Virus record (IMG/VR): IMGVR_UViG_3300025168_000047
Span: 25,423-89,422 of that record
Source: a virus
Strand: one strand, 5' to 3'
DNA: 64,000 nt
Notes under the pieces: model-generated
Told to the model about the DNA's origin: nothing
Seen by the model: the letters and a program-made list of their open reading frames with translations, nothing else
Database searches by the model: none
Position numbers and translations under genes: made by a program
In this document: positions 1 to 64,000 of the stretch, in pieces
Position numbering within the stretch: position 1 is the stretch's first letter
Layout of the letters: every line of letters begins with the position of its first letter

Positions 1-3000
1 CCGCGTTTTACTTTGCAATAGAAAAGAGTCCGTATCAATCAATCTCAAAAGAGATGTTGAAATTGTTTGCAACAATCAAAGACTTCAACAACCTTATTGG
101 AGAACCAGTTAACAAATACAGACAGACTTATAAGAGAATGGAAAAGCTGAGAGCTTTATTCTTTAAGAAAGTTAGAAATACAATCGACGTCGAAAGATAT
201 GTTCAGTTTTATCGATGGATCGATTCTTCAATTAGCGATATGATACTACAGATGTTCCCAGCATCGGCGACACACTCAAGAGAGGTTCGAACAATTATCG
301 AAAGCCATGTTTTGGAAAGAAATAAGTATCAGCATAAGTATCCTCACGTTGGCCAGAAATACGGTACACAGGGTAATTCACTAGTTGAAGGTAGCATCGG
401 GACTCAATATAACAATCTAAGCGCCCAGCTTAATAACTTATTGACTTCAGATGTCACAACATCCCCAATTGCACCGTTAAACGAAGACGGCACTTTTAAT
501 GAAGACGAAAACCAAGGTTATTGGGAAAATTATAATGACGGTTATACAAATTTAGATGAAGAAACAAATACAGCAAGAAAAGACTTATCTAGATCACTAC
601 AAAAAGGATATGGCAACGAACACAACTTCAGCGGCGATTTCGGTCGTGCCGGCTCAAGAGGTCTTGTTGTTCTAAATCAAGGAAGCAACTCGGATACACC
701 AAGAGCCCAAGGTTTGATTACTGGTGGAGACGAGAACGCCGCCGAAGAAAATCATATTGAACTTGTTGCTGGTTCAATAGGTATTTTGGAAGAAGCAGCA
801 AAAAAAGTTAAAGAAGCCACTCCTTTAACAAAACTAAAGAAACATCCCGATGGAATATTAAAGGGAGCGACCGACAAGACTAACCAAAGTGCTGGTAAAG
901 GATACTTTGCTTCCATTGGTTCCGTATATGAAGATATCGATGGATTCAGGTTTACAAATATTCATCACGATGCTTGGACAGTTAGTTCGAGACTAGAAGG
1001 GTCTCTGCAATCTCCGTTCACCGCGAAACACGTTGGAGGGCAAGTACATAGAAGAACCGCTCTTAATACAGGCTCCTATGATAATTTGACCGAAGCTCGC
1101 TCCGGAGCAGTAACAGGTGACTTCCATGGAGCTTATGGACGTCCAGAAGCCTTCAGAATTTCATTGCCGGCTAGTGAGCTAGTTACCAAAGCTACCGCCA
1201 CTGCAGTAGATGCAATTGACACAACTGGCTATATAGCCGGCAGCGCGGACGCTTCGTTTACAATAGCGATCCCAACGTCTGCTGGTGGCCTAGGTGGCGA
1301 TGCTGTTACAATTTTACTTGATGAAGACAAAGACGACGTTACCACAGCAACGGCTGCAGCTAACACAATTACAATCGGGACTAAAGACGGTACCGATGCG
1401 TTAGTGGCATCATTTCTTATCAATGCTATTAATGGAGTAACCGCTGGTCGCTTTGTATATGCATCATCGGGGAATGGTCAAGCCGGCGACGACTTGGGTG
1501 TTACTGCGACACAAGGTTCAAGCGATACCCAAATTACGCTTACGATGGATACCATTGGCAGCCCGGGCAATGTTGTTGATGCTCTAGCTACCGCCTCTGG
1601 TGTTAATGTAGTTGACGTGACGGATTTCACCGGTGGGGCCGGCGCAGATATTAAAATATATGCACCAGATCGAGGACTTGACGGCACAAAGGATCTTCAG
1701 CTTCAAAAGTCAACGTTCCACAGAGGCCCCAGACGCCCTGTATCGACCAGAAACATTCTTACTATGACAGGCTCGGAAGATGGCAAAACAGTCGAACAGA
1801 GACTGTATAACGCCTCTCCAGTCGGTAACTATCAAAAGAATTACCAAGTAATTCAATTGTCTGGCCGCAGAGACAACTCAACTTGGTTTGCACAAAATGC
1901 GCAAGCACAGAAGTTCGACAATCAGAATACAGAAGCTTCACTTCAATTCTCACCAGAGGTGCCGGTACTTCACATTTCGGGATCCACCGAATCCATGGAA
2001 GACTTATATAAGGTTGACTTTGAACTTCTTGAGAGAACTCCAAATAAATCTGTTTTTGTTGAGAGATTCTCTGCTCCCGGTGGTTTTGAGGTTATGTCCA
2101 GAGGATACCTTGATCGCCGAGGTGAAGAAGTTAGTGCATACAACTCACTTAACTATAGAAATCTTTTTGGAAGATATAGCTCAGGCTCTATGCGCGGAGA
2201 TGATAACTCGCCTACTAACACTTTTTCGAATAGAACTCGCTTCTCAGGAACCGTTAGTATCGAGGGTGGCACAAAGCATGACGGCTTATATGCACTGTTG
2301 TATCGACGTGCTGGTAAGTTTGGACAAGATTCGGTTTATGGCTCAATGCCAGACGATGGCACCCGCGCTGGTCTGTTGGGAACACCCGCAACAGCTTCTT
2401 ATCACAAAACTCACGCTAACGTAGGAAGAAGAATTGGTTTTGTAACAACATCTTCATATCATACACACAGAGGTGCAGGAGCAAGAGCTAGCAACTTCCA
2501 TACTTCAAGTCATTATGATAATTTCTTTGTGACTCACGCGATTCCAAGAAGCGATCTACAATATTCTTGGATTACGGCAAGTGCGGTTGTAGATCAAGCT
2601 GGTCTCAACGGCGCAGCCTCAACGAGAACTAGGGTCAAACAAGGATCTGATTTCTTGAGTCTCTCTCCTACTGTGGCCGGTTATGAAGGTAGATTATCTA
2701 GCTCTATTGGTTTTCAACCCCCGATTACATTCTTAAGTCAAAGCGAATTGTTCACCGCCCAGCCGGCGGGATTTAACCGTCGAATCTCTGCTTGGATCAA
2801 TCCTAATGCAGGCGATCACGCATCCGGCGAAAACGTTCCGGAAGATATTCAAGCTCAACCTTTCATACCTTTAAACTATGCCCTTTACGAACCAGTGACT
2901 GCTTCTGTTGCGAATGTTGATGTAACCTCTAGTCTTAATACTCTTGGGTTTGTAAGGCAATATAATCCAGAACAGTGGGTAACAACAGCAATAACCGATT

Positions 3001-6000
3001 ACCGCCATCCGCTTAAATCTGCAACTGCTGGACAAGCAATAGAAGGGGGCACAAATTATCTGAATCAAAATATTATATTCGCTGCTTTAGGTAGTTTCGC
3101 CACTGGAGACGTAAGTCAGAAAGCAAATGCCATGACACTGAATCCTCTCCTGCTCCGCCGCAACGGCCCATACCAACATCCAACTTGGAAACAGATTAGA
3201 ACAGGTGAACATCCCGTTGCAAGGCAGCTTAGAAGAGACAATCAGTTATCTATTCTTCACCAAATTCCAGTTCAAAGAGAAAGTGACCTACATCAATCAG
3301 ATGCATCTTCTACGTCGAGAGTTGTCTCAAATTATAGAAATCCATTTGCGATTATGCGAACTTCGCCCTCTCACCCACCCGGAACCAAATTCGATGTCTC
3401 TGCTCCGATTGGACCAATAACTTTAGGTATTGGAGGTCTTTCGGCTGAAAAACAATCCGAGCGAGAATATGCAACACAGCTTTATAAGAATGAGATCAGA
3501 AATTATCTTATGTCTCCGTTGACATCCAAGTATTCTCCTATTATACAAACTGTTGCGGATGATGAAGGAAATGAGATTACCCTTAAACACGCTTATGGAA
3601 ACAACATTGAATATATGCCTCTCGACAAACTAGACGCTATATTGAATACAAAAGAGAACACACCACAACAATTGCACGACACTTTAGTAGATCAGATTGT
3701 GGATGACAATTCATTAGAATTTAAAGAACTTGTTTACAAAGAAACTGTCTTCCCTAGAGAGCAGAATCAATACTTGGCACGAACAAGAGGTCGTGTTGAT
3801 TATAGTCTGACAAGGCACGATTTGAGAAACACTCGTCATGGGCAACAAAGAACATTTTGGCGTAATTCCATGGAAGACCGAATTTTAACAAGAGTGGAGC
3901 AACCTCTTACCGGCTCCGGACATAACACGTCTGGTTCTGGAGACTTCTGCCTTAATTCAATGGGATTCCAACAATTTCACAATGTTGGTACAGCTAGCGC
4001 AGAAACTATTGAATCCCTTAATATTGAAGCAGTATATAGCTCTGCGTGGTTTAACATTGTTCCAGCGAATAGCGTATGGCCCCTAGACGGATATCAAGTA
4101 TCAGGTTCGAGGCACATCAGCAAAAGAATCAGAAACTTTAATGCTAATGGCTTCCCGTCGCAGACTCACCCAACTGGTTCGATGGTTAATGGAGAACTTA
4201 TGAATCCGACAGGCTATACATCGATGATGGCTTCTCTTGCGGGCTTTAATCCGATTGGTAAAGGGACCATTCGACAAGGTGAAAGGACCGGCGCATCCGT
4301 GGAGATCCCACATTGGTACGCCCCTTGCACAGCATCACAAATTTTTGTATATCCTCAAAATTGCCCAATATTTGGATATGGGGCACGCACGCAACCTGCC
4401 GGCATGCAACCAGAAAACGGCGGTTCAGAAACTATTGTATTAAACCGTCATGGTCACTATTTTTATACACATGACTTCTGGAAGACAGCTAGACTTTCCG
4501 GAAAGAACCCTTGGTTTGATTCTTATTCCGACTACGCAGAAGATATTAGACCTATGGCACAAGGTTACTCAGTTGTTCCAGAATTTAGAATTTCAGAGCA
4601 TATGGACCATTATGTTTCAAATAAATTCTCATTCAACAACAGATTCTTAACTCTTGAAGGGGCATCGATTGAATCAGGTAGTGCAGACACTCCAACAGAT
4701 GCATACAATCAAGATTTCTTTGAAGTTTATTCACATTCAGACTTTATGAAACACTTTGGTCAAATCAGAGATGATTACAAAGATGTAGCTGACCCAACCG
4801 AAATGACACTTCGTTGCAGCGGAATCAAAAAACTTCTTCCATATCAGGGATTCTATCCTGTTTTAAGATGTACTCAATTAGGAACATTGTTTTCTTCTTC
4901 TTACGCTCCGTTTATCAGCGGATCAAATACAAGCCATGTGACAGCATCGGTACAAACAGATGCTTATAAAGCCGTCGCCGGCAACCCAAATATCTGGAGC
5001 ACTTTACAATCAGCTTCCGCTCCAGTTAAGAGTGATGCAGCGATTAGAACAATGGCTCTGTTACAGCCATTCTATGCACCCGGAATCATGTACAACACAA
5101 TCAAAGCCGGCTGCGCAGTTGATTATCCGATTGTAACGGGCTCGCTTCCTAGCACAACGACCTTGAGCGCTTATGATTTTAAAAATTTCTTATCCGGAGG
5201 AACAGTTAGTAATAGCAAAAAGAATCCAGAGTTATTTAACTTTAGAATGCCGTTTGAAGCGATCATTGAACCGCACACCTATATTCCCGTTTCCTCTTCG
5301 ATTGCAGATGGCGACACAAATTTAGGAAAAAACAGAATATCTTTTATTAATATGTTCTCCGCTTCCAACGAGACTCACAATCTTTACTTCGATTGGAAAG
5401 GGGATTATGATAATAAATATTCAATGGCTGCAAATAACTTCTTTGGAGAGATTCCAAGATTCTTCCTAAAAGAAGGAAATTTAAGAACCTTTACATCAAA
5501 ACCAGAAAATCAATTTAAACCAATGAAGTCGGGTTCAGTTTACTACATGGATGTCGATATGTATATGACTCCAGATATGGTACAGAGTGAAGGCCCCTCG
5601 CACATCCAACAAATGCCCGGATCACCCGCTTTAACTGCTACAAAGATGAACTTCTTCTCAGCTTCCGCTGGTTATAATCGATTAGAGAGAACATCTAGAG
5701 TCCACGTTGACTACAGAGGTGGATTGTATGGACCTCCCTGCCAGTGGTCACTTACTGGAGCGTCCACCACAGATGATCTCAATAGACAGGTTGCAGATCC
5801 AGCTTTCGCGCCATTTACTCCTCCATATTTTTACGGTCGCTCGACAGCGAGAATCAGGTTCAGTCCACATGAAGCCGTAGCACTCCTTGAAAACGAATCT
5901 CACACGTTTACACTAGATGACATTTTAGCACAAGCCAGAATTGAAACAGTATATACAGGTTCAAATCCATCGCTTCACTCTTCTTCTCATGTTGCAGGAG

Positions 6001-7448
6001 AAAACTACATAAAAACACCCGCCGTGTTATCTCAAATGAGAGTTTCATCTTCCTTAGCTCTCTTTGGCAAAGCCAGAGGTAAAGAGATTGAGTATAACGT
6101 TGAGCAGTTAGCCGGCCAAGATAAATTTAAAGCTAGAGCAGCAAAGGACACATCCGACTCCGGTCTGGATCGTTGGGTTATTTCAACAAAATTCGAATGC
6201 CCTATATTGAATTTCTCTGGAAATATGAAAGGGCTGGAGAAAGTCTACGATGAAGACAGTACTGAATTTGCAGAATTCGGTGCCACGCCCGAAGGGTTAA
6301 CTCCTAGAAGGTTGACTGTTGGTGATACATTTATGATGTATTTACCAAACAAACCCACAAATCACGAGACACATACATATCCAGCTAGCACAGGATCGAA
6401 CGGTACATTAGGATCGACAGTGACTCTTTTTGATAAAGGTGGCTTCTCTACAGGTTCGGTAATCCTAGCAATGTCTCAGTCAATACCAACACGCGGTATG
6501 TGGAGTGGATATGGTTCGGTGCCATCCGGGTCAACAGGAATATTCCTACGCCTTCGCGAATCCTTCCCAGAAGAGACATATAGTTCTGCCGGGGCTTACT
6601 CTTCGACAGGCTCTTTGATTGATACTTGTGGCTTCCAAGCAGGTAACGAGAGAATGGGTGAGTTAGCTAGCGATGGAGAGAAGGTTATCTCAGAGGCAAT
6701 CGTGGCTATTCCGTTTATTTTGAACAATGGCAAAAGAGATTTCTTCCCAGTTCGCAGAGAACATATCGACTTGCTTACCGGCAAGAGAGATAGTCTCCCG
6801 CCGAAAACACCTGAACCCGGATCTTCAATTATACAAATGGTTGATGCTATGCAGAAGTTTGTTATGCCTCCGCATCTCGACTTCCTTAAGAATCAAAAAA
6901 TAACACCATTTGTTACATATATATTCGAGTTTAACCATTCTCTTAAACAAGATGAGCTTCGTGACATTTGGCAGAACGTTATGCCTGAGATCGCACTTAA
7001 GGCAGAAAAACAAGACGTTTCATTCTCGCACGATCTGGGCGAGGGAGAGTTCTTCGATGGAAACGAAATACCAGCAGAAACTCAATGGATGGTCTTTAAA
7101 ATTAAACAAAGAGCAGAGATGAGCTACTATGCAGTAACTGCAGATTCAACAGACGACAGTCGTTTCGCATTCCAGTTTAAAGCTGGAGGTGAAAAAAAGG
7201 TTCCAGAATATAGTTATAACTGGCCTTACGACTACTTCTCATTAGTTGAGTTAGCGAAGATCGACACTGAGGTCACATTTAAACCAAAGGCAGAGCCAAT
7301 TGTGAAGACTGGAATGAAAGAAGACACGCCTTCGAGCACCCCCATAACGGAGCGACCAACGCCCGTTCCTTCGTCTCCATCAGTTCCTCCAGTTCTTGGA
7401 GGCCCAAACATGGGCACCACTAGCAACAATGATGGAGGCCAATATTAA
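1..7448 (+). CDS. Giant virion structural protein, 5' end outside window (probable baseplate or tail-appendage protein)
   Basis: The reading frame is open from the first bases of the window (codons in phase from position 3) and the first ATG is at 54, so the true start lies upstream. At least 2464 residues are visible. No enzyme motif is seen. The protein is rich in Ser/Thr/Gly/Asn beta-type sequence, as in phage tail and baseplate proteins. Residues about 390-540 are an Ala/Thr/Val/Gly-rich beta-type segment unlike its surroundings and may be an inserted Ig-like domain. The last about 60 residues form a Pro/Ser/Thr-rich linker ending in NNDGGQY, a tail type shared with three other large proteins here. 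The stop overlaps the next ATG (TAATG), implying translational coupling. Structural role inferred from size, composition and context; exact function unknown. Confidence 0.8.
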   Translation, partial: AFYFAIEKSPYQSISKEMLKLFATIKDFNNLIGEPVNKYRQTYKRMEKLRALFFKKVRNTIDVERYVQFYRWIDSSISDMILQMFPASATHSREVRTIIESHVLERNKYQHKYPHVGQKYGTQGNSLVEGSIGTQYNNLSAQLNNLLTSDVTTSPIAPLNEDGTFNEDENQGYWENYNDGYTNLDEETNTARKDLSRSLQKGYGNEHNFSGDFGRAGSRGLVVLNQGSNSDTPRAQGLITGGDENAAEENHIELVAGSIGILEEAAKKVKEATPLTKLKKHPDGILKGATDKTNQSAGKGYFASIGSVYEDIDGFRFTNIHHDAWTVSSRLEGSLQSPFTAKHVGGQVHRRTALNTGSYDNLTEARSGAVTGDFHGAYGRPEAFRISLPASELVTKATATAVDAIDTTGYIAGSADASFTIAIPTSAGGLGGDAVTILLDEDKDDVTTATAAANTITIGTKDGTDALVASFLINAINGVTAGRFVYASSGNGQAGDDLGVTATQGSSDTQITLTMDTIGSPGNVVDALATASGVNVVDVTDFTGGAGADIKIYAPDRGLDGTKDLQLQKSTFHRGPRRPVSTRNILTMTGSEDGKTVEQRLYNASPVGNYQKNYQVIQLSGRRDNSTWFAQNAQAQKFDNQNTEASLQFSPEVPVLHISGSTESMEDLYKVDFELLERTPNKSVFVERFSAPGGFEVMSRGYLDRRGEEVSAYNSLNYRNLFGRYSSGSMRGDDNSPTNTFSNRTRFSGTVSIEGGTKHDGLYALLYRRAGKFGQDSVYGSMPDDGTRAGLLGTPATASYHKTHANVGRRIGFVTTSSYHTHRGAGARASNFHTSSHYDNFFVTHAIPRSDLQYSWITASAVVDQAGLNGAASTRTRVKQGSDFLSLSPTVAGYEGRLSSSIGFQPPITFLSQSELFTAQPAGFNRRISAWINPNAGDHASGENVPEDIQAQPFIPLNYALYEPVTASVANVDVTSSLNTLGFVRQYNPEQWVTTAITDYRHPLKSATAGQAIEGGTNYLNQNIIFAALGSFATGDVSQKANAMTLNPLLLRRNGPYQHPTWKQIRTGEHPVARQLRRDNQLSILHQIPVQRESDLHQSDASSTSRVVSNYRNPFAIMRTSPSHPPGTKFDVSAPIGPITLGIGGLSAEKQSEREYATQLYKNEIRNYLMSPLTSKYSPIIQTVADDEGNEITLKHAYGNNIEYMPLDKLDAILNTKENTPQQLHDTLVDQIVDDNSLEFKELVYKETVFPREQNQYLARTRGRVDYSLTRHDLRNTRHGQQRTFWRNSMEDRILTRVEQPLTGSGHNTSGSGDFCLNSMGFQQFHNVGTASAETIESLNIEAVYSSAWFNIVPANSVWPLDGYQVSGSRHISKRIRNFNANGFPSQTHPTGSMVNGELMNPTGYTSMMASLAGFNPIGKGTIRQGERTGASVEIPHWYAPCTASQIFVYPQNCPIFGYGARTQPAGMQPENGGSETIVLNRHGHYFYTHDFWKTARLSGKNPWFDSYSDYAEDIRPMAQGYSVVPEFRISEHMDHYVSNKFSFNNRFLTLEGASIESGSADTPTDAYNQDFFEVYSHSDFMKHFGQIRDDYKDVADPTEMTLRCSGIKKLLPYQGFYPVLRCTQLGTLFSSSYAPFISGSNTSHVTASVQTDAYKAVAGNPNIWSTLQSASAPVKSDAAIRTMALLQPFYAPGIMYNTIKAGCAVDYPIVTGSLPSTTTLSAYDFKNFLSGGTVSNSKKNPELFNFRMPFEAIIEPHTYIPVSSSIADGDTNLGKNRISFINMFSASNETHNLYFDWKGDYDNKYSMAANNFFGEIPRFFLKEGNLRTFTSKPENQFKPMKSGSVYYMDVDMYMTPDMVQSEGPSHIQQMPGSPALTATKMNFFSASAGYNRLERTSRVHVDYRGGLYGPPCQWSLTGASTTDDLNRQVADPAFAPFTPPYFYGRSTARIRFSPHEAVALLENESHTFTLDDILAQARIETVYTGSNPSLHSSSHVAGENYIKTPAVLSQMRVSSSLALFGKARGKEIEYNVEQLAGQDKFKARAAKDTSDSGLDRWVISTKFECPILNFSGNMKGLEKVYDEDSTEFAEFGATPEGLTPRRLTVGDTFMMYLPNKPTNHETHTYPASTGSNGTLGSTVTLFDKGGFSTGSVILAMSQSIPTRGMWSGYGSVPSGSTGIFLRLRESFPEETYSSAGAYSSTGSLIDTCGFQAGNERMGELASDGEKVISEAIVAIPFILNNGKRDFFPVRREHIDLLTGKRDSLPPKTPEPGSSIIQMVDAMQKFVMPPHLDFLKNQKITPFVTYIFEFNHSLKQDELRDIWQNVMPEIALKAEKQDVSFSHDLGEGEFFDGNEIPAETQWMVFKIKQRAEMSYYAVTADSTDDSRFAFQFKAGGEKKVPEYSYNWPYDYFSLVELAKIDTEVTFKPKAEPIVKTGMKEDTPSSTPITERPTPVPSSPSVPPVLGGPNMGTTSNNDGGQY

Positions 7449-8437
7449 TGAGGTTCTTCGACTCAAAAGAAGAGGTCTTGGATATCCAACTTACTCAACA
7501 CGGTAAAAAACTTTTATCTGAGGGAGCCCTGAAACCTGCTTTCTATGCTTTCTTTGATAACGACATCATCTATGATGGGTCTTACTCTGACCGAGAGGAG
7601 GTTCAAAACACAATTGATGGCAGAATTAGAAATGAAACACCTAGGCTTAAAGCACAATATATTTTTAGAGGAACAGATACAACCTCCACTTTAGATAGAA
7701 ATCTGCAAATAAGCCCCGAAAAACATTATAGCTTGGGCCTTCCTTTAGGTAATTCCAGTTTAGGATCAGATAAAGCACCAGCATGGGACGTCAACTTCCT
7801 GTATAACGAATTAACTTCATCAATCGATCATCTTTCAGGTTCAGGACTGTCTTACGTCAGAATACCTCAGCTAGAAACAGAAGTAGACTTTGAAATCTAT
7901 GTGACGCAGAGAAAAGAAGACGGTTCGGTGACAACCAATTATATTCCAGATAGGTTGGTAGATGTTGCGTTTAATATGTTTGAAGATACACCCGGGGTAC
8001 ACGGACCAGTGGACGACGAAGAAGAATATCTTTTAGCAAAAGACGGAACAATGATCCAAATAAAGCCCGACTTTGTATTATTAGAAGTTGAAGAAGATAA
8101 CACAGATACTATGACAGACAACTTTGAAATAGAAGTTTTTGAAATAGAGAATGTCGTTGATGAAAACGGCAACCAACAAAAGATTGAAAAACCTTTAGAG
8201 TTCTTTAACCAATCTATAGATCAAGAGATAGGCCCTCAGCATGTTGAATATTATTTTAATATAGAATCTGATTTAGAAGTCCCACAAGAGTTCTTCTGTG
8301 CATCGACGGTCGTTAAAGAAAGAAACAGATCTAGACTGGTTGATGATACTCTACCCTATCCATTGAATTGTCCTGAATATAAAGACGGAAAGAACCTTTA
8401 TATAGATAACGTTACAAAGACAGAGGAGCCTTGTTAA
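7448..8437 (+). CDS. Virion structural protein, paralogous N-terminus to the gene at 15456
   Basis: 329 residues, starting at the ATG that overlaps the upstream stop. The N-terminus (MRFFDSKEEVLDIQLTQHGK...) matches, in order and spacing, that of the 328-residue protein at 15456 (MGFLDNSGDIILDAVLTDTG...): an F-[FL]-D opening, an LTxxG[KR] segment, then an aromatic F/D-rich segment ending in I-x-Y. Similar N-termini are, to my knowledge, typical of structural proteins of T4-related phages. The C-terminal half is strongly acidic (runs such as DDEEEYLL and VEEDNTD). It sits between two giant structural genes with one-base overlaps on both sides, so it is probably made stoichiometrically with them. 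Specific role unknown. Confidence 0.75.
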   Translation: MRFFDSKEEVLDIQLTQHGKKLLSEGALKPAFYAFFDNDIIYDGSYSDREEVQNTIDGRIRNETPRLKAQYIFRGTDTTSTLDRNLQISPEKHYSLGLPLGNSSLGSDKAPAWDVNFLYNELTSSIDHLSGSGLSYVRIPQLETEVDFEIYVTQRKEDGSVTTNYIPDRLVDVAFNMFEDTPGVHGPVDDEEEYLLAKDGTMIQIKPDFVLLEVEEDNTDTMTDNFEIEVFEIENVVDENGNQQKIEKPLEFFNQSIDQEIGPQHVEYYFNIESDLEVPQEFFCASTVVKERNRSRLVDDTLPYPLNCPEYKDGKNLYIDNVTKTEEPC

Positions 8438-11400
8438 TGAGTAATGCAGTACCACACGTATATGTGAAGCGAATTGTAGTCGAATCGTTAACTCGAAGTG
8501 CCTTGGACAACAGTTCTGAGCTTACTTTTGATTTGAACTTCTGTTTAAAGTTCCCATCAACTGCCAATCCTCTTGTAGCCGATGGCTTCTTCTCTCAACA
8601 TGAGTTGATAAATATTTTTAAAGTGCTAGTTTTGGAAATCACCGATGCTGGCAACGACAATTTTCTTAAAGGTCTGGACCCTCAAAAGGCAGCAATGAAA
8701 GCTTGGGAGTTCAAAGACACTGATTTCTTTAATTCATCTAGAGTTTTTACTGTTATAAACCCTAGGATTGCTTATGATAGCGATGCCAACACTTATGAAG
8801 TAATATTTGAGACAGAAGAGAAGTTTAAAGTACAATCATCTAACCCACATTTGAGTTATATGTTTATACCTTATTTTGAATCGTGCCCAAAGCCAATTTT
8901 TGGAACTCCAACAGTGGAAAGAGTATTAGATCGCGGCAGAATTGTTGAAACAGCCTTCAAATTCTCTACAGCAGCCGGCAAAACATACTCCGGACCAGTG
9001 CACAAACACGGAAAAAAGTGGATGGCAGGCCCAAAACACACTTCTGCACCTCACGCAACCTTGATAGCTAAGGAAGTTCTTAACACCACAATCCAAGATT
9101 TAAGGATTTTAAACAGTCTGAACGGTATTTCGCTTGATACTTCTTATGAAAAAGCTGACAAAACAGCTTATTTTAGCGATCTTCACCTATCAACAGCCAC
9201 AACTGGCGAGGCAAGATACCTTTTTAGCATCGATTTCGACAAAATGGTTAAACATGCAGGTAAATACCCATGGCTACAGAAGCACGGTGCACTAACATCA
9301 AAGGCAAAAATCGATTCAATTCAGGTTTTGAGAAGAAGAAAGCCAAAACAAAAGGCAGAAACTAAGTTTGGAGCACCAAAATCAGCCCAAGATCAAGTTT
9401 ATGCGTTCGATGAGAACAACTCTCAGTACGAAACAATCGCAGTATCCGCAGATACTTCCCCAAACAATCTAGCTAAAGGGTCATATGTCATTGAAACACA
9501 CGAAGGTGAACCACAAGAGATAGGAAATATTAGAGAAATTGCTTTAAATTCCACAATTTCTGGCATAAGAACGTTTTCAGGAGTCGACTTCTCTATTTTA
9601 GAGGCTACATCCGGAAAATATGAGTATGGTGTCAAAATCGGAGTATCTGATCCAAGCACTGACCATTTACAAGAGAAAGTTACCTCGTTAAATAATGCAA
9701 TTGCAGTATTGGAAGACTATTATGCAGAGGCTATCGGACACTTTGGAAAAGAAGTAAGTCAGAATTTCAACTATTTGACAGGAAGATTTAGCCAATCGTT
9801 TATTCAAGACACCGATTCCCAAGCAATTCAGACAGCAATTCAAAATTATTTGCAAGTACTCACATCGATGGTAGACTTGGATATAAATGTTCAAACATAT
9901 GGGCTAAAAATATATTCTATAATCAGTCCTATGACGGGTACCCCTGAGAATATTCAAAGAGCGTTGGCACCTATGAAGATTTTTCAAACGAAACTTCAAA
10001 ACTTGTTCGACGACCAGACTAAATCTGCTCAAAAAGGCGGCGAAGCTGGAACTAAAAACAGAAACACCGCAAAAGTCGGCACATCAACTTATGTTAGATG
10101 GTTCGACGAGGAGTATGACGCTTCAACTAGAGAAATAGGGTATGAATTTTATCAGCCAACCTCTAGAGAACTAACAGGGCCGGCAATTGTTAAATGGGCA
10201 GACTTTGAAAACACTGCTATAGCCCAAACATTATCTTTGTTTAAGAAGAGTGCACCATTTAAAATCACAAATGAGTTAAATCTAAATCCAGAATCTGCAC
10301 AATATTCTTATTTAAAACCCCAAACTGTGTACTTAGGAGCTTCTAATCGTATTGAATTAGCTCCCGATCTGCCCTCTAGTACACATAATTACATTTATAC
10401 GTCTATCCTTAAATCCAACAAGGGCTTGGATCTCCCCGGCGATTCATCAGAATATAATTCAAATAAGAAAAGCAAGTTTTCACCAAATAAAGAAAAATTA
10501 AGAAACTCACTTATACAGTTGTACGCGAAACAGGGCGTGACAGTTGAGTTGGACGGATTCAAAACCAAAAATGAAAAAGATTTAGAAAAAATGTTAATGG
10601 CCGGCGTTGTTGATGAACGACCTGCAAAATCCAACGGAAAGGTCAAATTAAAAGATAAGAACAAAGAAACCAAACAAAAATTATCAGAGACTAAAAGTTT
10701 GGAAAACGATAATACTAATCCAAATAACATTTTAATTAATTTGGTTCAAAATCAAGATTCCAAACCAGAACAGAAAAAAATTGATGTTTCCAAATACATG
10801 TTGCAGAATTCAAAATTAAAAATCACCCAAGATGCTTTTAATAGCTTACCAAATCAAATTAAAGCTTTGTTAACATATTATACTTCAGATTTTAAAAACT
10901 TTGAAAAAAGATCCTCTACCACTTTGGACTCTTTCTCGGTACTTGATAGCAACCCGAATAAACATGTGGGACTTATGTATCACAGTTTCTTTCATATTAT
11001 GGAGGTTCAGGTTTTAAAAGGGTATGAAAATAGTCTTAATACTCCAATATTTGAAACACTAACTAAAAACAACTTAGTTTCAGGCAAAATGCTTTGCCGA
11101 ATTCAACCTTCTACAAAGTTCAGAGAGCTTGTACCAAGTTATGATTTAAACTTTCCTGTGATTAATGATATATTCATTTTGGACGCAACTGGAGTTTCAA
11201 TGCCTGAGCAAGTTACAGAGAGACCGATTAGCAACAAACAAAATGAAGAAGTAGCTAGCCAAAGCACGTCTTCCAGAGCTAGCTTTGACTTAGAATTAAA
11301 TGCACCGGCAGATGTCGCAACAGGCTATGAATACGCCGAGTCTAAAATTTCAAATACTAAGAAGAAAGTTCCAAGCTTCGACAAGGTTCAATTTGATAAT

Positions 11401-11463
11401 CCGGTAAATACTGGCCCAATGCCACAAACCGGCGGCCCGGGCACGCTCGGAGGAGGATACTAA
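8437..11463 (+). CDS. Large virion structural protein with Gly-rich GGGY C-terminus
   Basis: 1008 residues when started at ATG 8437, whose A is the last base of the upstream stop (TAATG), exactly as at the previous junction; a TTG two codons earlier is in frame but less likely. No enzyme motif recognised. The middle part (roughly residues 410-500) is predicted helical with Gln/Ala/Leu-rich stretches, and a Lys/Asn/Glu-rich low-complexity zone lies around residues 680-790. The C-terminus ends PGTLGGGY, like the GGQY and GGNY ends of the genes on either side of this block. Context points to a baseplate or tail-appendage component; this is inference. Confidence 0.75.
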   Translation: MSNAVPHVYVKRIVVESLTRSALDNSSELTFDLNFCLKFPSTANPLVADGFFSQHELINIFKVLVLEITDAGNDNFLKGLDPQKAAMKAWEFKDTDFFNSSRVFTVINPRIAYDSDANTYEVIFETEEKFKVQSSNPHLSYMFIPYFESCPKPIFGTPTVERVLDRGRIVETAFKFSTAAGKTYSGPVHKHGKKWMAGPKHTSAPHATLIAKEVLNTTIQDLRILNSLNGISLDTSYEKADKTAYFSDLHLSTATTGEARYLFSIDFDKMVKHAGKYPWLQKHGALTSKAKIDSIQVLRRRKPKQKAETKFGAPKSAQDQVYAFDENNSQYETIAVSADTSPNNLAKGSYVIETHEGEPQEIGNIREIALNSTISGIRTFSGVDFSILEATSGKYEYGVKIGVSDPSTDHLQEKVTSLNNAIAVLEDYYAEAIGHFGKEVSQNFNYLTGRFSQSFIQDTDSQAIQTAIQNYLQVLTSMVDLDINVQTYGLKIYSIISPMTGTPENIQRALAPMKIFQTKLQNLFDDQTKSAQKGGEAGTKNRNTAKVGTSTYVRWFDEEYDASTREIGYEFYQPTSRELTGPAIVKWADFENTAIAQTLSLFKKSAPFKITNELNLNPESAQYSYLKPQTVYLGASNRIELAPDLPSSTHNYIYTSILKSNKGLDLPGDSSEYNSNKKSKFSPNKEKLRNSLIQLYAKQGVTVELDGFKTKNEKDLEKMLMAGVVDERPAKSNGKVKLKDKNKETKQKLSETKSLENDNTNPNNILINLVQNQDSKPEQKKIDVSKYMLQNSKLKITQDAFNSLPNQIKALLTYYTSDFKNFEKRSSTTLDSFSVLDSNPNKHVGLMYHSFFHIMEVQVLKGYENSLNTPIFETLTKNNLVSGKMLCRIQPSTKFRELVPSYDLNFPVINDIFILDATGVSMPEQVTERPISNKQNEEVASQSTSSRASFDLELNAPADVATGYEYAESKISNTKKKVPSFDKVQFDNPVNTGPMPQTGGPGTLGGGY

Positions 11464-11464
11464 A

Positions 11465-14400
11465 ATGGTTAACAACAAGTTTGGCCCACCCGGCCCACCA
11501 AATCAACCGCCACCGCCTCAAGGTGGCACAAGTAATATCGAGACAGATCCTGATGCGCAGGGAGTCCCACAAATGGGCCAACCCGGAGGAACTGAAAACG
11601 ACCCCTCTAATACAAACCCGAATGCTTCTGCCGCAGGGAGCACAGACGAGACTGGTGGAAAAGCTGCTGGAAAAACAACAGGGCTTACTTTCCCCCCCGG
11701 AAACGGCTCAACGTATACTAATGACAATATATCGAATGCCGAATCCCCTTTACAGAAGCACTCTGATAAAATCCCCGGTGGATTTAAAGAGTCTGCAAAA
11801 GAGATGGTCGCGAAAGAACTCCAACAAATGCAAGAAGTGGAGCTTAAATGGGCCGAATTACAATCAGTAAATCTAGGTGAGATTCAACCACAAAATTATA
11901 AAGCATGCGGTGGTTATATAGGCAAAGAGGTCTTTTATGGCTTCCCACCAAGAGCTTTCTTGGGAAAAGCTGTCCCGGGATTAGGGATGCAGGAGATGTG
12001 GGCAGAGTTAACTACTCAAAAAACAGACCCCAACTCAGACGTGATCAGAGAATCTTTGGGAAAAATATGGACACCATTCGCCCCAATCGATGCAGTAGAA
12101 GAAGAGGTGTCCAATTTGGAAGATCGAATTGTCTATGCACAGCATCCAAAAGGTAAAGCTGCAGAATTTATAACTGCCGCCAATTCGGATGAAATATTTA
12201 ACTACTCTTTTCCAAAAGAAATCATTGAAGGTGGAATTCCTTATGGAGATGCAACACAGACCACCTATTTTGTACCTCAAAAGAACAATTTAGATAGTGC
12301 AAAGAACTTTTCTTTTATTGATAAAACAGGTAGATTGGTTAATAAAGAAACAATTGTATTGTGGACAACAAAAAATCCATCTCAAGTTGATCGCACACAG
12401 CTTGGACTTGATGCTTTCTCAAATTTCGAGTTCAAACCGATGGTTGAAAAGATTATGACTGATCAATCCACCGGATGGAGAGCCAGAAAGAAACAAGATC
12501 ACTTCTTCTTATATACGAAACCGTACGAGACAGGAGATCCCAAGGCACCAAATATCAACAACCACTTGCACGTCAATCAGAAATCTAATTACAATTTTTA
12601 TTTAAAAGGTTTTGAAGAAGCAATTCAGTCAGAAGCTGTAGCTGAATCTATTTTGCCTAGCCTTCTTGTGACCGGCATTGAAGAAGCCATGCCTTCAACC
12701 GAAGATATTCTTGTACAAGGGCAGTTCGGAAATTTAGTTAACTATAATCACGATCTGGTATCCGATACTCACGATTTTGTAACTATGGGCGGCCTAGTAG
12801 AGGACGTGTTTATCGATGTTTTGGACAAAGACGAATCCAAAAAAGCTTATTCCAACGTCAGCAACAGTAAGACAGAGTTGGATAGGGGACAATATTTTGT
12901 TAAATGGACTGACGCATTGAAGCTTAAAAGTGGCAATTCTAAAAGAACCGAATTAAGTAACAAATACAGTACACAAATAATCCTGCAAGGCGGGAACTAT
13001 TTTATGAATGATTTCGTAACTCGAAAAACTCAGTTCCCAATGAACAACACTCTAAGTATTGCATGCCCTCAGTCTCCAGCAAACTTGGCATCCCCTTGTC
13101 CAGACGGCGCATTCACCAAATTAGTTGACCTGCTTGACTTCTACGATCTGAGATATCCCGTTTTTAAGACAATCTCTCAGGTCGCAAATGGAGGACAGCC
13201 ACCGATTGAAGATGCTACAATTGGCAACTTCGTTGAATCGAGCCGCTTTGATATGTACAATTACACCGCTAAGCAGAGACTGACAGGCCCCGAAGTCGGC
13301 GGCTTGACACAACCTTTTGTAACATATCCAGCAATTAATTTTTATAGTAGTTATGTTCCGTCAGGCGTCAAAGATTTTGCAGGCGAGATTTATCCACATG
13401 ACTGGATCGATATGTTCGCGCAAAAAGGCTCTAGTCTCTTTAATTCAACAGAGGGCTTGGTAGCTTCCCCAACAAATTCAGATATTACATTTGGATATAG
13501 TTTTACCAAAGACAACTATGCTCCAACATCAGTTAATCGAATTGCGAGAGTTACAAAAGTTAAAGAAGCTTTGAACGATATGCTAGCCGAGAAAACCAGA
13601 AGCTATAGAGAAATTTTAGAAGGTAAAGTAGCTTGCACAGAATATGTTGGTTTCCGAGTAGAAAAAATTGGAATTACAGAGAACGCCGAAGGAGAGGAAG
13701 CGGAAACTGTATTGCAGAATTACTTGTTACCTTATCCAAAAGAGACAGTATTAGAATTTGTTGATACACAAGTAAAATACAACAAAGGTTACAAATATAA
13801 AATATATGCTTATTTAGCTATCTTTGGCACAGAGTATGAGTATCATTTCCCTCAAGCAGCCGCCGTTCCTTTCGAAGGATTAGACGAAGAAGATAAGCTT
13901 GATTACTGGTCTGATAAAATCTCTCACGAGCCAAGTCCAGATGAATATGAAGACGAAGAGGTTGACAACGCTGAGTTTGAAGGTCTTTCAGAAGCATATG
14001 GCGGTGGAGATTTCACTCCGGGTGCCATCGGCGCTAAGGTGATGGGAGCGATGAACAACTTAAATGACGCTATGCAGGAAATGCAAAACGCGGCTAACAA
14101 TGTAGATAAGTTAGAACAAACTCAAAATCAAGCAGCCCCACCATTGCCAATGAGTTCCAAAGGATTAACGCAAATTAAGCAGCCTGTAAGAATGAATCAA
14201 GGCGGCGATAATGTTTATGCTCTTTTCCTTGATGTGATTTCTAGACCGTCACTGAAGATTGTTGAGATTCCATATTATGATACACCAGTCCTCAGAGTTA
14301 TGGATCGTCCGCCAATCGCACCAAACGTGGAGATCATTCCATACAGAGGAAAGAACGACAACTATTTGATCAACTTAGAACAAGGAATAGGTAAGCAGTT

Positions 14401-15355
14401 AGCTGTGCCACAGCCTATCTTCCCAGAAGATGCCGGCCTGTTCTATAAACAGTATGAGGCACAATACCCATCTTTGACCGATTCTCCGGCAGCAGTATAT
14501 CTAGCTGGCGGATTGGCAGCATTGTCCGGCCAACAGGTGCCATCTGATGTTAGTGTTATCGAAACGATTCGCGACATCTTTACAGAGAAGCCAATAGAAT
14601 ATAGTAACGACGATCCTCCAGCCACTTATCAAATTTTTAGATTGGAGTCTGCGCCCACTTCTTATTTAGATTTCGCAAACGGCGATTATTTAGAAATTGA
14701 GTCTAATGGAGTAACATCTGTCTCATTCAGGCCCGGAGAGATGGGAAGAATCCGTCCAAATAAGAAATATTACTACACTTTTAGAACATTAGATATTCAT
14801 GGCCAAATTTCAAACCCAACTCAGATCTATGAAGTTCTGTTAGTAGATGACTCCGGAGCCGTTTATTTAGATGTAAGAGGTTATGAATTTCCGAAAGCTG
14901 AAAGAAACTATAAAAAAGGCTTGAAGAGATTCTTGAGCGTTGCGCCAACTATGGAGCAGACTGCTTGGACTCCAAAAACAAATTCAGACGGAGAAATTGA
15001 AAGATACCAAAGCAAAGATGTAAAGATTGGTAGAGAAGAGGGTTCCTTATTCGACAGCGGAAAGAAATATAAAATAAGAGTGACGTCAAAGAAAACTGGC
15101 CGAAAGATAGATTTCAACTTAAAGTTCATAACATCAAGCAAGATGACACCAGAAGAAATCGAAGCGTTCTGGAAACAACCTCTTTCAGGAATTGAAGCAG
15201 CTAAACAAGCTTTGGAAGACTCGGTAGAAAATGTACAGGCGGCAACTGAAGGGATTCAAAATGTAATATCAAATGCAGCCGCCTCATTGGGCCTTCCTCC
15301 TCTTGGCGGAAGCTCTGGAAACGGTGGTGGAGGTTCCACCGGTGGAAATTATTAA
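11465..15355 (+). CDS. Large virion structural protein, Pro/Gly-rich ends, GGNY C-terminus
   Basis: 1296 residues; ATG one base after the preceding stop, with GGAGGA as ribosome-binding site inside the end of the upstream gene. The N-terminal about 90 residues are disordered (Pro/Gly/Asn/Thr-rich, beginning MVNNKFGPPGPPNQ). The body is mixed alpha/beta with acidic patches (around residue 820, DEYEDEEVDNAEFEG) followed by a Gln/Asn/Met-rich coiled-coil-like segment. The last residues are a Gly/Ser tail ending STGGNY. Fourth of a run of four adjacent structural genes, presumably one baseplate or appendage assembly. No recognisable enzymatic domain; function unknown. Confidence 0.75.
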   Translation: MVNNKFGPPGPPNQPPPPQGGTSNIETDPDAQGVPQMGQPGGTENDPSNTNPNASAAGSTDETGGKAAGKTTGLTFPPGNGSTYTNDNISNAESPLQKHSDKIPGGFKESAKEMVAKELQQMQEVELKWAELQSVNLGEIQPQNYKACGGYIGKEVFYGFPPRAFLGKAVPGLGMQEMWAELTTQKTDPNSDVIRESLGKIWTPFAPIDAVEEEVSNLEDRIVYAQHPKGKAAEFITAANSDEIFNYSFPKEIIEGGIPYGDATQTTYFVPQKNNLDSAKNFSFIDKTGRLVNKETIVLWTTKNPSQVDRTQLGLDAFSNFEFKPMVEKIMTDQSTGWRARKKQDHFFLYTKPYETGDPKAPNINNHLHVNQKSNYNFYLKGFEEAIQSEAVAESILPSLLVTGIEEAMPSTEDILVQGQFGNLVNYNHDLVSDTHDFVTMGGLVEDVFIDVLDKDESKKAYSNVSNSKTELDRGQYFVKWTDALKLKSGNSKRTELSNKYSTQIILQGGNYFMNDFVTRKTQFPMNNTLSIACPQSPANLASPCPDGAFTKLVDLLDFYDLRYPVFKTISQVANGGQPPIEDATIGNFVESSRFDMYNYTAKQRLTGPEVGGLTQPFVTYPAINFYSSYVPSGVKDFAGEIYPHDWIDMFAQKGSSLFNSTEGLVASPTNSDITFGYSFTKDNYAPTSVNRIARVTKVKEALNDMLAEKTRSYREILEGKVACTEYVGFRVEKIGITENAEGEEAETVLQNYLLPYPKETVLEFVDTQVKYNKGYKYKIYAYLAIFGTEYEYHFPQAAAVPFEGLDEEDKLDYWSDKISHEPSPDEYEDEEVDNAEFEGLSEAYGGGDFTPGAIGAKVMGAMNNLNDAMQEMQNAANNVDKLEQTQNQAAPPLPMSSKGLTQIKQPVRMNQGGDNVYALFLDVISRPSLKIVEIPYYDTPVLRVMDRPPIAPNVEIIPYRGKNDNYLINLEQGIGKQLAVPQPIFPEDAGLFYKQYEAQYPSLTDSPAAVYLAGGLAALSGQQVPSDVSVIETIRDIFTEKPIEYSNDDPPATYQIFRLESAPTSYLDFANGDYLEIESNGVTSVSFRPGEMGRIRPNKKYYYTFRTLDIHGQISNPTQIYEVLLVDDSGAVYLDVRGYEFPKAERNYKKGLKRFLSVAPTMEQTAWTPKTNSDGEIERYQSKDVKIGREEGSLFDSGKKYKIRVTSKKTGRKIDFNLKFITSSKMTPEEIEAFWKQPLSGIEAAKQALEDSVENVQAATEGIQNVISNAAASLGLPPLGGSSGNGGGGSTGGNY

Positions 15356-15356
15356 T

Positions 15357-15416
15357 ATGAATGTGAATAAAAAGCATATTCCATTACAGCAAACTACTTA
15401 TTTTGTGTTAAAGTAA
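15357..15416 (+). CDS. Possible 19-residue micro-ORF
   Basis: A 19-codon frame begins at an ATG two bases after the upstream stop (TAATATG) and ends shortly before an ACTATTTA promoter-like motif. It fills most of the gap between two structural genes. There is no separate ribosome-binding site apart from possible coupling to upstream termination. It could equally be untranslated spacer; no homology is recognised. Confidence 0.2.
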   Translation: MNVNKKHIPLQQTTYFVLK

Positions 15417-15428
15417 GGAAATTATAGC

Positions 15429-15436
15429 ACTATTTA
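15429..15436 (+). promoter_or_regulatory. ACTATTTA motif, candidate late promoter
   Basis: ACTATTTA followed by GATA, ending 19 nt before the start codon at 15456. It is one of nine copies in front of structural genes in this window. Promoter role is inferred from recurrence and placement only. Confidence 0.6.
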
Positions 15437-15455
15437 GATAAACGGAGATTTAACT

Positions 15456-16442
15456 ATGGGATTTTTGGATAACAGCGGCGATATTATTTTAGATGCCGTG
15501 TTAACTGACACAGGAAGAATGAGATTGGCAAGAGGCGATGGCTCTTTTAAAATTGTCAAGTTCGCTCTTAGCGATGATGAAATCAACTACGAACTTTATA
15601 GAAACAGTAACCATGCAAATGGTGCTCACCCTAGCGGTTCTGCTTACTACGACTTGGATATTTTGCAAACTCCTGTTTTAGAAGCTTTCACGAACAATAC
15701 ATCGTTAATGAAGTCCAAGCTCGTTTCAATCCCCAGAACAAATCTTTTGTATCTTCCGATCCTAAAGCTTAATGAAACTCGCGGTGACCTCACTAGAAAT
15801 GCTACTGCTGCACAAGCAAACGGATTTTTTGTGATCGCAGTAGACTCAGATACAACCCGAGCCCACGACGCTAGCACAAACGCTGGTCTTTTTGAGACCA
15901 CAAACGGTACCATCAACGGTATCACCGGCGACGGTGCGATTATTAGAGTTGATCAAGGTTTGGACACTGCAGATATTTCTCCACGTCGCGATCTAGATGC
16001 AGACTTAGTTGAGACACAATTTATTATTGAGATGGATAACAGACTAGGTTCTCTTGTTCCTTCTTCAGCAACATCTCGACGAGCCGCAGCGCCCGCAACA
16101 CCAGCATTTATCGATGACGATAACATTGCTGCATATAATCTTTCTCTTAGAACCGATACTGCTTTCGTGACTAGAAACACAAGCAAGGAAACAAAAGGCT
16201 CTGGAACACCAGAGACTCTAGAGGGTCCAAGAGGAACAACTTTCCAATTCAAAATCAAATCTTCAGTACAACTGCAAGATGGAAACAAACTGTTCGAGAA
16301 AATTGGTGTAATGAATGCGTCTTGGACGCCTACCGGCGTAGCAGCTATGACTGTTCACTACATTGATACAATAGTACGTGTATCCGGCGGAACAACAGGA
16401 TATAGAATCGACATTCCAGTTAGATTTATTAAAAAGGCATAA
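15456..16442 (+). CDS. Virion structural protein, N-terminal paralogue of the gene at 7448
   Basis: 328 residues; ATG preceded by GGAGAT and by the ACTATTTA motif at 15429, so it probably opens a late transcription unit. The N-terminus (MGFLDNSGDIILDAVLTDTG, then RMRLARGDGSF and an AL/SDDEINY segment) is the clearer version of the domain also starting the protein at 7448. The rest is a Thr/Ala/Asp-rich beta-type sequence without recognised enzymatic motifs. Genes at 16455 and 17606 follow closely, indicating one operon of tail or head accessory proteins. Exact role unknown. Confidence 0.75.
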   Translation: MGFLDNSGDIILDAVLTDTGRMRLARGDGSFKIVKFALSDDEINYELYRNSNHANGAHPSGSAYYDLDILQTPVLEAFTNNTSLMKSKLVSIPRTNLLYLPILKLNETRGDLTRNATAAQANGFFVIAVDSDTTRAHDASTNAGLFETTNGTINGITGDGAIIRVDQGLDTADISPRRDLDADLVETQFIIEMDNRLGSLVPSSATSRRAAAPATPAFIDDDNIAAYNLSLRTDTAFVTRNTSKETKGSGTPETLEGPRGTTFQFKIKSSVQLQDGNKLFEKIGVMNASWTPTGVAAMTVHYIDTIVRVSGGTTGYRIDIPVRFIKKA

Positions 16443-16454
16443 TAGGTAAAAAAC

Positions 16455-17579
16455 ATGGCAACACAATTTAAAGCAATTGGCAATAATGATGTAACTAAGA
16501 CGAAAACGCTTATTCATGAAGCGATTCCTCTTACAGGAACATTAGTTTCGGGAACTTATGGCAAAGCGCCATATGCAGGCTTAGGTAGCGAAAGAAACAT
16601 TAAGAACTTTTCCCATGGAATGTTCCAATCTGTTTTTGACTATCCACACCTTAGCTCTTCCGCTAATCATCTTTTCGACGTTACATTTGGTTACAACACT
16701 AATTCACCAATGTCGGGAACATCGGCGAGAGTTCAACAAGAGAAAAAGATTAACATCTACAATCAGATGGCTCAGGTTCTCATGGGACACGACATTACTG
16801 GTGGGATTAAAAACTTTACTTGGGGGCCAAATGGTAAAGAAATGAACTCTTGTTTCTTTGTCAACTTCTCCCGCTTGTTAACAAAAGACGAGATTAAAAA
16901 AGGTTCCTTCGAAATGCTTATTGGTACAGGTTCTGCTGCTGAGCCGTTTGGTGATACCACCACTGGTGCCGGCGGCCTAGGCTTCACTGTTGTTAAGCGA
17001 CCAGCTTCTGCAGCAGGTATTGACAGCTTTTACACAGATTCTCCAGCCGGAGAGTATGCGTTACTGTCTTCATCAAAAAACCAAAATGCTGGATTACTTT
17101 TTTATCAAGCAGGGATCGCAGTTCTTACATCTTCTCTTTTGATCGCTCAATCGGGAAATGCAAACTTCACCCCAGCCGCAGCAGGAATCCTTCAGCTTTC
17201 CGGTGCAGCTTGGAACACCACCGTAGGCGGTGCTGAAATGATTCAGGCAATTATGACCGGATCTTCGATTACAGCTTCCTGTAATGAGTTCCGACACCGT
17301 TTGAAGAATGTTAAGTTCAACAACACAACCGAACTGCACTCTACAATATACTATATCCGTGCTCACCACAACGAGTTCAACTATAGTGGAAATCCAACAT
17401 ACCTTTCTGGATCTAAGATTCGTGTGAAAACTTCAACGACAGAAGAACCAGTATCGTATATCACAACTGTTGGTATGTATTCTGCAGATAATGAGCTTAT
17501 GGCTGTTGCAAAACTTTCTGAGCCGATTAAGAAGACACCAAACACGGATCTAACGTTACGTGTTAGACTGGACTATTAG
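16455..17579 (+). CDS. Virion structural protein sharing a C-terminal module with the next gene
   Basis: 374 residues; starts 12 nt after the previous stop. The C-terminal segment reads YITTVGMYSADNELMAVAKL, then SEPIKKT and ends RVRLDY. The next protein ends with the same arrangement (YISQVGIYDESRNLIGIAKL, ANPIKKT, LKLDI). The shared segment suggests a common assembly or docking fold in two consecutive virion proteins. No signal peptide or membrane segment. Function beyond structural is unknown. Confidence 0.75.
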   Translation: MATQFKAIGNNDVTKTKTLIHEAIPLTGTLVSGTYGKAPYAGLGSERNIKNFSHGMFQSVFDYPHLSSSANHLFDVTFGYNTNSPMSGTSARVQQEKKINIYNQMAQVLMGHDITGGIKNFTWGPNGKEMNSCFFVNFSRLLTKDEIKKGSFEMLIGTGSAAEPFGDTTTGAGGLGFTVVKRPASAAGIDSFYTDSPAGEYALLSSSKNQNAGLLFYQAGIAVLTSSLLIAQSGNANFTPAAAGILQLSGAAWNTTVGGAEMIQAIMTGSSITASCNEFRHRLKNVKFNNTTELHSTIYYIRAHHNEFNYSGNPTYLSGSKIRVKTSTTEEPVSYITTVGMYSADNELMAVAKLSEPIKKTPNTDLTLRVRLDY

Positions 17580-17605
17580 AGGCATACTCCTCTAAGGGAG
17601 ATAAT

Positions 17606-19060
17606 ATGCCTTATTATAGATTTAAAGAAACAGACATTTTCCACAACGTACTTAAGACACATCCAAAAACTGTGTTTTCGATATACGGAGGAAGAGTCTT
17701 TTACAATAACTCTTATGTCGAATCGGGCTCTTTCACAGGTTCAGTTGCTGCTCCAACTGGAACGGTTAGTTTGTTTGAGCAGAACGTTGATAGAACAAAG
17801 GTTAACACTTCTGCACCAGATTTTCCGGGGACAGTCAATTATCGTAGACTGAATGGCCAAGGTGCCGGCCCAGATTACATTTTTCCGTTTGTTTCAAAAA
17901 CAGGCGAGATGACAACATTCAAGACGATTAGCACAGGTTCGTTTAATGAAGCTCTGTATGGAGATCGACTTTATGGCCCAGCTATGCTAACAGCTAGCAT
18001 TTCTAGAGAATACTTCTCACAAGACACAAGATGGGGACATGGTGCGCTTTATTCCGAGACTATACACTCAGAAGCTTCAGGATCTGCTCCAAATCGTTTT
18101 ACTATTGAAAATGTGTCGCCAGATAACTACCCAAAAGTTAAAAACAAGACTGTCGATATCTCAGTATCTTCGTCACATTTGGATGCTTTAAGAAATACAT
18201 TTGATTATTATACTTATCTTAGTCCACACTTTGCTTATTCTGCCTCACATGCAGCTTGGAATTTTGGAACTTATGACAAGGGTCATCAAGAATTAAACCT
18301 GATTAGTGTTCCTTCTATCTTTTTTGGATCATCAATTAAAAAGGGAAGCGTGCATTTAAAGTGGTACGTCAGTGGAACGCTGATGGCAGAGTGTCATGAC
18401 CGTGAACAAAACGGAGAGCTTATTCAAGTCAGTGGCTCAGGCTCCCCAGCAGGCTACGATTCGGCAACTGGAAGTGTTGCAGGAGTTGTGTTATATAATG
18501 AGGGTTTCATGGCTCTAACGGGCACATGGTCGCTTAATGACGACTATACAGACAAGTTTCGTCACGCTGCTGGAACACCAAAGTCAGCAGAGTCTCCAAG
18601 ATGGACTTATTTTGGTGTCGGAGCTAACGATAACTCCGGCTCTGTTGTTCATTCAGTATCCCACAATGTATCTTCGAGTTTCGTAATTGAGTTTGAAGGA
18701 ACTCAAAATGTACCAGTGATGACTCTTATGGCTCACGCACCAAAACGTGATTTAAATCATTCAAACAATCCAACTTTTATTAGTGGAAACTTAAATGCAA
18801 ATAGAAAATTATCTAAAGGCTCTGCACTTCCTTTCTTAACAAGCTCGATACAATATAAAGAAGACGACTTAACTCAAATTAGAAACGTGGTTAGTAGTTC
18901 ATTTAAAGATCACACCGGAAGTTTTGACAAAACTACGTATATTTCTCAGGTAGGAATATATGATGAAAGCCGAAACTTAATTGGTATCGCAAAACTGGCC
19001 AATCCAATCAAAAAAACTGAACAAAGAGAATATACATTTAAACTTAAGCTCGATATCTGA
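17606..19060 (+). CDS. Virion structural protein sharing a C-terminal module with the previous gene
   Basis: 484 residues; ATG preceded by AAGGGAGAT. The N-terminus is rich in aromatic and Ser/Thr residues, with frequent GSFTGS-type turns. The C-terminus carries the V-G-[IM]-Y ... [VI]-AKL ... PIKKT module shared with the gene at 16455. The stop codon is immediately followed by a TATAAT box for the resolvase gene, so the structural unit and the nucleic-acid island are separated by regulation rather than by space. Precise function unknown. Confidence 0.75.
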   Translation: MPYYRFKETDIFHNVLKTHPKTVFSIYGGRVFYNNSYVESGSFTGSVAAPTGTVSLFEQNVDRTKVNTSAPDFPGTVNYRRLNGQGAGPDYIFPFVSKTGEMTTFKTISTGSFNEALYGDRLYGPAMLTASISREYFSQDTRWGHGALYSETIHSEASGSAPNRFTIENVSPDNYPKVKNKTVDISVSSSHLDALRNTFDYYTYLSPHFAYSASHAAWNFGTYDKGHQELNLISVPSIFFGSSIKKGSVHLKWYVSGTLMAECHDREQNGELIQVSGSGSPAGYDSATGSVAGVVLYNEGFMALTGTWSLNDDYTDKFRHAAGTPKSAESPRWTYFGVGANDNSGSVVHSVSHNVSSSFVIEFEGTQNVPVMTLMAHAPKRDLNHSNNPTFISGNLNANRKLSKGSALPFLTSSIQYKEDDLTQIRNVVSSSFKDHTGSFDKTTYISQVGIYDESRNLIGIAKLANPIKKTEQREYTFKLKLDI

Positions 19061-19066
19061 TATAAT
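19061..19066 (+). promoter_or_regulatory. TATAAT box, candidate host-type promoter with near-leaderless start
   Basis: TATAAT starts directly after the upstream stop and ends 7 nt before the resolvase ATG (19074). A weak -35-like TTAAAC lies 17 bp upstream at 19038-19043. No Shine-Dalgarno fits between box and ATG. A sister site precedes the gene at 32200. Confidence 0.45.
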
Positions 19067-19073
19067 AGTATAT

Positions 19074-19604
19074 ATGATTTTAGGTTTAGATGTATCCACT
19101 TCGATCACAGGCGCTACCGTTTTAGATGATAACGGAGAGATTATTTATTGTGAAGCATGGGACTTCCGCAATAAGAGAAAGTATCCAACACTTTTTCAAA
19201 AAGCTCAACAATTTCAAAGAGAACTTGAAAACTTACATCAGATTAAGCGATTCAAGATTGACGAGGTTTTCATTGAACAATCCTTGCAAGCATTCCGCCC
19301 CGGATTCTCTTCTGCAAAAACTATCTTGACTTTAGCTAAATTTAATGGTATAGTATCTTATATCTGTGAAAAATGCTATCTTAAGCCTCCTGAATTTATT
19401 GGTGCTTCCACTGCAAGAAAGATTTGTGGGATAAAAGTAGAGAAAGGAAAAAAGGCAAAAGAAGTAGTTTTAAATTTTTTACTTGACAAAGAGGATTCTT
19501 TTAATATAGAATATACAAAGCACGGTAACCCTACACCGGGATCTTATGATCGTGCAGATTCTTATATTATAGCGAAAGCAGGATGGATAAACTTAAAATC
19601 TTAA
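19074..19604 (+). CDS. RuvC-like Holliday-junction resolvase (RNase H fold)
   Basis: 176 residues from the ATG at 19074. An in-frame ATG 31 codons upstream is rejected because it lies in another frame of the structural gene. The fold signature is clear: a first strand with catalytic Asp6 (MILGLDVSTSITG), Glu68 in EVFIEQS, and a C-terminal DRAD motif (Asp159/Asp162) before a helix, matching the acidic active site of RuvC-type nucleases. Such enzymes resolve branched DNA before packaging; in T4 the unrelated gp49 does this. The 3' end overlaps the primase gene by 22 nt. Substrate preference cannot be read from sequence. Confidence 0.8.
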   Translation: MILGLDVSTSITGATVLDDNGEIIYCEAWDFRNKRKYPTLFQKAQQFQRELENLHQIKRFKIDEVFIEQSLQAFRPGFSSAKTILTLAKFNGIVSYICEKCYLKPPEFIGASTARKICGIKVEKGKKAKEVVLNFLLDKEDSFNIEYTKHGNPTPGSYDRADSYIIAKAGWINLKS

Positions 19605-20515
19605 AAAACATATTGGGTAAGACCTACAATTCCGGAGACGAAAATCTTTATTCGTGTCCTTATTGTAAGCACCATAAAAAGAAGCTTTCTGTCAATGTTG
19701 ACAAAGACTTCTTTAAGTGTTGGGTTTGCGACATGAGCGGGAGAACTGTGCGTCGTTTGGTTCGCCGGTTTGGTACGTTTCAACAGTTGCAGGAGTGGGA
19801 TAAATTAAGTGGTAAAACAGACATATCGACTTTTGATGAGATCTTCGATTTTAAATACACTCCAGATCCCTTACAAAGAATATCAATTCCAGATGAATTC
19901 GTAACTTTAACTGGCAAAAGCCAGCCCACATCCTCAACGCACGCTATGAAATACTTGGAGAATAGAGGAATCACCTCTAATGACATGTTACGTTGGAAAA
20001 TGGGGTATTGTGTCAGAGGACAATATGAGGGCCGTATTGTTATACCATCGTTTGATGAAGAAGGGTATATAAATTATTTTGTAGCTAGAGCTTATGACAG
20101 TAATTGGCGCAAGTACATGAACCCATCTCTTTCAAAAGATATCGTTTTCAACCAGTTATATGTTGATTGGGACTCTGATATAGTATTGGTAGAGGGCGTA
20201 TTCGATGCAATCAAAGCAGGAACCAACTCTATTCCGCTTTTGGGTTCAACATTAAGAGAAAACTCAAAGCTTTTCCAAGAAATAGTCAAAAATGACTCAT
20301 CAGTATATCTAGCTTTAGATCCAGATGCAGAAAAGAAGACTTTAAGAATGATAAAGATCTTGTTGAGTTACGGCATAGAAACATATAAAATAGACATATC
20401 CGGCTACGAAGATGTCGGAGAGATGTCAAAAGAGGAGTTCTCGGTCAGAAAATCACAGGCCAAGACAATCAATCCAGAAATGTTCTCAATGGAACAGGCG
20501 CTAAATACATTATAG
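19583..20515 (+). CDS. DNA primase (zinc ribbon plus Toprim)
   Basis: 310 residues. The N-terminal zinc ribbon has CPYC (Cys25/Cys28) and CWVC (Cys46/Cys49). The Toprim part shows the acidic LVEGVFDAIKA motif (around residues 200-212) and the ALDPDAE motif (around 245-250). This is the DnaG/T4 gp61 type that makes RNA primers on single-stranded DNA for lagging-strand synthesis. The length is short for DnaG and close to phage primases. No helicase domain is attached and none is seen in the window. It overlaps the resolvase gene and is followed 9 nt later by the recombination nuclease gene, so the three form a replication/recombination operon. Confidence 0.85.
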   Translation: MDKLKILKNILGKTYNSGDENLYSCPYCKHHKKKLSVNVDKDFFKCWVCDMSGRTVRRLVRRFGTFQQLQEWDKLSGKTDISTFDEIFDFKYTPDPLQRISIPDEFVTLTGKSQPTSSTHAMKYLENRGITSNDMLRWKMGYCVRGQYEGRIVIPSFDEEGYINYFVARAYDSNWRKYMNPSLSKDIVFNQLYVDWDSDIVLVEGVFDAIKAGTNSIPLLGSTLRENSKLFQEIVKNDSSVYLALDPDAEKKTLRMIKILLSYGIETYKIDISGYEDVGEMSKEEFSVRKSQAKTINPEMFSMEQALNTL

Positions 20516-20524
20516 AGGTTTAAT

Positions 20525-23500
20525 TTGAAGTTCGCACACATAGCGGATACACATATCCGCAATTTAAAATACCATTTTGAGTACCGAGCGGTATTCGAGA
20601 AGATGTACGAGGAGTTACGTAAAGAAAACGTAGACTGTATTGTACATTGCGGTGATCTTGCTCATACAAAGACTCAGCTAAGTCCTGAGTATTTTGAAAT
20701 GGCAACTAACTTTTTGAGGTCACTTGCTGATATTGCACCAACTTACATCATTCCCGGAAACCACGACGGGAATCTCAAGAATAGTAATCGCCAAGATGCG
20801 ATCACGCCAATCATTGACGCACTGGAACACCCAAATTTACACCTTCTTAAAGATTCTGGTGAAGTCTCGTTAAACGACGACTTTACTTTGAATGTCCTTT
20901 CTGTTTTCGACGAAGATAATTGGACAAAACCAAGTGATGACAGCAAAATTAATATTGCTTTATATCACGGCTCTATCAGTGGCTGCAAAACTGATCTTAA
21001 CTGGACAATGGAGTATGGAGAAAATGACATTACAATTTTTGAAGGACACGATTTTGCCCTTCTTGGAGACATTCATAAAACTGATCAAGTCCTTGATCAG
21101 GACGGTCGCATCAGATATTGCGGTTCGACTGTTCAGCAAAATCATGGAGAGACTAACGATAAAGGCTTTCTCGTCTGGGACATAGAAAATAAAGATAAGT
21201 TCTCAGTTAAACACGTTGTGTTAGAGAATCCAAAACCCTTTATTACAATCAACTTAACCCCGAAGGGTCGTTTGCCTAAAAAGCTTAACGTACCATCGGG
21301 ATCTCGCATTCGCGTTGCTGCTAACAACAACATCCCACTTGATGTTTTACGGAAAGCTATGGATGTGGCAAAAACAAGATTCAAACCAGAATCGCTTACG
21401 TTTTTAAATCGCGCAGCCGGAGATCGAGGAAGTGTTGAGAGCTTGACAGAAGCATTGAAGAAGGAAGACCTTCGCGATGTAGCAATTCAAGAAAAGTTTA
21501 TTAAAGAGTATCTCAAAGATTATGAACCAGAAGTAGAGGTTCTTGAGCGTGTCTTTGATTTCAATGGACAATATAATACGCTCGCTGTACAAGAAGAGGA
21601 GGTCGCACGTCATGTTGAGTGGAAACTCGAATCTATGGAATGGGACAATCTTTTCAACTACGGCGAGGGTAACAAAATAGACTTTACAAAGTTGAACGGT
21701 ATCGTCGGCATCTTTGGAAAGAACTATTCTGGTAAATCCAGTATTGTTGACTCCCTCTTGTTTGCTTTATATAACTCTACTTCCAAGAGAAATAGAAAGA
21801 ACTTACATATTATTAATCAAACAAAAGAAGAGTGTGCAGGAAAACTAAACATTCGAGTTGGAAATAAAATATATACAATTCAGCGATTAGCTGAGAAGTA
21901 TGAAAAGCGTCTTCACGGAAAGACAACCATGGAAGCTAAGACCGATATTGAATTCAGCACATCAGATGAAGTAACCGGAGAAGAAGTAAGCTTAAACGGA
22001 TTAACTAGAAATGACACAGACAAGAACATTCGTAAGATTTTTGGAACAATGGACGACTTTCTTTTGACTTCAATGTCTTCACAAATCGATTCATTGGCCT
22101 TCATTAAAGAAGGTTCAACAAAGCGAAAAGAGATACTTGCGAAGTTTCTTGACTTAGAAATCTTTGAAAAGAAGTACAGAATGGCCAAAGACGACGTAGC
22201 AGACCTCAGAGGGGCTCTAAAACGCCTTGAGGAGCGCGATTTCGACACAGAGGTAACAGAAGCCGAAGAAGAGCTTTCGGCCAATACAGCGGCAACCAAG
22301 AAGCATAAGAAGACTTGCGAAGTTGTCAAGCTTGAACTGTCTGAGCTTAAAGATGACCTTACGGAGATCCAAACAGCAATAAATGCAACGCCCGCACAGA
22401 TTATCAATATTGAAAAAATAACTAAAAACTTAGAAGACAAAAAACAGGACTTTATTAATTGCGGAGAATCTATTTTAGATCACAAAGCTGCGATTAAACA
22501 AAAGCAAGCAATTCTTGGAAAGATAGTGGAGTTTTTACACGGCTTCGACATCACAAGTTTGATGAACAAAAGAGAGGTTATCGTTTCAAAAAGACGAGAG
22601 CTTGAATCGATTATGAATGAAATCAATCTTGAGCAAACAAAACTAAAAAGCAACAGAAAAAAGCTTCAACTTTTAGAAGAAGTACCTTGTGGTTCTGAAT
22701 TTTCTCATTGCAAATTTATTCACGATGCTTATGTTGCTAGAGACAAGGTTGATGTCATCGGAGATCTTATCGATGAGTTAAAAGAAAAAGATGAAGTCAT
22801 CGAAGGCGAGATAGAGAAGTTAGATCCAGACAAAGTAGAAGAGCACATTGCAAACTACAATCAAGTTCTTAATAGACAGACAAATTTGAATGGACTTATT
22901 TCAAAGCTAGCGATGTCGATTGAGCAGAACAGGACTCACCAGAAACTGTTAAAGCACGAGATCGAAGCTTTAGAAGAACAAGTCGAAGAATATAACGACA
23001 ACAAAGAGATGATAGAGAACTTAGAAAACCTTCTAATCTCCAAAGAAAAGATGGAAGAAGAGATCTCAGAAAAAAACGATGTATTAGAAGAATGTGAGAA
23101 TAACTTGTTAACTCTTTATAAAACAAACGGATCATTAGAGCAGCAGTTAGAAAACTTACAAGAATCCAAAAACGAGCTAGCTCAGCTTCGTGAGGGTTAT
23201 GCCGCATACGATTTGTTTATGAAGTGCATGCATCCAAATGGAATTCCATACGACATTATTAAAAGAAGGTTACCTCTTATTAACGAAGAGGTTGCAAAGA
23301 TTCTAACAAATGTTGTCGACTTTGAAGTCTTCTTTGAGGCCGATGGCAACAAACTTGAGATCTTTATTAAGCATCCTCGTTACGATGCTCGACCAATCGA
23401 ATTAGGTTCAGGGGCAGAAAAGACAATTGCTGCTATGGCAATACGTTTAGCTCTTCTTGGAGTATCTAGTTTGCCTAAGCCAGACATCTTTGTTTTGGAC

Positions 23501-23677
23501 GAACCCGGAACGGCTCTTGATGAAGATAACATGGAGGGCTTTATAAAAATTCTAGATATGGTAAAATCATCATTTAAGACCGTACTACTTATATCACACT
23601 TAGACTCATTAAAAGACTGCGTTGATACAACAATCGACATAGAAAGACAAGATGGGTTTGCTTACATAAACCAATAG
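20525..23677 (+). CDS. Fused Mre11/SbcD nuclease and Rad50/SbcC ATPase (gp47-gp46-like) in one polypeptide
   Basis: 1050 residues; TTG start with AGAGG upstream and no usable ATG before the phosphoesterase motif. The N-terminal third is a calcineurin-type nuclease: Asp8/His10 (IADTHIRN), Asp44 (CGDLAH), Asn79/His80 (PGNHDGN), later LYHGS and GDIH. It is followed without interruption by a Rad50-type ATPase: Walker A GKNYSGKSS near residue 400, long coiled coils with a Cys pair (CGSEFSHC, near 721-728) at the turn, then signature GSGAEK and Walker B FVLDEPG near 990. In T4, gp47 and gp46 are separate proteins that degrade host DNA and process recombination ends. Here the nuclease-ATPase ratio is fixed at 1:1. 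The Cys spacing is CX6C rather than Rad50's CXXC. Confidence 0.9.
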   Translation: MKFAHIADTHIRNLKYHFEYRAVFEKMYEELRKENVDCIVHCGDLAHTKTQLSPEYFEMATNFLRSLADIAPTYIIPGNHDGNLKNSNRQDAITPIIDALEHPNLHLLKDSGEVSLNDDFTLNVLSVFDEDNWTKPSDDSKINIALYHGSISGCKTDLNWTMEYGENDITIFEGHDFALLGDIHKTDQVLDQDGRIRYCGSTVQQNHGETNDKGFLVWDIENKDKFSVKHVVLENPKPFITINLTPKGRLPKKLNVPSGSRIRVAANNNIPLDVLRKAMDVAKTRFKPESLTFLNRAAGDRGSVESLTEALKKEDLRDVAIQEKFIKEYLKDYEPEVEVLERVFDFNGQYNTLAVQEEEVARHVEWKLESMEWDNLFNYGEGNKIDFTKLNGIVGIFGKNYSGKSSIVDSLLFALYNSTSKRNRKNLHIINQTKEECAGKLNIRVGNKIYTIQRLAEKYEKRLHGKTTMEAKTDIEFSTSDEVTGEEVSLNGLTRNDTDKNIRKIFGTMDDFLLTSMSSQIDSLAFIKEGSTKRKEILAKFLDLEIFEKKYRMAKDDVADLRGALKRLEERDFDTEVTEAEEELSANTAATKKHKKTCEVVKLELSELKDDLTEIQTAINATPAQIINIEKITKNLEDKKQDFINCGESILDHKAAIKQKQAILGKIVEFLHGFDITSLMNKREVIVSKRRELESIMNEINLEQTKLKSNRKKLQLLEEVPCGSEFSHCKFIHDAYVARDKVDVIGDLIDELKEKDEVIEGEIEKLDPDKVEEHIANYNQVLNRQTNLNGLISKLAMSIEQNRTHQKLLKHEIEALEEQVEEYNDNKEMIENLENLLISKEKMEEEISEKNDVLEECENNLLTLYKTNGSLEQQLENLQESKNELAQLREGYAAYDLFMKCMHPNGIPYDIIKRRLPLINEEVAKILTNVVDFEVFFEADGNKLEIFIKHPRYDARPIELGSGAEKTIAAMAIRLALLGVSSLPKPDIFVLDEPGTALDEDNMEGFIKILDMVKSSFKTVLLISHLDSLKDCVDTTIDIERQDGFAYINQ

Positions 23678-23686
23678 GAGAAAACT

Positions 23687-23887
23687 ATGACACAGTTAAA
23701 AGCACATTTAGATAAATTTTTAGAGAGATGGACATCCCGCAAACTTATGGTTTGGGGTACAGCAACAGCATTCTTGGCATTTGATAAGCTCGGCCCTGAT
23801 GAATGGGTTGCTGTTTCACTAGCGTACATTGGAATTGAGGGCCTTGCTGACATCGCAACGAGGTGGAAGCATGGCGACAATCGATGA
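23687..23887 (+). CDS. Small membrane protein, holin candidate
   Basis: 66 residues; strong AGGAGA before the ATG. It has a charged N-terminus, a hydrophobic stretch (residues about 19-33, LMVWGTATAFLAF), then a second, weaker hydrophobic segment (WVAVSLAYIGIEGLADIA) and a basic C-terminus. Size, topology and position at the head of a set of small exported proteins suggest a holin, the protein that times membrane permeabilisation. No family signature proves it. Its stop overlaps the next start (ATGA). Confidence 0.55.
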   Translation: MTQLKAHLDKFLERWTSRKLMVWGTATAFLAFDKLGPDEWVAVSLAYIGIEGLADIATRWKHGDNR

Positions 23888-24303
23888 GTTGGTTAGCATT
23901 AAAACATGGTTTGCAAAAGGCTTGGCTCTGGTGCAGACACAATTGGAAAGTTGTTGCTTTATTAGTGTACACTATTCTTCTTTACTTGTTGTTTAGTAAG
24001 AACGCGAGAAACGCAAAATCTGTTCTTGAAGAAACAAGGAACGCCCATAAGGCTGAAATTGATTCTTTAAAGAAGTCGCATTCTTCAGAACTACAGAAGC
24101 GAGACGAGAATCTTAAGAAATATCAAGAAGTTATAAAGCAGATTGAACAAGAGTATGCAGAAAGAAGGGAAGCTTTATCAGCAGCTAAAAAGAAGCAAGT
24201 CAAGGATATTGTTGATAAACATGGAGATGACCCTCAAAAATTAGCTGAACTTGTAAGAGACAGCTTCGGCTTTGAGATTCACGTAGGAGAGGACGATGAA
24301 TAA
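23884..24303 (+). CDS. Spanin-like (Rz-type) membrane protein with coiled coil
   Basis: 139 residues from ATG 23884, which overlaps the preceding TGA; a GTG 21 nt upstream is a weaker alternative. One N-terminal transmembrane helix (WKVVALLVYTILLYLLF) is followed by a long Lys/Glu-rich coiled coil and an acidic end. This topology, inner membrane anchor plus periplasmic coiled coil, is that of inner-membrane spanins, which help fuse the two membranes at lysis in Gram-negative hosts. An 8-nt overlap couples it to the next gene. Other membrane-anchored coiled-coil roles remain possible. Confidence 0.5.
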   Translation: MSWLALKHGLQKAWLWCRHNWKVVALLVYTILLYLLFSKNARNAKSVLEETRNAHKAEIDSLKKSHSSELQKRDENLKKYQEVIKQIEQEYAERREALSAAKKKQVKDIVDKHGDDPQKLAELVRDSFGFEIHVGEDDE

Positions 24304-24718
24304 GATCACAGCTTTAGTTTTATTGTTTTTTATTCCAGCCATTGCGCTAGCAGATCCACAGATCGCACCTTTGAATAAATATCAAAAGGCACCGTTCTCC
24401 GGAGTCTTATACAATTCAGAGGCAATTGCCGAAATGGTTGCTTGGAAAGATACTTTAATCCAACAACACCAGCTAGCTTTAGATCAATTAAGAGCTAGTC
24501 TAAATGCCGAGTGTAGCCTTCAAGTTAATAATCTTCAAGCAGAAGTCGATGCATGTAATGATCGTTATGGCGAAATGCTCGGAATTAAAAATCAGCAGAT
24601 TATAAAACTTGAAGAATTAGCTTTAGAGCGTTCAAATTCTTATTCAGTTCTATGGCTTGGTGGCGGAATTATTATTGGAGTATTGACAACCATTGGGATT
24701 GTTTATGTCACAAAATAA
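24296..24718 (+). CDS. Exported coiled-coil protein with C-terminal membrane anchor
   Basis: 140 residues. An N-terminal signal peptide (hydrophobic ITALVLLFFIPAIA, likely cleaved after ALA) has no lipobox cysteine. A periplasmic part rich in Gln/Leu/Glu with two cysteines follows, then a C-terminal transmembrane helix (LWLGGGIIIGVLTTIGIVYV). The segment PFSGVLYNSEAIAEM resembles a recurrent motif I associate with phage proteins next to lysis genes. A partner of the upstream spanin-like protein is plausible, but the topology is not that of a classical outer-membrane spanin lipoprotein. Confidence 0.5.
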   Translation: MNKITALVLLFFIPAIALADPQIAPLNKYQKAPFSGVLYNSEAIAEMVAWKDTLIQQHQLALDQLRASLNAECSLQVNNLQAEVDACNDRYGEMLGIKNQQIIKLEELALERSNSYSVLWLGGGIIIGVLTTIGIVYVTK

Positions 24719-25119
24719 TGTGGGCTCTGCTTTTTATATTGTTATGGCCATCTCCCGAACTTAGCCAGACAGTTTATAATAGAGGTCATGATCTAGGCCC
24801 TCTTGCTGAATTACATTATTATGGTGCTGACGATTTTTGCTCTGTACAGCCTCGTCCGTTATATTCAGGAGAGCTAGAAGGGCTCCCTCTTTATAAAATA
24901 TTTTACAACGAGCTTACGAATCTGGTTGGTTTTGAGTTTCGGATACTTTACAACACACAGGCCCCGTATAGTATCCCCGGTTGCACCCCACCCAACACAC
25001 CTGAATGTGCAGCACCCCTTAGCTATAACTACAGTGGCTATTCCATTGTTATTACTCAGGAAGAAAAATTCTTGTTTGAAATCTCGAAATACAACCCTCA
25101 GCAAACTATTTATTACTAG
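24718..25119 (+). CDS. Small secreted protein of unknown function
   Basis: 133 residues from the ATG formed with the upstream stop (TAATG). A longer frame starting at 24652 is rejected because it would overlap the previous gene by 67 nt. It begins with a signal-peptide-like hydrophobic stretch (MWALLFILLWPSPELS). The mature part has four cysteines apart from the leader, aromatic residues and a Pro-rich loop (PGCTPPNTPECAAP). Last gene of the putative lysis cassette. Its final codons contain the ACTATTTA motif that probably drives the fibre gene behind it. No family recognised. Confidence 0.5.
   Translation: MWALLFILLWPSPELSQTVYNRGHDLGPLAELHYYGADDFCSVQPRPLYSGELEGLPLYKIFYNELTNLVGFEFRILYNTQAPYSIPGCTPPNTPECAAPLSYNYSGYSIVITQEEKFLFEISKYNPQQTIYY
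25105..25112 (+). promoter_or_regulatory. ACTATTTA motif, candidate late promoter embedded in the end of a gene
   Basis: ACTATTTATTAC spans the last codons and stop of the secreted-protein gene. The motif ends 28 nt before the fibre gene start at 25141, the usual spacing of the other copies. Confidence 0.55.
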
Positions 25120-25140
25120 CAAAATAGGGACCAAAAATGC

Positions 25141-28100
25141 ATGGCAACAAAAGGATTCAGACCGGGCGTAGGCAATATTGCCAATTATACCGAGGGCAAA
25201 CTTAAACAAAAAATAAGTCAGTATTCCACTGGCGGCACTACCGACGTATCCAATCTCACAACTAAAATCTCCAGTTCATATGATGACCATAACAATTTAG
25301 CTGGAGACTTAGTTATCGAAAAGACATTAAACGTGTCTGGTAACTTTTCGACTGCCGGCAATATCTCCGGTTCTGGCAAAGGTTACTTTGAAAAAGATGT
25401 AGAGGTAGCTGACAATCTTTTGGTTTCTGGTTCTGGAACTTTTGTTGGCAACCTGTCAAGCTCCGGAAAAGCTTACTTTGAAAAAGATGTAGAGGTCGCT
25501 GATAATCTTTCGATCTCAGGTTCGGTTACCATCGGCCCGGATGCTGATGGCACCGACCGTACAATCACATTTGGACACTCGACTCTAAAGACCACAATCG
25601 GTATCGACGACAGCGGAGATGTTTTCGCTATTAATACCGATGACGCATTTGAAGCCGCAAACGATTTACAAATAGATGCAAGCGGACATGTTACATTAGG
25701 CAATGGCAATCTTGTCATCGGTGCCGATGCGGACGGAACGGATAGAACAATCACATTTGGGCACTCTACTTTAAAATCAACAATCGGTATTGATGATAGT
25801 GGTGACGTCTTTGCTATTAATACTGACAACGCTTTTGAGGCAGCTAACGACCTGCAAATTGATACTAACGGAAATGTTAGTTTAGGTAATGGTGGAATTA
25901 GCGTTGCTGGAAACATCTCAGGCTCAGGCAAAGGTTATTTTGAAAAGGACGTTGAGATAGCTGACAATCTAAAAGTCACAGGCTCCGCAACAGTCGGATC
26001 TCTTGTAGCTAACGGGGTCATCTCCGGTTCTGGTAAAGCATATTTTGAGAAAGACGTCGAAATCGCCGACGACTTAAAAGTTACAGGCAGTGCAACTATT
26101 GGTGGGGATCTCACAGTCAACGGGACAACAACAACCGTTAACTCTACAACAGTGACAATAGACGACCCAATCTTCACTCTTGGTGGCGACACAGCCCCCG
26201 GTTCAGATGACAATAAAGATCGAGGCATCGAATTTAATTGGCATAACGGATCCGCAGCGAAAGTTGGCTTTTTTGGTTTTGATGACTCAACAGGTTATTT
26301 TACTTTTGTTCCCGATGCATCAAACTCTTCAGAAGTTTTTTCAGGGACAAAGGGGACCGTTGATGTTGGAGGGCTTATCGTTTCCGGTATTATTTCTGGT
26401 TCTGGCAAAGCATATTTTGAAAAAGACGTGGAAATCGCCGACAATCTTTTAGTTACAGGCTCTGCAACCGTTGGGTCTCTCGTCGCCAACGGCATTATTT
26501 CTGGTTCCGGTAAAGCATATTTTGAAAAAGATCTTGAGATTGCCGACAATCTTTTAGTTACTGGTTCTGCAACCGTTGGGTCTCTTGTAGCTAACGGAAT
26601 CATCTCTGGTTCTGGTAAAGCATATTTTGAAAAAGATCTTGAGATTGCAGATAATCTTTTAGTTACAGGCTCAATTACATCAAAAGGTAATGTAGTTGTT
26701 GGCGCAGATGCAGACGGGACAGACAGAATAATAACTTTTGGTCACTCAACTTTAAAATCTGTGATTGGGATCGACGATAGCGGTGACGTCTTTGCTATCA
26801 ACACAGACAATGCTTTCGAAGCAGCTAACGACCTGCAAATTGATACGAACGGAAATGTATCTTTAGGTAACGGGAACCTTGCTATTGGGGCCGATGCTGA
26901 TGGCTCAGATAGAACAATTACCTTTGGACACTCCACATTAAAGTCTGTTATCGGTATTGACGACAGCGGTGATGTTTTTGCAATCAATACGGACGACGCC
27001 TTTGAGGCTGCCAATGACCTACAGATTGATGCTTCTGGCGAGGTTACTCTAGGTAATGGTGGGCTCAGCGTTGCAGGAAACATTTCTGGTTCCGGAAAGG
27101 CATACTTTGAGAAGGACGTTGAAATAGCTGACAACCTTAAAGTCACAGGATCGGCAACAATCGGCTCAGCGGCCACAAATACATTTTCAATAGACACTGC
27201 CGGTCGAGTGTCCGGATCTGCCGGAGCTATCTTTGAAGGAGACATTGTTACAGCAGATAACATCGCAGCCACTGGTTCGATAACTGCCGGCACAGGCTTT
27301 ACGCTTGGTACCGACGCCGATGGAACTGATAGAATAATCACTTTTGGACACTCAACTCTAAAGTCGGTAATTGGTATCGATGATAGTGGCGATGTCTTTG
27401 CTATCAACACGGATGATGCCTTCGAGGCCGCAAACGACTTGCAGATCGATGCTAACGGACATGTAACACTGGGCAACGGTAATCTTGTTATTGGAGCCGA
27501 TGCCGATGGCACAGACAGAACAATCACGTTTGGACATTCTACTTTAAAATCGACAATTGGTATCGACGACAGCGGCGACGTGTTTGCTATTAATACCGAC
27601 AATGCCTTCGAGGCAGCGAATGATCTACAAATTGATGCAAACGGGAATGTTAGCTTAGGTAACGGAGCATTGTCGGTTGCAGGTAACGTTTCTGGTTCTG
27701 GTAAAGGTTATTTTGAAAAAGATGTCGAAATTGCTGATAATCTTTTTGTTTCAGGTAATTTAGGCGTAGGAACGTCGAGTACCCTTTCGGCTTCAATTAA
27801 TACTAATGGAAATATTAGAGATGTTAAATATTCAAACGGTGCTGGTGCAAGATCTTCTTTGAGATTAGCAAAAGCAAAAGGGTCTGAAGCTTCCCCTGCA
27901 GTTGTAACAAACGCACATTCGGTCGGTCAGGTTGAATTTTCAGCTTTTGATGGTGCAAATTATGTTGAGTGTGCTAGCATTGTAGCTAAGATCTCTGGAA
28001 CCCCCGGTGCCGATGACATGCCGGGAGCCTTACATTTCGCTACAACAGCAGATGGAGCCAAAGAAGTCAGCGATAGAATGGTGATCACAGAAGCTGGAAA

Positions 28101-28962
28101 TACATATTTTAGTGGAAATGTAAAGATCGCCGATGATCAGAGGTTGTTTTTTGGTACCGAAAACGAATGCTTTATTGAGTATGACGAAAACAATTCCGAC
28201 TTCCTTGTTATCTCAGGTTCGGATGCAGGGATGGTTCTTTCGGGATCGACAGTACAAATTAGAGGAACACTAGAAGGTGCGTCTCCGTTGATGATCGCCG
28301 GAGGCGTTGAAATGGTGGCATCGTCGAACGGAGGAGAAACTTCCTTTACGTTTGGAGACGGACCATTTGAATTTAGTGGTTCCTTTATGGCACTAGCTAA
28401 TGAAAGATGGTTACATTTCGGAAATATGCATCATTGTGGATTACGATGTGCTTCTGGAAGTTGGGATGATTCTTGGTTTGATATGTCTGGCTCAAACATT
28501 TGCCTTTCTGGTTCTTTAATTTCAACAACTGGCAAGATTGGTGTGGGGATAACTTTAGAATCTGATGGGATTACTCACGGAATCACGCTTCCAAACACAA
28601 CCGGAGTCACTGGTAAAGTAAAAGCGAATGCTTATACAACATACTCATCTGCACGATATAAGAACAACATTAAACCAATTCAAAATGCCTTAGACACTCT
28701 TTGCAGCATCGAAGGGGTCACTTATCGATGGAAATCCAGTGACTTAGAAGATATCGGGTTCATCGCTGAAGATGTTGGAAAAGTAATGCCAGAAATTGTA
28801 GAATGGGAATCTGATGGAGTCAACGCACAGTCGATGGATTACACTAGAATAACCCCAGTTTTGGTCGAAGCTGTGAAAGAACAGCAGACTCAAATAAAAA
28901 AACAAAAAAAATTAATAGAGCAACTTTTTGAAAAGATTGAAGAACTTGAAAAAGACTCTTAA
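25141..28962 (+). CDS. Repetitive tail fibre-like protein with C-terminal S74 chaperone/autoprocessing domain
   Basis: 1273 residues. Residues about 65-860 are built from two repeat types: nine copies of SGSGK-[AG]-YFEKD-[VL]-E-[IV]-AD-[ND]-L and six of a roughly 60-residue unit with ITFGHSTLK and IGIDDSGDVFAINTD. Residues about 867-985 form a block also present in the protein at 40776. The C-terminus is a peptidase S74 intramolecular chaperone: a Ser five residues before the Lys of SSARYKNNI, the DIGFIAEDVGKVMPEIV segment, and a terminal coiled coil (EQQTQIKKQKKLIEQLFEKI). S74 domains trimerise fibres and cleave themselves off. The beta-repeat shaft plus S74 indicates a tail fibre or spike for host contact. 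Confidence 0.8.
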   Translation: MATKGFRPGVGNIANYTEGKLKQKISQYSTGGTTDVSNLTTKISSSYDDHNNLAGDLVIEKTLNVSGNFSTAGNISGSGKGYFEKDVEVADNLLVSGSGTFVGNLSSSGKAYFEKDVEVADNLSISGSVTIGPDADGTDRTITFGHSTLKTTIGIDDSGDVFAINTDDAFEAANDLQIDASGHVTLGNGNLVIGADADGTDRTITFGHSTLKSTIGIDDSGDVFAINTDNAFEAANDLQIDTNGNVSLGNGGISVAGNISGSGKGYFEKDVEIADNLKVTGSATVGSLVANGVISGSGKAYFEKDVEIADDLKVTGSATIGGDLTVNGTTTTVNSTTVTIDDPIFTLGGDTAPGSDDNKDRGIEFNWHNGSAAKVGFFGFDDSTGYFTFVPDASNSSEVFSGTKGTVDVGGLIVSGIISGSGKAYFEKDVEIADNLLVTGSATVGSLVANGIISGSGKAYFEKDLEIADNLLVTGSATVGSLVANGIISGSGKAYFEKDLEIADNLLVTGSITSKGNVVVGADADGTDRIITFGHSTLKSVIGIDDSGDVFAINTDNAFEAANDLQIDTNGNVSLGNGNLAIGADADGSDRTITFGHSTLKSVIGIDDSGDVFAINTDDAFEAANDLQIDASGEVTLGNGGLSVAGNISGSGKAYFEKDVEIADNLKVTGSATIGSAATNTFSIDTAGRVSGSAGAIFEGDIVTADNIAATGSITAGTGFTLGTDADGTDRIITFGHSTLKSVIGIDDSGDVFAINTDDAFEAANDLQIDANGHVTLGNGNLVIGADADGTDRTITFGHSTLKSTIGIDDSGDVFAINTDNAFEAANDLQIDANGNVSLGNGALSVAGNVSGSGKGYFEKDVEIADNLFVSGNLGVGTSSTLSASINTNGNIRDVKYSNGAGARSSLRLAKAKGSEASPAVVTNAHSVGQVEFSAFDGANYVECASIVAKISGTPGADDMPGALHFATTADGAKEVSDRMVITEAGNTYFSGNVKIADDQRLFFGTENECFIEYDENNSDFLVISGSDAGMVLSGSTVQIRGTLEGASPLMIAGGVEMVASSNGGETSFTFGDGPFEFSGSFMALANERWLHFGNMHHCGLRCASGSWDDSWFDMSGSNICLSGSLISTTGKIGVGITLESDGITHGITLPNTTGVTGKVKANAYTTYSSARYKNNIKPIQNALDTLCSIEGVTYRWKSSDLEDIGFIAEDVGKVMPEIVEWESDGVNAQSMDYTRITPVLVEAVKEQQTQIKKQKKLIEQLFEKIEELEKDS
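25350..27760 (+). repeat. Interleaved protein-level repeats in the fibre gene with scrambled codons
   Basis: Six copies of a roughly 60-codon unit begin near 25537, 25717, 26701, 26887, 27310 and 27496, interleaved with nine copies of a short SGSGK...YFEKD unit. Protein sequence is nearly identical between copies, but synonymous codons differ widely for the long unit. Two short units near 26500-26670 are nearly identical in DNA as well, indicating a recent tandem duplication. Confidence 0.8.
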
Positions 28963-28983
28963 ATACCCCTTTTCACCCTGAAT

Positions 28984-29027
28984 AAATGCCGTCCTTTTTA
29001 CTATTTATCTTTAGTCGGGGGGCATTT
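28984..29027 (+). other. Inverted repeat (AAATGCC/GGCATTT) enclosing a promoter-like motif
   Basis: AAATGCC at 28984-28990 pairs with GGCATTT at 29021-29027; the intervening bases contain ACTATTTA. The hairpin follows the stop of the first fibre gene but lacks a clear T-run, so it is at best a weak terminator. Confidence 0.35.
29000..29007 (+). promoter_or_regulatory. ACTATTTA motif, candidate late promoter
   Basis: ACTATTTAT lies 104 nt before the ATG at 29112, giving a longer leader than most copies. A small hairpin, GTGCG-TCTC-CGCAC (29070-29083), sits between motif and ribosome-binding site. Confidence 0.55.
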
Positions 29028-29111
29028 CAATTTAGTCTAAGAATAACACGTTTATTCCGGATTAGATTGGTGCGTCTCCGCACATAATTAGACAAAAAGG
29101 AGAAATTAATT

Positions 29112-32078
29112 ATGGCAACAGGGGATCCTACCGTATATTCATCTTACGGTAATTACATTAACCTACAAGACCTCTCATCTTCCGCTCAAGCAATTGGTGC
29201 TGGATCTGGTGAGTTAGGTGTTATTTTCTTATCTGCAAGCGTATTGCACTTAGGCCAAACTGGTTCCGCCGCAGGCGTAACCGTTGCAGCCCGCAATATG
29301 TCTCTTCCAGATCACGACGGCTCAGCCGTCGGACTTTCACTTGGTGGCGTGCTCGTTACGGCGACTGCTGCTGAGTTGAACAAACTTGATAACTGCACAG
29401 CTACTACAGCAGAACTCAACTACGTTGACGTTACGCCCGGAACAGCAGCAGCTACCAAGGCTCTCGTTCTTGACGCAAGCAAGAACATTGCAACGATTGG
29501 TACAGTTGGTTGTGGTGCTATCACTTCCACAGGTGCATCGTCGTTCGCACAAGGTACTTTTTCTGGACGCATCATCAGCGATGACGCAACAGAAGCTACT
29601 ACTACAACAGACGGCTCACTTCAAACCGATGGTGGTTTGAGTGTTGCAAAGAGCGCGGTTGTCGGTGACGACCTCGACCTCTTGTCTGACGGCTGTATCG
29701 TTAACTTCGGTGCATCCAAAGACATCAGTCTTACACACACAGCCGATACTGGCTTAACTATGGCAGGTGCCCATGCAAATGGTACTAACCTTAAACTTAA
29801 CAATACTGCTGGTGACGGTGACTGTCGCGTTGAATTACAACTTGATGGTACAACTCTTTGGTCCATGGGTGTAGAAGATGGTGATAGCGACAAGTTCGTA
29901 ATCGAAGACGGCGCAGGCGCACTCGGTGCAGATCCTGCATTCGAGATTGCTGCTGACAAGTCGGCTAAATTCTTCGGCACATTGGAGGCTACAACCTCCT
30001 TCACAATCGGTAGTGCCGCTCTTACAGAGGCTGAGCTTGAGATGCTTGATGGTATCACAGCCGGTACAGTTGCTGCTTCTAAAGCAGTTGTTGTTGACTC
30101 TAACAAAGACGCTGCTTCTTTCCGTAACCTTACTGCTACAGGCGCTGTGACTGCTGGTAGTTTCGTAATTGGCTCCGCTGACATCAGCGAAGCTGAGCTT
30201 GAGACTATTGACGGTGTTACTGCTGGTACAGTTGCTGCTTCTAAAGCAGTTGTTGTTGATAGCAACAAGGACATTTCTAGCTTCCGTCACCTCACCGCCG
30301 CAGGCGCTGTGACTGCTGGTACTTCGTTCATCATCGGTTCTGCCGATCTTAACGAGACCGACATGGAGAAGCTCGATGGTATCACTGACGGTACTGGTGC
30401 TGCAAACAAGGCTCTCGTCCTCGACGGTAGCCGCAACGTTGGCAACATCAACATGCTTACCGCTTCTTACGCTCGCATTGGCGAGCTTGACGTTGACTTG
30501 ATTAACACAATTAACAAGACCGAGACTACTCTCGAAATCCTTGACAAACTTATTATTGTTGCTTCCGGTTCCAACGCTGCTAACTCTGATGCTGCTGGAC
30601 TTCAGTTCGGTTCCATTTCTGGAACAGACAACGTTGCTTCGTTACTTTACGACAACGCCAACTCCGCTATCGACTTTAACATCGGTGGCACAACAGAGGT
30701 TCGTCTTGCTGACGGTGTATTCCGTCCTGAGACAGACAACGATGTTGACCTTGGTGCTTCTGGTGCTGAGTTCAAAGATCTTTACATTGACGGTGTTGCT
30801 TATGTTGATACTCTCAACGCAGACGCTCTTGGTGCAAACCTTGACCACGCTAACTACAACTCGACAAATGTTGATATCGACTCCGGTGCAATTGACGGCA
30901 CTATTATCGGTGCAGCTTCCGCTGCTGCCGCTACGGTCACTACTTTATCTTTGACAGAAATGGGTGCTAACTGGACTAACGCCAGCCGCACTGTTGCTGA
31001 CATGGGTGTAGTAACAACAATGGACCTCAATGGTGGTTCGATTGACGGTACTACAATTGGTGCGGCTTCCGCAACAACAGGTGTTTTCACAACACTTACC
31101 GCCAACACATCCGTGCTTCCAGACTCTTCTGGTGGTGCTGACCTTGGTTCTACATCTGCTGAATGGGGTGACCTCTTCATTGCTGATGACAAGAAGATCC
31201 AACTTGGTTCTGGTCAAGACTTCACAATGGAGTATGACGAGGATGGTGACGACGTAGCTCAGTTCGCTGGTGCTAACATGCGTCTTGGTCACGGTGCAGC
31301 CACAGAACTTCAGTTCCGTGACTCTGCTCTCAAGGTTTACTCTTCGGCTGACGGTCAACTTGACCTTGAAGCTGATACTGAGCTTGAGATCACTGCTCCA
31401 ACATTGGACGTTGACGCTTCTACTGCTGTTGCAATTACTTCGCCTAGCGTTGTAGTCGACAGCGGCACAAGTGACAAGCCAGTTCTTGAAATCAAGAACA
31501 CTAACGCCGATGCTAACCCGGGAACTTTGAAGTTCAACAAGGACAGCGCATCTCCAGCAGATAACGATGAACTTGGTGAGATCGAATTCTACGGTGATGA
31601 CGATGGTGGTACTGCCACTATGTTCGCTAAGATGGTAGTTTCTTCCACTGACGTTTCTAACGGTTCAGAGGACGGCGAAATTGCTTTCAAGATCCGCGCA
31701 GCAGGCGCAATCAAAGAGATTTCCATGGGTGGAGGCGCAGGTCTCACACTTCCAAACGACAGCACTTACGGTGTTGTTAAGGCTCACTCTTTGGTAACAT
31801 ATTCTGACGAAACCCTTAAGACTAATATCCAACCTCTTGACTCTGCTCTTGAGATGGTTAGCAAGTTGCAAGGTGTATCCTACGACTGGAAGTCTGATGG
31901 CTCCTCGGACGTTGGTTTCATCGCTCAGGATGTTCAAAAGGTTATCCCACAGGTTGTCTACGGCAACACTGAGGGTGATTACGCTCTTGACTACTCTAAA
32001 ATGACTTCGATTCTTGTCGAAGCTATGAAAGAGCAACAAGCACAAATCAACGATCTTAAAGCCCAATTGGACAAGTAA
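29112..32078 (+). CDS. Tail fibre-like protein with ELNxLD repeats and C-terminal S74 domain, highly expressed codon use
   Basis: 988 residues; AAAAGGAG before the ATG. The N-terminal and middle regions carry repeats of the AELxxLDGITAGTVAASKAV type (near residues 75-120, 300-340, 355-395, 415-440), a layout common in phage fibres. The C-terminus is an S74 chaperone/protease domain: Ser of TYSDETLKTNI with Lys five residues on, DVGFIAQDVQKVIPQVV, then a short coiled coil. Arg is encoded nearly always by CGT/CGC and codons are C-rich, as in the capsid gene and unlike most neighbours. With its own motif upstream and a strong terminator behind, it looks like an insulated, abundantly made virion protein. 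Host-recognition role is inferred. Confidence 0.8.
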   Translation: MATGDPTVYSSYGNYINLQDLSSSAQAIGAGSGELGVIFLSASVLHLGQTGSAAGVTVAARNMSLPDHDGSAVGLSLGGVLVTATAAELNKLDNCTATTAELNYVDVTPGTAAATKALVLDASKNIATIGTVGCGAITSTGASSFAQGTFSGRIISDDATEATTTTDGSLQTDGGLSVAKSAVVGDDLDLLSDGCIVNFGASKDISLTHTADTGLTMAGAHANGTNLKLNNTAGDGDCRVELQLDGTTLWSMGVEDGDSDKFVIEDGAGALGADPAFEIAADKSAKFFGTLEATTSFTIGSAALTEAELEMLDGITAGTVAASKAVVVDSNKDAASFRNLTATGAVTAGSFVIGSADISEAELETIDGVTAGTVAASKAVVVDSNKDISSFRHLTAAGAVTAGTSFIIGSADLNETDMEKLDGITDGTGAANKALVLDGSRNVGNINMLTASYARIGELDVDLINTINKTETTLEILDKLIIVASGSNAANSDAAGLQFGSISGTDNVASLLYDNANSAIDFNIGGTTEVRLADGVFRPETDNDVDLGASGAEFKDLYIDGVAYVDTLNADALGANLDHANYNSTNVDIDSGAIDGTIIGAASAAAATVTTLSLTEMGANWTNASRTVADMGVVTTMDLNGGSIDGTTIGAASATTGVFTTLTANTSVLPDSSGGADLGSTSAEWGDLFIADDKKIQLGSGQDFTMEYDEDGDDVAQFAGANMRLGHGAATELQFRDSALKVYSSADGQLDLEADTELEITAPTLDVDASTAVAITSPSVVVDSGTSDKPVLEIKNTNADANPGTLKFNKDSASPADNDELGEIEFYGDDDGGTATMFAKMVVSSTDVSNGSEDGEIAFKIRAAGAIKEISMGGGAGLTLPNDSTYGVVKAHSLVTYSDETLKTNIQPLDSALEMVSKLQGVSYDWKSDGSSDVGFIAQDVQKVIPQVVYGNTEGDYALDYSKMTSILVEAMKEQQAQINDLKAQLDK

Positions 32079-32119
32079 GATTGTATAAAATAGTCGTTTA
32101 GTTTCGATTAATCGATAAG

Positions 32120-32164
32120 AGATGCCCCGTTCAGGTTTCGACTTGGGCGGGGCATCTTGCTTTT
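32120..32164 (+). terminator. Intrinsic terminator after the second fibre gene
   Basis: Perfect 10-bp stem AGATGCCCCG (32120-32129) / CGGGGCATCT (32148-32157) followed by TGCTTTT. Its T-run runs into the -35-like TTAACA of the next promoter. Confidence 0.85.
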
Positions 32165-32191
32165 AACAAAATCATAATTATACTATATAAT
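32163..32191 (+). promoter_or_regulatory. Sigma70-like promoter (TTAACA-17 bp-TATAAT)
   Basis: TTAACA at 32163-32168 and TATAAT at 32186-32191 with 17-bp spacing. The box ends 8 nt before the ATG at 32200, so transcription should start at or next to the start codon. No Shine-Dalgarno is present. Confidence 0.6.
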
Positions 32192-32199
32192 AATATACG

Positions 32200-32604
32200 A
32201 TGAAGAAACACGACGATCCAAACTACATTGCAAAGGTTGAAAAAGCCATCGCACAGAAATACGGCCAAGAAACTATCCAACATCCGCGCTCTGATTGGTC
32301 AGACGAAAAAGAGAAGGATTATTTAGAACAGCTTAAAAGATTGGCCGAGAAAGAAACTAAGAGTGCAGACAAAACTGAAAAGGTTGAAAAGTCCGGGTTT
32401 TTAATCAGTAAAAAACTACTTAATAAAAGAAGTGAAAGGGGTTGTCCCGTTTGTGGAATATACTCTTTTGATACAAAAGACGATCTTTACATGAACAAAT
32501 ATGAATGTTGTTGGGAATGCTACATTCAATATGTTGATGGTAGAGAGGAAAGATGGAAAACTGGCTGGAGACCAAATAATGAAAATCACAAAAGCGAGAC
32601 TTAA
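32200..32604 (+). CDS. Small zinc-finger protein of unknown function
   Basis: 134 residues. The Lys/Glu-rich N-terminal half (KKHDDPNYIAKVEKAIAQKY) is probably helical. The C-terminal half has a zinc-ribbon pattern, CPVC, then CCWEC about 25 residues later, followed by Trp-rich sequence. It stands alone behind a sigma70-like promoter without leader, suggesting expression earlier than the late structural genes on either side. A transcription or packaging accessory role would fit, but no family is recognised with confidence. It overlaps the next gene by 26 nt. Confidence 0.65.
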   Translation: MKKHDDPNYIAKVEKAIAQKYGQETIQHPRSDWSDEKEKDYLEQLKRLAEKETKSADKTEKVEKSGFLISKKLLNKRSERGCPVCGIYSFDTKDDLYMNKYECCWECYIQYVDGREERWKTGWRPNNENHKSET

Positions 32605-33103
32605 GGAACTTATCACAGAGGAAGTTAGATCAATTCAGGGACAAAACCTCTCTAATGAAGCTGCATATGCTGATATTTTAAATCATATCACACCAATCAT
32701 CCGTCAGGCCCTAGGTCCAAATGCTAATCTTTATAAGGTTTTGACTGGTATGGCTGAGATGTATGCCAGAGAAGAATGGAGCCCCGATTCTATTAATGAA
32801 GATGGGCACGTTGACGTATCGTCTGCTCGCAGAAAGTTAAAGACCTCTATCGAAGACGCAATGCAGATTTTGCAAGCTCTTGAGGCAATGCCAGAGGAAG
32901 GCGATCTACCTAGCTGGTGGATGAGCAAGCTTACGTTATCAGCAGACTATCTTAATAAAACAAGAGATTACTTATTGGTTCAGGAAGGCAAAGAAAACGA
33001 AAACAACCCATGGGCAATCTGCACAGCTTCAGTCGGAAGAGAAGACGAAGGCAAGTATGAGAGTTGTGTGAAGAGTGTTAAGAAACAAAACAAGAAGAAA
33101 TAA
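32579..33103 (+). CDS. Uncharacterised phage protein with KITKxxLKxLI N-terminus
   Basis: 174 residues from ATG 32579 (MKITKARLKELITEEV), a start pattern common in aquatic phage proteins; a longer in-frame start at 32501 lies inside the previous gene and is rejected. The body is helical. The C-terminus has NPWAICTASVG followed by a Lys-rich end (KSVKKQNKKK). I associate the PWAICTASVG motif with phage proteins of unknown function. It is translationally coupled to the zinc-finger gene. Confidence 0.65.
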   Translation: MKITKARLKELITEEVRSIQGQNLSNEAAYADILNHITPIIRQALGPNANLYKVLTGMAEMYAREEWSPDSINEDGHVDVSSARRKLKTSIEDAMQILQALEAMPEEGDLPSWWMSKLTLSADYLNKTRDYLLVQEGKENENNPWAICTASVGREDEGKYESCVKSVKKQNKKK

Positions 33104-33127
33104 ACTTAGTGTTTGCGAAAGCACAAA

Positions 33128-33135
33128 ACTATTTA
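33128..33135 (+). promoter_or_regulatory. ACTATTTA motif, candidate late promoter of the head module
   Basis: ACTATTTATTAGG ends 27 nt before the ATG at 33163, directly ahead of the terminase-portal operon. Confidence 0.6.
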
Positions 33136-33162
33136 TTAGGCAACATTTCTAGGAGAATTTAA

Positions 33163-33678
33163 ATGGCAACAGTAATGGACATTATTAAAGGTATTTCACA
33201 GGCCGCCGCAAACGCTTACGACGGTGCCCACGATGCAAGAGCCGCATCTGACGGCGAAGCACGAACAGCAGGTCTCAAAAGAGAGCAGGGTGACATGAAT
33301 ATCGAAGCGAGAGTTATGGACGCATTTAACGTAAGATTCCATGGTGACCGCCTTTCTGTTCATTATCATGGTGGCTGTAGGTTAAAAGAAACTCACGACC
33401 GAAGTACATTCGAGAATGAGATTAACCAGCATCTTGCAGATGTTGTTAAATATCTTAAGAAAGAATACAAAAAGATCACAGGCGATACTCTGACCCTCAC
33501 ACAGGAAGGTGACTCGGATATCTTGGTTCAATACATTAGTCGCATCCGTTGCGATGTTCAGGCTACACAAATGTATAAGATTGGTGGAATGGATGGTGTC
33601 GTTGACGCAAAAGATTCTTCTGAAGATCGTCTTGATGATGCAATTAAAAATTGGTTGAAACTCGGCAAGGGTGGGTAA
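33163..33678 (+). CDS. Protein encoded directly upstream of large terminase; possible small terminase
   Basis: 171 residues; strong AGGAGAA before the ATG. Mixed alpha/beta with an Ala-rich N-terminal helix (GISQAAANAYDGAHDARAA) and a His-containing strand (LSVHYHGGCRL). Position 8 nt before the large terminase gene and size close to T4 gp16 make a small terminase subunit possible, but I see no helix-turn-helix or coiled-coil signature that would establish it. It may instead be another head-assembly protein. Confidence 0.6.
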   Translation: MATVMDIIKGISQAAANAYDGAHDARAASDGEARTAGLKREQGDMNIEARVMDAFNVRFHGDRLSVHYHGGCRLKETHDRSTFENEINQHLADVVKYLKKEYKKITGDTLTLTQEGDSDILVQYISRIRCDVQATQMYKIGGMDGVVDAKDSSEDRLDDAIKNWLKLGKGG

Positions 33679-33686
33679 GAAGGTGA

Positions 33687-35273
33687 ATGGGACACCAACT
33701 CACAAAGAAAGAGATCACAAGAGAAATTCTCAAGTGTGGTAAAGACCCCGTTTATTTCATCAACAACTATGCTAAGATTTCCCACCCGATGCACGGGTTG
33801 GTACCTTTTAAGCTTTATGATTATCAAGCTGATTTAGTCGAGGACTTTAACGACTATCGTTTTAATATTATCCTTAAAGCTCGACAACTCGGTATCTCGA
33901 CAGTGACTGCGGCATACATTGCATGGATGATGATCTTTCACCGAGATAAGAACATTCTTGTTATGGCAACGAAGTTTGGAACAGCAGGAAACTTAGTTAA
34001 GAAAGTAAAGGCTATTGTTAAGCATCTGCCACCATGGATTCGAATATCAAATGTTTCTATTGATAACAGAACTTCTTTCGAACTCTCCAATGGATCTCAG
34101 ATTAAAGCATCTTCAACTTCTGGTGACGCAGGTCGTTCGGAAGCCCTGTCACTTCTTGTAATTGACGAGGCCGCACATGTTGACGGTCTAGACGAGTTGT
34201 GGACAGGGCTTTATCCTACATTGTCCACAGGTGGTCGCTGCATCGCACTTTCAACACCAAACGGTGTCGGAAACTGGTTTCACAAAAGCTATACAGATTC
34301 AGCGATTCAACAAAACGACTTTCATCCAACAGAATTAATGTGGGATGTACATCCGGAACGCGATCAAGAATGGTTTGAGCATGAAACAAGAAATATGTCG
34401 CGACGACAGATCGCACAGGAGCTTGAATGTAATTTCAATACTTCTGGTGAGACAGTCGTTCACCCGGACGATATCGCATATATGCTAGAACAAACTTGCG
34501 AACCAAAATATAGAACTGGATTCGACAGAAATTTTTGGATTTGGGAAAGCTATCTTCCCGAATGCACTTATTTGATCTCGGCAGACGTCGCAAGGGGCGA
34601 CGGCAAAGACTATTCTGTCTTTCACGTTTTCAATTTAGATACAATGGAGATTATCGCAGAGTATCAAGGAAAGGTCACTCCAGATGTTTTCTCTCAGATC
34701 CTTGCAGACGCTGGAAAAGAGTATGGTGATTGTCTGGTTGTGGTAGAAAACAACACTGTTGGCTTTGCAGTATTAGATAAATTAAAAGAGAAGGGGTATC
34801 CAAATGTTTACCATTCTATTAAATCAAGTCACGAGCAGATTGATCAAGTTCAAGCAGAATTTAACAACTCTGCCGTTGCAGGATTTACCACGTCTTTAAA
34901 GACACGACCAATGATTGTTGCGAAAATGGAAGAGTTTGTAAGAAATAAACTAGTTAAGGTGTATTCATCCAGACTTTTAAATGAATTTAAGACTTTCATT
35001 TGGAACAACGGTCGCCCACAAGCTATGCGCAGTTATCATGATGATTTAATCATGGCTTTTGCAATTGGATGTTGGGTAAAGGATACAGCATTTGCTGAGG
35101 CCCAACGAGACGTGCAATATCAAAAAGCCATCTTAAATTCTATGAAGAAAAGTGATAGTATTATGAATACAACCATATCCGGAATGCAAGGGTACAGACC
35201 TACAAACAGTTCGGAGAAAGCAAAAAAAGAAGCTGAAAAGAATAAAGACTTTATGTGGCTCTTTAAAGGATAA
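33687..35273 (+). CDS. terL: Terminase large subunit (gp17-like packaging ATPase/nuclease)
   Basis: 528 residues. ATPase domain: adenine-binding YDYQ (residues about 44-47), a deviant Walker A KARQLGIST (64-72), Walker B LLVIDEAAH (about 155-163) and the STPNGVGNWFH coupling segment. RNase H-type nuclease domain: SADVARGDGKDYS (about 298-310), VVVENNTVG (about 352-360) and HDDLIMAFAIG (about 451-461). This is the motor that pumps and cuts concatemeric DNA at the portal. Length is slightly below T4 gp17 (610). Portal follows after 5 nt. Confidence 0.95.
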   Translation: MGHQLTKKEITREILKCGKDPVYFINNYAKISHPMHGLVPFKLYDYQADLVEDFNDYRFNIILKARQLGISTVTAAYIAWMMIFHRDKNILVMATKFGTAGNLVKKVKAIVKHLPPWIRISNVSIDNRTSFELSNGSQIKASSTSGDAGRSEALSLLVIDEAAHVDGLDELWTGLYPTLSTGGRCIALSTPNGVGNWFHKSYTDSAIQQNDFHPTELMWDVHPERDQEWFEHETRNMSRRQIAQELECNFNTSGETVVHPDDIAYMLEQTCEPKYRTGFDRNFWIWESYLPECTYLISADVARGDGKDYSVFHVFNLDTMEIIAEYQGKVTPDVFSQILADAGKEYGDCLVVVENNTVGFAVLDKLKEKGYPNVYHSIKSSHEQIDQVQAEFNNSAVAGFTTSLKTRPMIVAKMEEFVRNKLVKVYSSRLLNEFKTFIWNNGRPQAMRSYHDDLIMAFAIGCWVKDTAFAEAQRDVQYQKAILNSMKKSDSIMNTTISGMQGYRPTNSSEKAKKEAEKNKDFMWLFKG

Positions 35274-35278
35274 AACAA

Positions 35279-37225
35279 ATGGCAGGTAGATACGGAAAAA
35301 CTAACAACCCTCGGAACACAGATTCTAGATTATTTAAACAATTGACTAGATTGTTTTCTGGACCTATTGTAAATTACAGAAGGCAGATTCCGAGAAAGAA
35401 CAAAAGACGTCACTTAGACAAACATCAGTTTAAGTCAGCGTCCGGAAAGCAATTTAAAAAGGTCGCCTACGATCCGTTTGAGAATTTATCTTCAATGCTC
35501 CTTCAGAATCAGGGCCGCGTTGAGAGATACGGCGACTTTGATCAAATGGAATATGAACCAATCATCGCATCAGCTTTAGATATTTATGCAGACGAGATGA
35601 CAACTTCTTCTGATTTACAGCCTTTGCTTTCGATTAAGTGCCCGAATGAAGAGATTAAGGCGATCTTGAGTACATTATATCATCAAGTTTTGAATCTTGA
35701 GTTCAATCTTTTTGGATGGTGTCGTTCGATGTGCAAGTATGGAGACTTATTTCTTTATTTAGATATCGATGAATCAATGGGGATTCAAAATGTAATCGGT
35801 TTACCTTCTCATGAGGTTGAGAGATTAGAAGGCGAAGACAAGACAAATCCAAATTATGTTCAATATCAGTGGAACACTGGTGGTTTAACTTTTGAAAACT
35901 GGCAGGTTGGCCATTTTCGTATTCTTGGAAACGACAAGTATGCCCCTTACGGAACCTCTGTCTTAGAAGCTTCTCGTCGTATCTTTAGGCAGCTTACTTT
36001 GTTAGAAGACGCTGTTATGGCCTATCGTATTGTTCGCTCACCAGAACGTCGCGTGTTTTATATTGACGTCGGCGGTGTTGCACCAGAAGATGTGGAACAA
36101 TATATGCAGAAGGTTATGACGCAAATGAAGCGAAATCAGATCGTTGACTCAACAACAGGTCGAGTCGACCTTCGTTACAATCCTTTAAGCATTGAGGAAG
36201 ACTACTTTGTTCCAACAAGGGGGAACACGTCTTCTAGAATTGAGAATCTCCCCGGTGGAGCATACTCCGGAGATATTGACGATGTTAAATATTTAAAGGA
36301 CAAGCTTTTTGCAGCACTCAAAGTACCTCAGGCTTATTTGTTTAGAGGCGAAGGTGCAGAAGAGGACAAAGCGACTCTTGCACAGAAAGATATTCGTTTT
36401 GCAAGAACAATTCAGAGATTGCAAAGAGCGATTGTTGCAGAATTAGAAAAAATTGGTATTATTCACCTTTATACTTTAGGTTATAGGCATGAGGATCTTG
36501 TTTCATTCAAGTTATTCCTTAATAATCCATCTAAGATTGCAGAACTTCAAGAGCTTGAGCATTGGAGAACGAAATTTGACACTGCCGGCGCAGCAACTGA
36601 GGGTTACTTCTCAAAACGCTGGGTTGCCGAGCACATCTTCAGTCTTTCTGAAGAAGAATTTGTTCGCAATCAAAGAGAGATGTTCTATGATCGCAAGTTC
36701 GAGGCGATGCTTGAAGCCGAATCGGAAGCAGGTCTTGAAGCCGCAGCCGGCGATCTGGGCGACCTCGGAGATGATGACCTTGGAGGTGAAGATCTCGGAG
36801 GTGAGGACTTAGGAGGTGAAGATCTCGGTGCCGACTTAGGCGGAGAAGAGTTCGGAGCCGAAGAAGACGAAGATAACGTCCTTCTCGCCGAACCCGGCAA
36901 AAGAGATGAATATACAAAACCCGGCTGGAAGGGTGCAACCTATACAAAGGTTGAGGACACACGCGGAGATCGTCGTTCCCGTGGAGCGAGATATCGTAGT
37001 AATATTTCAAAAGGCGGAGACTCAGTTGGCCGTAACACAAGAAGGAATACTTTTAAGGGATACTCAGAATTATCTAGTTTAGCAAACCTTACTTATGAAC
37101 AAAAAGAGACTACTTATAATGACAGCGAAGAGCAGAAGCTGTTTGAAACAAAAACTGCCGTAAAAAACCTAATCACAGAGTTAGAAAAAAAGGATTTGAA
37201 AAAGGATGAAAAAGTTGAAGCATAA
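35279..37225 (+). CDS. Portal protein (gp20-like) with acidic repeat near the C-terminus
   Basis: 648 residues. The head-to-tail matching segments of T4-type portals are visible: YEPIIASALDIYADEMTTSS, FGWCRSMCKYGDLFLYLD, TLLEDAVMAYRIVRSPERR and KYLKDKLFAALKVPQAYLFR. Twelve copies would form the ring through which DNA enters. After about residue 490 there is an acidic low-complexity run of DLGGE units (36770-36850) with varied Leu codons, probably a disordered extension. The 3' end overlaps the next gene by 20 nt. Confidence 0.9.
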   Translation: MAGRYGKTNNPRNTDSRLFKQLTRLFSGPIVNYRRQIPRKNKRRHLDKHQFKSASGKQFKKVAYDPFENLSSMLLQNQGRVERYGDFDQMEYEPIIASALDIYADEMTTSSDLQPLLSIKCPNEEIKAILSTLYHQVLNLEFNLFGWCRSMCKYGDLFLYLDIDESMGIQNVIGLPSHEVERLEGEDKTNPNYVQYQWNTGGLTFENWQVGHFRILGNDKYAPYGTSVLEASRRIFRQLTLLEDAVMAYRIVRSPERRVFYIDVGGVAPEDVEQYMQKVMTQMKRNQIVDSTTGRVDLRYNPLSIEEDYFVPTRGNTSSRIENLPGGAYSGDIDDVKYLKDKLFAALKVPQAYLFRGEGAEEDKATLAQKDIRFARTIQRLQRAIVAELEKIGIIHLYTLGYRHEDLVSFKLFLNNPSKIAELQELEHWRTKFDTAGAATEGYFSKRWVAEHIFSLSEEEFVRNQREMFYDRKFEAMLEAESEAGLEAAAGDLGDLGDDDLGGEDLGGEDLGGEDLGADLGGEEFGAEEDEDNVLLAEPGKRDEYTKPGWKGATYTKVEDTRGDRRSRGARYRSNISKGGDSVGRNTRRNTFKGYSELSSLANLTYEQKETTYNDSEEQKLFETKTAVKNLITELEKKDLKKDEKVEA

Positions 37226-38039
37226 TAAGAAAAGAAATACCGCTTTTCTTTACGAGACCCTCGTACGAGAACTTACTAAATCTATCGTAAAAAAGAATAA
37301 TGAGCGCAAAGAAAAATTAATGGAAACCATTAAAGAGTTTTTTGGCAAGGATAAGCTTCTTGCAAAGGAACTGGAACTTTATAAATCGCTTTGCGAGACA
37401 TATGACATGGAACCACACGTTGCCGAGAAGCTAATTTTTGAAATTAGAAAGAAGCACGACACTTTAAATAAAAAGGATCTGTTCAACGAGCAAAGCTCTC
37501 TTATTAAAAAGATGAATATGATCGTTTCTAAAAGCGCCTTTTCTAGTTTTGTGCCAAATTATAAGAATCTTGCAACTGTTTATCAAATTTTTAATCAAGA
37601 CACCCCAACAAAAGAAAGAGTTCTTTTAGAAAGTAAGATGTTGCATACGATGACAAAAAAGGCGAAAGAAGTAATTCAAGAAATGAAGCCGATTGATGAC
37701 CTCACTTTCAAAACATTTGTTGAAAAGTTTAATACAGAATATTCTGGAAAGCTCATCAACGAACAGAAAGAGCTTTTAACAAAGTATATTTCTTCTTTTA
37801 TCGACAACGGCATTGAGTTAAAGATCTTTTTAAATGAAGAACTTGGAAGATTGAAGAAAATTGTTACTGAATCTGCATCTATGGAAGAAGTCAAGAATGA
37901 CGAAGAAATGAGCGAGAAGACAAAAAAGGTCTTGGAGATCATCGAAGATTTTAAAAACCATAAGATTGGCAAAGAGCTTATCGAAAAGATCTTGAAAATT
38001 CAAAATTTAGCTAGCGAGATTCAAACAGATGTCAATTGA
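37206..38039 (+). CDS. Helical head-module protein of unknown function
   Basis: 277 residues, starting inside the portal gene and overlapping the next by 11 nt. Lys/Glu-rich and almost entirely helical, with coiled-coil potential; the basic start (MKKLKHNKKRNTAFLYETLV) is notable. No enzyme motif. The location between portal and prohead protease suggests a role in prohead initiation or as an internal or core protein; this is inference. Confidence 0.7.
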   Translation: MKKLKHNKKRNTAFLYETLVRELTKSIVKKNNERKEKLMETIKEFFGKDKLLAKELELYKSLCETYDMEPHVAEKLIFEIRKKHDTLNKKDLFNEQSSLIKKMNMIVSKSAFSSFVPNYKNLATVYQIFNQDTPTKERVLLESKMLHTMTKKAKEVIQEMKPIDDLTFKTFVEKFNTEYSGKLINEQKELLTKYISSFIDNGIELKIFLNEELGRLKKIVTESASMEEVKNDEEMSEKTKKVLEIIEDFKNHKIGKELIEKILKIQNLASEIQTDVN

Positions 38040-38583
38040 AATTAAAGTAGGCTCAGATGCAGTAGCAGAGGAAGAGAAGCCAGTACAAGCTTCGATGACC
38101 CTTAATGCCCGCAAATCTCTTGATGGCAACATTATGATTTTTGATCATGAAGAAATCGACATTGTTGTAATGCCTGCTGAAAACAAGGTCGTTGCGTTTC
38201 CAAAAGATCTCATGGAAGACGCAGTGTATGCTGCCCAAGATCGTCTTTTTTATCACTTAATAAAGAAGGGAATCATCTTACCAGAGTCTGTCCATGGCGG
38301 AAACGTATATGGTTCTCTCGAAGGCGCTATTGCCACACCGATTCAAGAAGATGTTAGCGCAACACAAACCGCAGTATTTTCAATTGGTAAGTTTCTTTCG
38401 GAAGAAAAACCATATTTTGAAACATATAAGAATTATGAAGAAGATGGGATGGAGGATCTTACTGATCCGGATCCCGAAGATTCAACTGAACTCGGAGAAG
38501 TACCTCACGAGACAGAAAAGGGATCTTTACGAAAGGGCTGGATTCGCGGCCCTTACGGCATGACCTATACATATCGTTATTAA
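38029..38583 (+). CDS. Head-module protein of unknown function
   Basis: 184 residues. The first half is beta-type with a compact hydrophobic core (NIMIFDHEEIDIVVMPAENK). The second half is acidic (DLTDPDPEDSTELGEVPHE) and ends with aromatic YGMTYTYRY. Translationally coupled to the gene before it. No recognised family; retained as a real gene because of tight packing and consistent codon use. Confidence 0.7.
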   Translation: MSIEIKVGSDAVAEEEKPVQASMTLNARKSLDGNIMIFDHEEIDIVVMPAENKVVAFPKDLMEDAVYAAQDRLFYHLIKKGIILPESVHGGNVYGSLEGAIATPIQEDVSATQTAVFSIGKFLSEEKPYFETYKNYEEDGMEDLTDPDPEDSTELGEVPHETEKGSLRKGWIRGPYGMTYTYRY

Positions 38584-38591
38584 GAGGCTGT

Positions 38592-38900
38592 ATGGAATTA
38601 CTTTATTTCATTTTATGCGCTTATGGTATAACTTCGATCATCGTTTTTAGCCACATTGTAAAAGCTCCACGAGAGTATCTTTCATCAAAATCCAATTGGC
38701 TGTGTGAATTGCTTCATTGCACAATGTGCACTGGCTTTTGGGTTGGTGTATTTCTATGTGGCGTAAACAAATTCACTGAACTATTTACATTTGACTATAA
38801 TTTCATTAACTTCTTGCTCCTAGGAGCCCTCAGTGCGGGTACTTCATACCTATTAAACACTGTTGTCGATGATGATGGTATAAAAATTGGGAGTAAATAA
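38592..38900 (+). CDS. Small DUF1360-like membrane protein
   Basis: 102 residues with three hydrophobic segments (residues about 3-22, 45-60, 70-92). Between the first two is the motif LHCTMCTGFWVG, matching the CxxCxGFWvG signature that I associate with the DUF1360 family of small membrane proteins. Its function is unknown, and its place inside a head operon is unusual. A copy of ACTATTTA occurs within it at 38780. Confidence 0.65.
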   Translation: MELLYFILCAYGITSIIVFSHIVKAPREYLSSKSNWLCELLHCTMCTGFWVGVFLCGVNKFTELFTFDYNFINFLLLGALSAGTSYLLNTVVDDDGIKIGSK

Positions 38901-38901
38901 G

Positions 38902-38970
38902 ATGAACACCGACGCCTTCACAGATAAATGGATGCTGCAACCAGTTAGACGTTGCTGCAAAGGATCGTGA
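38902..38970 (+). CDS. Possible 22-residue mini-gene
   Basis: A 22-codon frame starts two bases after the preceding stop and ends two bases before the protease ATG, filling the gap exactly. GGGAG stands 8 nt before its ATG. The peptide has a Cys-Cys pair near the basic end. No homology recognised; could be spacer. Confidence 0.3.
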   Translation: MNTDAFTDKWMLQPVRRCCKGS

Positions 38971-38972
38971 CT

Positions 38973-39578
38973 ATGAGCAAGTATTTATTAAGAGAGTTTT
39001 ATGAGCTTTGCCCGAACGGCACATGTGAAGACCTTCTTACAGAAGACGACAAACGAATGATCCGTGAAAACGGAGCAATGTTCCTTACCGGTGTTATGCA
39101 AAGAGCGGATGCTCAAAATGGAAATGGTCGTGTTTATCCAAAAGGAATTTTGGAGAGAGAGATTGAAAACTATTCAAAGATCGTAAAAGAACGACGCGCC
39201 CTTGGTGAGCTTGATCACCCTGATGATTCGGTCGTCAACCTCAAAAACGCCTCACATATGATTACAGATGTTTGGTGGGACGGTAACGATGTTATGGGAA
39301 AGGCCCAAATCCTCAATACTCCATCAGGGCAGGTACTTAAGGAACTCGTAAATGCCGGCGTAAAGCTCGGTATTTCCTCTCGCGGATTAGGTTCCGTTAG
39401 TGAACAGATGGGTAAAACAATTGTTGAAGACGATTTCCAATTGATTTGCTTTGATTTTGTATCTGAGCCGTCAACCTCTGGTGCATTTATGATGACCGAG
39501 GGTAAAAACATTGATCTAAACAAGGTATTTACAAAAGCCGATAAGATTAATCGTGCTTTAAACGAAGTGTTAAAATGA
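38973..39578 (+). CDS. Prohead maturation protease (gp21-like)
   Basis: 201 residues from ATG 38973, with AAAGGA upstream; a TTG seven codons earlier is less likely. The phage prohead protease pattern is visible: GVMQRADAQNGNGRVYPK near the N-terminus, the catalytic-His segment GELDHPDD, and LGISSRGLGSV, in which the Ser pair provides the nucleophile in T4-type serine proteases, then FDFVSEPS. It would cleave scaffold and capsid propeptides after L/I-x-E during maturation. The stop overlaps the next ATG (ATGA). Confidence 0.85.
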   Translation: MSKYLLREFYELCPNGTCEDLLTEDDKRMIRENGAMFLTGVMQRADAQNGNGRVYPKGILEREIENYSKIVKERRALGELDHPDDSVVNLKNASHMITDVWWDGNDVMGKAQILNTPSGQVLKELVNAGVKLGISSRGLGSVSEQMGKTIVEDDFQLICFDFVSEPSTSGAFMMTEGKNIDLNKVFTKADKINRALNEVLK

Positions 39579-39997
39579 AAAAAGCTGATTTAAAGAAAGT
39601 ATTAAAACCTCTTGTTAAAGAATGTATTCAAGAAGCCCTCCTCGAAGAAGGTCTATTGTCTAATGTAATCGCCGAAGTCGTAAAGGGCTTAAACGTCCAG
39701 CCTCTTGTTGAGCAGGTTCAGCCAAAGCAACCGCAAGCTCAAGCTACAGAGCAGAAGATTATCGACGAGGAAGCACAAAAAAGAAAACAAAAGATTAATG
39801 AAACCCGAAAGCAGATGCTAGACGCAATCGGTAAAGATTCTTACAACGGAATTGACCTTTTTGAAGGTACAGATCCAATGAGAGAGTCAAGCAATCCACA
39901 CAGTCCATTGGCTAACACTGACCCCAGTGATTCTGGAATTGACATCTCCAGTTTATTGAACAATAGAAAAACGTGGAAGGCCCTAGCAGGAAATTAA
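39575..39997 (+). CDS. Small head protein with WKALAG C-terminus
   Basis: 140 residues. A Lys/Leu-rich helical N-terminus (MKKADLKKVLKPLVKECIQ), a Gln/Pro-rich linker and a long charged helix precede the C-terminal end NNRKTWKALAGN. The scaffold protein at 42098 ends with nearly the same motif (NRWKALAGIDKK). A shared end suggests both dock to the same partner, most simply the capsid protein or protease. Possibly a prohead core component; role inferred. Confidence 0.65.
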   Translation: MKKADLKKVLKPLVKECIQEALLEEGLLSNVIAEVVKGLNVQPLVEQVQPKQPQAQATEQKIIDEEAQKRKQKINETRKQMLDAIGKDSYNGIDLFEGTDPMRESSNPHSPLANTDPSDSGIDISSLLNNRKTWKALAGN

Positions 39998-39998
39998 A

Positions 39999-40220
39999 AT
40001 GAGCAACAAACATCCAATTAATATAGAAATAACACCAAAACCAAATGAACCGATTGAGCGAACTTTAAAAAGGTTTTCTAGAAAGGTTAAGAAAGAGGGA
40101 ATTATGGATCAACTTCGCGAACGTGCCCGATTCGAAAAACCCTCTGACAAGAAGAGACGCCTAGCTAAGAAAAGAAAGGCAGTATTAAGAAGACTAAAAC
40201 AGAAAGAGCAAACTAATTAA
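39999..40220 (+). CDS. Ribosomal protein bS21 homologue
   Basis: 73 residues, very basic. The segment from PNEPIERTLKRFSRKV through KKEGIMDQLRERARFEKPSD to KKRRLAKKRKAVLRR matches the bS21 pattern: [ED]-x2-x-L-[KR]-R-F-x-[RK]-[KR]-V-x-K-x-G, a gap, then Y/F-E-K-P-S-x-[KR]-[KR]-R and a basic helix. bS21 sits near the anti-Shine-Dalgarno end of 16S rRNA and assists initiation. Phage-borne bS21 genes are known from aquatic phages and may bias translation to phage mRNAs. Here it lies in the head operon, one base after the preceding gene's stop. Confidence 0.85.
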   Translation: MSNKHPINIEITPKPNEPIERTLKRFSRKVKKEGIMDQLRERARFEKPSDKKRRLAKKRKAVLRRLKQKEQTN

Positions 40221-40247
40221 ATCGTAAGGATTTTCAGGAGATAGATA

Positions 40248-40757
40248 ATGGCAACATTCAATTATAATGGCGTAGGGTTAAGGAACGTAGGGTCTTATTC
40301 GGTTAGCGGCGCTCCGTGGATCACTGGATCCGTCGCAATGCACTCACAAGCGCATGCAAAAACCGCTGCAGCATCCTCTTCGGCAGGAATGTATAGAGTT
40401 AACGGTGAAGGAACAAATGCAAAGCCGGCAGAAATTAGAGTTAATTTCCCAAATGTAACAAAAAGCTTTACAGTGATTACATCCGGTTCGCAAGGATCTG
40501 CACCAATAGTTAGGGTCCACTTTGCCTCTATGTTTACAGAGGACACCTCAGGTGCCCCAAAGCACAATGATATTATTAACCACCATCATTTTATTCAGCT
40601 AGATGGAATTGAGGAAAGTCTAACGATGAATGTAAAATGCAGTACGATATATCTCTCAACACCGAATGATGAATCTGGATTCCAGATGTATGCAGAATTA
40701 ACTAATATTCCAACTGGAAGCATGTATACGCTTACTGGTTCGGGTATAACAGAATAA
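40248..40757 (+). CDS. Virion protein of unknown role
   Basis: 169 residues; strong CAGGAGA before the ATG. All-beta-looking, Ser/Thr/Gly-rich with few charges, no signal peptide. The repeated GS/SGS turns resemble the fibre-like proteins here. It lies between bS21 and a fibre-like gene in the late head operon. A decoration or connector role is possible but not shown. Confidence 0.65.
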   Translation: MATFNYNGVGLRNVGSYSVSGAPWITGSVAMHSQAHAKTAAASSSAGMYRVNGEGTNAKPAEIRVNFPNVTKSFTVITSGSQGSAPIVRVHFASMFTEDTSGAPKHNDIINHHHFIQLDGIEESLTMNVKCSTIYLSTPNDESGFQMYAELTNIPTGSMYTLTGSGITE

Positions 40758-40775
40758 CAATAGGAGATATTTAAG

Positions 40776-42029
40776 ATGGGTTTTGGTTCAAGCGGAGGCT
40801 CCGGAGGGGGATTTAGTGGTTCACCACATTCTACTACCGAGACAGTATCTGGTTCTAGTAAAATTATTTCTGAAACAGGATTTACTACTGCCGGCTTTCT
40901 TAGTGTCACTGGCTCTACCACATTAGAGGGTAAGCTTTCAAGTTCATACGCTGGATCAAACAATCTAGAGGGCGAGCTTTATGTTGAGACTGGTCTTTTT
41001 GTATCTGGAAATGTATCCCTGCACAATCGTGCCAGCAACTGCCTTCTTTCATTAGAGGGTCTGGCAGGAGCAAACTCTGCAATAGAATTTAGAGAAACTA
41101 ATCTTTATTGGTCAATGGGCCATCGAGGAAGCAATAACTCCTTCTTTATTAGAGATTCCCTTTCCACCACAGGCGACGTTTTCCAAATGGAAGAAAATGC
41201 CGGCGACAATCTTATATATGGTAAAGCCGGATCTCTTTTAGGTATCAATACAGACGCCCCAACACACACTCTTACTGTAGCTGGTGCCGTATCTGGCTCT
41301 GGTAAATCTTTTTTCGAAGGCGATATGCAGATTGCCGATAACCTTTTTCTTTCAGGTAACCTAGGCGTAGGAACATCGAGTACCTTATCATCTTCTATAA
41401 ATGTCATTGGTGGCATTAGAGAGGCAAAATATTCCAACGGTGCCGGAGCAGTAGCATCTTTGAGATTAGCAAAAGCAAAAGGGTCTGAAGCCTCCCCCGC
41501 AGTGGTATCTACAGGACATAGTATCGGTCAGCTTGAGTTTGCTGCATTTGATGGGGCAAATTATATTCCTGCCGCAGCCGTAAAAGGTAAAGTTGAGGGA
41601 ACACCCGGTGCTGATGATATGCCCGGAGCCTTGCACTTCGAAACAACCGCTGACGGAGCCAAAGAGTCTACTGCTCGTCTCGTGATCGATCCAAAAGGAA
41701 ACTTGCGAGTCGGAACAGACGCAAATTCAGTTACTTTAAATGCAAACGCCGAAGGCGCACTCGCCATACACAACGGCACTGCGCCAAATGCGGCAACATC
41801 AAATACTGCTGTTTTATATGTTGATAGTGGCGAGCTTAAAGTATTAGACGCCGGCAACAACACAACAGTACTATCTCCACACCCTGACGGTTCAGAGGAT
41901 TGGGTTTTCTATTCTAAAAACCTTAAGACCGGCAAAACAGTGAAGATTCAAATGCAGAAATTGATGAAGAAATTAAACGACCTTCTCGGGGAAGATTTGT
42001 TTGAGGAATGGCACGACGACATTACTTAA
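40776..42029 (+). CDS. Fibre-like protein sharing a block with the 25141 fibre
   Basis: 417 residues; AGGAGA before the ATG. A Gly/Ser-rich N-terminus (MGFGSSGGSGGGFSGSPHS) is followed by an SGSGK-type unit. Residues about 190-310 match the 25141 protein (GNLGVGTSST, SLRLAKAKGSEASPAVV, GTPGADDMPGALHF). There is no S74 domain; the end is a short helical region (KIQMQKLMKKLNDLLGEDLF). It could be a head fibre or small appendage. The shared block, with a 35-bp identical stretch, indicates duplication or recombination between the two genes. Confidence 0.7.
   Translation: MGFGSSGGSGGGFSGSPHSTTETVSGSSKIISETGFTTAGFLSVTGSTTLEGKLSSSYAGSNNLEGELYVETGLFVSGNVSLHNRASNCLLSLEGLAGANSAIEFRETNLYWSMGHRGSNNSFFIRDSLSTTGDVFQMEENAGDNLIYGKAGSLLGINTDAPTHTLTVAGAVSGSGKSFFEGDMQIADNLFLSGNLGVGTSSTLSSSINVIGGIREAKYSNGAGAVASLRLAKAKGSEASPAVVSTGHSIGQLEFAAFDGANYIPAAAVKGKVEGTPGADDMPGALHFETTADGAKESTARLVIDPKGNLRVGTDANSVTLNANAEGALAIHNGTAPNAATSNTAVLYVDSGELKVLDAGNNTTVLSPHPDGSEDWVFYSKNLKTGKTVKIQMQKLMKKLNDLLGEDLFEEWHDDIT
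41343..41700 (+). repeat. Block shared with the fibre gene (27742-28100)
   Basis: About 350 bp homologous to 27742-28100 in the S74 fibre gene, including 35 identical bases at 41457-41491 and 27856-27890. Outside the block the genes diverge. Confidence 0.75.
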
Positions 42030-42059
42030 GCATTATTATGTCTTTTAAACAATAAACAC

Positions 42060-42067
42060 ACTATTTA
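42060..42067 (+). promoter_or_regulatory. ACTATTTA motif, candidate late promoter of scaffold and capsid genes
   Basis: ACTATTTAT ends 30 nt before the scaffold ATG and is part of a 7-bp palindrome, TATTTAT-TTTG-ATAAATA (42062-42079). Confidence 0.6.
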
Positions 42068-42097
42068 TTTTGATAAATAATCCCCGGAGTATATCAC

Positions 42098-43120
42098 ATG
42101 TCTAAAATGTTAGAACAAGCAATTATCGATGCCGAGGCTCTCAAAGAGGCCGCGTTAAAAAATGCAGAAGCTGCAGTTGTTGAGAAATATTCTCACGAAG
42201 TGAAGGAAGTTGTTGACCAACTTCTTGAGCAACCAGAGGACGAACTGGATGGTGACTTAGACGCCGCTCCTGTTGCCGATGAGTTTGGTGATTTGCCTCG
42301 TGCCGATATGGAAGGCGAGAGCATGTGCCCTTGTCCAGATGAGGAAGAGGAAGTTGAAATTGACTTTGATGCTCTTGCTAAACAAATTGACGCCGAGGAT
42401 GAGGGAGAGATGATTGACCGCGATGAACTCGCTGATGATCTCATGGAAGAAAAAGAAGAAGAGTTGACAGAAGACGAAGAGCAGATTGAAGAAGATCAAG
42501 ATTTCGATGAAATCACAGAAGCTCTCGTTGCTGAACTCCTTGAAGAATTGACTGTAGATGTTAAAGCTGTACCAACCGGTGTTCCCGGTGGCGCTTCTAA
42601 CGCTGCACTGGATAGAGAACAAGTTGAGATTGCACTTGCCCAATTGGCCCAAGAAGAAGCACAAGGCGAAGCAATGAAGCATGAAGAGAATGCCCTTGAG
42701 GAAGAAAAAGAAGAACTCGAAGAGGCCCTGAGTGCTGCAAAGTCGACAAACGACGAACTTGTTAATGAAAATAAAGAACTTAAGAGCTTGCTTGTAAGAG
42801 TAAAGGAAAGACTTGAAGAAGTTAACCTTTCTAATGCAAGACTGCTCTACACGAATCGCATTTTGAGTAGTGCCTCCCTGAATGAGCGACAAAAAAATAA
42901 AATTGTCGAGTCTATTTCAAAATCCGAGTCTGTTGAAGAAGCAAAGGTTATCTTTGAAACTCTTCAAAGCGCAACGGGCGACAACAAACGTCAGCCAAAA
43001 TCGTTGAGCGAAGTAGTATCACGCCCTTCAACAACTTTACCTCGTCGTGAAAAACGAGGAAACATTTCAGACCCCGTATCTAATCGCTGGAAAGCGCTTG
43101 CGGGGATAGACAAAAAATAA
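42098..43120 (+). CDS. Prohead scaffold protein (gp22-like)
   Basis: 340 residues, directly upstream of the capsid gene. Highly acidic (long Glu/Asp runs between residues about 45 and 150) and helical, with a long coiled coil near residues 190-265. The C-terminus is basic and ends NRWKALAGIDKK. T4-type scaffold proteins have the same acidic coiled-coil build and gene position, form the prohead core and are degraded by the gp21 protease. AAGGAGAA follows for the capsid gene 11 nt downstream. Confidence 0.8.
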   Translation: MSKMLEQAIIDAEALKEAALKNAEAAVVEKYSHEVKEVVDQLLEQPEDELDGDLDAAPVADEFGDLPRADMEGESMCPCPDEEEEVEIDFDALAKQIDAEDEGEMIDRDELADDLMEEKEEELTEDEEQIEEDQDFDEITEALVAELLEELTVDVKAVPTGVPGGASNAALDREQVEIALAQLAQEEAQGEAMKHEENALEEEKEELEEALSAAKSTNDELVNENKELKSLLVRVKERLEEVNLSNARLLYTNRILSSASLNERQKNKIVESISKSESVEEAKVIFETLQSATGDNKRQPKSLSEVVSRPSTTLPRREKRGNISDPVSNRWKALAGIDKK

Positions 43121-43131
43121 GGAGAATTAAA

Positions 43132-45036
43132 ATGTCTGTACTTGATAAATTAACAGAAGGCATTGTTAATCGTGATCTCCAAAAGGAAGGTGCTGCTCTA
43201 CTGAATAAGTGGGAGAAGACCGGTCTTTTGGAAGGGATTACCAGTGACTCACAAAAAAATGGAATGGCTCGCCTGCTTGAGAACCAAGCAAAAGAGCTAC
43301 TTAGAGAGGCTTCCTCGATGGCAGCCGGTGATGTTGAAGGCTTCGCAGCCGTAGCATTCCCACTTGTTCGTCGTGTATTTGGTGGTCTTATTGCTAACGA
43401 TCTTGTATCCGTTCAGCCAATGAGCCTTCCATCCGGTCTTATCTTCTTCCTCGACTTTACACACACACAACTTCGTGCTGGTGCCGCTGCAGGCGCATCA
43501 CTTTATGGTGGTGGTGCAGTCGGAGCAGAAATTACAGGTGGTGTAAATCTCACCCGCGCACCAGATGCAACAAACGCAATTGGTGGTCTTAATCAAGGCG
43601 GTGGTGGTTTTTACAATCTTGGAAATGCATTTTCCTCACCTACTGGTTCGATTTCGTTGGCTGACCGTACGGGTAACGACCCAGCTACGGATTCTGAGAC
43701 AACAGGTCTTCACGACAAGGACAGTTGGACAACTGCCGACGCCCCTCTTGGGTCCGTTGGAGTTCAGGTTTCCGCGCTGTCTGCGGCCCAAAAGAAAATG
43801 ATCAATTACGATCCTGATATTCTTGGCCGCTCTACTGACTTTGTTGGAACTATCGTTGTTTGTGTTGCTGACGCAACCATGGCAACAATTAATTTGGACG
43901 CTCTCCACGCGCTTTACGTTGGTGACGATGCTACCATGGGAACCGAACTTGCATACACAGGTGCTGGTACAACTGGTACAGGTGCTCAAATCGTTCGTCG
44001 ATTGACAAAGCGTGGTTATGTAGACTCTAACGGTCTTCACGTAACCGATTCCGAGCTTAACCACTTTACATTTGTTGTTCAGGCTTCTGATACATTTGAT
44101 GGTGACATCGGTGCTACTTTGCAGCAATTGATCTATCCAATAAAGGATAATTTCTCTGCTGGTGATAACACCTCGCTCGGTGCAGTTCGCGGCGCTGACA
44201 CTTGGGGACTTGAAGAGTCCGGTGCTACTGGTAATGTTGGTTCGGGAACAAACAAGAACGAGATGGCTGAAATCGACATTAAGGTTGACTCCATTTCCGT
44301 TACTGCCCAGACCAAGAAGCTCAAGGCCAAATGGACCCCAGAGCTTGGTCAAGACCTTAACGCTTACCACAACCTCGACGCTGAGGTTGAGCTTACAGGT
44401 ATCCTCTCTGAGCAAATCGCTCTTGAGATCGACCGTGAGATCCTTAGTGACCTCGTTAATGGTGCAGAAGCTGGTACTCGTTACTGGTCCCGCGCTCCGG
44501 GTCTCTTTGTAGACGTAAACGGTACTGAGCTTGGTGCTTCTTCGGCTGCTCCAGACTTTACTGGTACAGTATCCGAGTGGTACGAGACTCTCGTTGAGAC
44601 AATCAACGATGTTTCTGCTCAGATTCACCGCAAGACTCTTCGTGGTGGTGCTAACTTCATCGTCGTTGGACCTGAAGTTGCCAACATCCTTGAGTTCACA
44701 AACGGTTTCCGTGCAGACGTAACTGGTGACGCTGACCGTGGTTCGGTTGGTGCAGTTAAGTCTGGTGCACTTAGTAAGAAGTGGGATGTATACGTAGATC
44801 CTTACTTCCCTCGCAACGTAGTACTCGTTGGTCGTAAAGGTGGTTCGTTCCTTGAGAGCGGATATGTTTACGCTCCATACGTGCCACTGCAGGTCACACC
44901 TACTATCTTCGGTACCGAAGACTTCATTCCTCGCAAGGGAGTGATGACTCGTTACGCCAAGAAGATGGTAAGACCTGATATGTACGGTCTTGTAGTCGTT
45001 CGCGGCTTGCTTGGTGAAGCTGGTGCAACTAGCTAA
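43132..45036 (+). CDS. Major capsid protein (gp23-like)
   Basis: 634 residues; AAGGAGAA before the ATG. The N-terminus (LLNKWEKTGLLEG ... ARLLENQAKELLRE) and the segment VRRVFGGLIANDLVSVQPM correspond to the T4 gp23 start and the VRRAIPNLIAFDICGVQPM-type region. A likely prohead cleavage lies after Glu59 (LLRE/ASSM), equivalent to the T4 site after Glu65 (FLTE/AEIG). The middle has a Gly/Thr-rich insertion; the end has the typical YAPYVPLQVTPTIFG and RKGVMTRYAKK segments. Codons are biased to CGT/CGC Arg and C-ending forms, as expected for the most abundant virion protein. A strong terminator follows. Confidence 0.95.
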   Translation: MSVLDKLTEGIVNRDLQKEGAALLNKWEKTGLLEGITSDSQKNGMARLLENQAKELLREASSMAAGDVEGFAAVAFPLVRRVFGGLIANDLVSVQPMSLPSGLIFFLDFTHTQLRAGAAAGASLYGGGAVGAEITGGVNLTRAPDATNAIGGLNQGGGGFYNLGNAFSSPTGSISLADRTGNDPATDSETTGLHDKDSWTTADAPLGSVGVQVSALSAAQKKMINYDPDILGRSTDFVGTIVVCVADATMATINLDALHALYVGDDATMGTELAYTGAGTTGTGAQIVRRLTKRGYVDSNGLHVTDSELNHFTFVVQASDTFDGDIGATLQQLIYPIKDNFSAGDNTSLGAVRGADTWGLEESGATGNVGSGTNKNEMAEIDIKVDSISVTAQTKKLKAKWTPELGQDLNAYHNLDAEVELTGILSEQIALEIDREILSDLVNGAEAGTRYWSRAPGLFVDVNGTELGASSAAPDFTGTVSEWYETLVETINDVSAQIHRKTLRGGANFIVVGPEVANILEFTNGFRADVTGDADRGSVGAVKSGALSKKWDVYVDPYFPRNVVLVGRKGGSFLESGYVYAPYVPLQVTPTIFGTEDFIPRKGVMTRYAKKMVRPDMYGLVVVRGLLGEAGATS

Positions 45037-45062
45037 TCTTAGTTAAAACCGATTAACTTCTG

Positions 45063-45100
45063 GCCCCGCCTTGGGAAACTAAGGCGGGGCTTTTTTGTTT
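45063..45100 (+). terminator. Intrinsic terminator after the capsid gene
   Basis: Perfect 10-bp stem GCCCCGCCTT (45063-45072) / AAGGCGGGGC (45081-45090), loop GGGAAACT, then TTTTTTGTTT. Confidence 0.95.
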
Positions 45101-45121
45101 GTGCCTAATGTAAACGAGTAT

Positions 45122-45129
45122 ACTATTTA
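45122..45129 (+). promoter_or_regulatory. ACTATTTA motif, candidate late promoter
   Basis: ACTATTTAC lies 22 nt behind the capsid terminator and 116 nt before the start codon at 45246, giving this gene a long structured leader. Confidence 0.6.
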
Positions 45130-45136
45130 CTACTGT

Positions 45137-45212
45137 TGAATCGTAAGATTCACAACCTAGTTATCGGGTAGACTTTGATCTACCTCCTAGTATTGCTGGA
45201 ATAAACCAATAC
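45137..45212 (+). promoter_or_regulatory. Structured leader with three consecutive hairpins
   Basis: TGAATC-GTAA-GATTCA (45137-45152), GGTAGA-CTTTGA-TCTACC (45167-45184) and GTATTG / CAATAC (45090s+100: 45190-45195 with 45207-45212) follow one another in the leader. None has a terminator T-run. The ribosome-binding site (AAAGGAGGG, after 45225) lies beyond them. Confidence 0.5.
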
Positions 45213-45245
45213 AGGAACATGATTACAAAAGGAGGGTTTTTAACT

Positions 45246-45773
45246 ATGGGAACAAAAAGAGTGGGCCTCGCTAGAATTGAGGCACTAATAGAGAACTTAA
45301 AAAGAGATATTAATTTGGGGGCCGGTACCAAGCTTATCGGCGGTTATACTGCAGTAGAGAGTGTAACAGCAGACGATACTTTGACGGCTGTTGAATCAGG
45401 AACGCTTTATGTTTTTGCTGACGCTGCCGCAACTTTAACTCTACCAGATTCTGGAGCCGGCGATATCATTGGATGCACTTTTTCCTTTATATCCAATTTT
45501 CAAGGAACTGGGCAGAAAGTTGTATGTTCTGACACAAGTAATGAAGACATGGTTGGTGTTCTTTTGGCTGGTGATAATGACGACGACAATGCAACCAAAG
45601 CATGGGTTGCTTTAGTGGGGGATGCGTTTGCATCTATCAATATGGATAGTGTTGCACAAGGACATCCCGGAAGTCAATTCACAGTTACAAATATAGCTGC
45701 TGATGTATGGAAGGTTGAAGGTGTTATGATCCAAAGTGGTGGTTCTGAAGCAACACCATTCGCTACAACTTAA
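45246..45773 (+). CDS. Small, separately transcribed virion protein candidate following the capsid gene
   Basis: 175 residues from ATG 45246. An upstream in-frame ATG (45219) is rejected because the strong ribosome-binding site AAAGGAGGG lies between the two. A basic helical N-terminus (MGTKRVGLARIEALIENLKR) is followed by a beta-type, Ala/Asp/Thr-rich body (GYTAVESVTADDTLTAVESG). The gene has its own motif, a structured leader and terminators on both sides, so it is an isolated unit, as expected for an abundantly and independently made product. Capsid decoration is a reasonable guess; no direct evidence. Confidence 0.7.
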   Translation: MGTKRVGLARIEALIENLKRDINLGAGTKLIGGYTAVESVTADDTLTAVESGTLYVFADAAATLTLPDSGAGDIIGCTFSFISNFQGTGQKVVCSDTSNEDMVGVLLAGDNDDDNATKAWVALVGDAFASINMDSVAQGHPGSQFTVTNIAADVWKVEGVMIQSGGSEATPFATT

Positions 45774-45824
45774 TAACTAATACTTATTGAACAACAAGAT
45801 AGTTTAATCTATCTAGCAAACAAT

Positions 45825-45862
45825 AACCCCCATTTGATTAATTTCAGGTGGGGGTTTTGTTT
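45825..45862 (+). terminator. Intrinsic terminator
   Basis: AACCCCCA (45825-45832) pairs with TGGGGGTT (45849-45856), followed by TTGTTTT. The next ACTATTTA motif begins 9 nt later. Confidence 0.85.
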
Positions 45863-45870
45863 TATCCAAA

Positions 45871-45878
45871 ACTATTTA
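45871..45878 (+). promoter_or_regulatory. ACTATTTA motif, candidate late promoter of the neck genes
   Basis: AACTATTTAC ends 24 nt before the ATG at 45903, directly behind a terminator. Confidence 0.65.
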
Positions 45879-45902
45879 CTTTGCTATAGGAGATCCTCGT
45901 GA

Positions 45903-47210
45903 ATGGCCACTCGACCACCCCTCAATCCCAAGAGCACACAAAGTGCAACAATTCTACCGTCTTCCGGAAGTACAACAAACGTAGCGGCTGCGTGCCCTAT
46001 CGGTGTATATACGGGTTCAGCAGGATTCCTTCAGGGTGCTCGCGACCAAGTTAGCTACGTTTATAAGAAACTTGGTGGAGATATCTTGGATATTGAGATA
46101 ACCGAGGGTAATGTTTATGCAGCTTATGAAGAATCAGTTCTAGAATATTCTTATATTGTTAACATTCACCAATCCAAGAACGTGCTCTCAGATGCTCTAG
46201 GCGATGCAACTGGTAGCTTTAACAGTGACGGTGAATTAATCTCTTCAGGCTCTTACAACCAGCACTCAGGGCTTTCAGCGTCTCTTGAGGGAGACAGAGT
46301 AGAACTTAAATATCCTAATTTCCAATTTTCTTATGCAAGAAGGGTTGGACAAGCTCTTTCAAATGAAGTTAATGTCGGCGGCTTTGATACTGTGTATTCA
46401 GCTTCAATTGCTATCACAGCTTCAATACAAGATTATGATCTTCAAGCAATTGTATATTCTGCATCGGTGGATTCTGAAAATGATTACAAATTTTCTGATA
46501 AAGTTGGCAAGAATAAAATATTAATTAGAAAGGTTTATTATAAGACACCAGCAGCTTCTTGGAGATTCTATGGATATTACGGTGGTTTGAATACCGTTGG
46601 TAATTTGCAGTCTTATGGGCAATATGCTGACGACTCCCAGTTTCAGATTGTTCCAGTTTGGCAAAACAAGCAACAAGCTCTAGGATACGAAGACGCGCTT
46701 TATACTAGAAACTCACACTATTCGTATGAAATTAAAAATAATCAATTAAGAATATTCCCAAATCCTACATCTGCAACTTCGCCGACCAAATATTGGATTG
46801 AATTCATTATTCCAAATGAACATAACTCTTGGGATCAGAATAATCAAAGAAGAAATAACACACACGGCATTAATAATATGAATACTCTGCCGTTTGCAAA
46901 CATTCCATACGACAAAATCAATTCGATTGGTAAACAATGGATTCGAAGATTCGGGTTGTCCTTATCAAAAGAAATATTAGGTCATGTAAGATCTAAATTC
47001 GCAACAATCCCAATTCCGGGAGAATCAGTGACTTTAAATGGTGATGCTTTAGTGTCACAAGCAAAAGAAGAGCAAACTGCTCTTCGAGAGGAACTTAAGA
47101 CAGTTCTTGACGAGATGACTTACGACAAGCTGGTCGAAAAAGACGCCGGTATTGTTGCAAACGTCGGAACAATGCAAGAAAAACTGCCCATGGGCATATT
47201 CACAGGATAG
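45903..47210 (+). CDS. Neck protein candidate (gp13 position)
   Basis: 435 residues; AGGAGAT upstream. The N-terminal segment (QVSYVYKKLGGDILDIEITEGNVYAAYEESVLEYSYIVN) and the later FWIEF-type and NDKW-like segments are of the kind seen in the first gene after the capsid in T4-related phages. Position capsid, this gene, then two connector genes and sheath matches T4 order gp23, gp13, gp14, gp15, gp18. Neck proteins seal the filled head and join it to the tail. The longer length than T4 gp13 (309) leaves room for doubt. Confidence 0.6.
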   Translation: MATRPPLNPKSTQSATILPSSGSTTNVAAACPIGVYTGSAGFLQGARDQVSYVYKKLGGDILDIEITEGNVYAAYEESVLEYSYIVNIHQSKNVLSDALGDATGSFNSDGELISSGSYNQHSGLSASLEGDRVELKYPNFQFSYARRVGQALSNEVNVGGFDTVYSASIAITASIQDYDLQAIVYSASVDSENDYKFSDKVGKNKILIRKVYYKTPAASWRFYGYYGGLNTVGNLQSYGQYADDSQFQIVPVWQNKQQALGYEDALYTRNSHYSYEIKNNQLRIFPNPTSATSPTKYWIEFIIPNEHNSWDQNNQRRNNTHGINNMNTLPFANIPYDKINSIGKQWIRRFGLSLSKEILGHVRSKFATIPIPGESVTLNGDALVSQAKEEQTALREELKTVLDEMTYDKLVEKDAGIVANVGTMQEKLPMGIFTG

Positions 47211-47221
47211 GAGGGTAAGAA

Positions 47222-47710
47222 ATGGCAAAGAAATGGTCACAACCGGCCTCACCGCCGCCTCCTTTATTCGTTGGCAAGAAAGAAAGAGACTTGGTTAAAC
47301 AGGTGAATGACGAACTTATCGAAAGAGTCATCGGACAACAAGTTCTTTACTTTCCAATAAGCGCTACTAATAGCAATTTTCATCCTTTATATGGAGAGGC
47401 TATTGAAAAGAACTATTTGCCACCAATCAGAGTTCATGCTCTCATAGAATACGATGGTGATGAGACTGAATGGATGGAAAATGTCGGAATTGATACAAGA
47501 TCATCTATTGTTATCCACTTTCATAAGAGAAGACTAACAGAAGATCAAGATCTTTTTGTAAGAACCGGTGACTTTGTATTGTATGGTGATATTTATTATG
47601 AGATTGTAAGCTTGAACGAGCCACAACAGATTTTTGGCCAAGTAGAGCACCAAATGGAAATCTCAGCTAAGTGCATTAGAGCACGCGAGGGCTTATTCGA
47701 TGGCAATTGA
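47222..47710 (+). CDS. Head-tail connector/neck protein candidate (gp14 position)
   Basis: 162 residues; GGAGGG before the ATG. It begins with a Pro-rich stretch, then helical LVKQVNDELIERVIGQ and beta-type YYPI-like, YGEA and VHALIEYDGD segments typical of small phage connector proteins. It overlaps the following gene by 11 nt. Neck role is inferred from gene order. Confidence 0.6.
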   Translation: MAKKWSQPASPPPPLFVGKKERDLVKQVNDELIERVIGQQVLYFPISATNSNFHPLYGEAIEKNYLPPIRVHALIEYDGDETEWMENVGIDTRSSIVIHFHKRRLTEDQDLFVRTGDFVLYGDIYYEIVSLNEPQQIFGQVEHQMEISAKCIRAREGLFDGN

Positions 47711-48599
47711 TAAGGACAAATATACAGTTGACAAAGATGGCAACATTGTTTCTGAAACAATCATTGCACCATCAACTCTAGAGAACATCGATCAAGCTAT
47801 GTATGAGTGGATCGACAACACCGTTGATATATTCTGCACAACAAACAAAGGTTGGAAGAAATCTCCAGTTATTTGGATGTCAGCAGAACGCTCTCACCAG
47901 ATAAAGAACAGAAAGGAACTTCGCGATGACAATGGCTCACTGATTTTGCCTATCATCTCACTTTCCAGAGCCAGCGTGACTAAAGATCCTTCCAACAAAG
48001 GAATCTTTCAAGCTCACATCCCTCCAAACATAGATGAGCGCGGAGGATCAATTGTTATTAATAGAAGAATTAATCAAGATAAGACTGCAAACTTTGCAAA
48101 TGCCGATACTAAACGTAAAGGTAAGTACGCATCCACGAATACCGGTGCGAGAGATCAAGTTAATTTCGCAAAGAAGAATGAAAAGGTTGTTTATCAAACG
48201 ATGTCTATCCCAATGCCAGTTTATGTTGATATATCATACGAGATAACACTTAGAACAGAGTACCAGCAACAGATGAACGAAATGATCACGCCATTTATTA
48301 CAAAGACAGGAGGTATTAATTACTTTCTTCTAGAAAAGGACGGCCATCGTTATGAAAGCTTTATTGAACAGGACTTCGCCCAAAACAATAATGTGTCCAC
48401 TTTGCAGGTTGATGAGAGAATGTATCAGACTACAGTAAAGGTCAAAGTCCTCGGTTATTTGATAGGCGAAGGCAAGAATCAAGCACAGCCAAAAGTTGTT
48501 ATTCGAGAGAACGCTGTGGAGGTTAAACTTCCACGAGAAAGAGTAATCTATGGCGACATCCCAGAACACACTGATAAGAGCGGATTTTATCGCGATTAG
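47700..48599 (+). CDS. Tail completion/sheath stabiliser candidate (gp15 position)
   Basis: 299 residues, starting inside the preceding gene. Recognisable are WIDNTVDIFCTTNKGWKKSP near the N-terminus and the strand-rich MSIPMPVYVDISYEITLRTE followed by QQQMNEMITPF, resembling tail-terminator proteins that cap the tube and hold the sheath. It stands directly before the sheath gene, as gp15 does functionally in T4-like clusters. No catalytic motif. Confidence 0.65.
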   Translation: MAIDKDKYTVDKDGNIVSETIIAPSTLENIDQAMYEWIDNTVDIFCTTNKGWKKSPVIWMSAERSHQIKNRKELRDDNGSLILPIISLSRASVTKDPSNKGIFQAHIPPNIDERGGSIVINRRINQDKTANFANADTKRKGKYASTNTGARDQVNFAKKNEKVVYQTMSIPMPVYVDISYEITLRTEYQQQMNEMITPFITKTGGINYFLLEKDGHRYESFIEQDFAQNNNVSTLQVDERMYQTTVKVKVLGYLIGEGKNQAQPKVVIRENAVEVKLPRERVIYGDIPEHTDKSGFYRD

Positions 48600-48623
48600 T
48601 TTTGGACTTTGGAAAATCAAACA

Positions 48624-48631
48624 ACTATTTA
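48624..48631 (+). promoter_or_regulatory. ACTATTTA motif, candidate late promoter of the sheath gene
   Basis: CAACTATTTACTAG ends 39 nt before the sheath ATG at 48671. Confidence 0.6.
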
Positions 48632-48670
48632 CTAGAGCAATTATTATAGTCATAAAGGAGACGTCACAGC

Positions 48671-51600
48671 ATGGCTGAAAAAAAGTTTAAGTTTGTTTCA
48701 CCGGGGATCTTCCTCAGCGAAGTTGATAATTCACAAAACCCCAATGCGGGCACGGCCCCCGGACCAGTGATCATCGGTCGATTTGAGCGCGGCCCCGGAA
48801 TGCGCCCAACAATAGTAAATTCCTTTTCTGAATTTGTAGAAATTTTCGGAAATCCAATCTCAGGTAAAGGAACAACAGACGGCGACGTTTGGAGAAACGG
48901 TAACTACCTTGCTCCTACATACGCTGCTTATGCTGTCCAAGCTTGGTTGAGAAACAACGCTTCTTGTACCGTTATTCGTCTTCTTGGAGCAGAGGATCCC
49001 ACAGCAGTTGCCTCTGGAACAGACGGCGCAGCCAATACCGGCGGAAAAGCTGGTTGGGATATGGGTAATGTCGGTTCATCTGCACCAGACGGAGCATATG
49101 GACTTTTTGTATTTCCAAAGTTTGAGATCCTCTCCACAGCAGCCGCCACTCCACACACTGGAACATTGGCAGCTATCTTTTATGTAAATCACGCCTCTAC
49201 AACATTGGCGCTCACGGGTACAGCAAGATCCACCTCAGGAAAGGTGCCTGCAATGTTCCCAACAGCTTCGCACGGCGCACTTCTTGTTACTTCTAGTGCA
49301 AATGCAAGTGGACAGTTTACAATGGCTGTTGGAACTCAAGCTGAGATCGCAACTGCAAACAGCGTTGGTGCAAAGAAAATTGAGTTCAACTTCAACGAGA
49401 ATTCAGAGAAGTTTATTAGAAAGGTATTTAATACTAATCCTGCAAAGGTTAACTCTAATGCTTACTCAACTACAGAAGCATACTTCTTAGGCGAAACCTT
49501 TGAGCGACAACTTCTCGATCAACAACGTGGTGGCGCAGGTAAGCACGGTGGAGCCGCCGCAGACGGTGGCTTCGGTTTCGGCGTCGGTGAGGCCGGAACA
49601 GGCTTGTCGACACTGAACAACATTGGTGCAGCAGCAATGCTTCCTTTGAAATCTGTTGGTGGAAGTTACGATTGGGCTGATCATACTCGCCCAATGCAAT
49701 CTGGCCGCACAGGCTGGTTTGTAGCTCAACATCAGGGTGCAGCAGCAACTTTCAATGCTCACCAACTTCAAAAATTATTCAGATTACACTCTTTGGAGCC
49801 CGGTGAATGGACACAAAGAAATCTTAAGGTTTCTATCCAAGATATCAAGCCTCCTAAATCGGCAGCACTGGGAGTCCCTCAGTTCTCGACATTTACAGTT
49901 GTAATCAGAAAGATCGACGACAGTGACGCATCCCCTCAACTCGTAGAACGTTTCAGCGGATGTGATCTCAATCCAAATTCTGCAAACTATATTTGTAGAA
50001 AGATTGGTGATAAGTACGTTGAATGGGACAACACAAAAAGAGCATACAGAGAGTACGGAGCTTATAACAATATGTCAAAGTTCGTTACTGTTGAGGTTAA
50101 TGAAGTTGTTTCCAACGGAGACGCAGCAAATCTTATGCCTATGGGTATGTATGGACCACCACGTCCTAAAAAGATCGTTATCGGAACAGGAAGAAACATT
50201 GGTACCGAGTCTTGGGCTCTACACAACACAGGTTCTTTCTTGCCAACACACTTTGAAGGAGTTCAGAGCCCTGCAGCAATTGCAACCGGTGGCGGACTGT
50301 TCCAACTCGGTCTTACGGGTGCCCTGATTTGGCCACAACCAATTCTTCGCCACTCGAATACAGAGGATAATCTTCCAAAGAAGAACGGAGCATACTTCGG
50401 TGTGTCGACTTCTAAATCTGGTTCCGGTATCTTCGCTCCGAGTACAATAGATACTCTGAGAGCACTTCCTGCTGGCGTTGGTACAATGAACAGCGACTCT
50501 TCAAGAATCGTAACTGAAGGCGCAACATACGTTGAACCAGCTTTCATTTTCACGCTTGACAACTTGTCTGCTTCCGCAGATGGTTCCGGAGATGTTAAAT
50601 ATATTTCTGGTTCACGTACGGCTGGTCTTTCATTGACAGCCGTGAGTGGAACAAATGCTGTTCTTACCGGTAGTAGTCTCACCTACAACCGATTTACAAC
50701 TCTTTTCCACGGTGGGTTCGATGGCCTCGATGTTACAGAGAAAGATCCATTCAGAAATACAAGATTGGATGATAGTTCGGATGCTAAAGCAAACTATACT
50801 CTTTTCTCGGCACTTAGAGCTATCGATACTGCAAGAGACCCAGAATACGTTGAGTGTAACTTGATGACCATTCCGGGTATCACAAACAGCACTGTTACAG
50901 ATCATGTAATCGATATTTGCGAAGAAAGAGCAGACGCTCTCGCAATCATCGACTTGGAAGATGACTACGTGCCAGCACACGAAAGCACAGACACTGAGGC
51001 TACTCGTAAGCCAGATGTTGATACAGCAGTGCAAAAATTAAAGAATCGCCAGATTAACTCAAGTTATGGTGCAGCGTATTATCCGTTTGTACAGATTAGA
51101 GATTCTTTGGCTAATCAGTTATTGTTCGTCCCACCTTCAGTAGTAGGTTTGGGTACTCTCTCATACAGCGAATCAGTTCGCGACGTATGGTTTGCACCAG
51201 CCGGCTTCACACGCGGTGGACTTAGTGACGGTAAGATCGGTTTCCCAGTTGTCGGTGTAAAGCACCAGTTGACTTCTGACGAAAGAGATAAGCTTTATGA
51301 AGTAAACATTAACCCAATCGCTTCTTTCCCTGCAGAGGGTATCGTAGTGTTCGGTCAAAAGACACTTCAGGTTTCAGAATCCGCACTTAATCGAATTAAC
51401 GTACGCAGACTCTTGATCTTCCTTAAGAGAGAGATTTCTAGAGTTGCAGCAACCACATTGTTCGAACAGAATGTAAGAGCAACATGGAACGGCTTCTCTG
51501 CTCGCGTTGAGAGCATTTTGAATGACGTCAAGTCTCGCTTGGGCTTGGCTGACTTTAAGGTTGTGTTGGATGAAACAACCACCACACCAGATCTGGTAGA

Positions 51601-51706
51601 CAGAAACATTATGTACGCAAAAGTGTTCTTGAAACCAGTGCAAGCAATTGAATTTATCGCACTTGATTTTGTAATCACAGATTCCGGGGCTTCATTCGCA
51701 GATTAA
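48671..51706 (+). CDS. Contractile tail sheath protein (gp18-like)
   Basis: 1011 residues; AAAGGAGA upstream. The N-terminus (FVSPGIFLSEVDNSQ ... GPVIIGRFERGPG) and the conserved C-terminal sheath domain (FAPAGFTRGG, KLYEVNINPIASFPAEGIVVFGQKTL, NVRRLLIFLKREISR, MYAKVFLKPVQAIEFIALDF) are clear. The middle is enlarged relative to T4 gp18 (659 residues), adding surface domains rich in Gly/Ala/Ser. The protein polymerises around the tube and contracts at infection. It has its own motif and no terminator behind it; a second motif precedes the tube gene. Confidence 0.95.
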   Translation: MAEKKFKFVSPGIFLSEVDNSQNPNAGTAPGPVIIGRFERGPGMRPTIVNSFSEFVEIFGNPISGKGTTDGDVWRNGNYLAPTYAAYAVQAWLRNNASCTVIRLLGAEDPTAVASGTDGAANTGGKAGWDMGNVGSSAPDGAYGLFVFPKFEILSTAAATPHTGTLAAIFYVNHASTTLALTGTARSTSGKVPAMFPTASHGALLVTSSANASGQFTMAVGTQAEIATANSVGAKKIEFNFNENSEKFIRKVFNTNPAKVNSNAYSTTEAYFLGETFERQLLDQQRGGAGKHGGAAADGGFGFGVGEAGTGLSTLNNIGAAAMLPLKSVGGSYDWADHTRPMQSGRTGWFVAQHQGAAATFNAHQLQKLFRLHSLEPGEWTQRNLKVSIQDIKPPKSAALGVPQFSTFTVVIRKIDDSDASPQLVERFSGCDLNPNSANYICRKIGDKYVEWDNTKRAYREYGAYNNMSKFVTVEVNEVVSNGDAANLMPMGMYGPPRPKKIVIGTGRNIGTESWALHNTGSFLPTHFEGVQSPAAIATGGGLFQLGLTGALIWPQPILRHSNTEDNLPKKNGAYFGVSTSKSGSGIFAPSTIDTLRALPAGVGTMNSDSSRIVTEGATYVEPAFIFTLDNLSASADGSGDVKYISGSRTAGLSLTAVSGTNAVLTGSSLTYNRFTTLFHGGFDGLDVTEKDPFRNTRLDDSSDAKANYTLFSALRAIDTARDPEYVECNLMTIPGITNSTVTDHVIDICEERADALAIIDLEDDYVPAHESTDTEATRKPDVDTAVQKLKNRQINSSYGAAYYPFVQIRDSLANQLLFVPPSVVGLGTLSYSESVRDVWFAPAGFTRGGLSDGKIGFPVVGVKHQLTSDERDKLYEVNINPIASFPAEGIVVFGQKTLQVSESALNRINVRRLLIFLKREISRVAATTLFEQNVRATWNGFSARVESILNDVKSRLGLADFKVVLDETTTTPDLVDRNIMYAKVFLKPVQAIEFIALDFVITDSGASFAD

Positions 51707-51729
51707 TAAAGATAATTTATAGCATAACT

Positions 51730-51737
51730 ACTATTTA
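51730..51737 (+). promoter_or_regulatory. ACTATTTA motif, candidate late promoter of the tube gene
   Basis: ACTACTATTTAGTAC ends 23 nt before the ATG at 51761. Confidence 0.6.
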
Positions 51738-51760
51738 GTACAACAGGAGAAAATAAAAAA

Positions 51761-52312
51761 ATGGGCAGTGATCAATTCTGGAATTCAACAAGCATAGAGC
51801 CAAAGCGTCAGCATAAATGGCTTGTATACTTGCATAATTCAAACATTCCATCTTATGTTGCAAGAAAGGTAGATAAGCCAAGCTTTTCCATCAACGAGCA
51901 ACAGCATAAATATTTTGGACATACTTTTAAGTATCCCGGACAAGTAACTTGGGATGATATCACTATGACCCTCGTTGATCCAATCGACCCAAATGTAAGC
52001 GACAAGCTTCAGGACGTATTGATAAACTCCGGATATCGCACTCCAGATAACCGCACAAACAACGCTCTCTATACTGTCTCTAAAGACTCTTCTGTAAAGG
52101 CTCTAGGCCCTATTGTACGAATTGAGCAGTATGGCACGCAACCCGGTATTGGCGCAAGCTCCGGCGAACCTTATCTTATTGAGGCGTGGCAAGTCTTCAA
52201 TCCTTGGATTAAAGATGTAAAGTTTGGTGAATTAACCTACGAAGATGACGGAATTGTCACTGTAGACTTAACAATTGCTTTCGATTGGGCTAAACTAGTA
52301 GACGTCAAATAA
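51761..52312 (+). CDS. Tail tube protein (gp19-like)
   Basis: 183 residues; CAGGAGAA upstream. Compact beta-type protein with the tube-family elements KWLVYLHNSNIPSYVARKVDKPSF, FKYPGQVTWDDITMTLVDP and a C-terminal VDLTIAFDWA strand. Size and position after the sheath gene match T4 gp19. It stacks in hexameric rings around the tape measure to form the conduit for DNA. Confidence 0.9.
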   Translation: MGSDQFWNSTSIEPKRQHKWLVYLHNSNIPSYVARKVDKPSFSINEQQHKYFGHTFKYPGQVTWDDITMTLVDPIDPNVSDKLQDVLINSGYRTPDNRTNNALYTVSKDSSVKALGPIVRIEQYGTQPGIGASSGEPYLIEAWQVFNPWIKDVKFGELTYEDDGIVTVDLTIAFDWAKLVDVK

Positions 52313-52327
52313 AAACTGAGGTGAAAA

Positions 52328-53170
52328 ATGGCTAGAAATAACGAGGACCGCTTGGGTACACCCGCCCCTGCTCCGCCAAACGTTATGGAAACTTCGAACA
52401 ACACTGCAGGAGATCAAATGTTTTCTTTTGTTACTCCCACTGAGTTTGTCGAACTTCCTTCAAAGGGTAAGTTTTATTCGGAAGGACATCCTTTACATAA
52501 TGTAGATACAGTCGAGATCCGATATATGACAGCTAAGGACGAAGATACTTTAACTTCACCTGCGCTGTTAAAAAAAGGAATTGCAATTGAGAGACTTTTA
52601 AAGAATGTTATTATCGATAAAAGTATTAATACTGATGACCTTTTAGTTGGAGATAAGAATGCAATCTTGGTTGCAACTAGAATCTCTGGCTATGGAGCAG
52701 GATATACAGCAAAGGTAACATGTACATCTTGTGCTACTTCTACGGACTATACTTTTGATCTTAACGAGGTCGACCAGAGTCTCCCTGAAGAGTTAGAGGT
52801 AAACGATGATGGCCTCTTCAACCTTAAACTACCTAAGATGGATGTTATGGTTGGCCTGAGTCTTATGACAGGTGCTGATGAAAAGCGATTAGTTAAGTTA
52901 GCAGAGAACCGAAAGAAGAAGGGTCTTCCAGAAGCTGTATTAACAGACCAATTCAGGATGATCATTCGATCAGTTAACGGCAGTCAAAACAACGAGCATA
53001 TCAATGCTCTAATTGAAAACATGCCAGCAACAGATTCAAGATACCTGCGAACTGCATATGCAGAGTTATCACCAAATGTGGACCTTACTCAAGATTTTGA
53101 ATGTCCAGAATGTAACATGCAGGAGGAGGTCATTATTCCGTTTACGACGGAGTTTTTTTGGCCTAAGTGA
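52328..53170 (+). CDS. Baseplate/tail assembly chaperone (gp26-like, T4_baseplate type) with zinc knuckle
   Basis: 280 residues. The family start (TPTEFVELPSKGKFYSEGHPL, then TVEIRYMTAKDEDTLTSPALL) is that of T4 gp26-like baseplate proteins. Cys pairs CTSC (around residue 132) and CPEC (around 260) probably bind zinc. The last codons run over seven T residues (53153-53159) and the frame stops three codons later. The next frame continues without a start codon for 60 residues, suggesting that part of the protein is extended by frameshifting, as in tail chaperone pairs of other phages. Placement shortly before the tape measure supports a tail-chaperone role. Confidence 0.75.
   Translation: MARNNEDRLGTPAPAPPNVMETSNNTAGDQMFSFVTPTEFVELPSKGKFYSEGHPLHNVDTVEIRYMTAKDEDTLTSPALLKKGIAIERLLKNVIIDKSINTDDLLVGDKNAILVATRISGYGAGYTAKVTCTSCATSTDYTFDLNEVDQSLPEELEVNDDGLFNLKLPKMDVMVGLSLMTGADEKRLVKLAENRKKKGLPEAVLTDQFRMIIRSVNGSQNNEHINALIENMPATDSRYLRTAYAELSPNVDLTQDFECPECNMQEEVIIPFTTEFFWPK
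53153..53159 (+). other. T7 run, candidate +1 (or -2) programmed frameshift site
   Basis: TTTTTTTGG: the zero frame reads TTT TTT TGG CCT AAG TGA. A +1 or -2 slip of the tRNA on the second TTT re-pairs with TTT and enters the frame encoding GLSEKYAKNLYEQ. No start codon serves that frame. A homopolymer sequencing error would look the same. Confidence 0.5.
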
Positions 53171-53342
53171 GAAGTATGCTAAAAACCTATATGAGCAGTT
53201 TTTCTTTCTGAAATACCATGGAGGCTGGAGTTTCGCAGAAGCTTACAGTTTACCTGTCCGATTAAGAAACTGGTTTGCAGATAGACTTGTCAGCCAGATC
53301 GAAAAAGAGAATGAAGCTTTAAAGGATGCTAAACATAGGTAA
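53160..53342 (+). CDS. Frameshift extension / gp51-like small domain without own start
   Basis: About 60 residues (GLSEKYAKNLYEQFF, LKYHGGWSFAEAY, then LPVRLRNWFADRL and a charged helix) readable only in the +1 frame relative to the gene at 52328. No ATG, GTG or TTG precedes the conserved-looking part. The sequence is not a shadow: it extends 170 nt beyond the upstream stop, where no other gene is present. The LKYHGGWS and LPVRLRxWF pattern resembles small baseplate-assembly proteins placed here in related phages. Most likely translated as a fusion with the gp26-like protein. Confidence 0.55.
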   Translation, partial: GLSEKYAKNLYEQFFFLKYHGGWSFAEAYSLPVRLRNWFADRLVSQIEKENEALKDAKHR

Positions 53343-53388
53343 AACATATTCTATAAACTAATTACAATGATTAGAGAGAGTTGCGCAT

Positions 53389-53733
53389 ATGCAAAATATT
53401 AATGAAGAAGAGTTAGACCAAGTTATCGATTTAGGATTGAACCGTAAAGGCGAACTAAATGAGAGCGCCCTGAGAATGTTGGGTGCAAGAATTAAGCTTG
53501 CTTTAGAGAGAATGTTCACTCCTATTACGGCTGGCGTCTCAAAGTTAAAGGTCAAGGGAAGTCGAAAAGAGATCGACTCCTTCTTCTCCGCACTTAAGTC
53601 AGAGAAGAAGTTTATGGATGCTTATACAAAATACGGATTGGATGATCCTAGAACAGCAAAGAACGCTGTCTCTCTCCGCCGTGCAACATCTGGATTTCAA
53701 AGTGCTACTGGAATAAAATGGCCTTTTAAGTAA
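53389..53733 (+). CDS. Small tail protein of unknown role
   Basis: 114 residues; ATG after AGAGAG. Helical and basic at the C-terminus (RRATSGFQSATGIKWPFK). It sits between the chaperone frames and the tape measure gene, 13 nt before the latter. No known motif; tail assembly role inferred from position only. Confidence 0.6.
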   Translation: MQNINEEELDQVIDLGLNRKGELNESALRMLGARIKLALERMFTPITAGVSKLKVKGSRKEIDSFFSALKSEKKFMDAYTKYGLDDPRTAKNAVSLRRATSGFQSATGIKWPFK

Positions 53734-53746
53734 GGGGGGTTTGTAA

Positions 53747-55936
53747 GTGGCAAATGAAAAAGACATCAATCTCCAAGAAAGGCTAAATAAGCTTCTTCAA
53801 CAGAAGGCGGGTTTAATCAAACAAATTGCTGATGCTGAGGCAAAACAGTCTGCTAAAGCCGGCGAGTATGTAACTAAAACACAGAAGGCAATGAAGGTGG
53901 CTCAAGATAGAGCCGCTCTTGCCGAAAAGATTCTTGAGTTCGAAGAGATGTCAATTGATGAGCGCAACAAAGACCTTGCTAACGAAGGAAAAAGAATTGC
54001 AAACTTGAAAGCGAGAAACCTGCTTACGAAAGAAGAGGCTGATCTACAAGAACAGATTCTACTTGCAAAAACTCAGATCGCTCAGAACGAAAAAGATGTG
54101 ACTGACGAGATGAAGCAACAACTTCAGCTTGCAATCGATTTAAAAGATAAGAAAGAAGAGCAAAAAGACGCCGCTGACGAAGAAAAGGCAAATCTCCTTA
54201 GCAATCTTGATACTTTGGGAGGCATGGTTGGTCTAACCAGTACTCAAACTACTCTTTTTGGGAAAATGGGAAGCTCTGTTAAGAGTATTGGAAAGTTACT
54301 TTCAAATTCTGAAACAGATATGGCTGATATGGCTAAGAACGCAGCAAAGCTCGGAGGAGACTTAGCCTTAGGTACAGTCATCGCCAGATCAGAAGAACTC
54401 TTTACTCTTCAAGATGGCATAATTGCAAATTTCCGAGCAACAACCGGCGCATCAGCCCAGACAGCAACCGCAATTGCCGGCGCTTCAAACGAATTGCGTC
54501 AGATGGGTTTAGATATGACCTCTGCCGGCGTAGCTGGTGAAGCTTTATATAATAGTGTAACGGCTTTTAGAACAGCCACTCCAGAAGCCCAAAGAGAAGC
54601 AGCCGCATTTACTGGATTGTTGGTGGAACTCAACATTGATGCCAACACCGCAGCCGATGCAATGCAAACATTGACTATGGGAATGGGCCAGAGCTTATCT
54701 CAAGCTCAGGCGACGACCGAAGAGTTATTGCATTTTGCGAATTCTATTGATGTTAATGTTAACGAGGCTTTAGACAACTTTGCTAGACACTCTGACGAAT
54801 TAGTTGCTCACGGTGGCGATGTGGTGGCTGTATTTAAGCAATTACAAACTCAATCTCGCTTAACAGGAATTTCTATGGATTCTTTGATGTCCGTCGCCGG
54901 CCAATTTGATACCTTTGAAGGTGCAGCTAGTGCAGTTGGTAGATTAAATGGTATTCTCGGTGGTCCTTATTTAAATTCTATTGAAATGGTTTATATGACT
55001 GAGGCCGAGAGATTAGAAGCGATGAAACAGACTCTCGAAATGTCCGGACGCTCTTTTGATAGCTTAAGCAGGTACGAGAAAAAAGCTCTTGCAGCAGCCG
55101 GAAGCTTTACAAGTGTCGGAGAGGCCCAGCAATTCTTTAACAGCCAATTGGATGATCCTAAAACAATTGAAGCAAAGCGTCGTCAAGAGAGCCTTACAGA
55201 TCAAGCTCGTAAAATGAAACCTATAATGGAAAGACTCAGCTTGGCGATGAATAAGTTTGCATTTAGCATGGAACCTGTTATTAATTTTGCCAGCAGGCTT
55301 GTAGAAGGCTTTGCGGATATGAGCACCGGCGGAAAGGTCTTCGCTGGTGTGTTATTTATAGGGATACCGATGGTCTTAAAAATGACGAAAGCTTTAATGG
55401 GGCTAAGGCTTATGATGTTGCAAACCGCAGCCGCACAAGCAACCCTCGGAGCGGCCAAAGGATTGGGCGCACTCGGTATGTTGGGGTTAGGAGCAGCCGG
55501 AATCTTAGGCGGTGGATTGCTTGCAGCCGGAATCTATGGAGTCTCTCAGATGTTCGCTAATGGAACCGACTCAGCACCAATGACCGGCGCAGCCCTTATG
55601 GGAGAGAAAGGCCCAGAACTTTTGGTTGGTTCCTCTGGATCTAGAATGGTCGGAGCGTCTGGCCCCGCGATTAGCGGAATCAATAAAGGCGACAGAGTTA
55701 TCACTAATGCAAACCTTAAGAAAGGTCTTGGCGGAGGTGGCCCAACCGTTGGAGCTATGAAGGCTGCTTTCAAACAAGCATTGCAAGAAATCAACAGCGA
55801 ACAAGCTGCCGGCCAAAAGAAAGTGCAAACAGGTACTGTGCCTGTTGTTATGCAGGTTAATAACAGAGAGTTAGGAAGAGTTGTCTTAAAGATTATCGAG
55901 GATTCAAATTCCATAAAACTTTCTCCATCGACCTAG
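53747..55936 (+). CDS. Tail tape measure protein
   Basis: 729 residues; GTG start with a strong AAGGGGGG 8 nt upstream. The N-terminal about 160 residues are coiled coil (Lys/Glu/Gln/Leu). A helical middle and hydrophobic Gly/Ala/Leu stretches (around residues 545-605, LGLGAAGILGGGLLAAGIYG) follow. The end carries GEKGPELLVG and NKGDRVITNANL, widespread at tape-measure C-termini. It is threaded inside the tube, sets its length and leaves ahead of the DNA. The length is short for a long tail, but T4 gp29 (590) is also short. Confidence 0.8.
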   Translation: MANEKDINLQERLNKLLQQKAGLIKQIADAEAKQSAKAGEYVTKTQKAMKVAQDRAALAEKILEFEEMSIDERNKDLANEGKRIANLKARNLLTKEEADLQEQILLAKTQIAQNEKDVTDEMKQQLQLAIDLKDKKEEQKDAADEEKANLLSNLDTLGGMVGLTSTQTTLFGKMGSSVKSIGKLLSNSETDMADMAKNAAKLGGDLALGTVIARSEELFTLQDGIIANFRATTGASAQTATAIAGASNELRQMGLDMTSAGVAGEALYNSVTAFRTATPEAQREAAAFTGLLVELNIDANTAADAMQTLTMGMGQSLSQAQATTEELLHFANSIDVNVNEALDNFARHSDELVAHGGDVVAVFKQLQTQSRLTGISMDSLMSVAGQFDTFEGAASAVGRLNGILGGPYLNSIEMVYMTEAERLEAMKQTLEMSGRSFDSLSRYEKKALAAAGSFTSVGEAQQFFNSQLDDPKTIEAKRRQESLTDQARKMKPIMERLSLAMNKFAFSMEPVINFASRLVEGFADMSTGGKVFAGVLFIGIPMVLKMTKALMGLRLMMLQTAAAQATLGAAKGLGALGMLGLGAAGILGGGLLAAGIYGVSQMFANGTDSAPMTGAALMGEKGPELLVGSSGSRMVGASGPAISGINKGDRVITNANLKKGLGGGGPTVGAMKAAFKQALQEINSEQAAGQKKVQTGTVPVVMQVNNRELGRVVLKIIEDSNSIKLSPST

Positions 55937-55960
55937 TTATAAACAACGGAAGAAAAAACT

Positions 55961-56881
55961 ATGGCTCCAGATCGCAACGACAAAGACTCTATATTGGGTA
56001 AATCATATTTTAATTATGGTGGAGTCCCGTCTAATTTGAACACAAAGGGGTCAGGCCCTTTATATGACGCCACAAACACCTTGGCCAATCATTTAGGATT
56101 ATATGTTGATATCCATGCACGCCATTGTAATGTTAGAGTTGCTTTTAAAGCTTTTATGACAGCGTTTGAAGACACGGTTGACTTGAACTTTGAAGACGAG
56201 CCACAAATGGGTGCGATTACAAAGCCAAAAAACTTTAAGGGAGTTGCTCGACAACTTTCTATCGGATTAAAACTACCAGCAGCAAATGTTGATGAGGCTA
56301 GGATGAACTTAAGAAATGTATCATTGCTAGTTAAATCTTTGCACCCCGTTCAAGAGCTTGAGTTCGATCCTTCCACCGGTCGTATGGTGAGAGCGCAGGC
56401 TCCAACGTCTGTCCCTTACTTTAGTATTAGATTCTTAAACCTTTTGGTGGACGGCAACATGGAAAAGCCAGACTTCGCCAGTGCCGCAATGAGCGGCCTG
56501 ACCGGATATATGGACGATGTTAAATATTCTTTAGTTATGGACGATGATGGCGGTGGGTTCCTTGCTGACAGAGGCAACAACGGCACCAAGGCATTCACTC
56601 AGCATGTTTATCCAAAATTAATAACTTTGAATTTTGTATTTTATCCTTACTTTACTGTAGATCCTGCTTGGTCTATACAATCGGGTAAAGAAGGTATCTC
56701 ACCAGAAGACGGAACATATTTCTTTGGTCCCAATAACTATCCTTACCAATATGAGTCTTCTAGAAATACACAAGGTAATACAATCATCAATGCATCTACT
56801 AATATAAACAGCAATGATACAATAAGTGAAGCTGATAAAGCAAGAATAAACAGAGCTTTTCATTCAGGTCGTAGGAAATAA
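55961..56881 (+). CDS. Baseplate or tail-tube-cap protein candidate
   Basis: 306 residues; ATG after GGAAG. Segments such as LYVDIHARHCNVRVAFKAFM and YPKLITLNFVFYPYFTVDP are beta-type. The C-terminal 60 residues are Asn/Ser/Thr-rich and likely disordered. Location after the tape measure and before the gp53-like gene corresponds to the baseplate hub or tube-initiator genes (gp48/gp54 region) of T4-type phages, but similarity is not strong enough for a gene name. Confidence 0.55.
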   Translation: MAPDRNDKDSILGKSYFNYGGVPSNLNTKGSGPLYDATNTLANHLGLYVDIHARHCNVRVAFKAFMTAFEDTVDLNFEDEPQMGAITKPKNFKGVARQLSIGLKLPAANVDEARMNLRNVSLLVKSLHPVQELEFDPSTGRMVRAQAPTSVPYFSIRFLNLLVDGNMEKPDFASAAMSGLTGYMDDVKYSLVMDDDGGGFLADRGNNGTKAFTQHVYPKLITLNFVFYPYFTVDPAWSIQSGKEGISPEDGTYFFGPNNYPYQYESSRNTQGNTIINASTNINSNDTISEADKARINRAFHSGRRK

Positions 56882-56886
56882 TTAAT

Positions 56887-57249
56887 ATGTCATTTAGATA
56901 CAACAATAGACCATTTTTTAAAAACGCCGATGTACGTCGCGACGATTTTTTAAACTCTGATCAAAAATCTCACAACAGCAATCCTTTAAATAATACTGAG
57001 ATTGTACAATACGTAACACCAATTATCGAACATCCAACTGAAGAGGACTTCAGGCATATAAATTCTCAAAGTTATGTTTGGCAATACGGTGATAAATTTT
57101 GGAAAGTGGCAACTAAATTTTATGGCATGCCGACTGTTTGGTGGATAATCCCGTGGTTCAATAAAAAACCCTTAGAAGCTGATTATAAGCCGGGAGACGT
57201 TATCGAAATCCCTTTTCCGCTTTCAGATTTATATCAATATTTTCAGTAA
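56887..57249 (+). CDS. LysM-type baseplate protein (gp53-like)
   Basis: 120 residues. The C-terminal half has the LysM/gp53 pattern: VWQYGDKFWKVATKFYGMPT, then WWIIPWFNKKP and PGDVIEIPFPLSDLYQY. The N-terminal half is Asn/Asp-rich. In T4, gp53 is a wedge component whose LysM fold binds within the baseplate rather than peptidoglycan. A start 5 nt after the previous stop indicates coupling. Confidence 0.75.
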   Translation: MSFRYNNRPFFKNADVRRDDFLNSDQKSHNSNPLNNTEIVQYVTPIIEHPTEEDFRHINSQSYVWQYGDKFWKVATKFYGMPTVWWIIPWFNKKPLEADYKPGDVIEIPFPLSDLYQYFQ

Positions 57250-57260
57250 AGGACTTATAG

Positions 57261-60200
57261 ATGGCAGACAAAATTCCACAAAATATTGATGAATGCTTTT
57301 TATTAGACTTTATGCCCGAGGTTGCAGACTTCCGCGATATCACTAATATTAATAAACAATCAGAACATGTTATTGTTTTAGACGAGCAACATTCTGGAAA
57401 CTCACAACTTTTTCTTAATAAGCTTATAGATCCAGAATACCAGACTCTGATGGATGGGTGTCCCAAAAACTTATTTCAACAACTTTCCCCAATGGTGAAT
57501 CTGTATAAAGTTTTTTATGACCCTGCGGATCCAAAATCAGAATCCGAATCCATAAAGTTTCAGTTTGGCAAGTTTGATCCTCTAAAAACAAGACAAGCTA
57601 TCGAAGAGTTGAGAGGCGAATACGGTGATACTGCTCCTTTATACGGTGGTTTCCGTCCGGGACACTTGGCACCAAGCATTACAGAGGCAAACATTGTTTT
57701 CGATGGGCAAAACCCTGCTGAGGCCAACTCATTTGTCAAAGCTAATTTGAAACTTTATTTTCCATCTGCTGATGCGCTATTCTTTAAAAGAAGTATGGGC
57801 AGTAAACCAATAAGCTTTTCAAACTTAATTGAAAGGCCCTCCGTTCCAAAAGATCCAAATTCACAAATTTCATCAGAGGATAATCATAGAATTTATTCTC
57901 AAGACAATTTTAGAATTAAAATGGAACTCTTTTATTTACCCAAGGATTCGACATTCCTTAAAGATGATAAGCTTTGGGGCTCAAATTTTCCAATGGAAAA
58001 ACGAAGGGCAATCATGGAGTTGATAAGCAACAACCGGTTAACTTTATATTTGAATATTGTGAAACACGAATTTTCTTTTGATCACGATAATGTAAACTTA
58101 CCTTTTTATCTTAATGTTCAATATATCGGAGCGGTAGAGAGCGCTATGAACACTAAAGACGCCGATATCCTGAAAGATCCAGAATACGAAAAAAAGATGA
58201 CTGAACTTAGAAAGACGCCTGAATACCGCGCCTACCAAGCAGCAAAATCGGCTGCCGGACCCTTGGGTATAGCGAGTTTAGTAAATAGCAAGGCCGCCGT
58301 GGATGCGATATCGCACCGCAACACCGCTGCTGGCGGCGTAATTGCTGCAGCAGAAGGCCCTGAATATTTTATCACCCCAGATCGCGTTCGAGACCTTCAA
58401 GCGGCCAAGCTTGAGTTTCAACTTGACACCATCGGTGGCGACATCGATGTGCCCGGAGTCACATGGGGTTCCGCTAGGACTAAAGAGACCCTAGGAGCTA
58501 TTCAAGCTGAAACTACAGCTTGGGCTAAACTTGGTGTAGAATGGGATGTTCGAAAATCTCTAGGGCTCCAAGAATATGCTGCAGCGAAAAGAGCTTATGA
58601 TAGGGTTTTGAAAGAGAACAATATGCTAGAGGAGCAACAACTTAGCCGAGGTTATTCTAGGATTATTAAAGAACTTTATGGAGGCGAAGCAGCTAAGGCC
58701 GCAGCCATGGCTGGAAACAAAGCCGCTCTCAGAACCGGAGTCAAATATGTATACAGCGTGGGTGTTCCGGCAACTCATTTAAAAGATTACTTAGCCCGCC
58801 GAGAGGGTCGAAAACTAGATCAAGAGACTAAAAAAAGTCTCGAAGAATTGGAGAAAACGGGCGATCCCGCCGCCGCAGATAGACTACGCGCAGAAAGAGA
58901 GAATGCTCAAAATGATGTGAGAACGTTTTATAAACAATTTTGGAAAAAACTTGGGCCAATACAAAAAGCAGCCAGAGATGTTGAGATAGTCGAAGGAAGC
59001 GGACGCGGATACGCTCTTTGGGAGAGCGCCAAAGCCGGAGCAACATCGGCTGTCACGGGTGATACCGGCTGGGACGAATTGGCGACCGCCGAATTTTACG
59101 GCGGCGGCTCCACCGACAGTGCAATAGGTATACAAGAAAAATTAAGAAGGATAGCAAGACTACAAGCTGCGGGCAAGAGTCCTGAACAATTGTCAGAGCT
59201 TTTAGAGAGACTAAGCACCAGAGCCGAAGCCCCTCTTAATTCCGGAGAGCAAGTTTATGACATAGATTATTTTTATTTAGGTGATTTAATGGACATAGTT
59301 TTGAGAAATGTTCACGCATCTAATGACAAACATCGTTTGAATCTTTATAGCGACTCCGAATATAGAGGTAAAAAGCCCGACGCCCGAGATTTAAAAGATA
59401 AAACACTTTTTGTATTAGGGAATATAACTTGGAACGATTTTGCTAGTAATGGCTCAAAAACAATTTCTTTAGACAGAGTACCAGTTTCAATGAAACTTTT
59501 TATGGAGTTTTGGACTGAAAAGGTTGTTAAAAGACAGAGAAAGGCTTATCCATTAAACGAATTTATAAAAGATGTCATGACGAACTTGGTTAAAGCAGTG
59601 TTCACTAATAAATGTAGAGTTCAAGGCGAGCCAACGAACAACCTTAGTTGTAAATTAGAACATGTTTCTTTGAATCCAGACATTGCCGGCGACCCCACAA
59701 TTCATGTTACTCCGAGTGAACTACTGGGTGAGGAAATCGAAGAATTATTTGGAGCCGCAAGCTCGAAAAGCTCAGCAGCTAGGATTTCATTAACTCGTCC
59801 AACAAAAACTGAAATTGTTAGAGCAGCAAACCGCGCCGAAAGAAACGCGCCATCTATAGCAAACATAGCTGAGTTAGGATCATCAAACTCTAGGATAAGA
59901 AAAAGGGCACAAAGAAAACGAGCACGGAGAAACCGATGGGAGAAGGGAAGCTTTGATCAACTAAAGACAACAGAGATAATATATATGTACGCTACGAATA
60001 GCAAACCGGATCATTTACAAGGTAACAGGCAAAAAGACGTTGAATCCGGAGTTGTTCATATAGAGGTTGGAAATCCAAACACGCCTTTGAAAGAGGTGGG
60101 CTTTAATAAAAGCGATCAACCTTTTTATTTGGAAGCTAAAGGGGAGACAGCCGGCGTGAAAGATAACTCTATGGAGTTGAGCGAACCATATAATCTCGAC

Positions 60201-60992
60201 ATTACTTTATACGGATTGACCTATGCCCGCCCCGGCCAACATTTTTATTTGAAATTAAAAAACTTTGGTGACCCATCACAGAAACGAGTAAGAGGCCGCA
60301 CTGTAGGTTTTGGTCTTGAATATTCACTTCAAGCTAGCCCTTCTCGAAGGCTCGGTCTCGGTGGATATTACATGATGAACAAAGTTGAACAAAACTTCCG
60401 TGCTGAGGGAGGAAGAACTTACTGGGAAACATTAACTCAAGCTCTATGGACATCTTTTGGAGATCAAAAGGCCGAAAACAACAAGACACTTAATAATACG
60501 CCATCACCAGTTGTAAACCCGGGCGATCAGACCATGACGGGCATATTTGCAACGATGAATTCTGCCACCGCCCGTATCGACGCCAAATTAGCCAATGCAA
60601 ACATTACAGCCGGCGGAGCCCTAACAAGCGGATATATGTCAGAACTACTCCCGCCTGACACCAGACTCCACAGCGGTTACAACCCTGAGGCGGCTAAGGA
60701 TTCCGTCTTAGCTGCACAATCGCCCGTCACCGATCTACGGGGCGGCTTCGGGGTAGGTGAGTACCGTACTATTATTGAAGTGGCTAATGAAGAAGCCGAA
60801 GGAGAAAAAGTCAACCCACTGGCTATGCAAAGTATTGTGACGTTTGGTGACTCTGCCGATACACAAGCCGCCGAAAAGGCTAAAAGACGGCAAGAAAGTA
60901 CAGAGAGATATGAGGAAGAGAGGTCAACCCCAGCCAAGCGAGCAAATATTCAAAGCAGCAATTATACAGCCGGCAAATCAGGACAGTATTAA
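57261..60992 (+). CDS. Large baseplate-type structural protein with Ala-rich helical insertion and SGQY C-terminus
   Basis: 1243 residues. Beta-type N-terminal (to about residue 290) and C-terminal (from about 670) parts flank an Ala/Lys/Glu-rich helical insert (about residues 295-665) containing RAYQAAKSAAGPLG and repeated charged helices; the insert is richer in GCC/GCA and G+C than the flanks. The protein ends TAGKSGQY, like the GGQY/GGGY/GGNY ends of three giant proteins at the left of the window. Position behind the gp53-like gene suggests a baseplate component. No enzyme motif recognised. Confidence 0.7.
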   Translation: MADKIPQNIDECFLLDFMPEVADFRDITNINKQSEHVIVLDEQHSGNSQLFLNKLIDPEYQTLMDGCPKNLFQQLSPMVNLYKVFYDPADPKSESESIKFQFGKFDPLKTRQAIEELRGEYGDTAPLYGGFRPGHLAPSITEANIVFDGQNPAEANSFVKANLKLYFPSADALFFKRSMGSKPISFSNLIERPSVPKDPNSQISSEDNHRIYSQDNFRIKMELFYLPKDSTFLKDDKLWGSNFPMEKRRAIMELISNNRLTLYLNIVKHEFSFDHDNVNLPFYLNVQYIGAVESAMNTKDADILKDPEYEKKMTELRKTPEYRAYQAAKSAAGPLGIASLVNSKAAVDAISHRNTAAGGVIAAAEGPEYFITPDRVRDLQAAKLEFQLDTIGGDIDVPGVTWGSARTKETLGAIQAETTAWAKLGVEWDVRKSLGLQEYAAAKRAYDRVLKENNMLEEQQLSRGYSRIIKELYGGEAAKAAAMAGNKAALRTGVKYVYSVGVPATHLKDYLARREGRKLDQETKKSLEELEKTGDPAAADRLRAERENAQNDVRTFYKQFWKKLGPIQKAARDVEIVEGSGRGYALWESAKAGATSAVTGDTGWDELATAEFYGGGSTDSAIGIQEKLRRIARLQAAGKSPEQLSELLERLSTRAEAPLNSGEQVYDIDYFYLGDLMDIVLRNVHASNDKHRLNLYSDSEYRGKKPDARDLKDKTLFVLGNITWNDFASNGSKTISLDRVPVSMKLFMEFWTEKVVKRQRKAYPLNEFIKDVMTNLVKAVFTNKCRVQGEPTNNLSCKLEHVSLNPDIAGDPTIHVTPSELLGEEIEELFGAASSKSSAARISLTRPTKTEIVRAANRAERNAPSIANIAELGSSNSRIRKRAQRKRARRNRWEKGSFDQLKTTEIIYMYATNSKPDHLQGNRQKDVESGVVHIEVGNPNTPLKEVGFNKSDQPFYLEAKGETAGVKDNSMELSEPYNLDITLYGLTYARPGQHFYLKLKNFGDPSQKRVRGRTVGFGLEYSLQASPSRRLGLGGYYMMNKVEQNFRAEGGRTYWETLTQALWTSFGDQKAENNKTLNNTPSPVVNPGDQTMTGIFATMNSATARIDAKLANANITAGGALTSGYMSELLPPDTRLHSGYNPEAAKDSVLAAQSPVTDLRGGFGVGEYRTIIEVANEEAEGEKVNPLAMQSIVTFGDSADTQAAEKAKRRQESTERYEEERSTPAKRANIQSSNYTAGKSGQY

Positions 60993-60995
60993 ACA

Positions 60996-62342
60996 ATGCC
61001 AGATTCAACAAGTACATATGCCCAGTTTTATTACAAACAATCGAGACAGCAAGCATTTCCAAAGTTTGGCCCACAACCAATGGACTCACATAATGAAAAG
61101 CTTCATTACGGAAAAGTTGATCAATATCAAAATTCTGTTTACATGATCGATCCTTCTAATTTATCTCAAATAGAAGCCGGACAGCCACAGCTTGCATTGG
61201 ACTTTGTTGCCGATGCGTTTGGGGACTTACAAAGGTATTTCTCTAAAGCAGTTTCTTTTAACAGAATACAGAACAGGGGCAAGTTTTATAAAGGTATACG
61301 AGCCTACAGAGGTTGGAAAGATCCAAACGCTCTTTATATTAACTGGTTATCGGCGATTTACGGCGGGTTCGAGGCTTACTTGTTAGCTGGCGAGTCTCCT
61401 AAAAATCAAGAGATCAGGTCTTTTGGTGATTATATGAGGAATTTTATAGATTACGCTTCTGGCATTGCATCAGAATACCCAATAACAAAAACAGGGTGGA
61501 TAAAGTCAACAAACTGCCCAGCAAGTATCAGCGGCCTTATAGTTGATATATCTGCAGACCCTTTTTCTGACGAAAGCGTTATTCAACGATGGCTTCAAGA
61601 TCCAAATTTTAATTTTTATAGAAACGCTGCCTTAAAATATGGTTTTTTGGTTGATAAATCTGCACCATGGAGATTATATGCTAACGTTGCTTCTATAGAA
61701 ATGCAAAATTATTGGAATAAAGTAAAGGAGCCTACGAACGAAGAGATCGAAGCTGCAAGAAAAATTGGATTTACGGATGCACAAATAATACAAGCTTATA
61801 GAAAGGTCTATTCTAAGAAAGGTTTAGTTTATGCTCCCGGGAATTCATCGAACTTATTTGATTTGTACTTTAATAAAAGTCGTAAATATGATATCTTAGA
61901 GTTAATGAATTCTATGGGGTCATTTTATAATCAGTTTGTTGACAGGTATCCTACTGTCACTGTTCTTAAAACCTCTCCTTTAAAATGTGCACCTCCCGGC
62001 ACGGTTGACAAGACTGTGTTTTTTAGATCTAGGGTCGGGACACCAGAAGTCGAAAGAGATTTTGCCCCTATTGCCATACCTTTGTACGCTTTCTTGAGAG
62101 CTAGCGAGGAAAAGGTATTTGGCTATATGGATTCTAAGAAATTCGACAGATTAGTTAAAAAAGCAGACACTTTAGTAAAAAAGGTTGACTTAAACAAAGG
62201 AATGGTGTATATTAATAAAAGTATCAATAGAGTTGCTTCGCAGAGAGCCGCCGAAAATACCAAGTTCTGTCAGAACTATGAAGGCTGCAATACTCGTGCG
62301 ACTGATTTTGTTGATTACACGTATGTAAAAGAACATTCATGA
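60996..62342 (+). CDS. Structural protein of unknown role
   Basis: 448 residues, starting 3 nt after the previous stop. Aromatic-rich (frequent Tyr/Phe/Trp/Asn), with four Cys in the second half, two of them in CQNYEGC near the end. No signal peptide or catalytic motif. It is probably co-translated with the large protein before it. Virion role is inferred from the operon; its stop overlaps the ribosome-binding region of the DNA polymerase gene. Confidence 0.6.
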   Translation: MPDSTSTYAQFYYKQSRQQAFPKFGPQPMDSHNEKLHYGKVDQYQNSVYMIDPSNLSQIEAGQPQLALDFVADAFGDLQRYFSKAVSFNRIQNRGKFYKGIRAYRGWKDPNALYINWLSAIYGGFEAYLLAGESPKNQEIRSFGDYMRNFIDYASGIASEYPITKTGWIKSTNCPASISGLIVDISADPFSDESVIQRWLQDPNFNFYRNAALKYGFLVDKSAPWRLYANVASIEMQNYWNKVKEPTNEEIEAARKIGFTDAQIIQAYRKVYSKKGLVYAPGNSSNLFDLYFNKSRKYDILELMNSMGSFYNQFVDRYPTVTVLKTSPLKCAPPGTVDKTVFFRSRVGTPEVERDFAPIAIPLYAFLRASEEKVFGYMDSKKFDRLVKKADTLVKKVDLNKGMVYINKSINRVASQRAAENTKFCQNYEGCNTRATDFVDYTYVKEHS

Positions 62343-62349
62343 GGAAAAT

Positions 62350-63537
62350 TTGCTTTTTCAAACTTTAGACGATAAACAGGAATGTGTAGGAGTTTATATC
62401 GATGGTGAAATTTATTATGGAGATGTTCCAGAAGGTCTTACTGGAACTTGGTCTTATGCCCCTTACCTTGATGGACGAGATATTGACTATGCTGGGCTAT
62501 TTTGTGGCGGACTTGATTGCGGACATGTTTGTCCCGAAGCGTTAAAGGATCAGTGGGAAGAAAAGACTGATAAGCTGAAAGCCTTTCTAAGATCTTTTCA
62601 AGAATCAAAAGTAGATCTTCACGAGAACTGTTTTTTTGAATTGGTTCCCTCAAGATTTCTATTAGAATACTGTGAGCTTAAAAACAAGATTACGCAACAC
62701 GTATTAGATAACTATCCAAAACCCAAAAACTATGATTTCATGTTAGGCATAACCAAGTTGGCCAATCAACTTAGAAATCAAAAGGTCAATTTGGATCTTT
62801 CTTCTTTGAACGGTGAGATGTCTAGCTTCCGCACACGACAATGGAAGAAGAAGTTGGCTTCTTTACCTCCTTATATACATTATAATATATACGGGACAAA
62901 AACAGGCCGTCTTACAACAAAGAGAAACAGCTTTCCAATTCTTACTCTCGCAAAAGAGCTTCGAAAAGTGATAAAGCCTCAGAATGATTGGTTTATTGAG
63001 CTTGATTTCAATGCAGCCGAACTTCGAACGCTATTGGCCCTTTCCGGGCAGGAACAGCCAGAGCAAGACATTCACACTTGGAACGCTGAACATGTCTATA
63101 ACGGCCAAGTGACGAGGGATGAGGCTAAGAAGAGGATCTTTGCTTGGTTATACAATCCAATTTCAAAAGACAAGCTCTCTGCCGGCACATATGACCGTGA
63201 TTCTGTGCTTGATAAACACTGGGACGGTGAACAAGTACGTACTTTTTATGATAGAATAATACCTGCGGACAAACACCATGCACTGAACTATATTATTCAG
63301 AGTACGACAAGTGATACTTTCCTCAGAAGAGTTTTAGCCGTCAATAAGCTACTTCAAGAAAAGAGATCTAAAATTGCATTCTGTATTCACGACAGTTTGG
63401 TTTTGGATTTTGCACATGAGGATAGAGAGGAATTACTAAGCATTGTAAAAGAGTTCTCTAAAACTGACTTGGGAACATTCAAAGTTAATGTTCAAGCAGG
63501 CAAAAATTTTGGTGAAATGAAGGAAATGAAGATATGA
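62350..63537 (+). CDS. Short family-A DNA polymerase-like protein
   Basis: 395 residues; TTG start with GAGG 5 nt upstream. Polymerase motifs are ordered: YGTKTGRLTTKRNSFPIL (template/TGR motif, about residue 180-197), motif A ELDFNAAELRTLLAL (about 217-231), an O-helix-like RDEAKKRIFAWLYNP (about 258-272) and motif C CIHDSLVLDF (about 345-354). The exonuclease and most of the thumb expected of Pol I-type enzymes are missing from this frame, and motif C has HDS where HDE is usual. T4-type phages normally use a family-B polymerase. It overlaps the next gene by 4 nt. Could be an active minimal polymerase or one subunit of a split enzyme. Confidence 0.8.
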   Translation: MLFQTLDDKQECVGVYIDGEIYYGDVPEGLTGTWSYAPYLDGRDIDYAGLFCGGLDCGHVCPEALKDQWEEKTDKLKAFLRSFQESKVDLHENCFFELVPSRFLLEYCELKNKITQHVLDNYPKPKNYDFMLGITKLANQLRNQKVNLDLSSLNGEMSSFRTRQWKKKLASLPPYIHYNIYGTKTGRLTTKRNSFPILTLAKELRKVIKPQNDWFIELDFNAAELRTLLALSGQEQPEQDIHTWNAEHVYNGQVTRDEAKKRIFAWLYNPISKDKLSAGTYDRDSVLDKHWDGEQVRTFYDRIIPADKHHALNYIIQSTTSDTFLRRVLAVNKLLQEKRSKIAFCIHDSLVLDFAHEDREELLSIVKEFSKTDLGTFKVNVQAGKNFGEMKEMKI

Positions 63538-63845
63538 AAGTATATAATAAGTTAATAAGAGACAAGATACCTATGATAATGTCGAAGGAAGGCAAGAAGT
63601 TCAAGACCCATGTGGCGACAGATGAAGAATATAGAAAGAAGTTGAAGATTAAGTTACTTGAAGAGGTTCAAGAGTTCCTAGAAGACCCGTGCATCGAAGA
63701 ATTAGCTGATATAGCTGAGGTCTTTGGTGCTTTGATACCAGCACTAGGATACACTATTGATCAATTAGAGACGGTTGTACGTAAAAAGAAGAAAATTAAA
63801 GGAGCTTTCCGAAAAAAGATAATTTTGGAAACAGTAGGGAAATAA
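63534..63845 (+). CDS. MazG-like/phosphoribosyl-ATP pyrophosphohydrolase-like protein
   Basis: 103 residues; ATGA overlap with the polymerase gene. The start MKVYNKLIRDKIPMIM and the acidic helix pairs KLLEEVQEFLEDP and EELADIAEVFGAL give the ExxE/ExxD pattern of the all-alpha nucleotide pyrophosphohydrolase (MazG/HisE) fold, which binds Mg-NTP. Phages use such enzymes for nucleotide pool or alarmone control. The substrate cannot be deduced. The Lys-rich tail (RKKKKIKGAFRKK) is unusual. Confidence 0.8.
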   Translation: MKVYNKLIRDKIPMIMSKEGKKFKTHVATDEEYRKKLKIKLLEEVQEFLEDPCIEELADIAEVFGALIPALGYTIDQLETVVRKKKKIKGAFRKKIILETVGK

Positions 63846-63846
63846 A

Positions 63847-64000
63847 ATGGAAACAATTATCGGATTAGGTCAGGCGGGCTGCAACATTGCAGACGAATTC
63901 AAAAAATATGATGAATATGATGTTTATAAGATAGACGTTGGCCTAGATGCTTATGAAGAGACGCCTTATGGAGACTTTCCAAAAGAGGGTTTGTACAATA
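63847..64000 (+). CDS. Tubulin/FtsZ-like protein, N-terminus only
   Basis: The first 51 codons before the window ends. The opening METIIGLGQAGCNIADEF has the strand-loop-helix pattern of the tubulin/FtsZ nucleotide-binding N-terminus (GxGxAGCNI), followed by a second strand (YDVYKIDVG). Phages with related proteins use them to position or partition DNA, but this protein may also be a divergent GTPase-fold protein of other use. The tubulin signature GGGTGS would lie outside the window. Confidence 0.5.
   Translation, partial: METIIGLGQAGCNIADEFKKYDEYDVYKIDVGLDAYEETPYGDFPKEGLYN

Follow-up and report, generated by a model that had tools for sequence, protein, structure and literature searches.

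How does a phage gene carry on into a conserved domain that lies in a different reading frame and has no start codon of its own? The locus that raises this question sits in an 89 kb IMG/VR virus contig of a contractile-tail phage, of which a 64 kb stretch (the window) was analysed. Between 52328 and 53342, as an earlier note on this DNA had correctly placed them, a gp26-like gene ends just past TTTTTTTGG, and beyond it the +1 frame encodes a domain of some 60 residues (Table 1). That note took the arrangement for a programmed frameshift, a reading to which the comparison of related loci lends strong support. It is highly probable, in our view, that the phage, whose tail is contractile, uses programmed +1 ribosomal frameshifting to express its tail assembly chaperone here, and the seven-T junction very probably serves as a genuine translation signal and does not stem from a sequencing error. 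What the analysis reads directly is the layout and how far it is conserved, the variants of the slip site, the gene order, and the homology that links both parts to T4 gp26 and gp51.

Table 1 Features of the probable chaperone locus and its neighbours, in window coordinates
Feature	Position	Strand	Basis or description
Tail sheath protein	48671..51706	+	PF17482, E 2.2e-8
Tail tube protein	51761..52312	+	PHROG 4542, E 2e-23
gp26-like protein, 0-frame product	52328..53170	+	280 aa; PF12322 and PHROG 150 matches
GGAGGAGGT, Shine-Dalgarno-like	53122..53130	+	Sequence; ends 22 nt before the T run
GGAG	53149..53152	+	Sequence; abuts the T run on its 5' side, 3 nt before the second Phe codon
T7 run	53153-53159	+	Sequence
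Slip site TTT TTT TGG	53153..53161	+	9-mers of 95 dereplicated loci
3' end of the 0-frame ORF			Sequence; GAG TTT TTT TGG CCT AAG TGA
0-frame stop TGA	53168..53170	+	Two sense codons past TGG
C-terminal domain, +1 frame, startless	53160..53342	+	About 60 aa; predicted three-helix; conserved in relatives
+1-frame reading			TTT TTT GGC CTA AGT GAG ... TAA at 53340-53342
+1-frame continuation	to 53342		FFGLSEKYAKNLYEQFFFLKYHGGWSFAEAYSLPVRLRNWFADRLVSQIEKENEALKDAKHR
114-aa ORF			Downstream of the gp26-like/domain locus, along with the 729-aa ORF
729-aa ORF, probable tape measure protein	53747..55936	+	Position and length

Organisation of the locus

The domain had been described as startless, and this holds in the window, where the sole ATG, GTG or TTG of its frame is a TTG at 53013, deep within the gp26-like gene. 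Translation with a one-base forward slip gives a product of 337 aa. The + strand of the window contains two T7 runs (53153 and 62631) and a single copy of TTTTTTTGG, at the junction between the gp26-like gene and the domain. The order of genes (sheath, tube, gp26-like gene, long tape-measure-like ORF) is similar to that around lambda G/GT. The 729-aa ORF found no family match in profile searches that included tape-measure families; the gene in its position in Flavobacterium phage immuto is annotated as tail tape measure.

Likely counterparts of T4 gp26 and gp51

The gp26-like protein matches Pfam PF12322 (T4_baseplate) with 64.3 bits (E 1.7e-17), passing the curated cut-off of 24.5, and PHROG 150 (baseplate hub) with E 4.6e-21. 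The 60-aa domain scores 25 bits (E 1.9e-5) against PF20546 (DUF6760), below the curated cut-off of 27, and is probably related to that family, though not a filed member. Actinobacterial DUF6760 genes (L203, L207, L209, L212, L218) follow an ORF with a Cys motif, in the -1 frame; some actinobacterial loci carry GGGGGAA at the junction together with an overlapping ATG or GTG, and L209 and L212 are without such a start.

T4 gp26 and gp51, listed as hub assembly chaperones (PMC3004832), are both full-length PF12322 paralogues, gp51 adding a C-terminal extension. In profile comparisons the +1 domain matches cyanophage gp51 (probability 97.7%, E 1.7e-12), which in turn matches the C-terminus of T4 gp51 (probability 98.7%, E 4e-16), and none of 100 column shuffles came near either score. 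Compared directly, the T4 gp51 C-terminus and the domain gave a weak match initially and an hhalign E of 6e-5 with more sequences; their homology is clear only through the cyanophage gp51 bridge. When modelled separately, the domain (AF2 pLDDT 90.7; helices H5-22, H26-31 and H34-60) and gp51 have the same predicted three-helix layout. A Foldseek search with the domain returned nothing at E below 0.001, P-HM1 gp51 ranking fourth (E 0.21, TM 0.73/0.83), a match too weak to be used alone, and PDB sequence searches returned nothing useful. Since the profiles join the domain to the T4 gp51 C-terminus, and given the gene order, the gp26-like product is most likely a short tail assembly chaperone and the fusion a long one, the counterparts of T4 gp26 and gp51, respectively. 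The earlier link to tail chaperones upstream of tape measures was right and can be refined to this T4 pair. In Citrobacter phage Moon (L225:8607-10245), gp27-gp28 is annotated as a 'GT-like fusion' tape measure chaperone, which conflicts with the gp26/gp51 role.

Conservation of the out-of-frame layout

Among close relatives (80 IMG/VR sequences plus the window), the domain lies in the +1 frame in 79 of 81 and in the -1 frame in two. It is in +1 at all 80 immuto-type loci, a set comprising L082 and 79 fetched sequences (L125, which ends before the junction, was left out), and in 12/12 copies from bacterial and archaeal genome bins. Phages Mel-JY01, immuto, SP-15, LIS04 and GXN1 and the uncultured phage genome LR756508 share this layout, and RAS14 and XacN1 have a -1 layout at T TTT TTT. 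A layout that recurs in these sets and in other phages is not due to chance. Across isolates and numerous metagenomes, the related sequences that keep the domain out of frame number more than 170. The comparison of homologous loci proposed as a check therefore finds the layout conserved, and likewise the slip site, apart from +1-compatible variants. Relatives with both parts in one frame were sought and none was found in the window's group examined. In L009 (4840-4880) and L011 (6820-6860), which have eight Ts, the two parts are again out of frame, but the domain is in -1; this looks like a natural change of direction, unless the two share an error, and the direction of the slip is therefore not absolute.

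A tree places the window among eight +1 rows that form a well-supported group, and the larger group enclosing it also contains RAS14 and XacN1, both -1 phages; the duplicated genes of the T4 type fall into a single group. Scans of viral contigs yielded one locus with the SP-15 protein and none with the RAS14 protein. A relative with 46% identity and the same T7 site (L190:6001-6934) occurs in a 2.8 Mb WOR-3 genome-bin chromosome record, where it may be a prophage or a misassembly.

Slip site and candidate stimulators

Of 95 dereplicated loci, 66 have TTTTTTTGG as their slip 9-mer, 21 have TTTCTTTGG, four TTCTTTTGG, three TTTCTATGG and one TTTCTTTAC, and +1 re-pairing is possible at every one of them, from UUU to UUU or UUC, or from CUU to UUU. 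At one Phe codon of the site, all dereplicated loci of two families have TTT (53/53 and 46/46), as against a general TTT usage of 79% and 77% in the same families. At 98 of 99 dereplicated loci the second slip codon is followed by TGG, and at the other by TAC; the A site is thus occupied by a sense codon, not by the stop codon of prfB-type sites. The strictness of the CCT that follows the slip site arises in part because both frames code there. As in chaperones of the G/GT kind, a startless C-terminal extension in another frame overlaps a conserved slip site.

Two elements in the window are candidate stimulators, the Shine-Dalgarno-like GGAGGAGGT and the GGAG abutting the T run (Table 1). The spacing of the latter to the second Phe codon, 3 nt, is that of the prfB +1 site. 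Anti-Shine-Dalgarno complementarity exceeds that of synonymous shuffles at positions -30..-14 (z -11.7, 95 relatives) and again at -6..0 among members of the window's family (z -8.9), z-scores that overstate significance because relatives are not independent and kinship inflates them. No conserved RNA structure was detected downstream (mean z -0.33, versus -0.20 in a control stretch), and an Rfam search for a downstream stimulatory structure gave no match.

Alternative explanations

Sequencing error, a -2 slip, transcriptional slippage and an independent start were each tested, and each was rejected or made unlikely by the relatives' loci. The main alternative raised at the outset, an error in sequencing or assembling the homopolymer, draws on the error-prone nature of T runs on some platforms. 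It is excluded for practical purposes, its probability being negligible, because relatives, genome bins and isolates have the same out-of-frame layout: the frame is the same across the more than 170 related sequences, and interrupted runs keep it. Interruption also bears on transcriptional slippage, in which mRNAs one U short (or with two extra) would be translated normally. The window does have a T7 homopolymer at the junction, but 29 of the 95 dereplicated sites are interrupted, with at most four Ts together, and have the same frame layout, which renders this explanation highly improbable. A -2 frameshift, known for phage Mu (PMC5009743), would end in the identical frame with one more Phe, and the window's T7 run by itself permits it. 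Loci with TTCTTTTGG, TTTCTTTGG or TTTCTATGG decide the choice, because they keep the +1 layout and permit +1, whereas a -2 slip of the Mu kind would place tRNA-Phe on UCU or tRNA-Leu on UUC. Of the two directions originally offered, +1 is upheld, and -2, barred at these variants, is improbable.

Very unlikely, too, is that the domain is a separate gene, translated from its own start codon or by reinitiation past the upstream stop. Some relatives do have a start in the right frame, accompanied in 18 of 95 by a Shine-Dalgarno-like sequence, so that separate starts are possible in some of them; an ATG overlaps in LR756511, cyanophage P-HM1 has an ATG, overlapping starts occur at some actinobacterial DUF6760 loci, and a Shine-Dalgarno-like element precedes the slip site. 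Against this, no start lies close to the domain in the window, start positions are not conserved across relatives, and at 24 of the 95 loci there is no ATG, GTG or TTG between the preceding +1-frame stop and the domain; in the same analysis the +1 frame may become open as little as 2 nt ahead of the slip site. A conserved start belonging to a separate gene, which would have told against frameshifting, is therefore lacking among the relatives.

Proposed mechanism and relation to known systems

In the +1 frameshifting that we favour, most ribosomes would terminate at the stop of the gp26-like gene, having made the short chaperone. Others would move one base forward with peptidyl-tRNA-Phe on the UUU ahead of UGG (UUU_UGG), since UUU, or UUC in some relatives, offers the tRNA a codon to pair with again, and would resume at GGC to make the 337-aa fusion with its predicted three-helix C-terminal domain. 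By analogy with lambda gpG and gpGT, the role of the short form may be to coat the tape measure protein, and that of the fusion to recruit tail-tube subunits. Slippage itself, its efficiency and the assembly function are what we infer from these comparisons. Counting against the model are the absence of a conserved RNA structure, the sense codon in the A site, the -1 frame of L009 and L011, and the unmatched 729-aa ORF.

The arrangement can be set beside several known systems. T4 gp26 and gp51 likewise comprise a short PF12322 form and a long one ending in the same domain, but are encoded by two separate paralogous genes, whereas the window has one gene with an out-of-frame extension. The 2022 abstract of Vladimirov and colleagues reportedly names genes 26 and 51, with frameshifting said to be retained in several T4-like groups. 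T4-like phages are described as carrying a short gene alongside a longer one for the fusion (Vladimirov, Gautam & Davidson 2022, as cited via PRFect, PMC10885494). Cyanophage gp26-gp51 of the P-HM1 type is similar in that the gene for a short protein runs up to a T-rich slip site, where a homologous domain of about 55 aa continues in another frame, but there the frame is -1 in 77/77 loci, at T TTT TTC or T TTT TTA, in contrast to +1 at TTT TTT TGG in the window. Straboviridae phages Va3 and Ah1 and Sinorhizobium phage phiM19 have a -1 layout like the cyanophages. Cyanophage gp51 (L231-L310; L230:8677-9557) is annotated as a separate gene, yet lies in -1 after the conserved T TTT TTC/A heptamer; it is often without a start codon, and a short inverted repeat (CCCTC...GAGGG) comes next in many.

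In lambda, gpG/gpGT likewise has a C-terminal extension added by frameshift to a chaperone encoded close to the tape measure (PMC5009743), but the slip is -1, and the likeness to the window is one of layout. Atkins et al. (2016, PMC5009743) describe wide conservation of G-T frameshifting in long-tailed phages, with T4 as the exception. Mu also has a tail frameshift, but of -2, and the G-T protein of halovirus HSTV-2 is a likely +1 case, likened to the window by mechanism alone (PMC5009743). Bacterial prfB (RF2) resembles the window in its P-site slip on a pyrimidine-U-U codon before U and its upstream Shine-Dalgarno-like element; RF2 is autoregulatory and has a stop codon in its A site, whereas the window has a Trp codon there. 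Among RF2 genes, a minority naturally have UUU_U as their +1 site (PMC5009743).

Because PMC10885494 cites Vladimirov et al. 2022 on T4-like phages, the chaperone identity is already known. The +1 site and the depth of its conservation were absent from the literature searched, in which Vladimirov et al. 2022 was represented by citation alone, and what appears to be new is a +1 site with a sense codon (UUU_UGG) that is deeply conserved and accompanied by more Shine-Dalgarno-like sequence than synonymous coding leads one to expect. We lean slightly towards the view that an environmental clade of contractile-tail phages holds an undescribed natural class of bacterial sense-codon +1 chaperone sites, with mechanisms switching among relatives. 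If so, the class would be characterised by UUU_UGG or CUU_UGG and selected Shine-Dalgarno-like elements, with neither a stop codon nor a conserved RNA structure, and related phages would have switched between +1, -1, a separate start and gene duplication for one protein pair. Tail-chaperone frameshifts are usually -1, and a +1 site with a Trp A-site codon and no stop would be unusual, compact and testable; the same pair made by differing mechanisms would be a natural experiment on keeping a product ratio.

The analysis also corrects annotation: in the annotated isolates that were examined, the C-terminal part is absent, cut short or entered as a small gene of its own. In two isolate annotations (L082:3833-3943 and L085:3845-3964) the domain begins too late, giving truncated hypothetical proteins.
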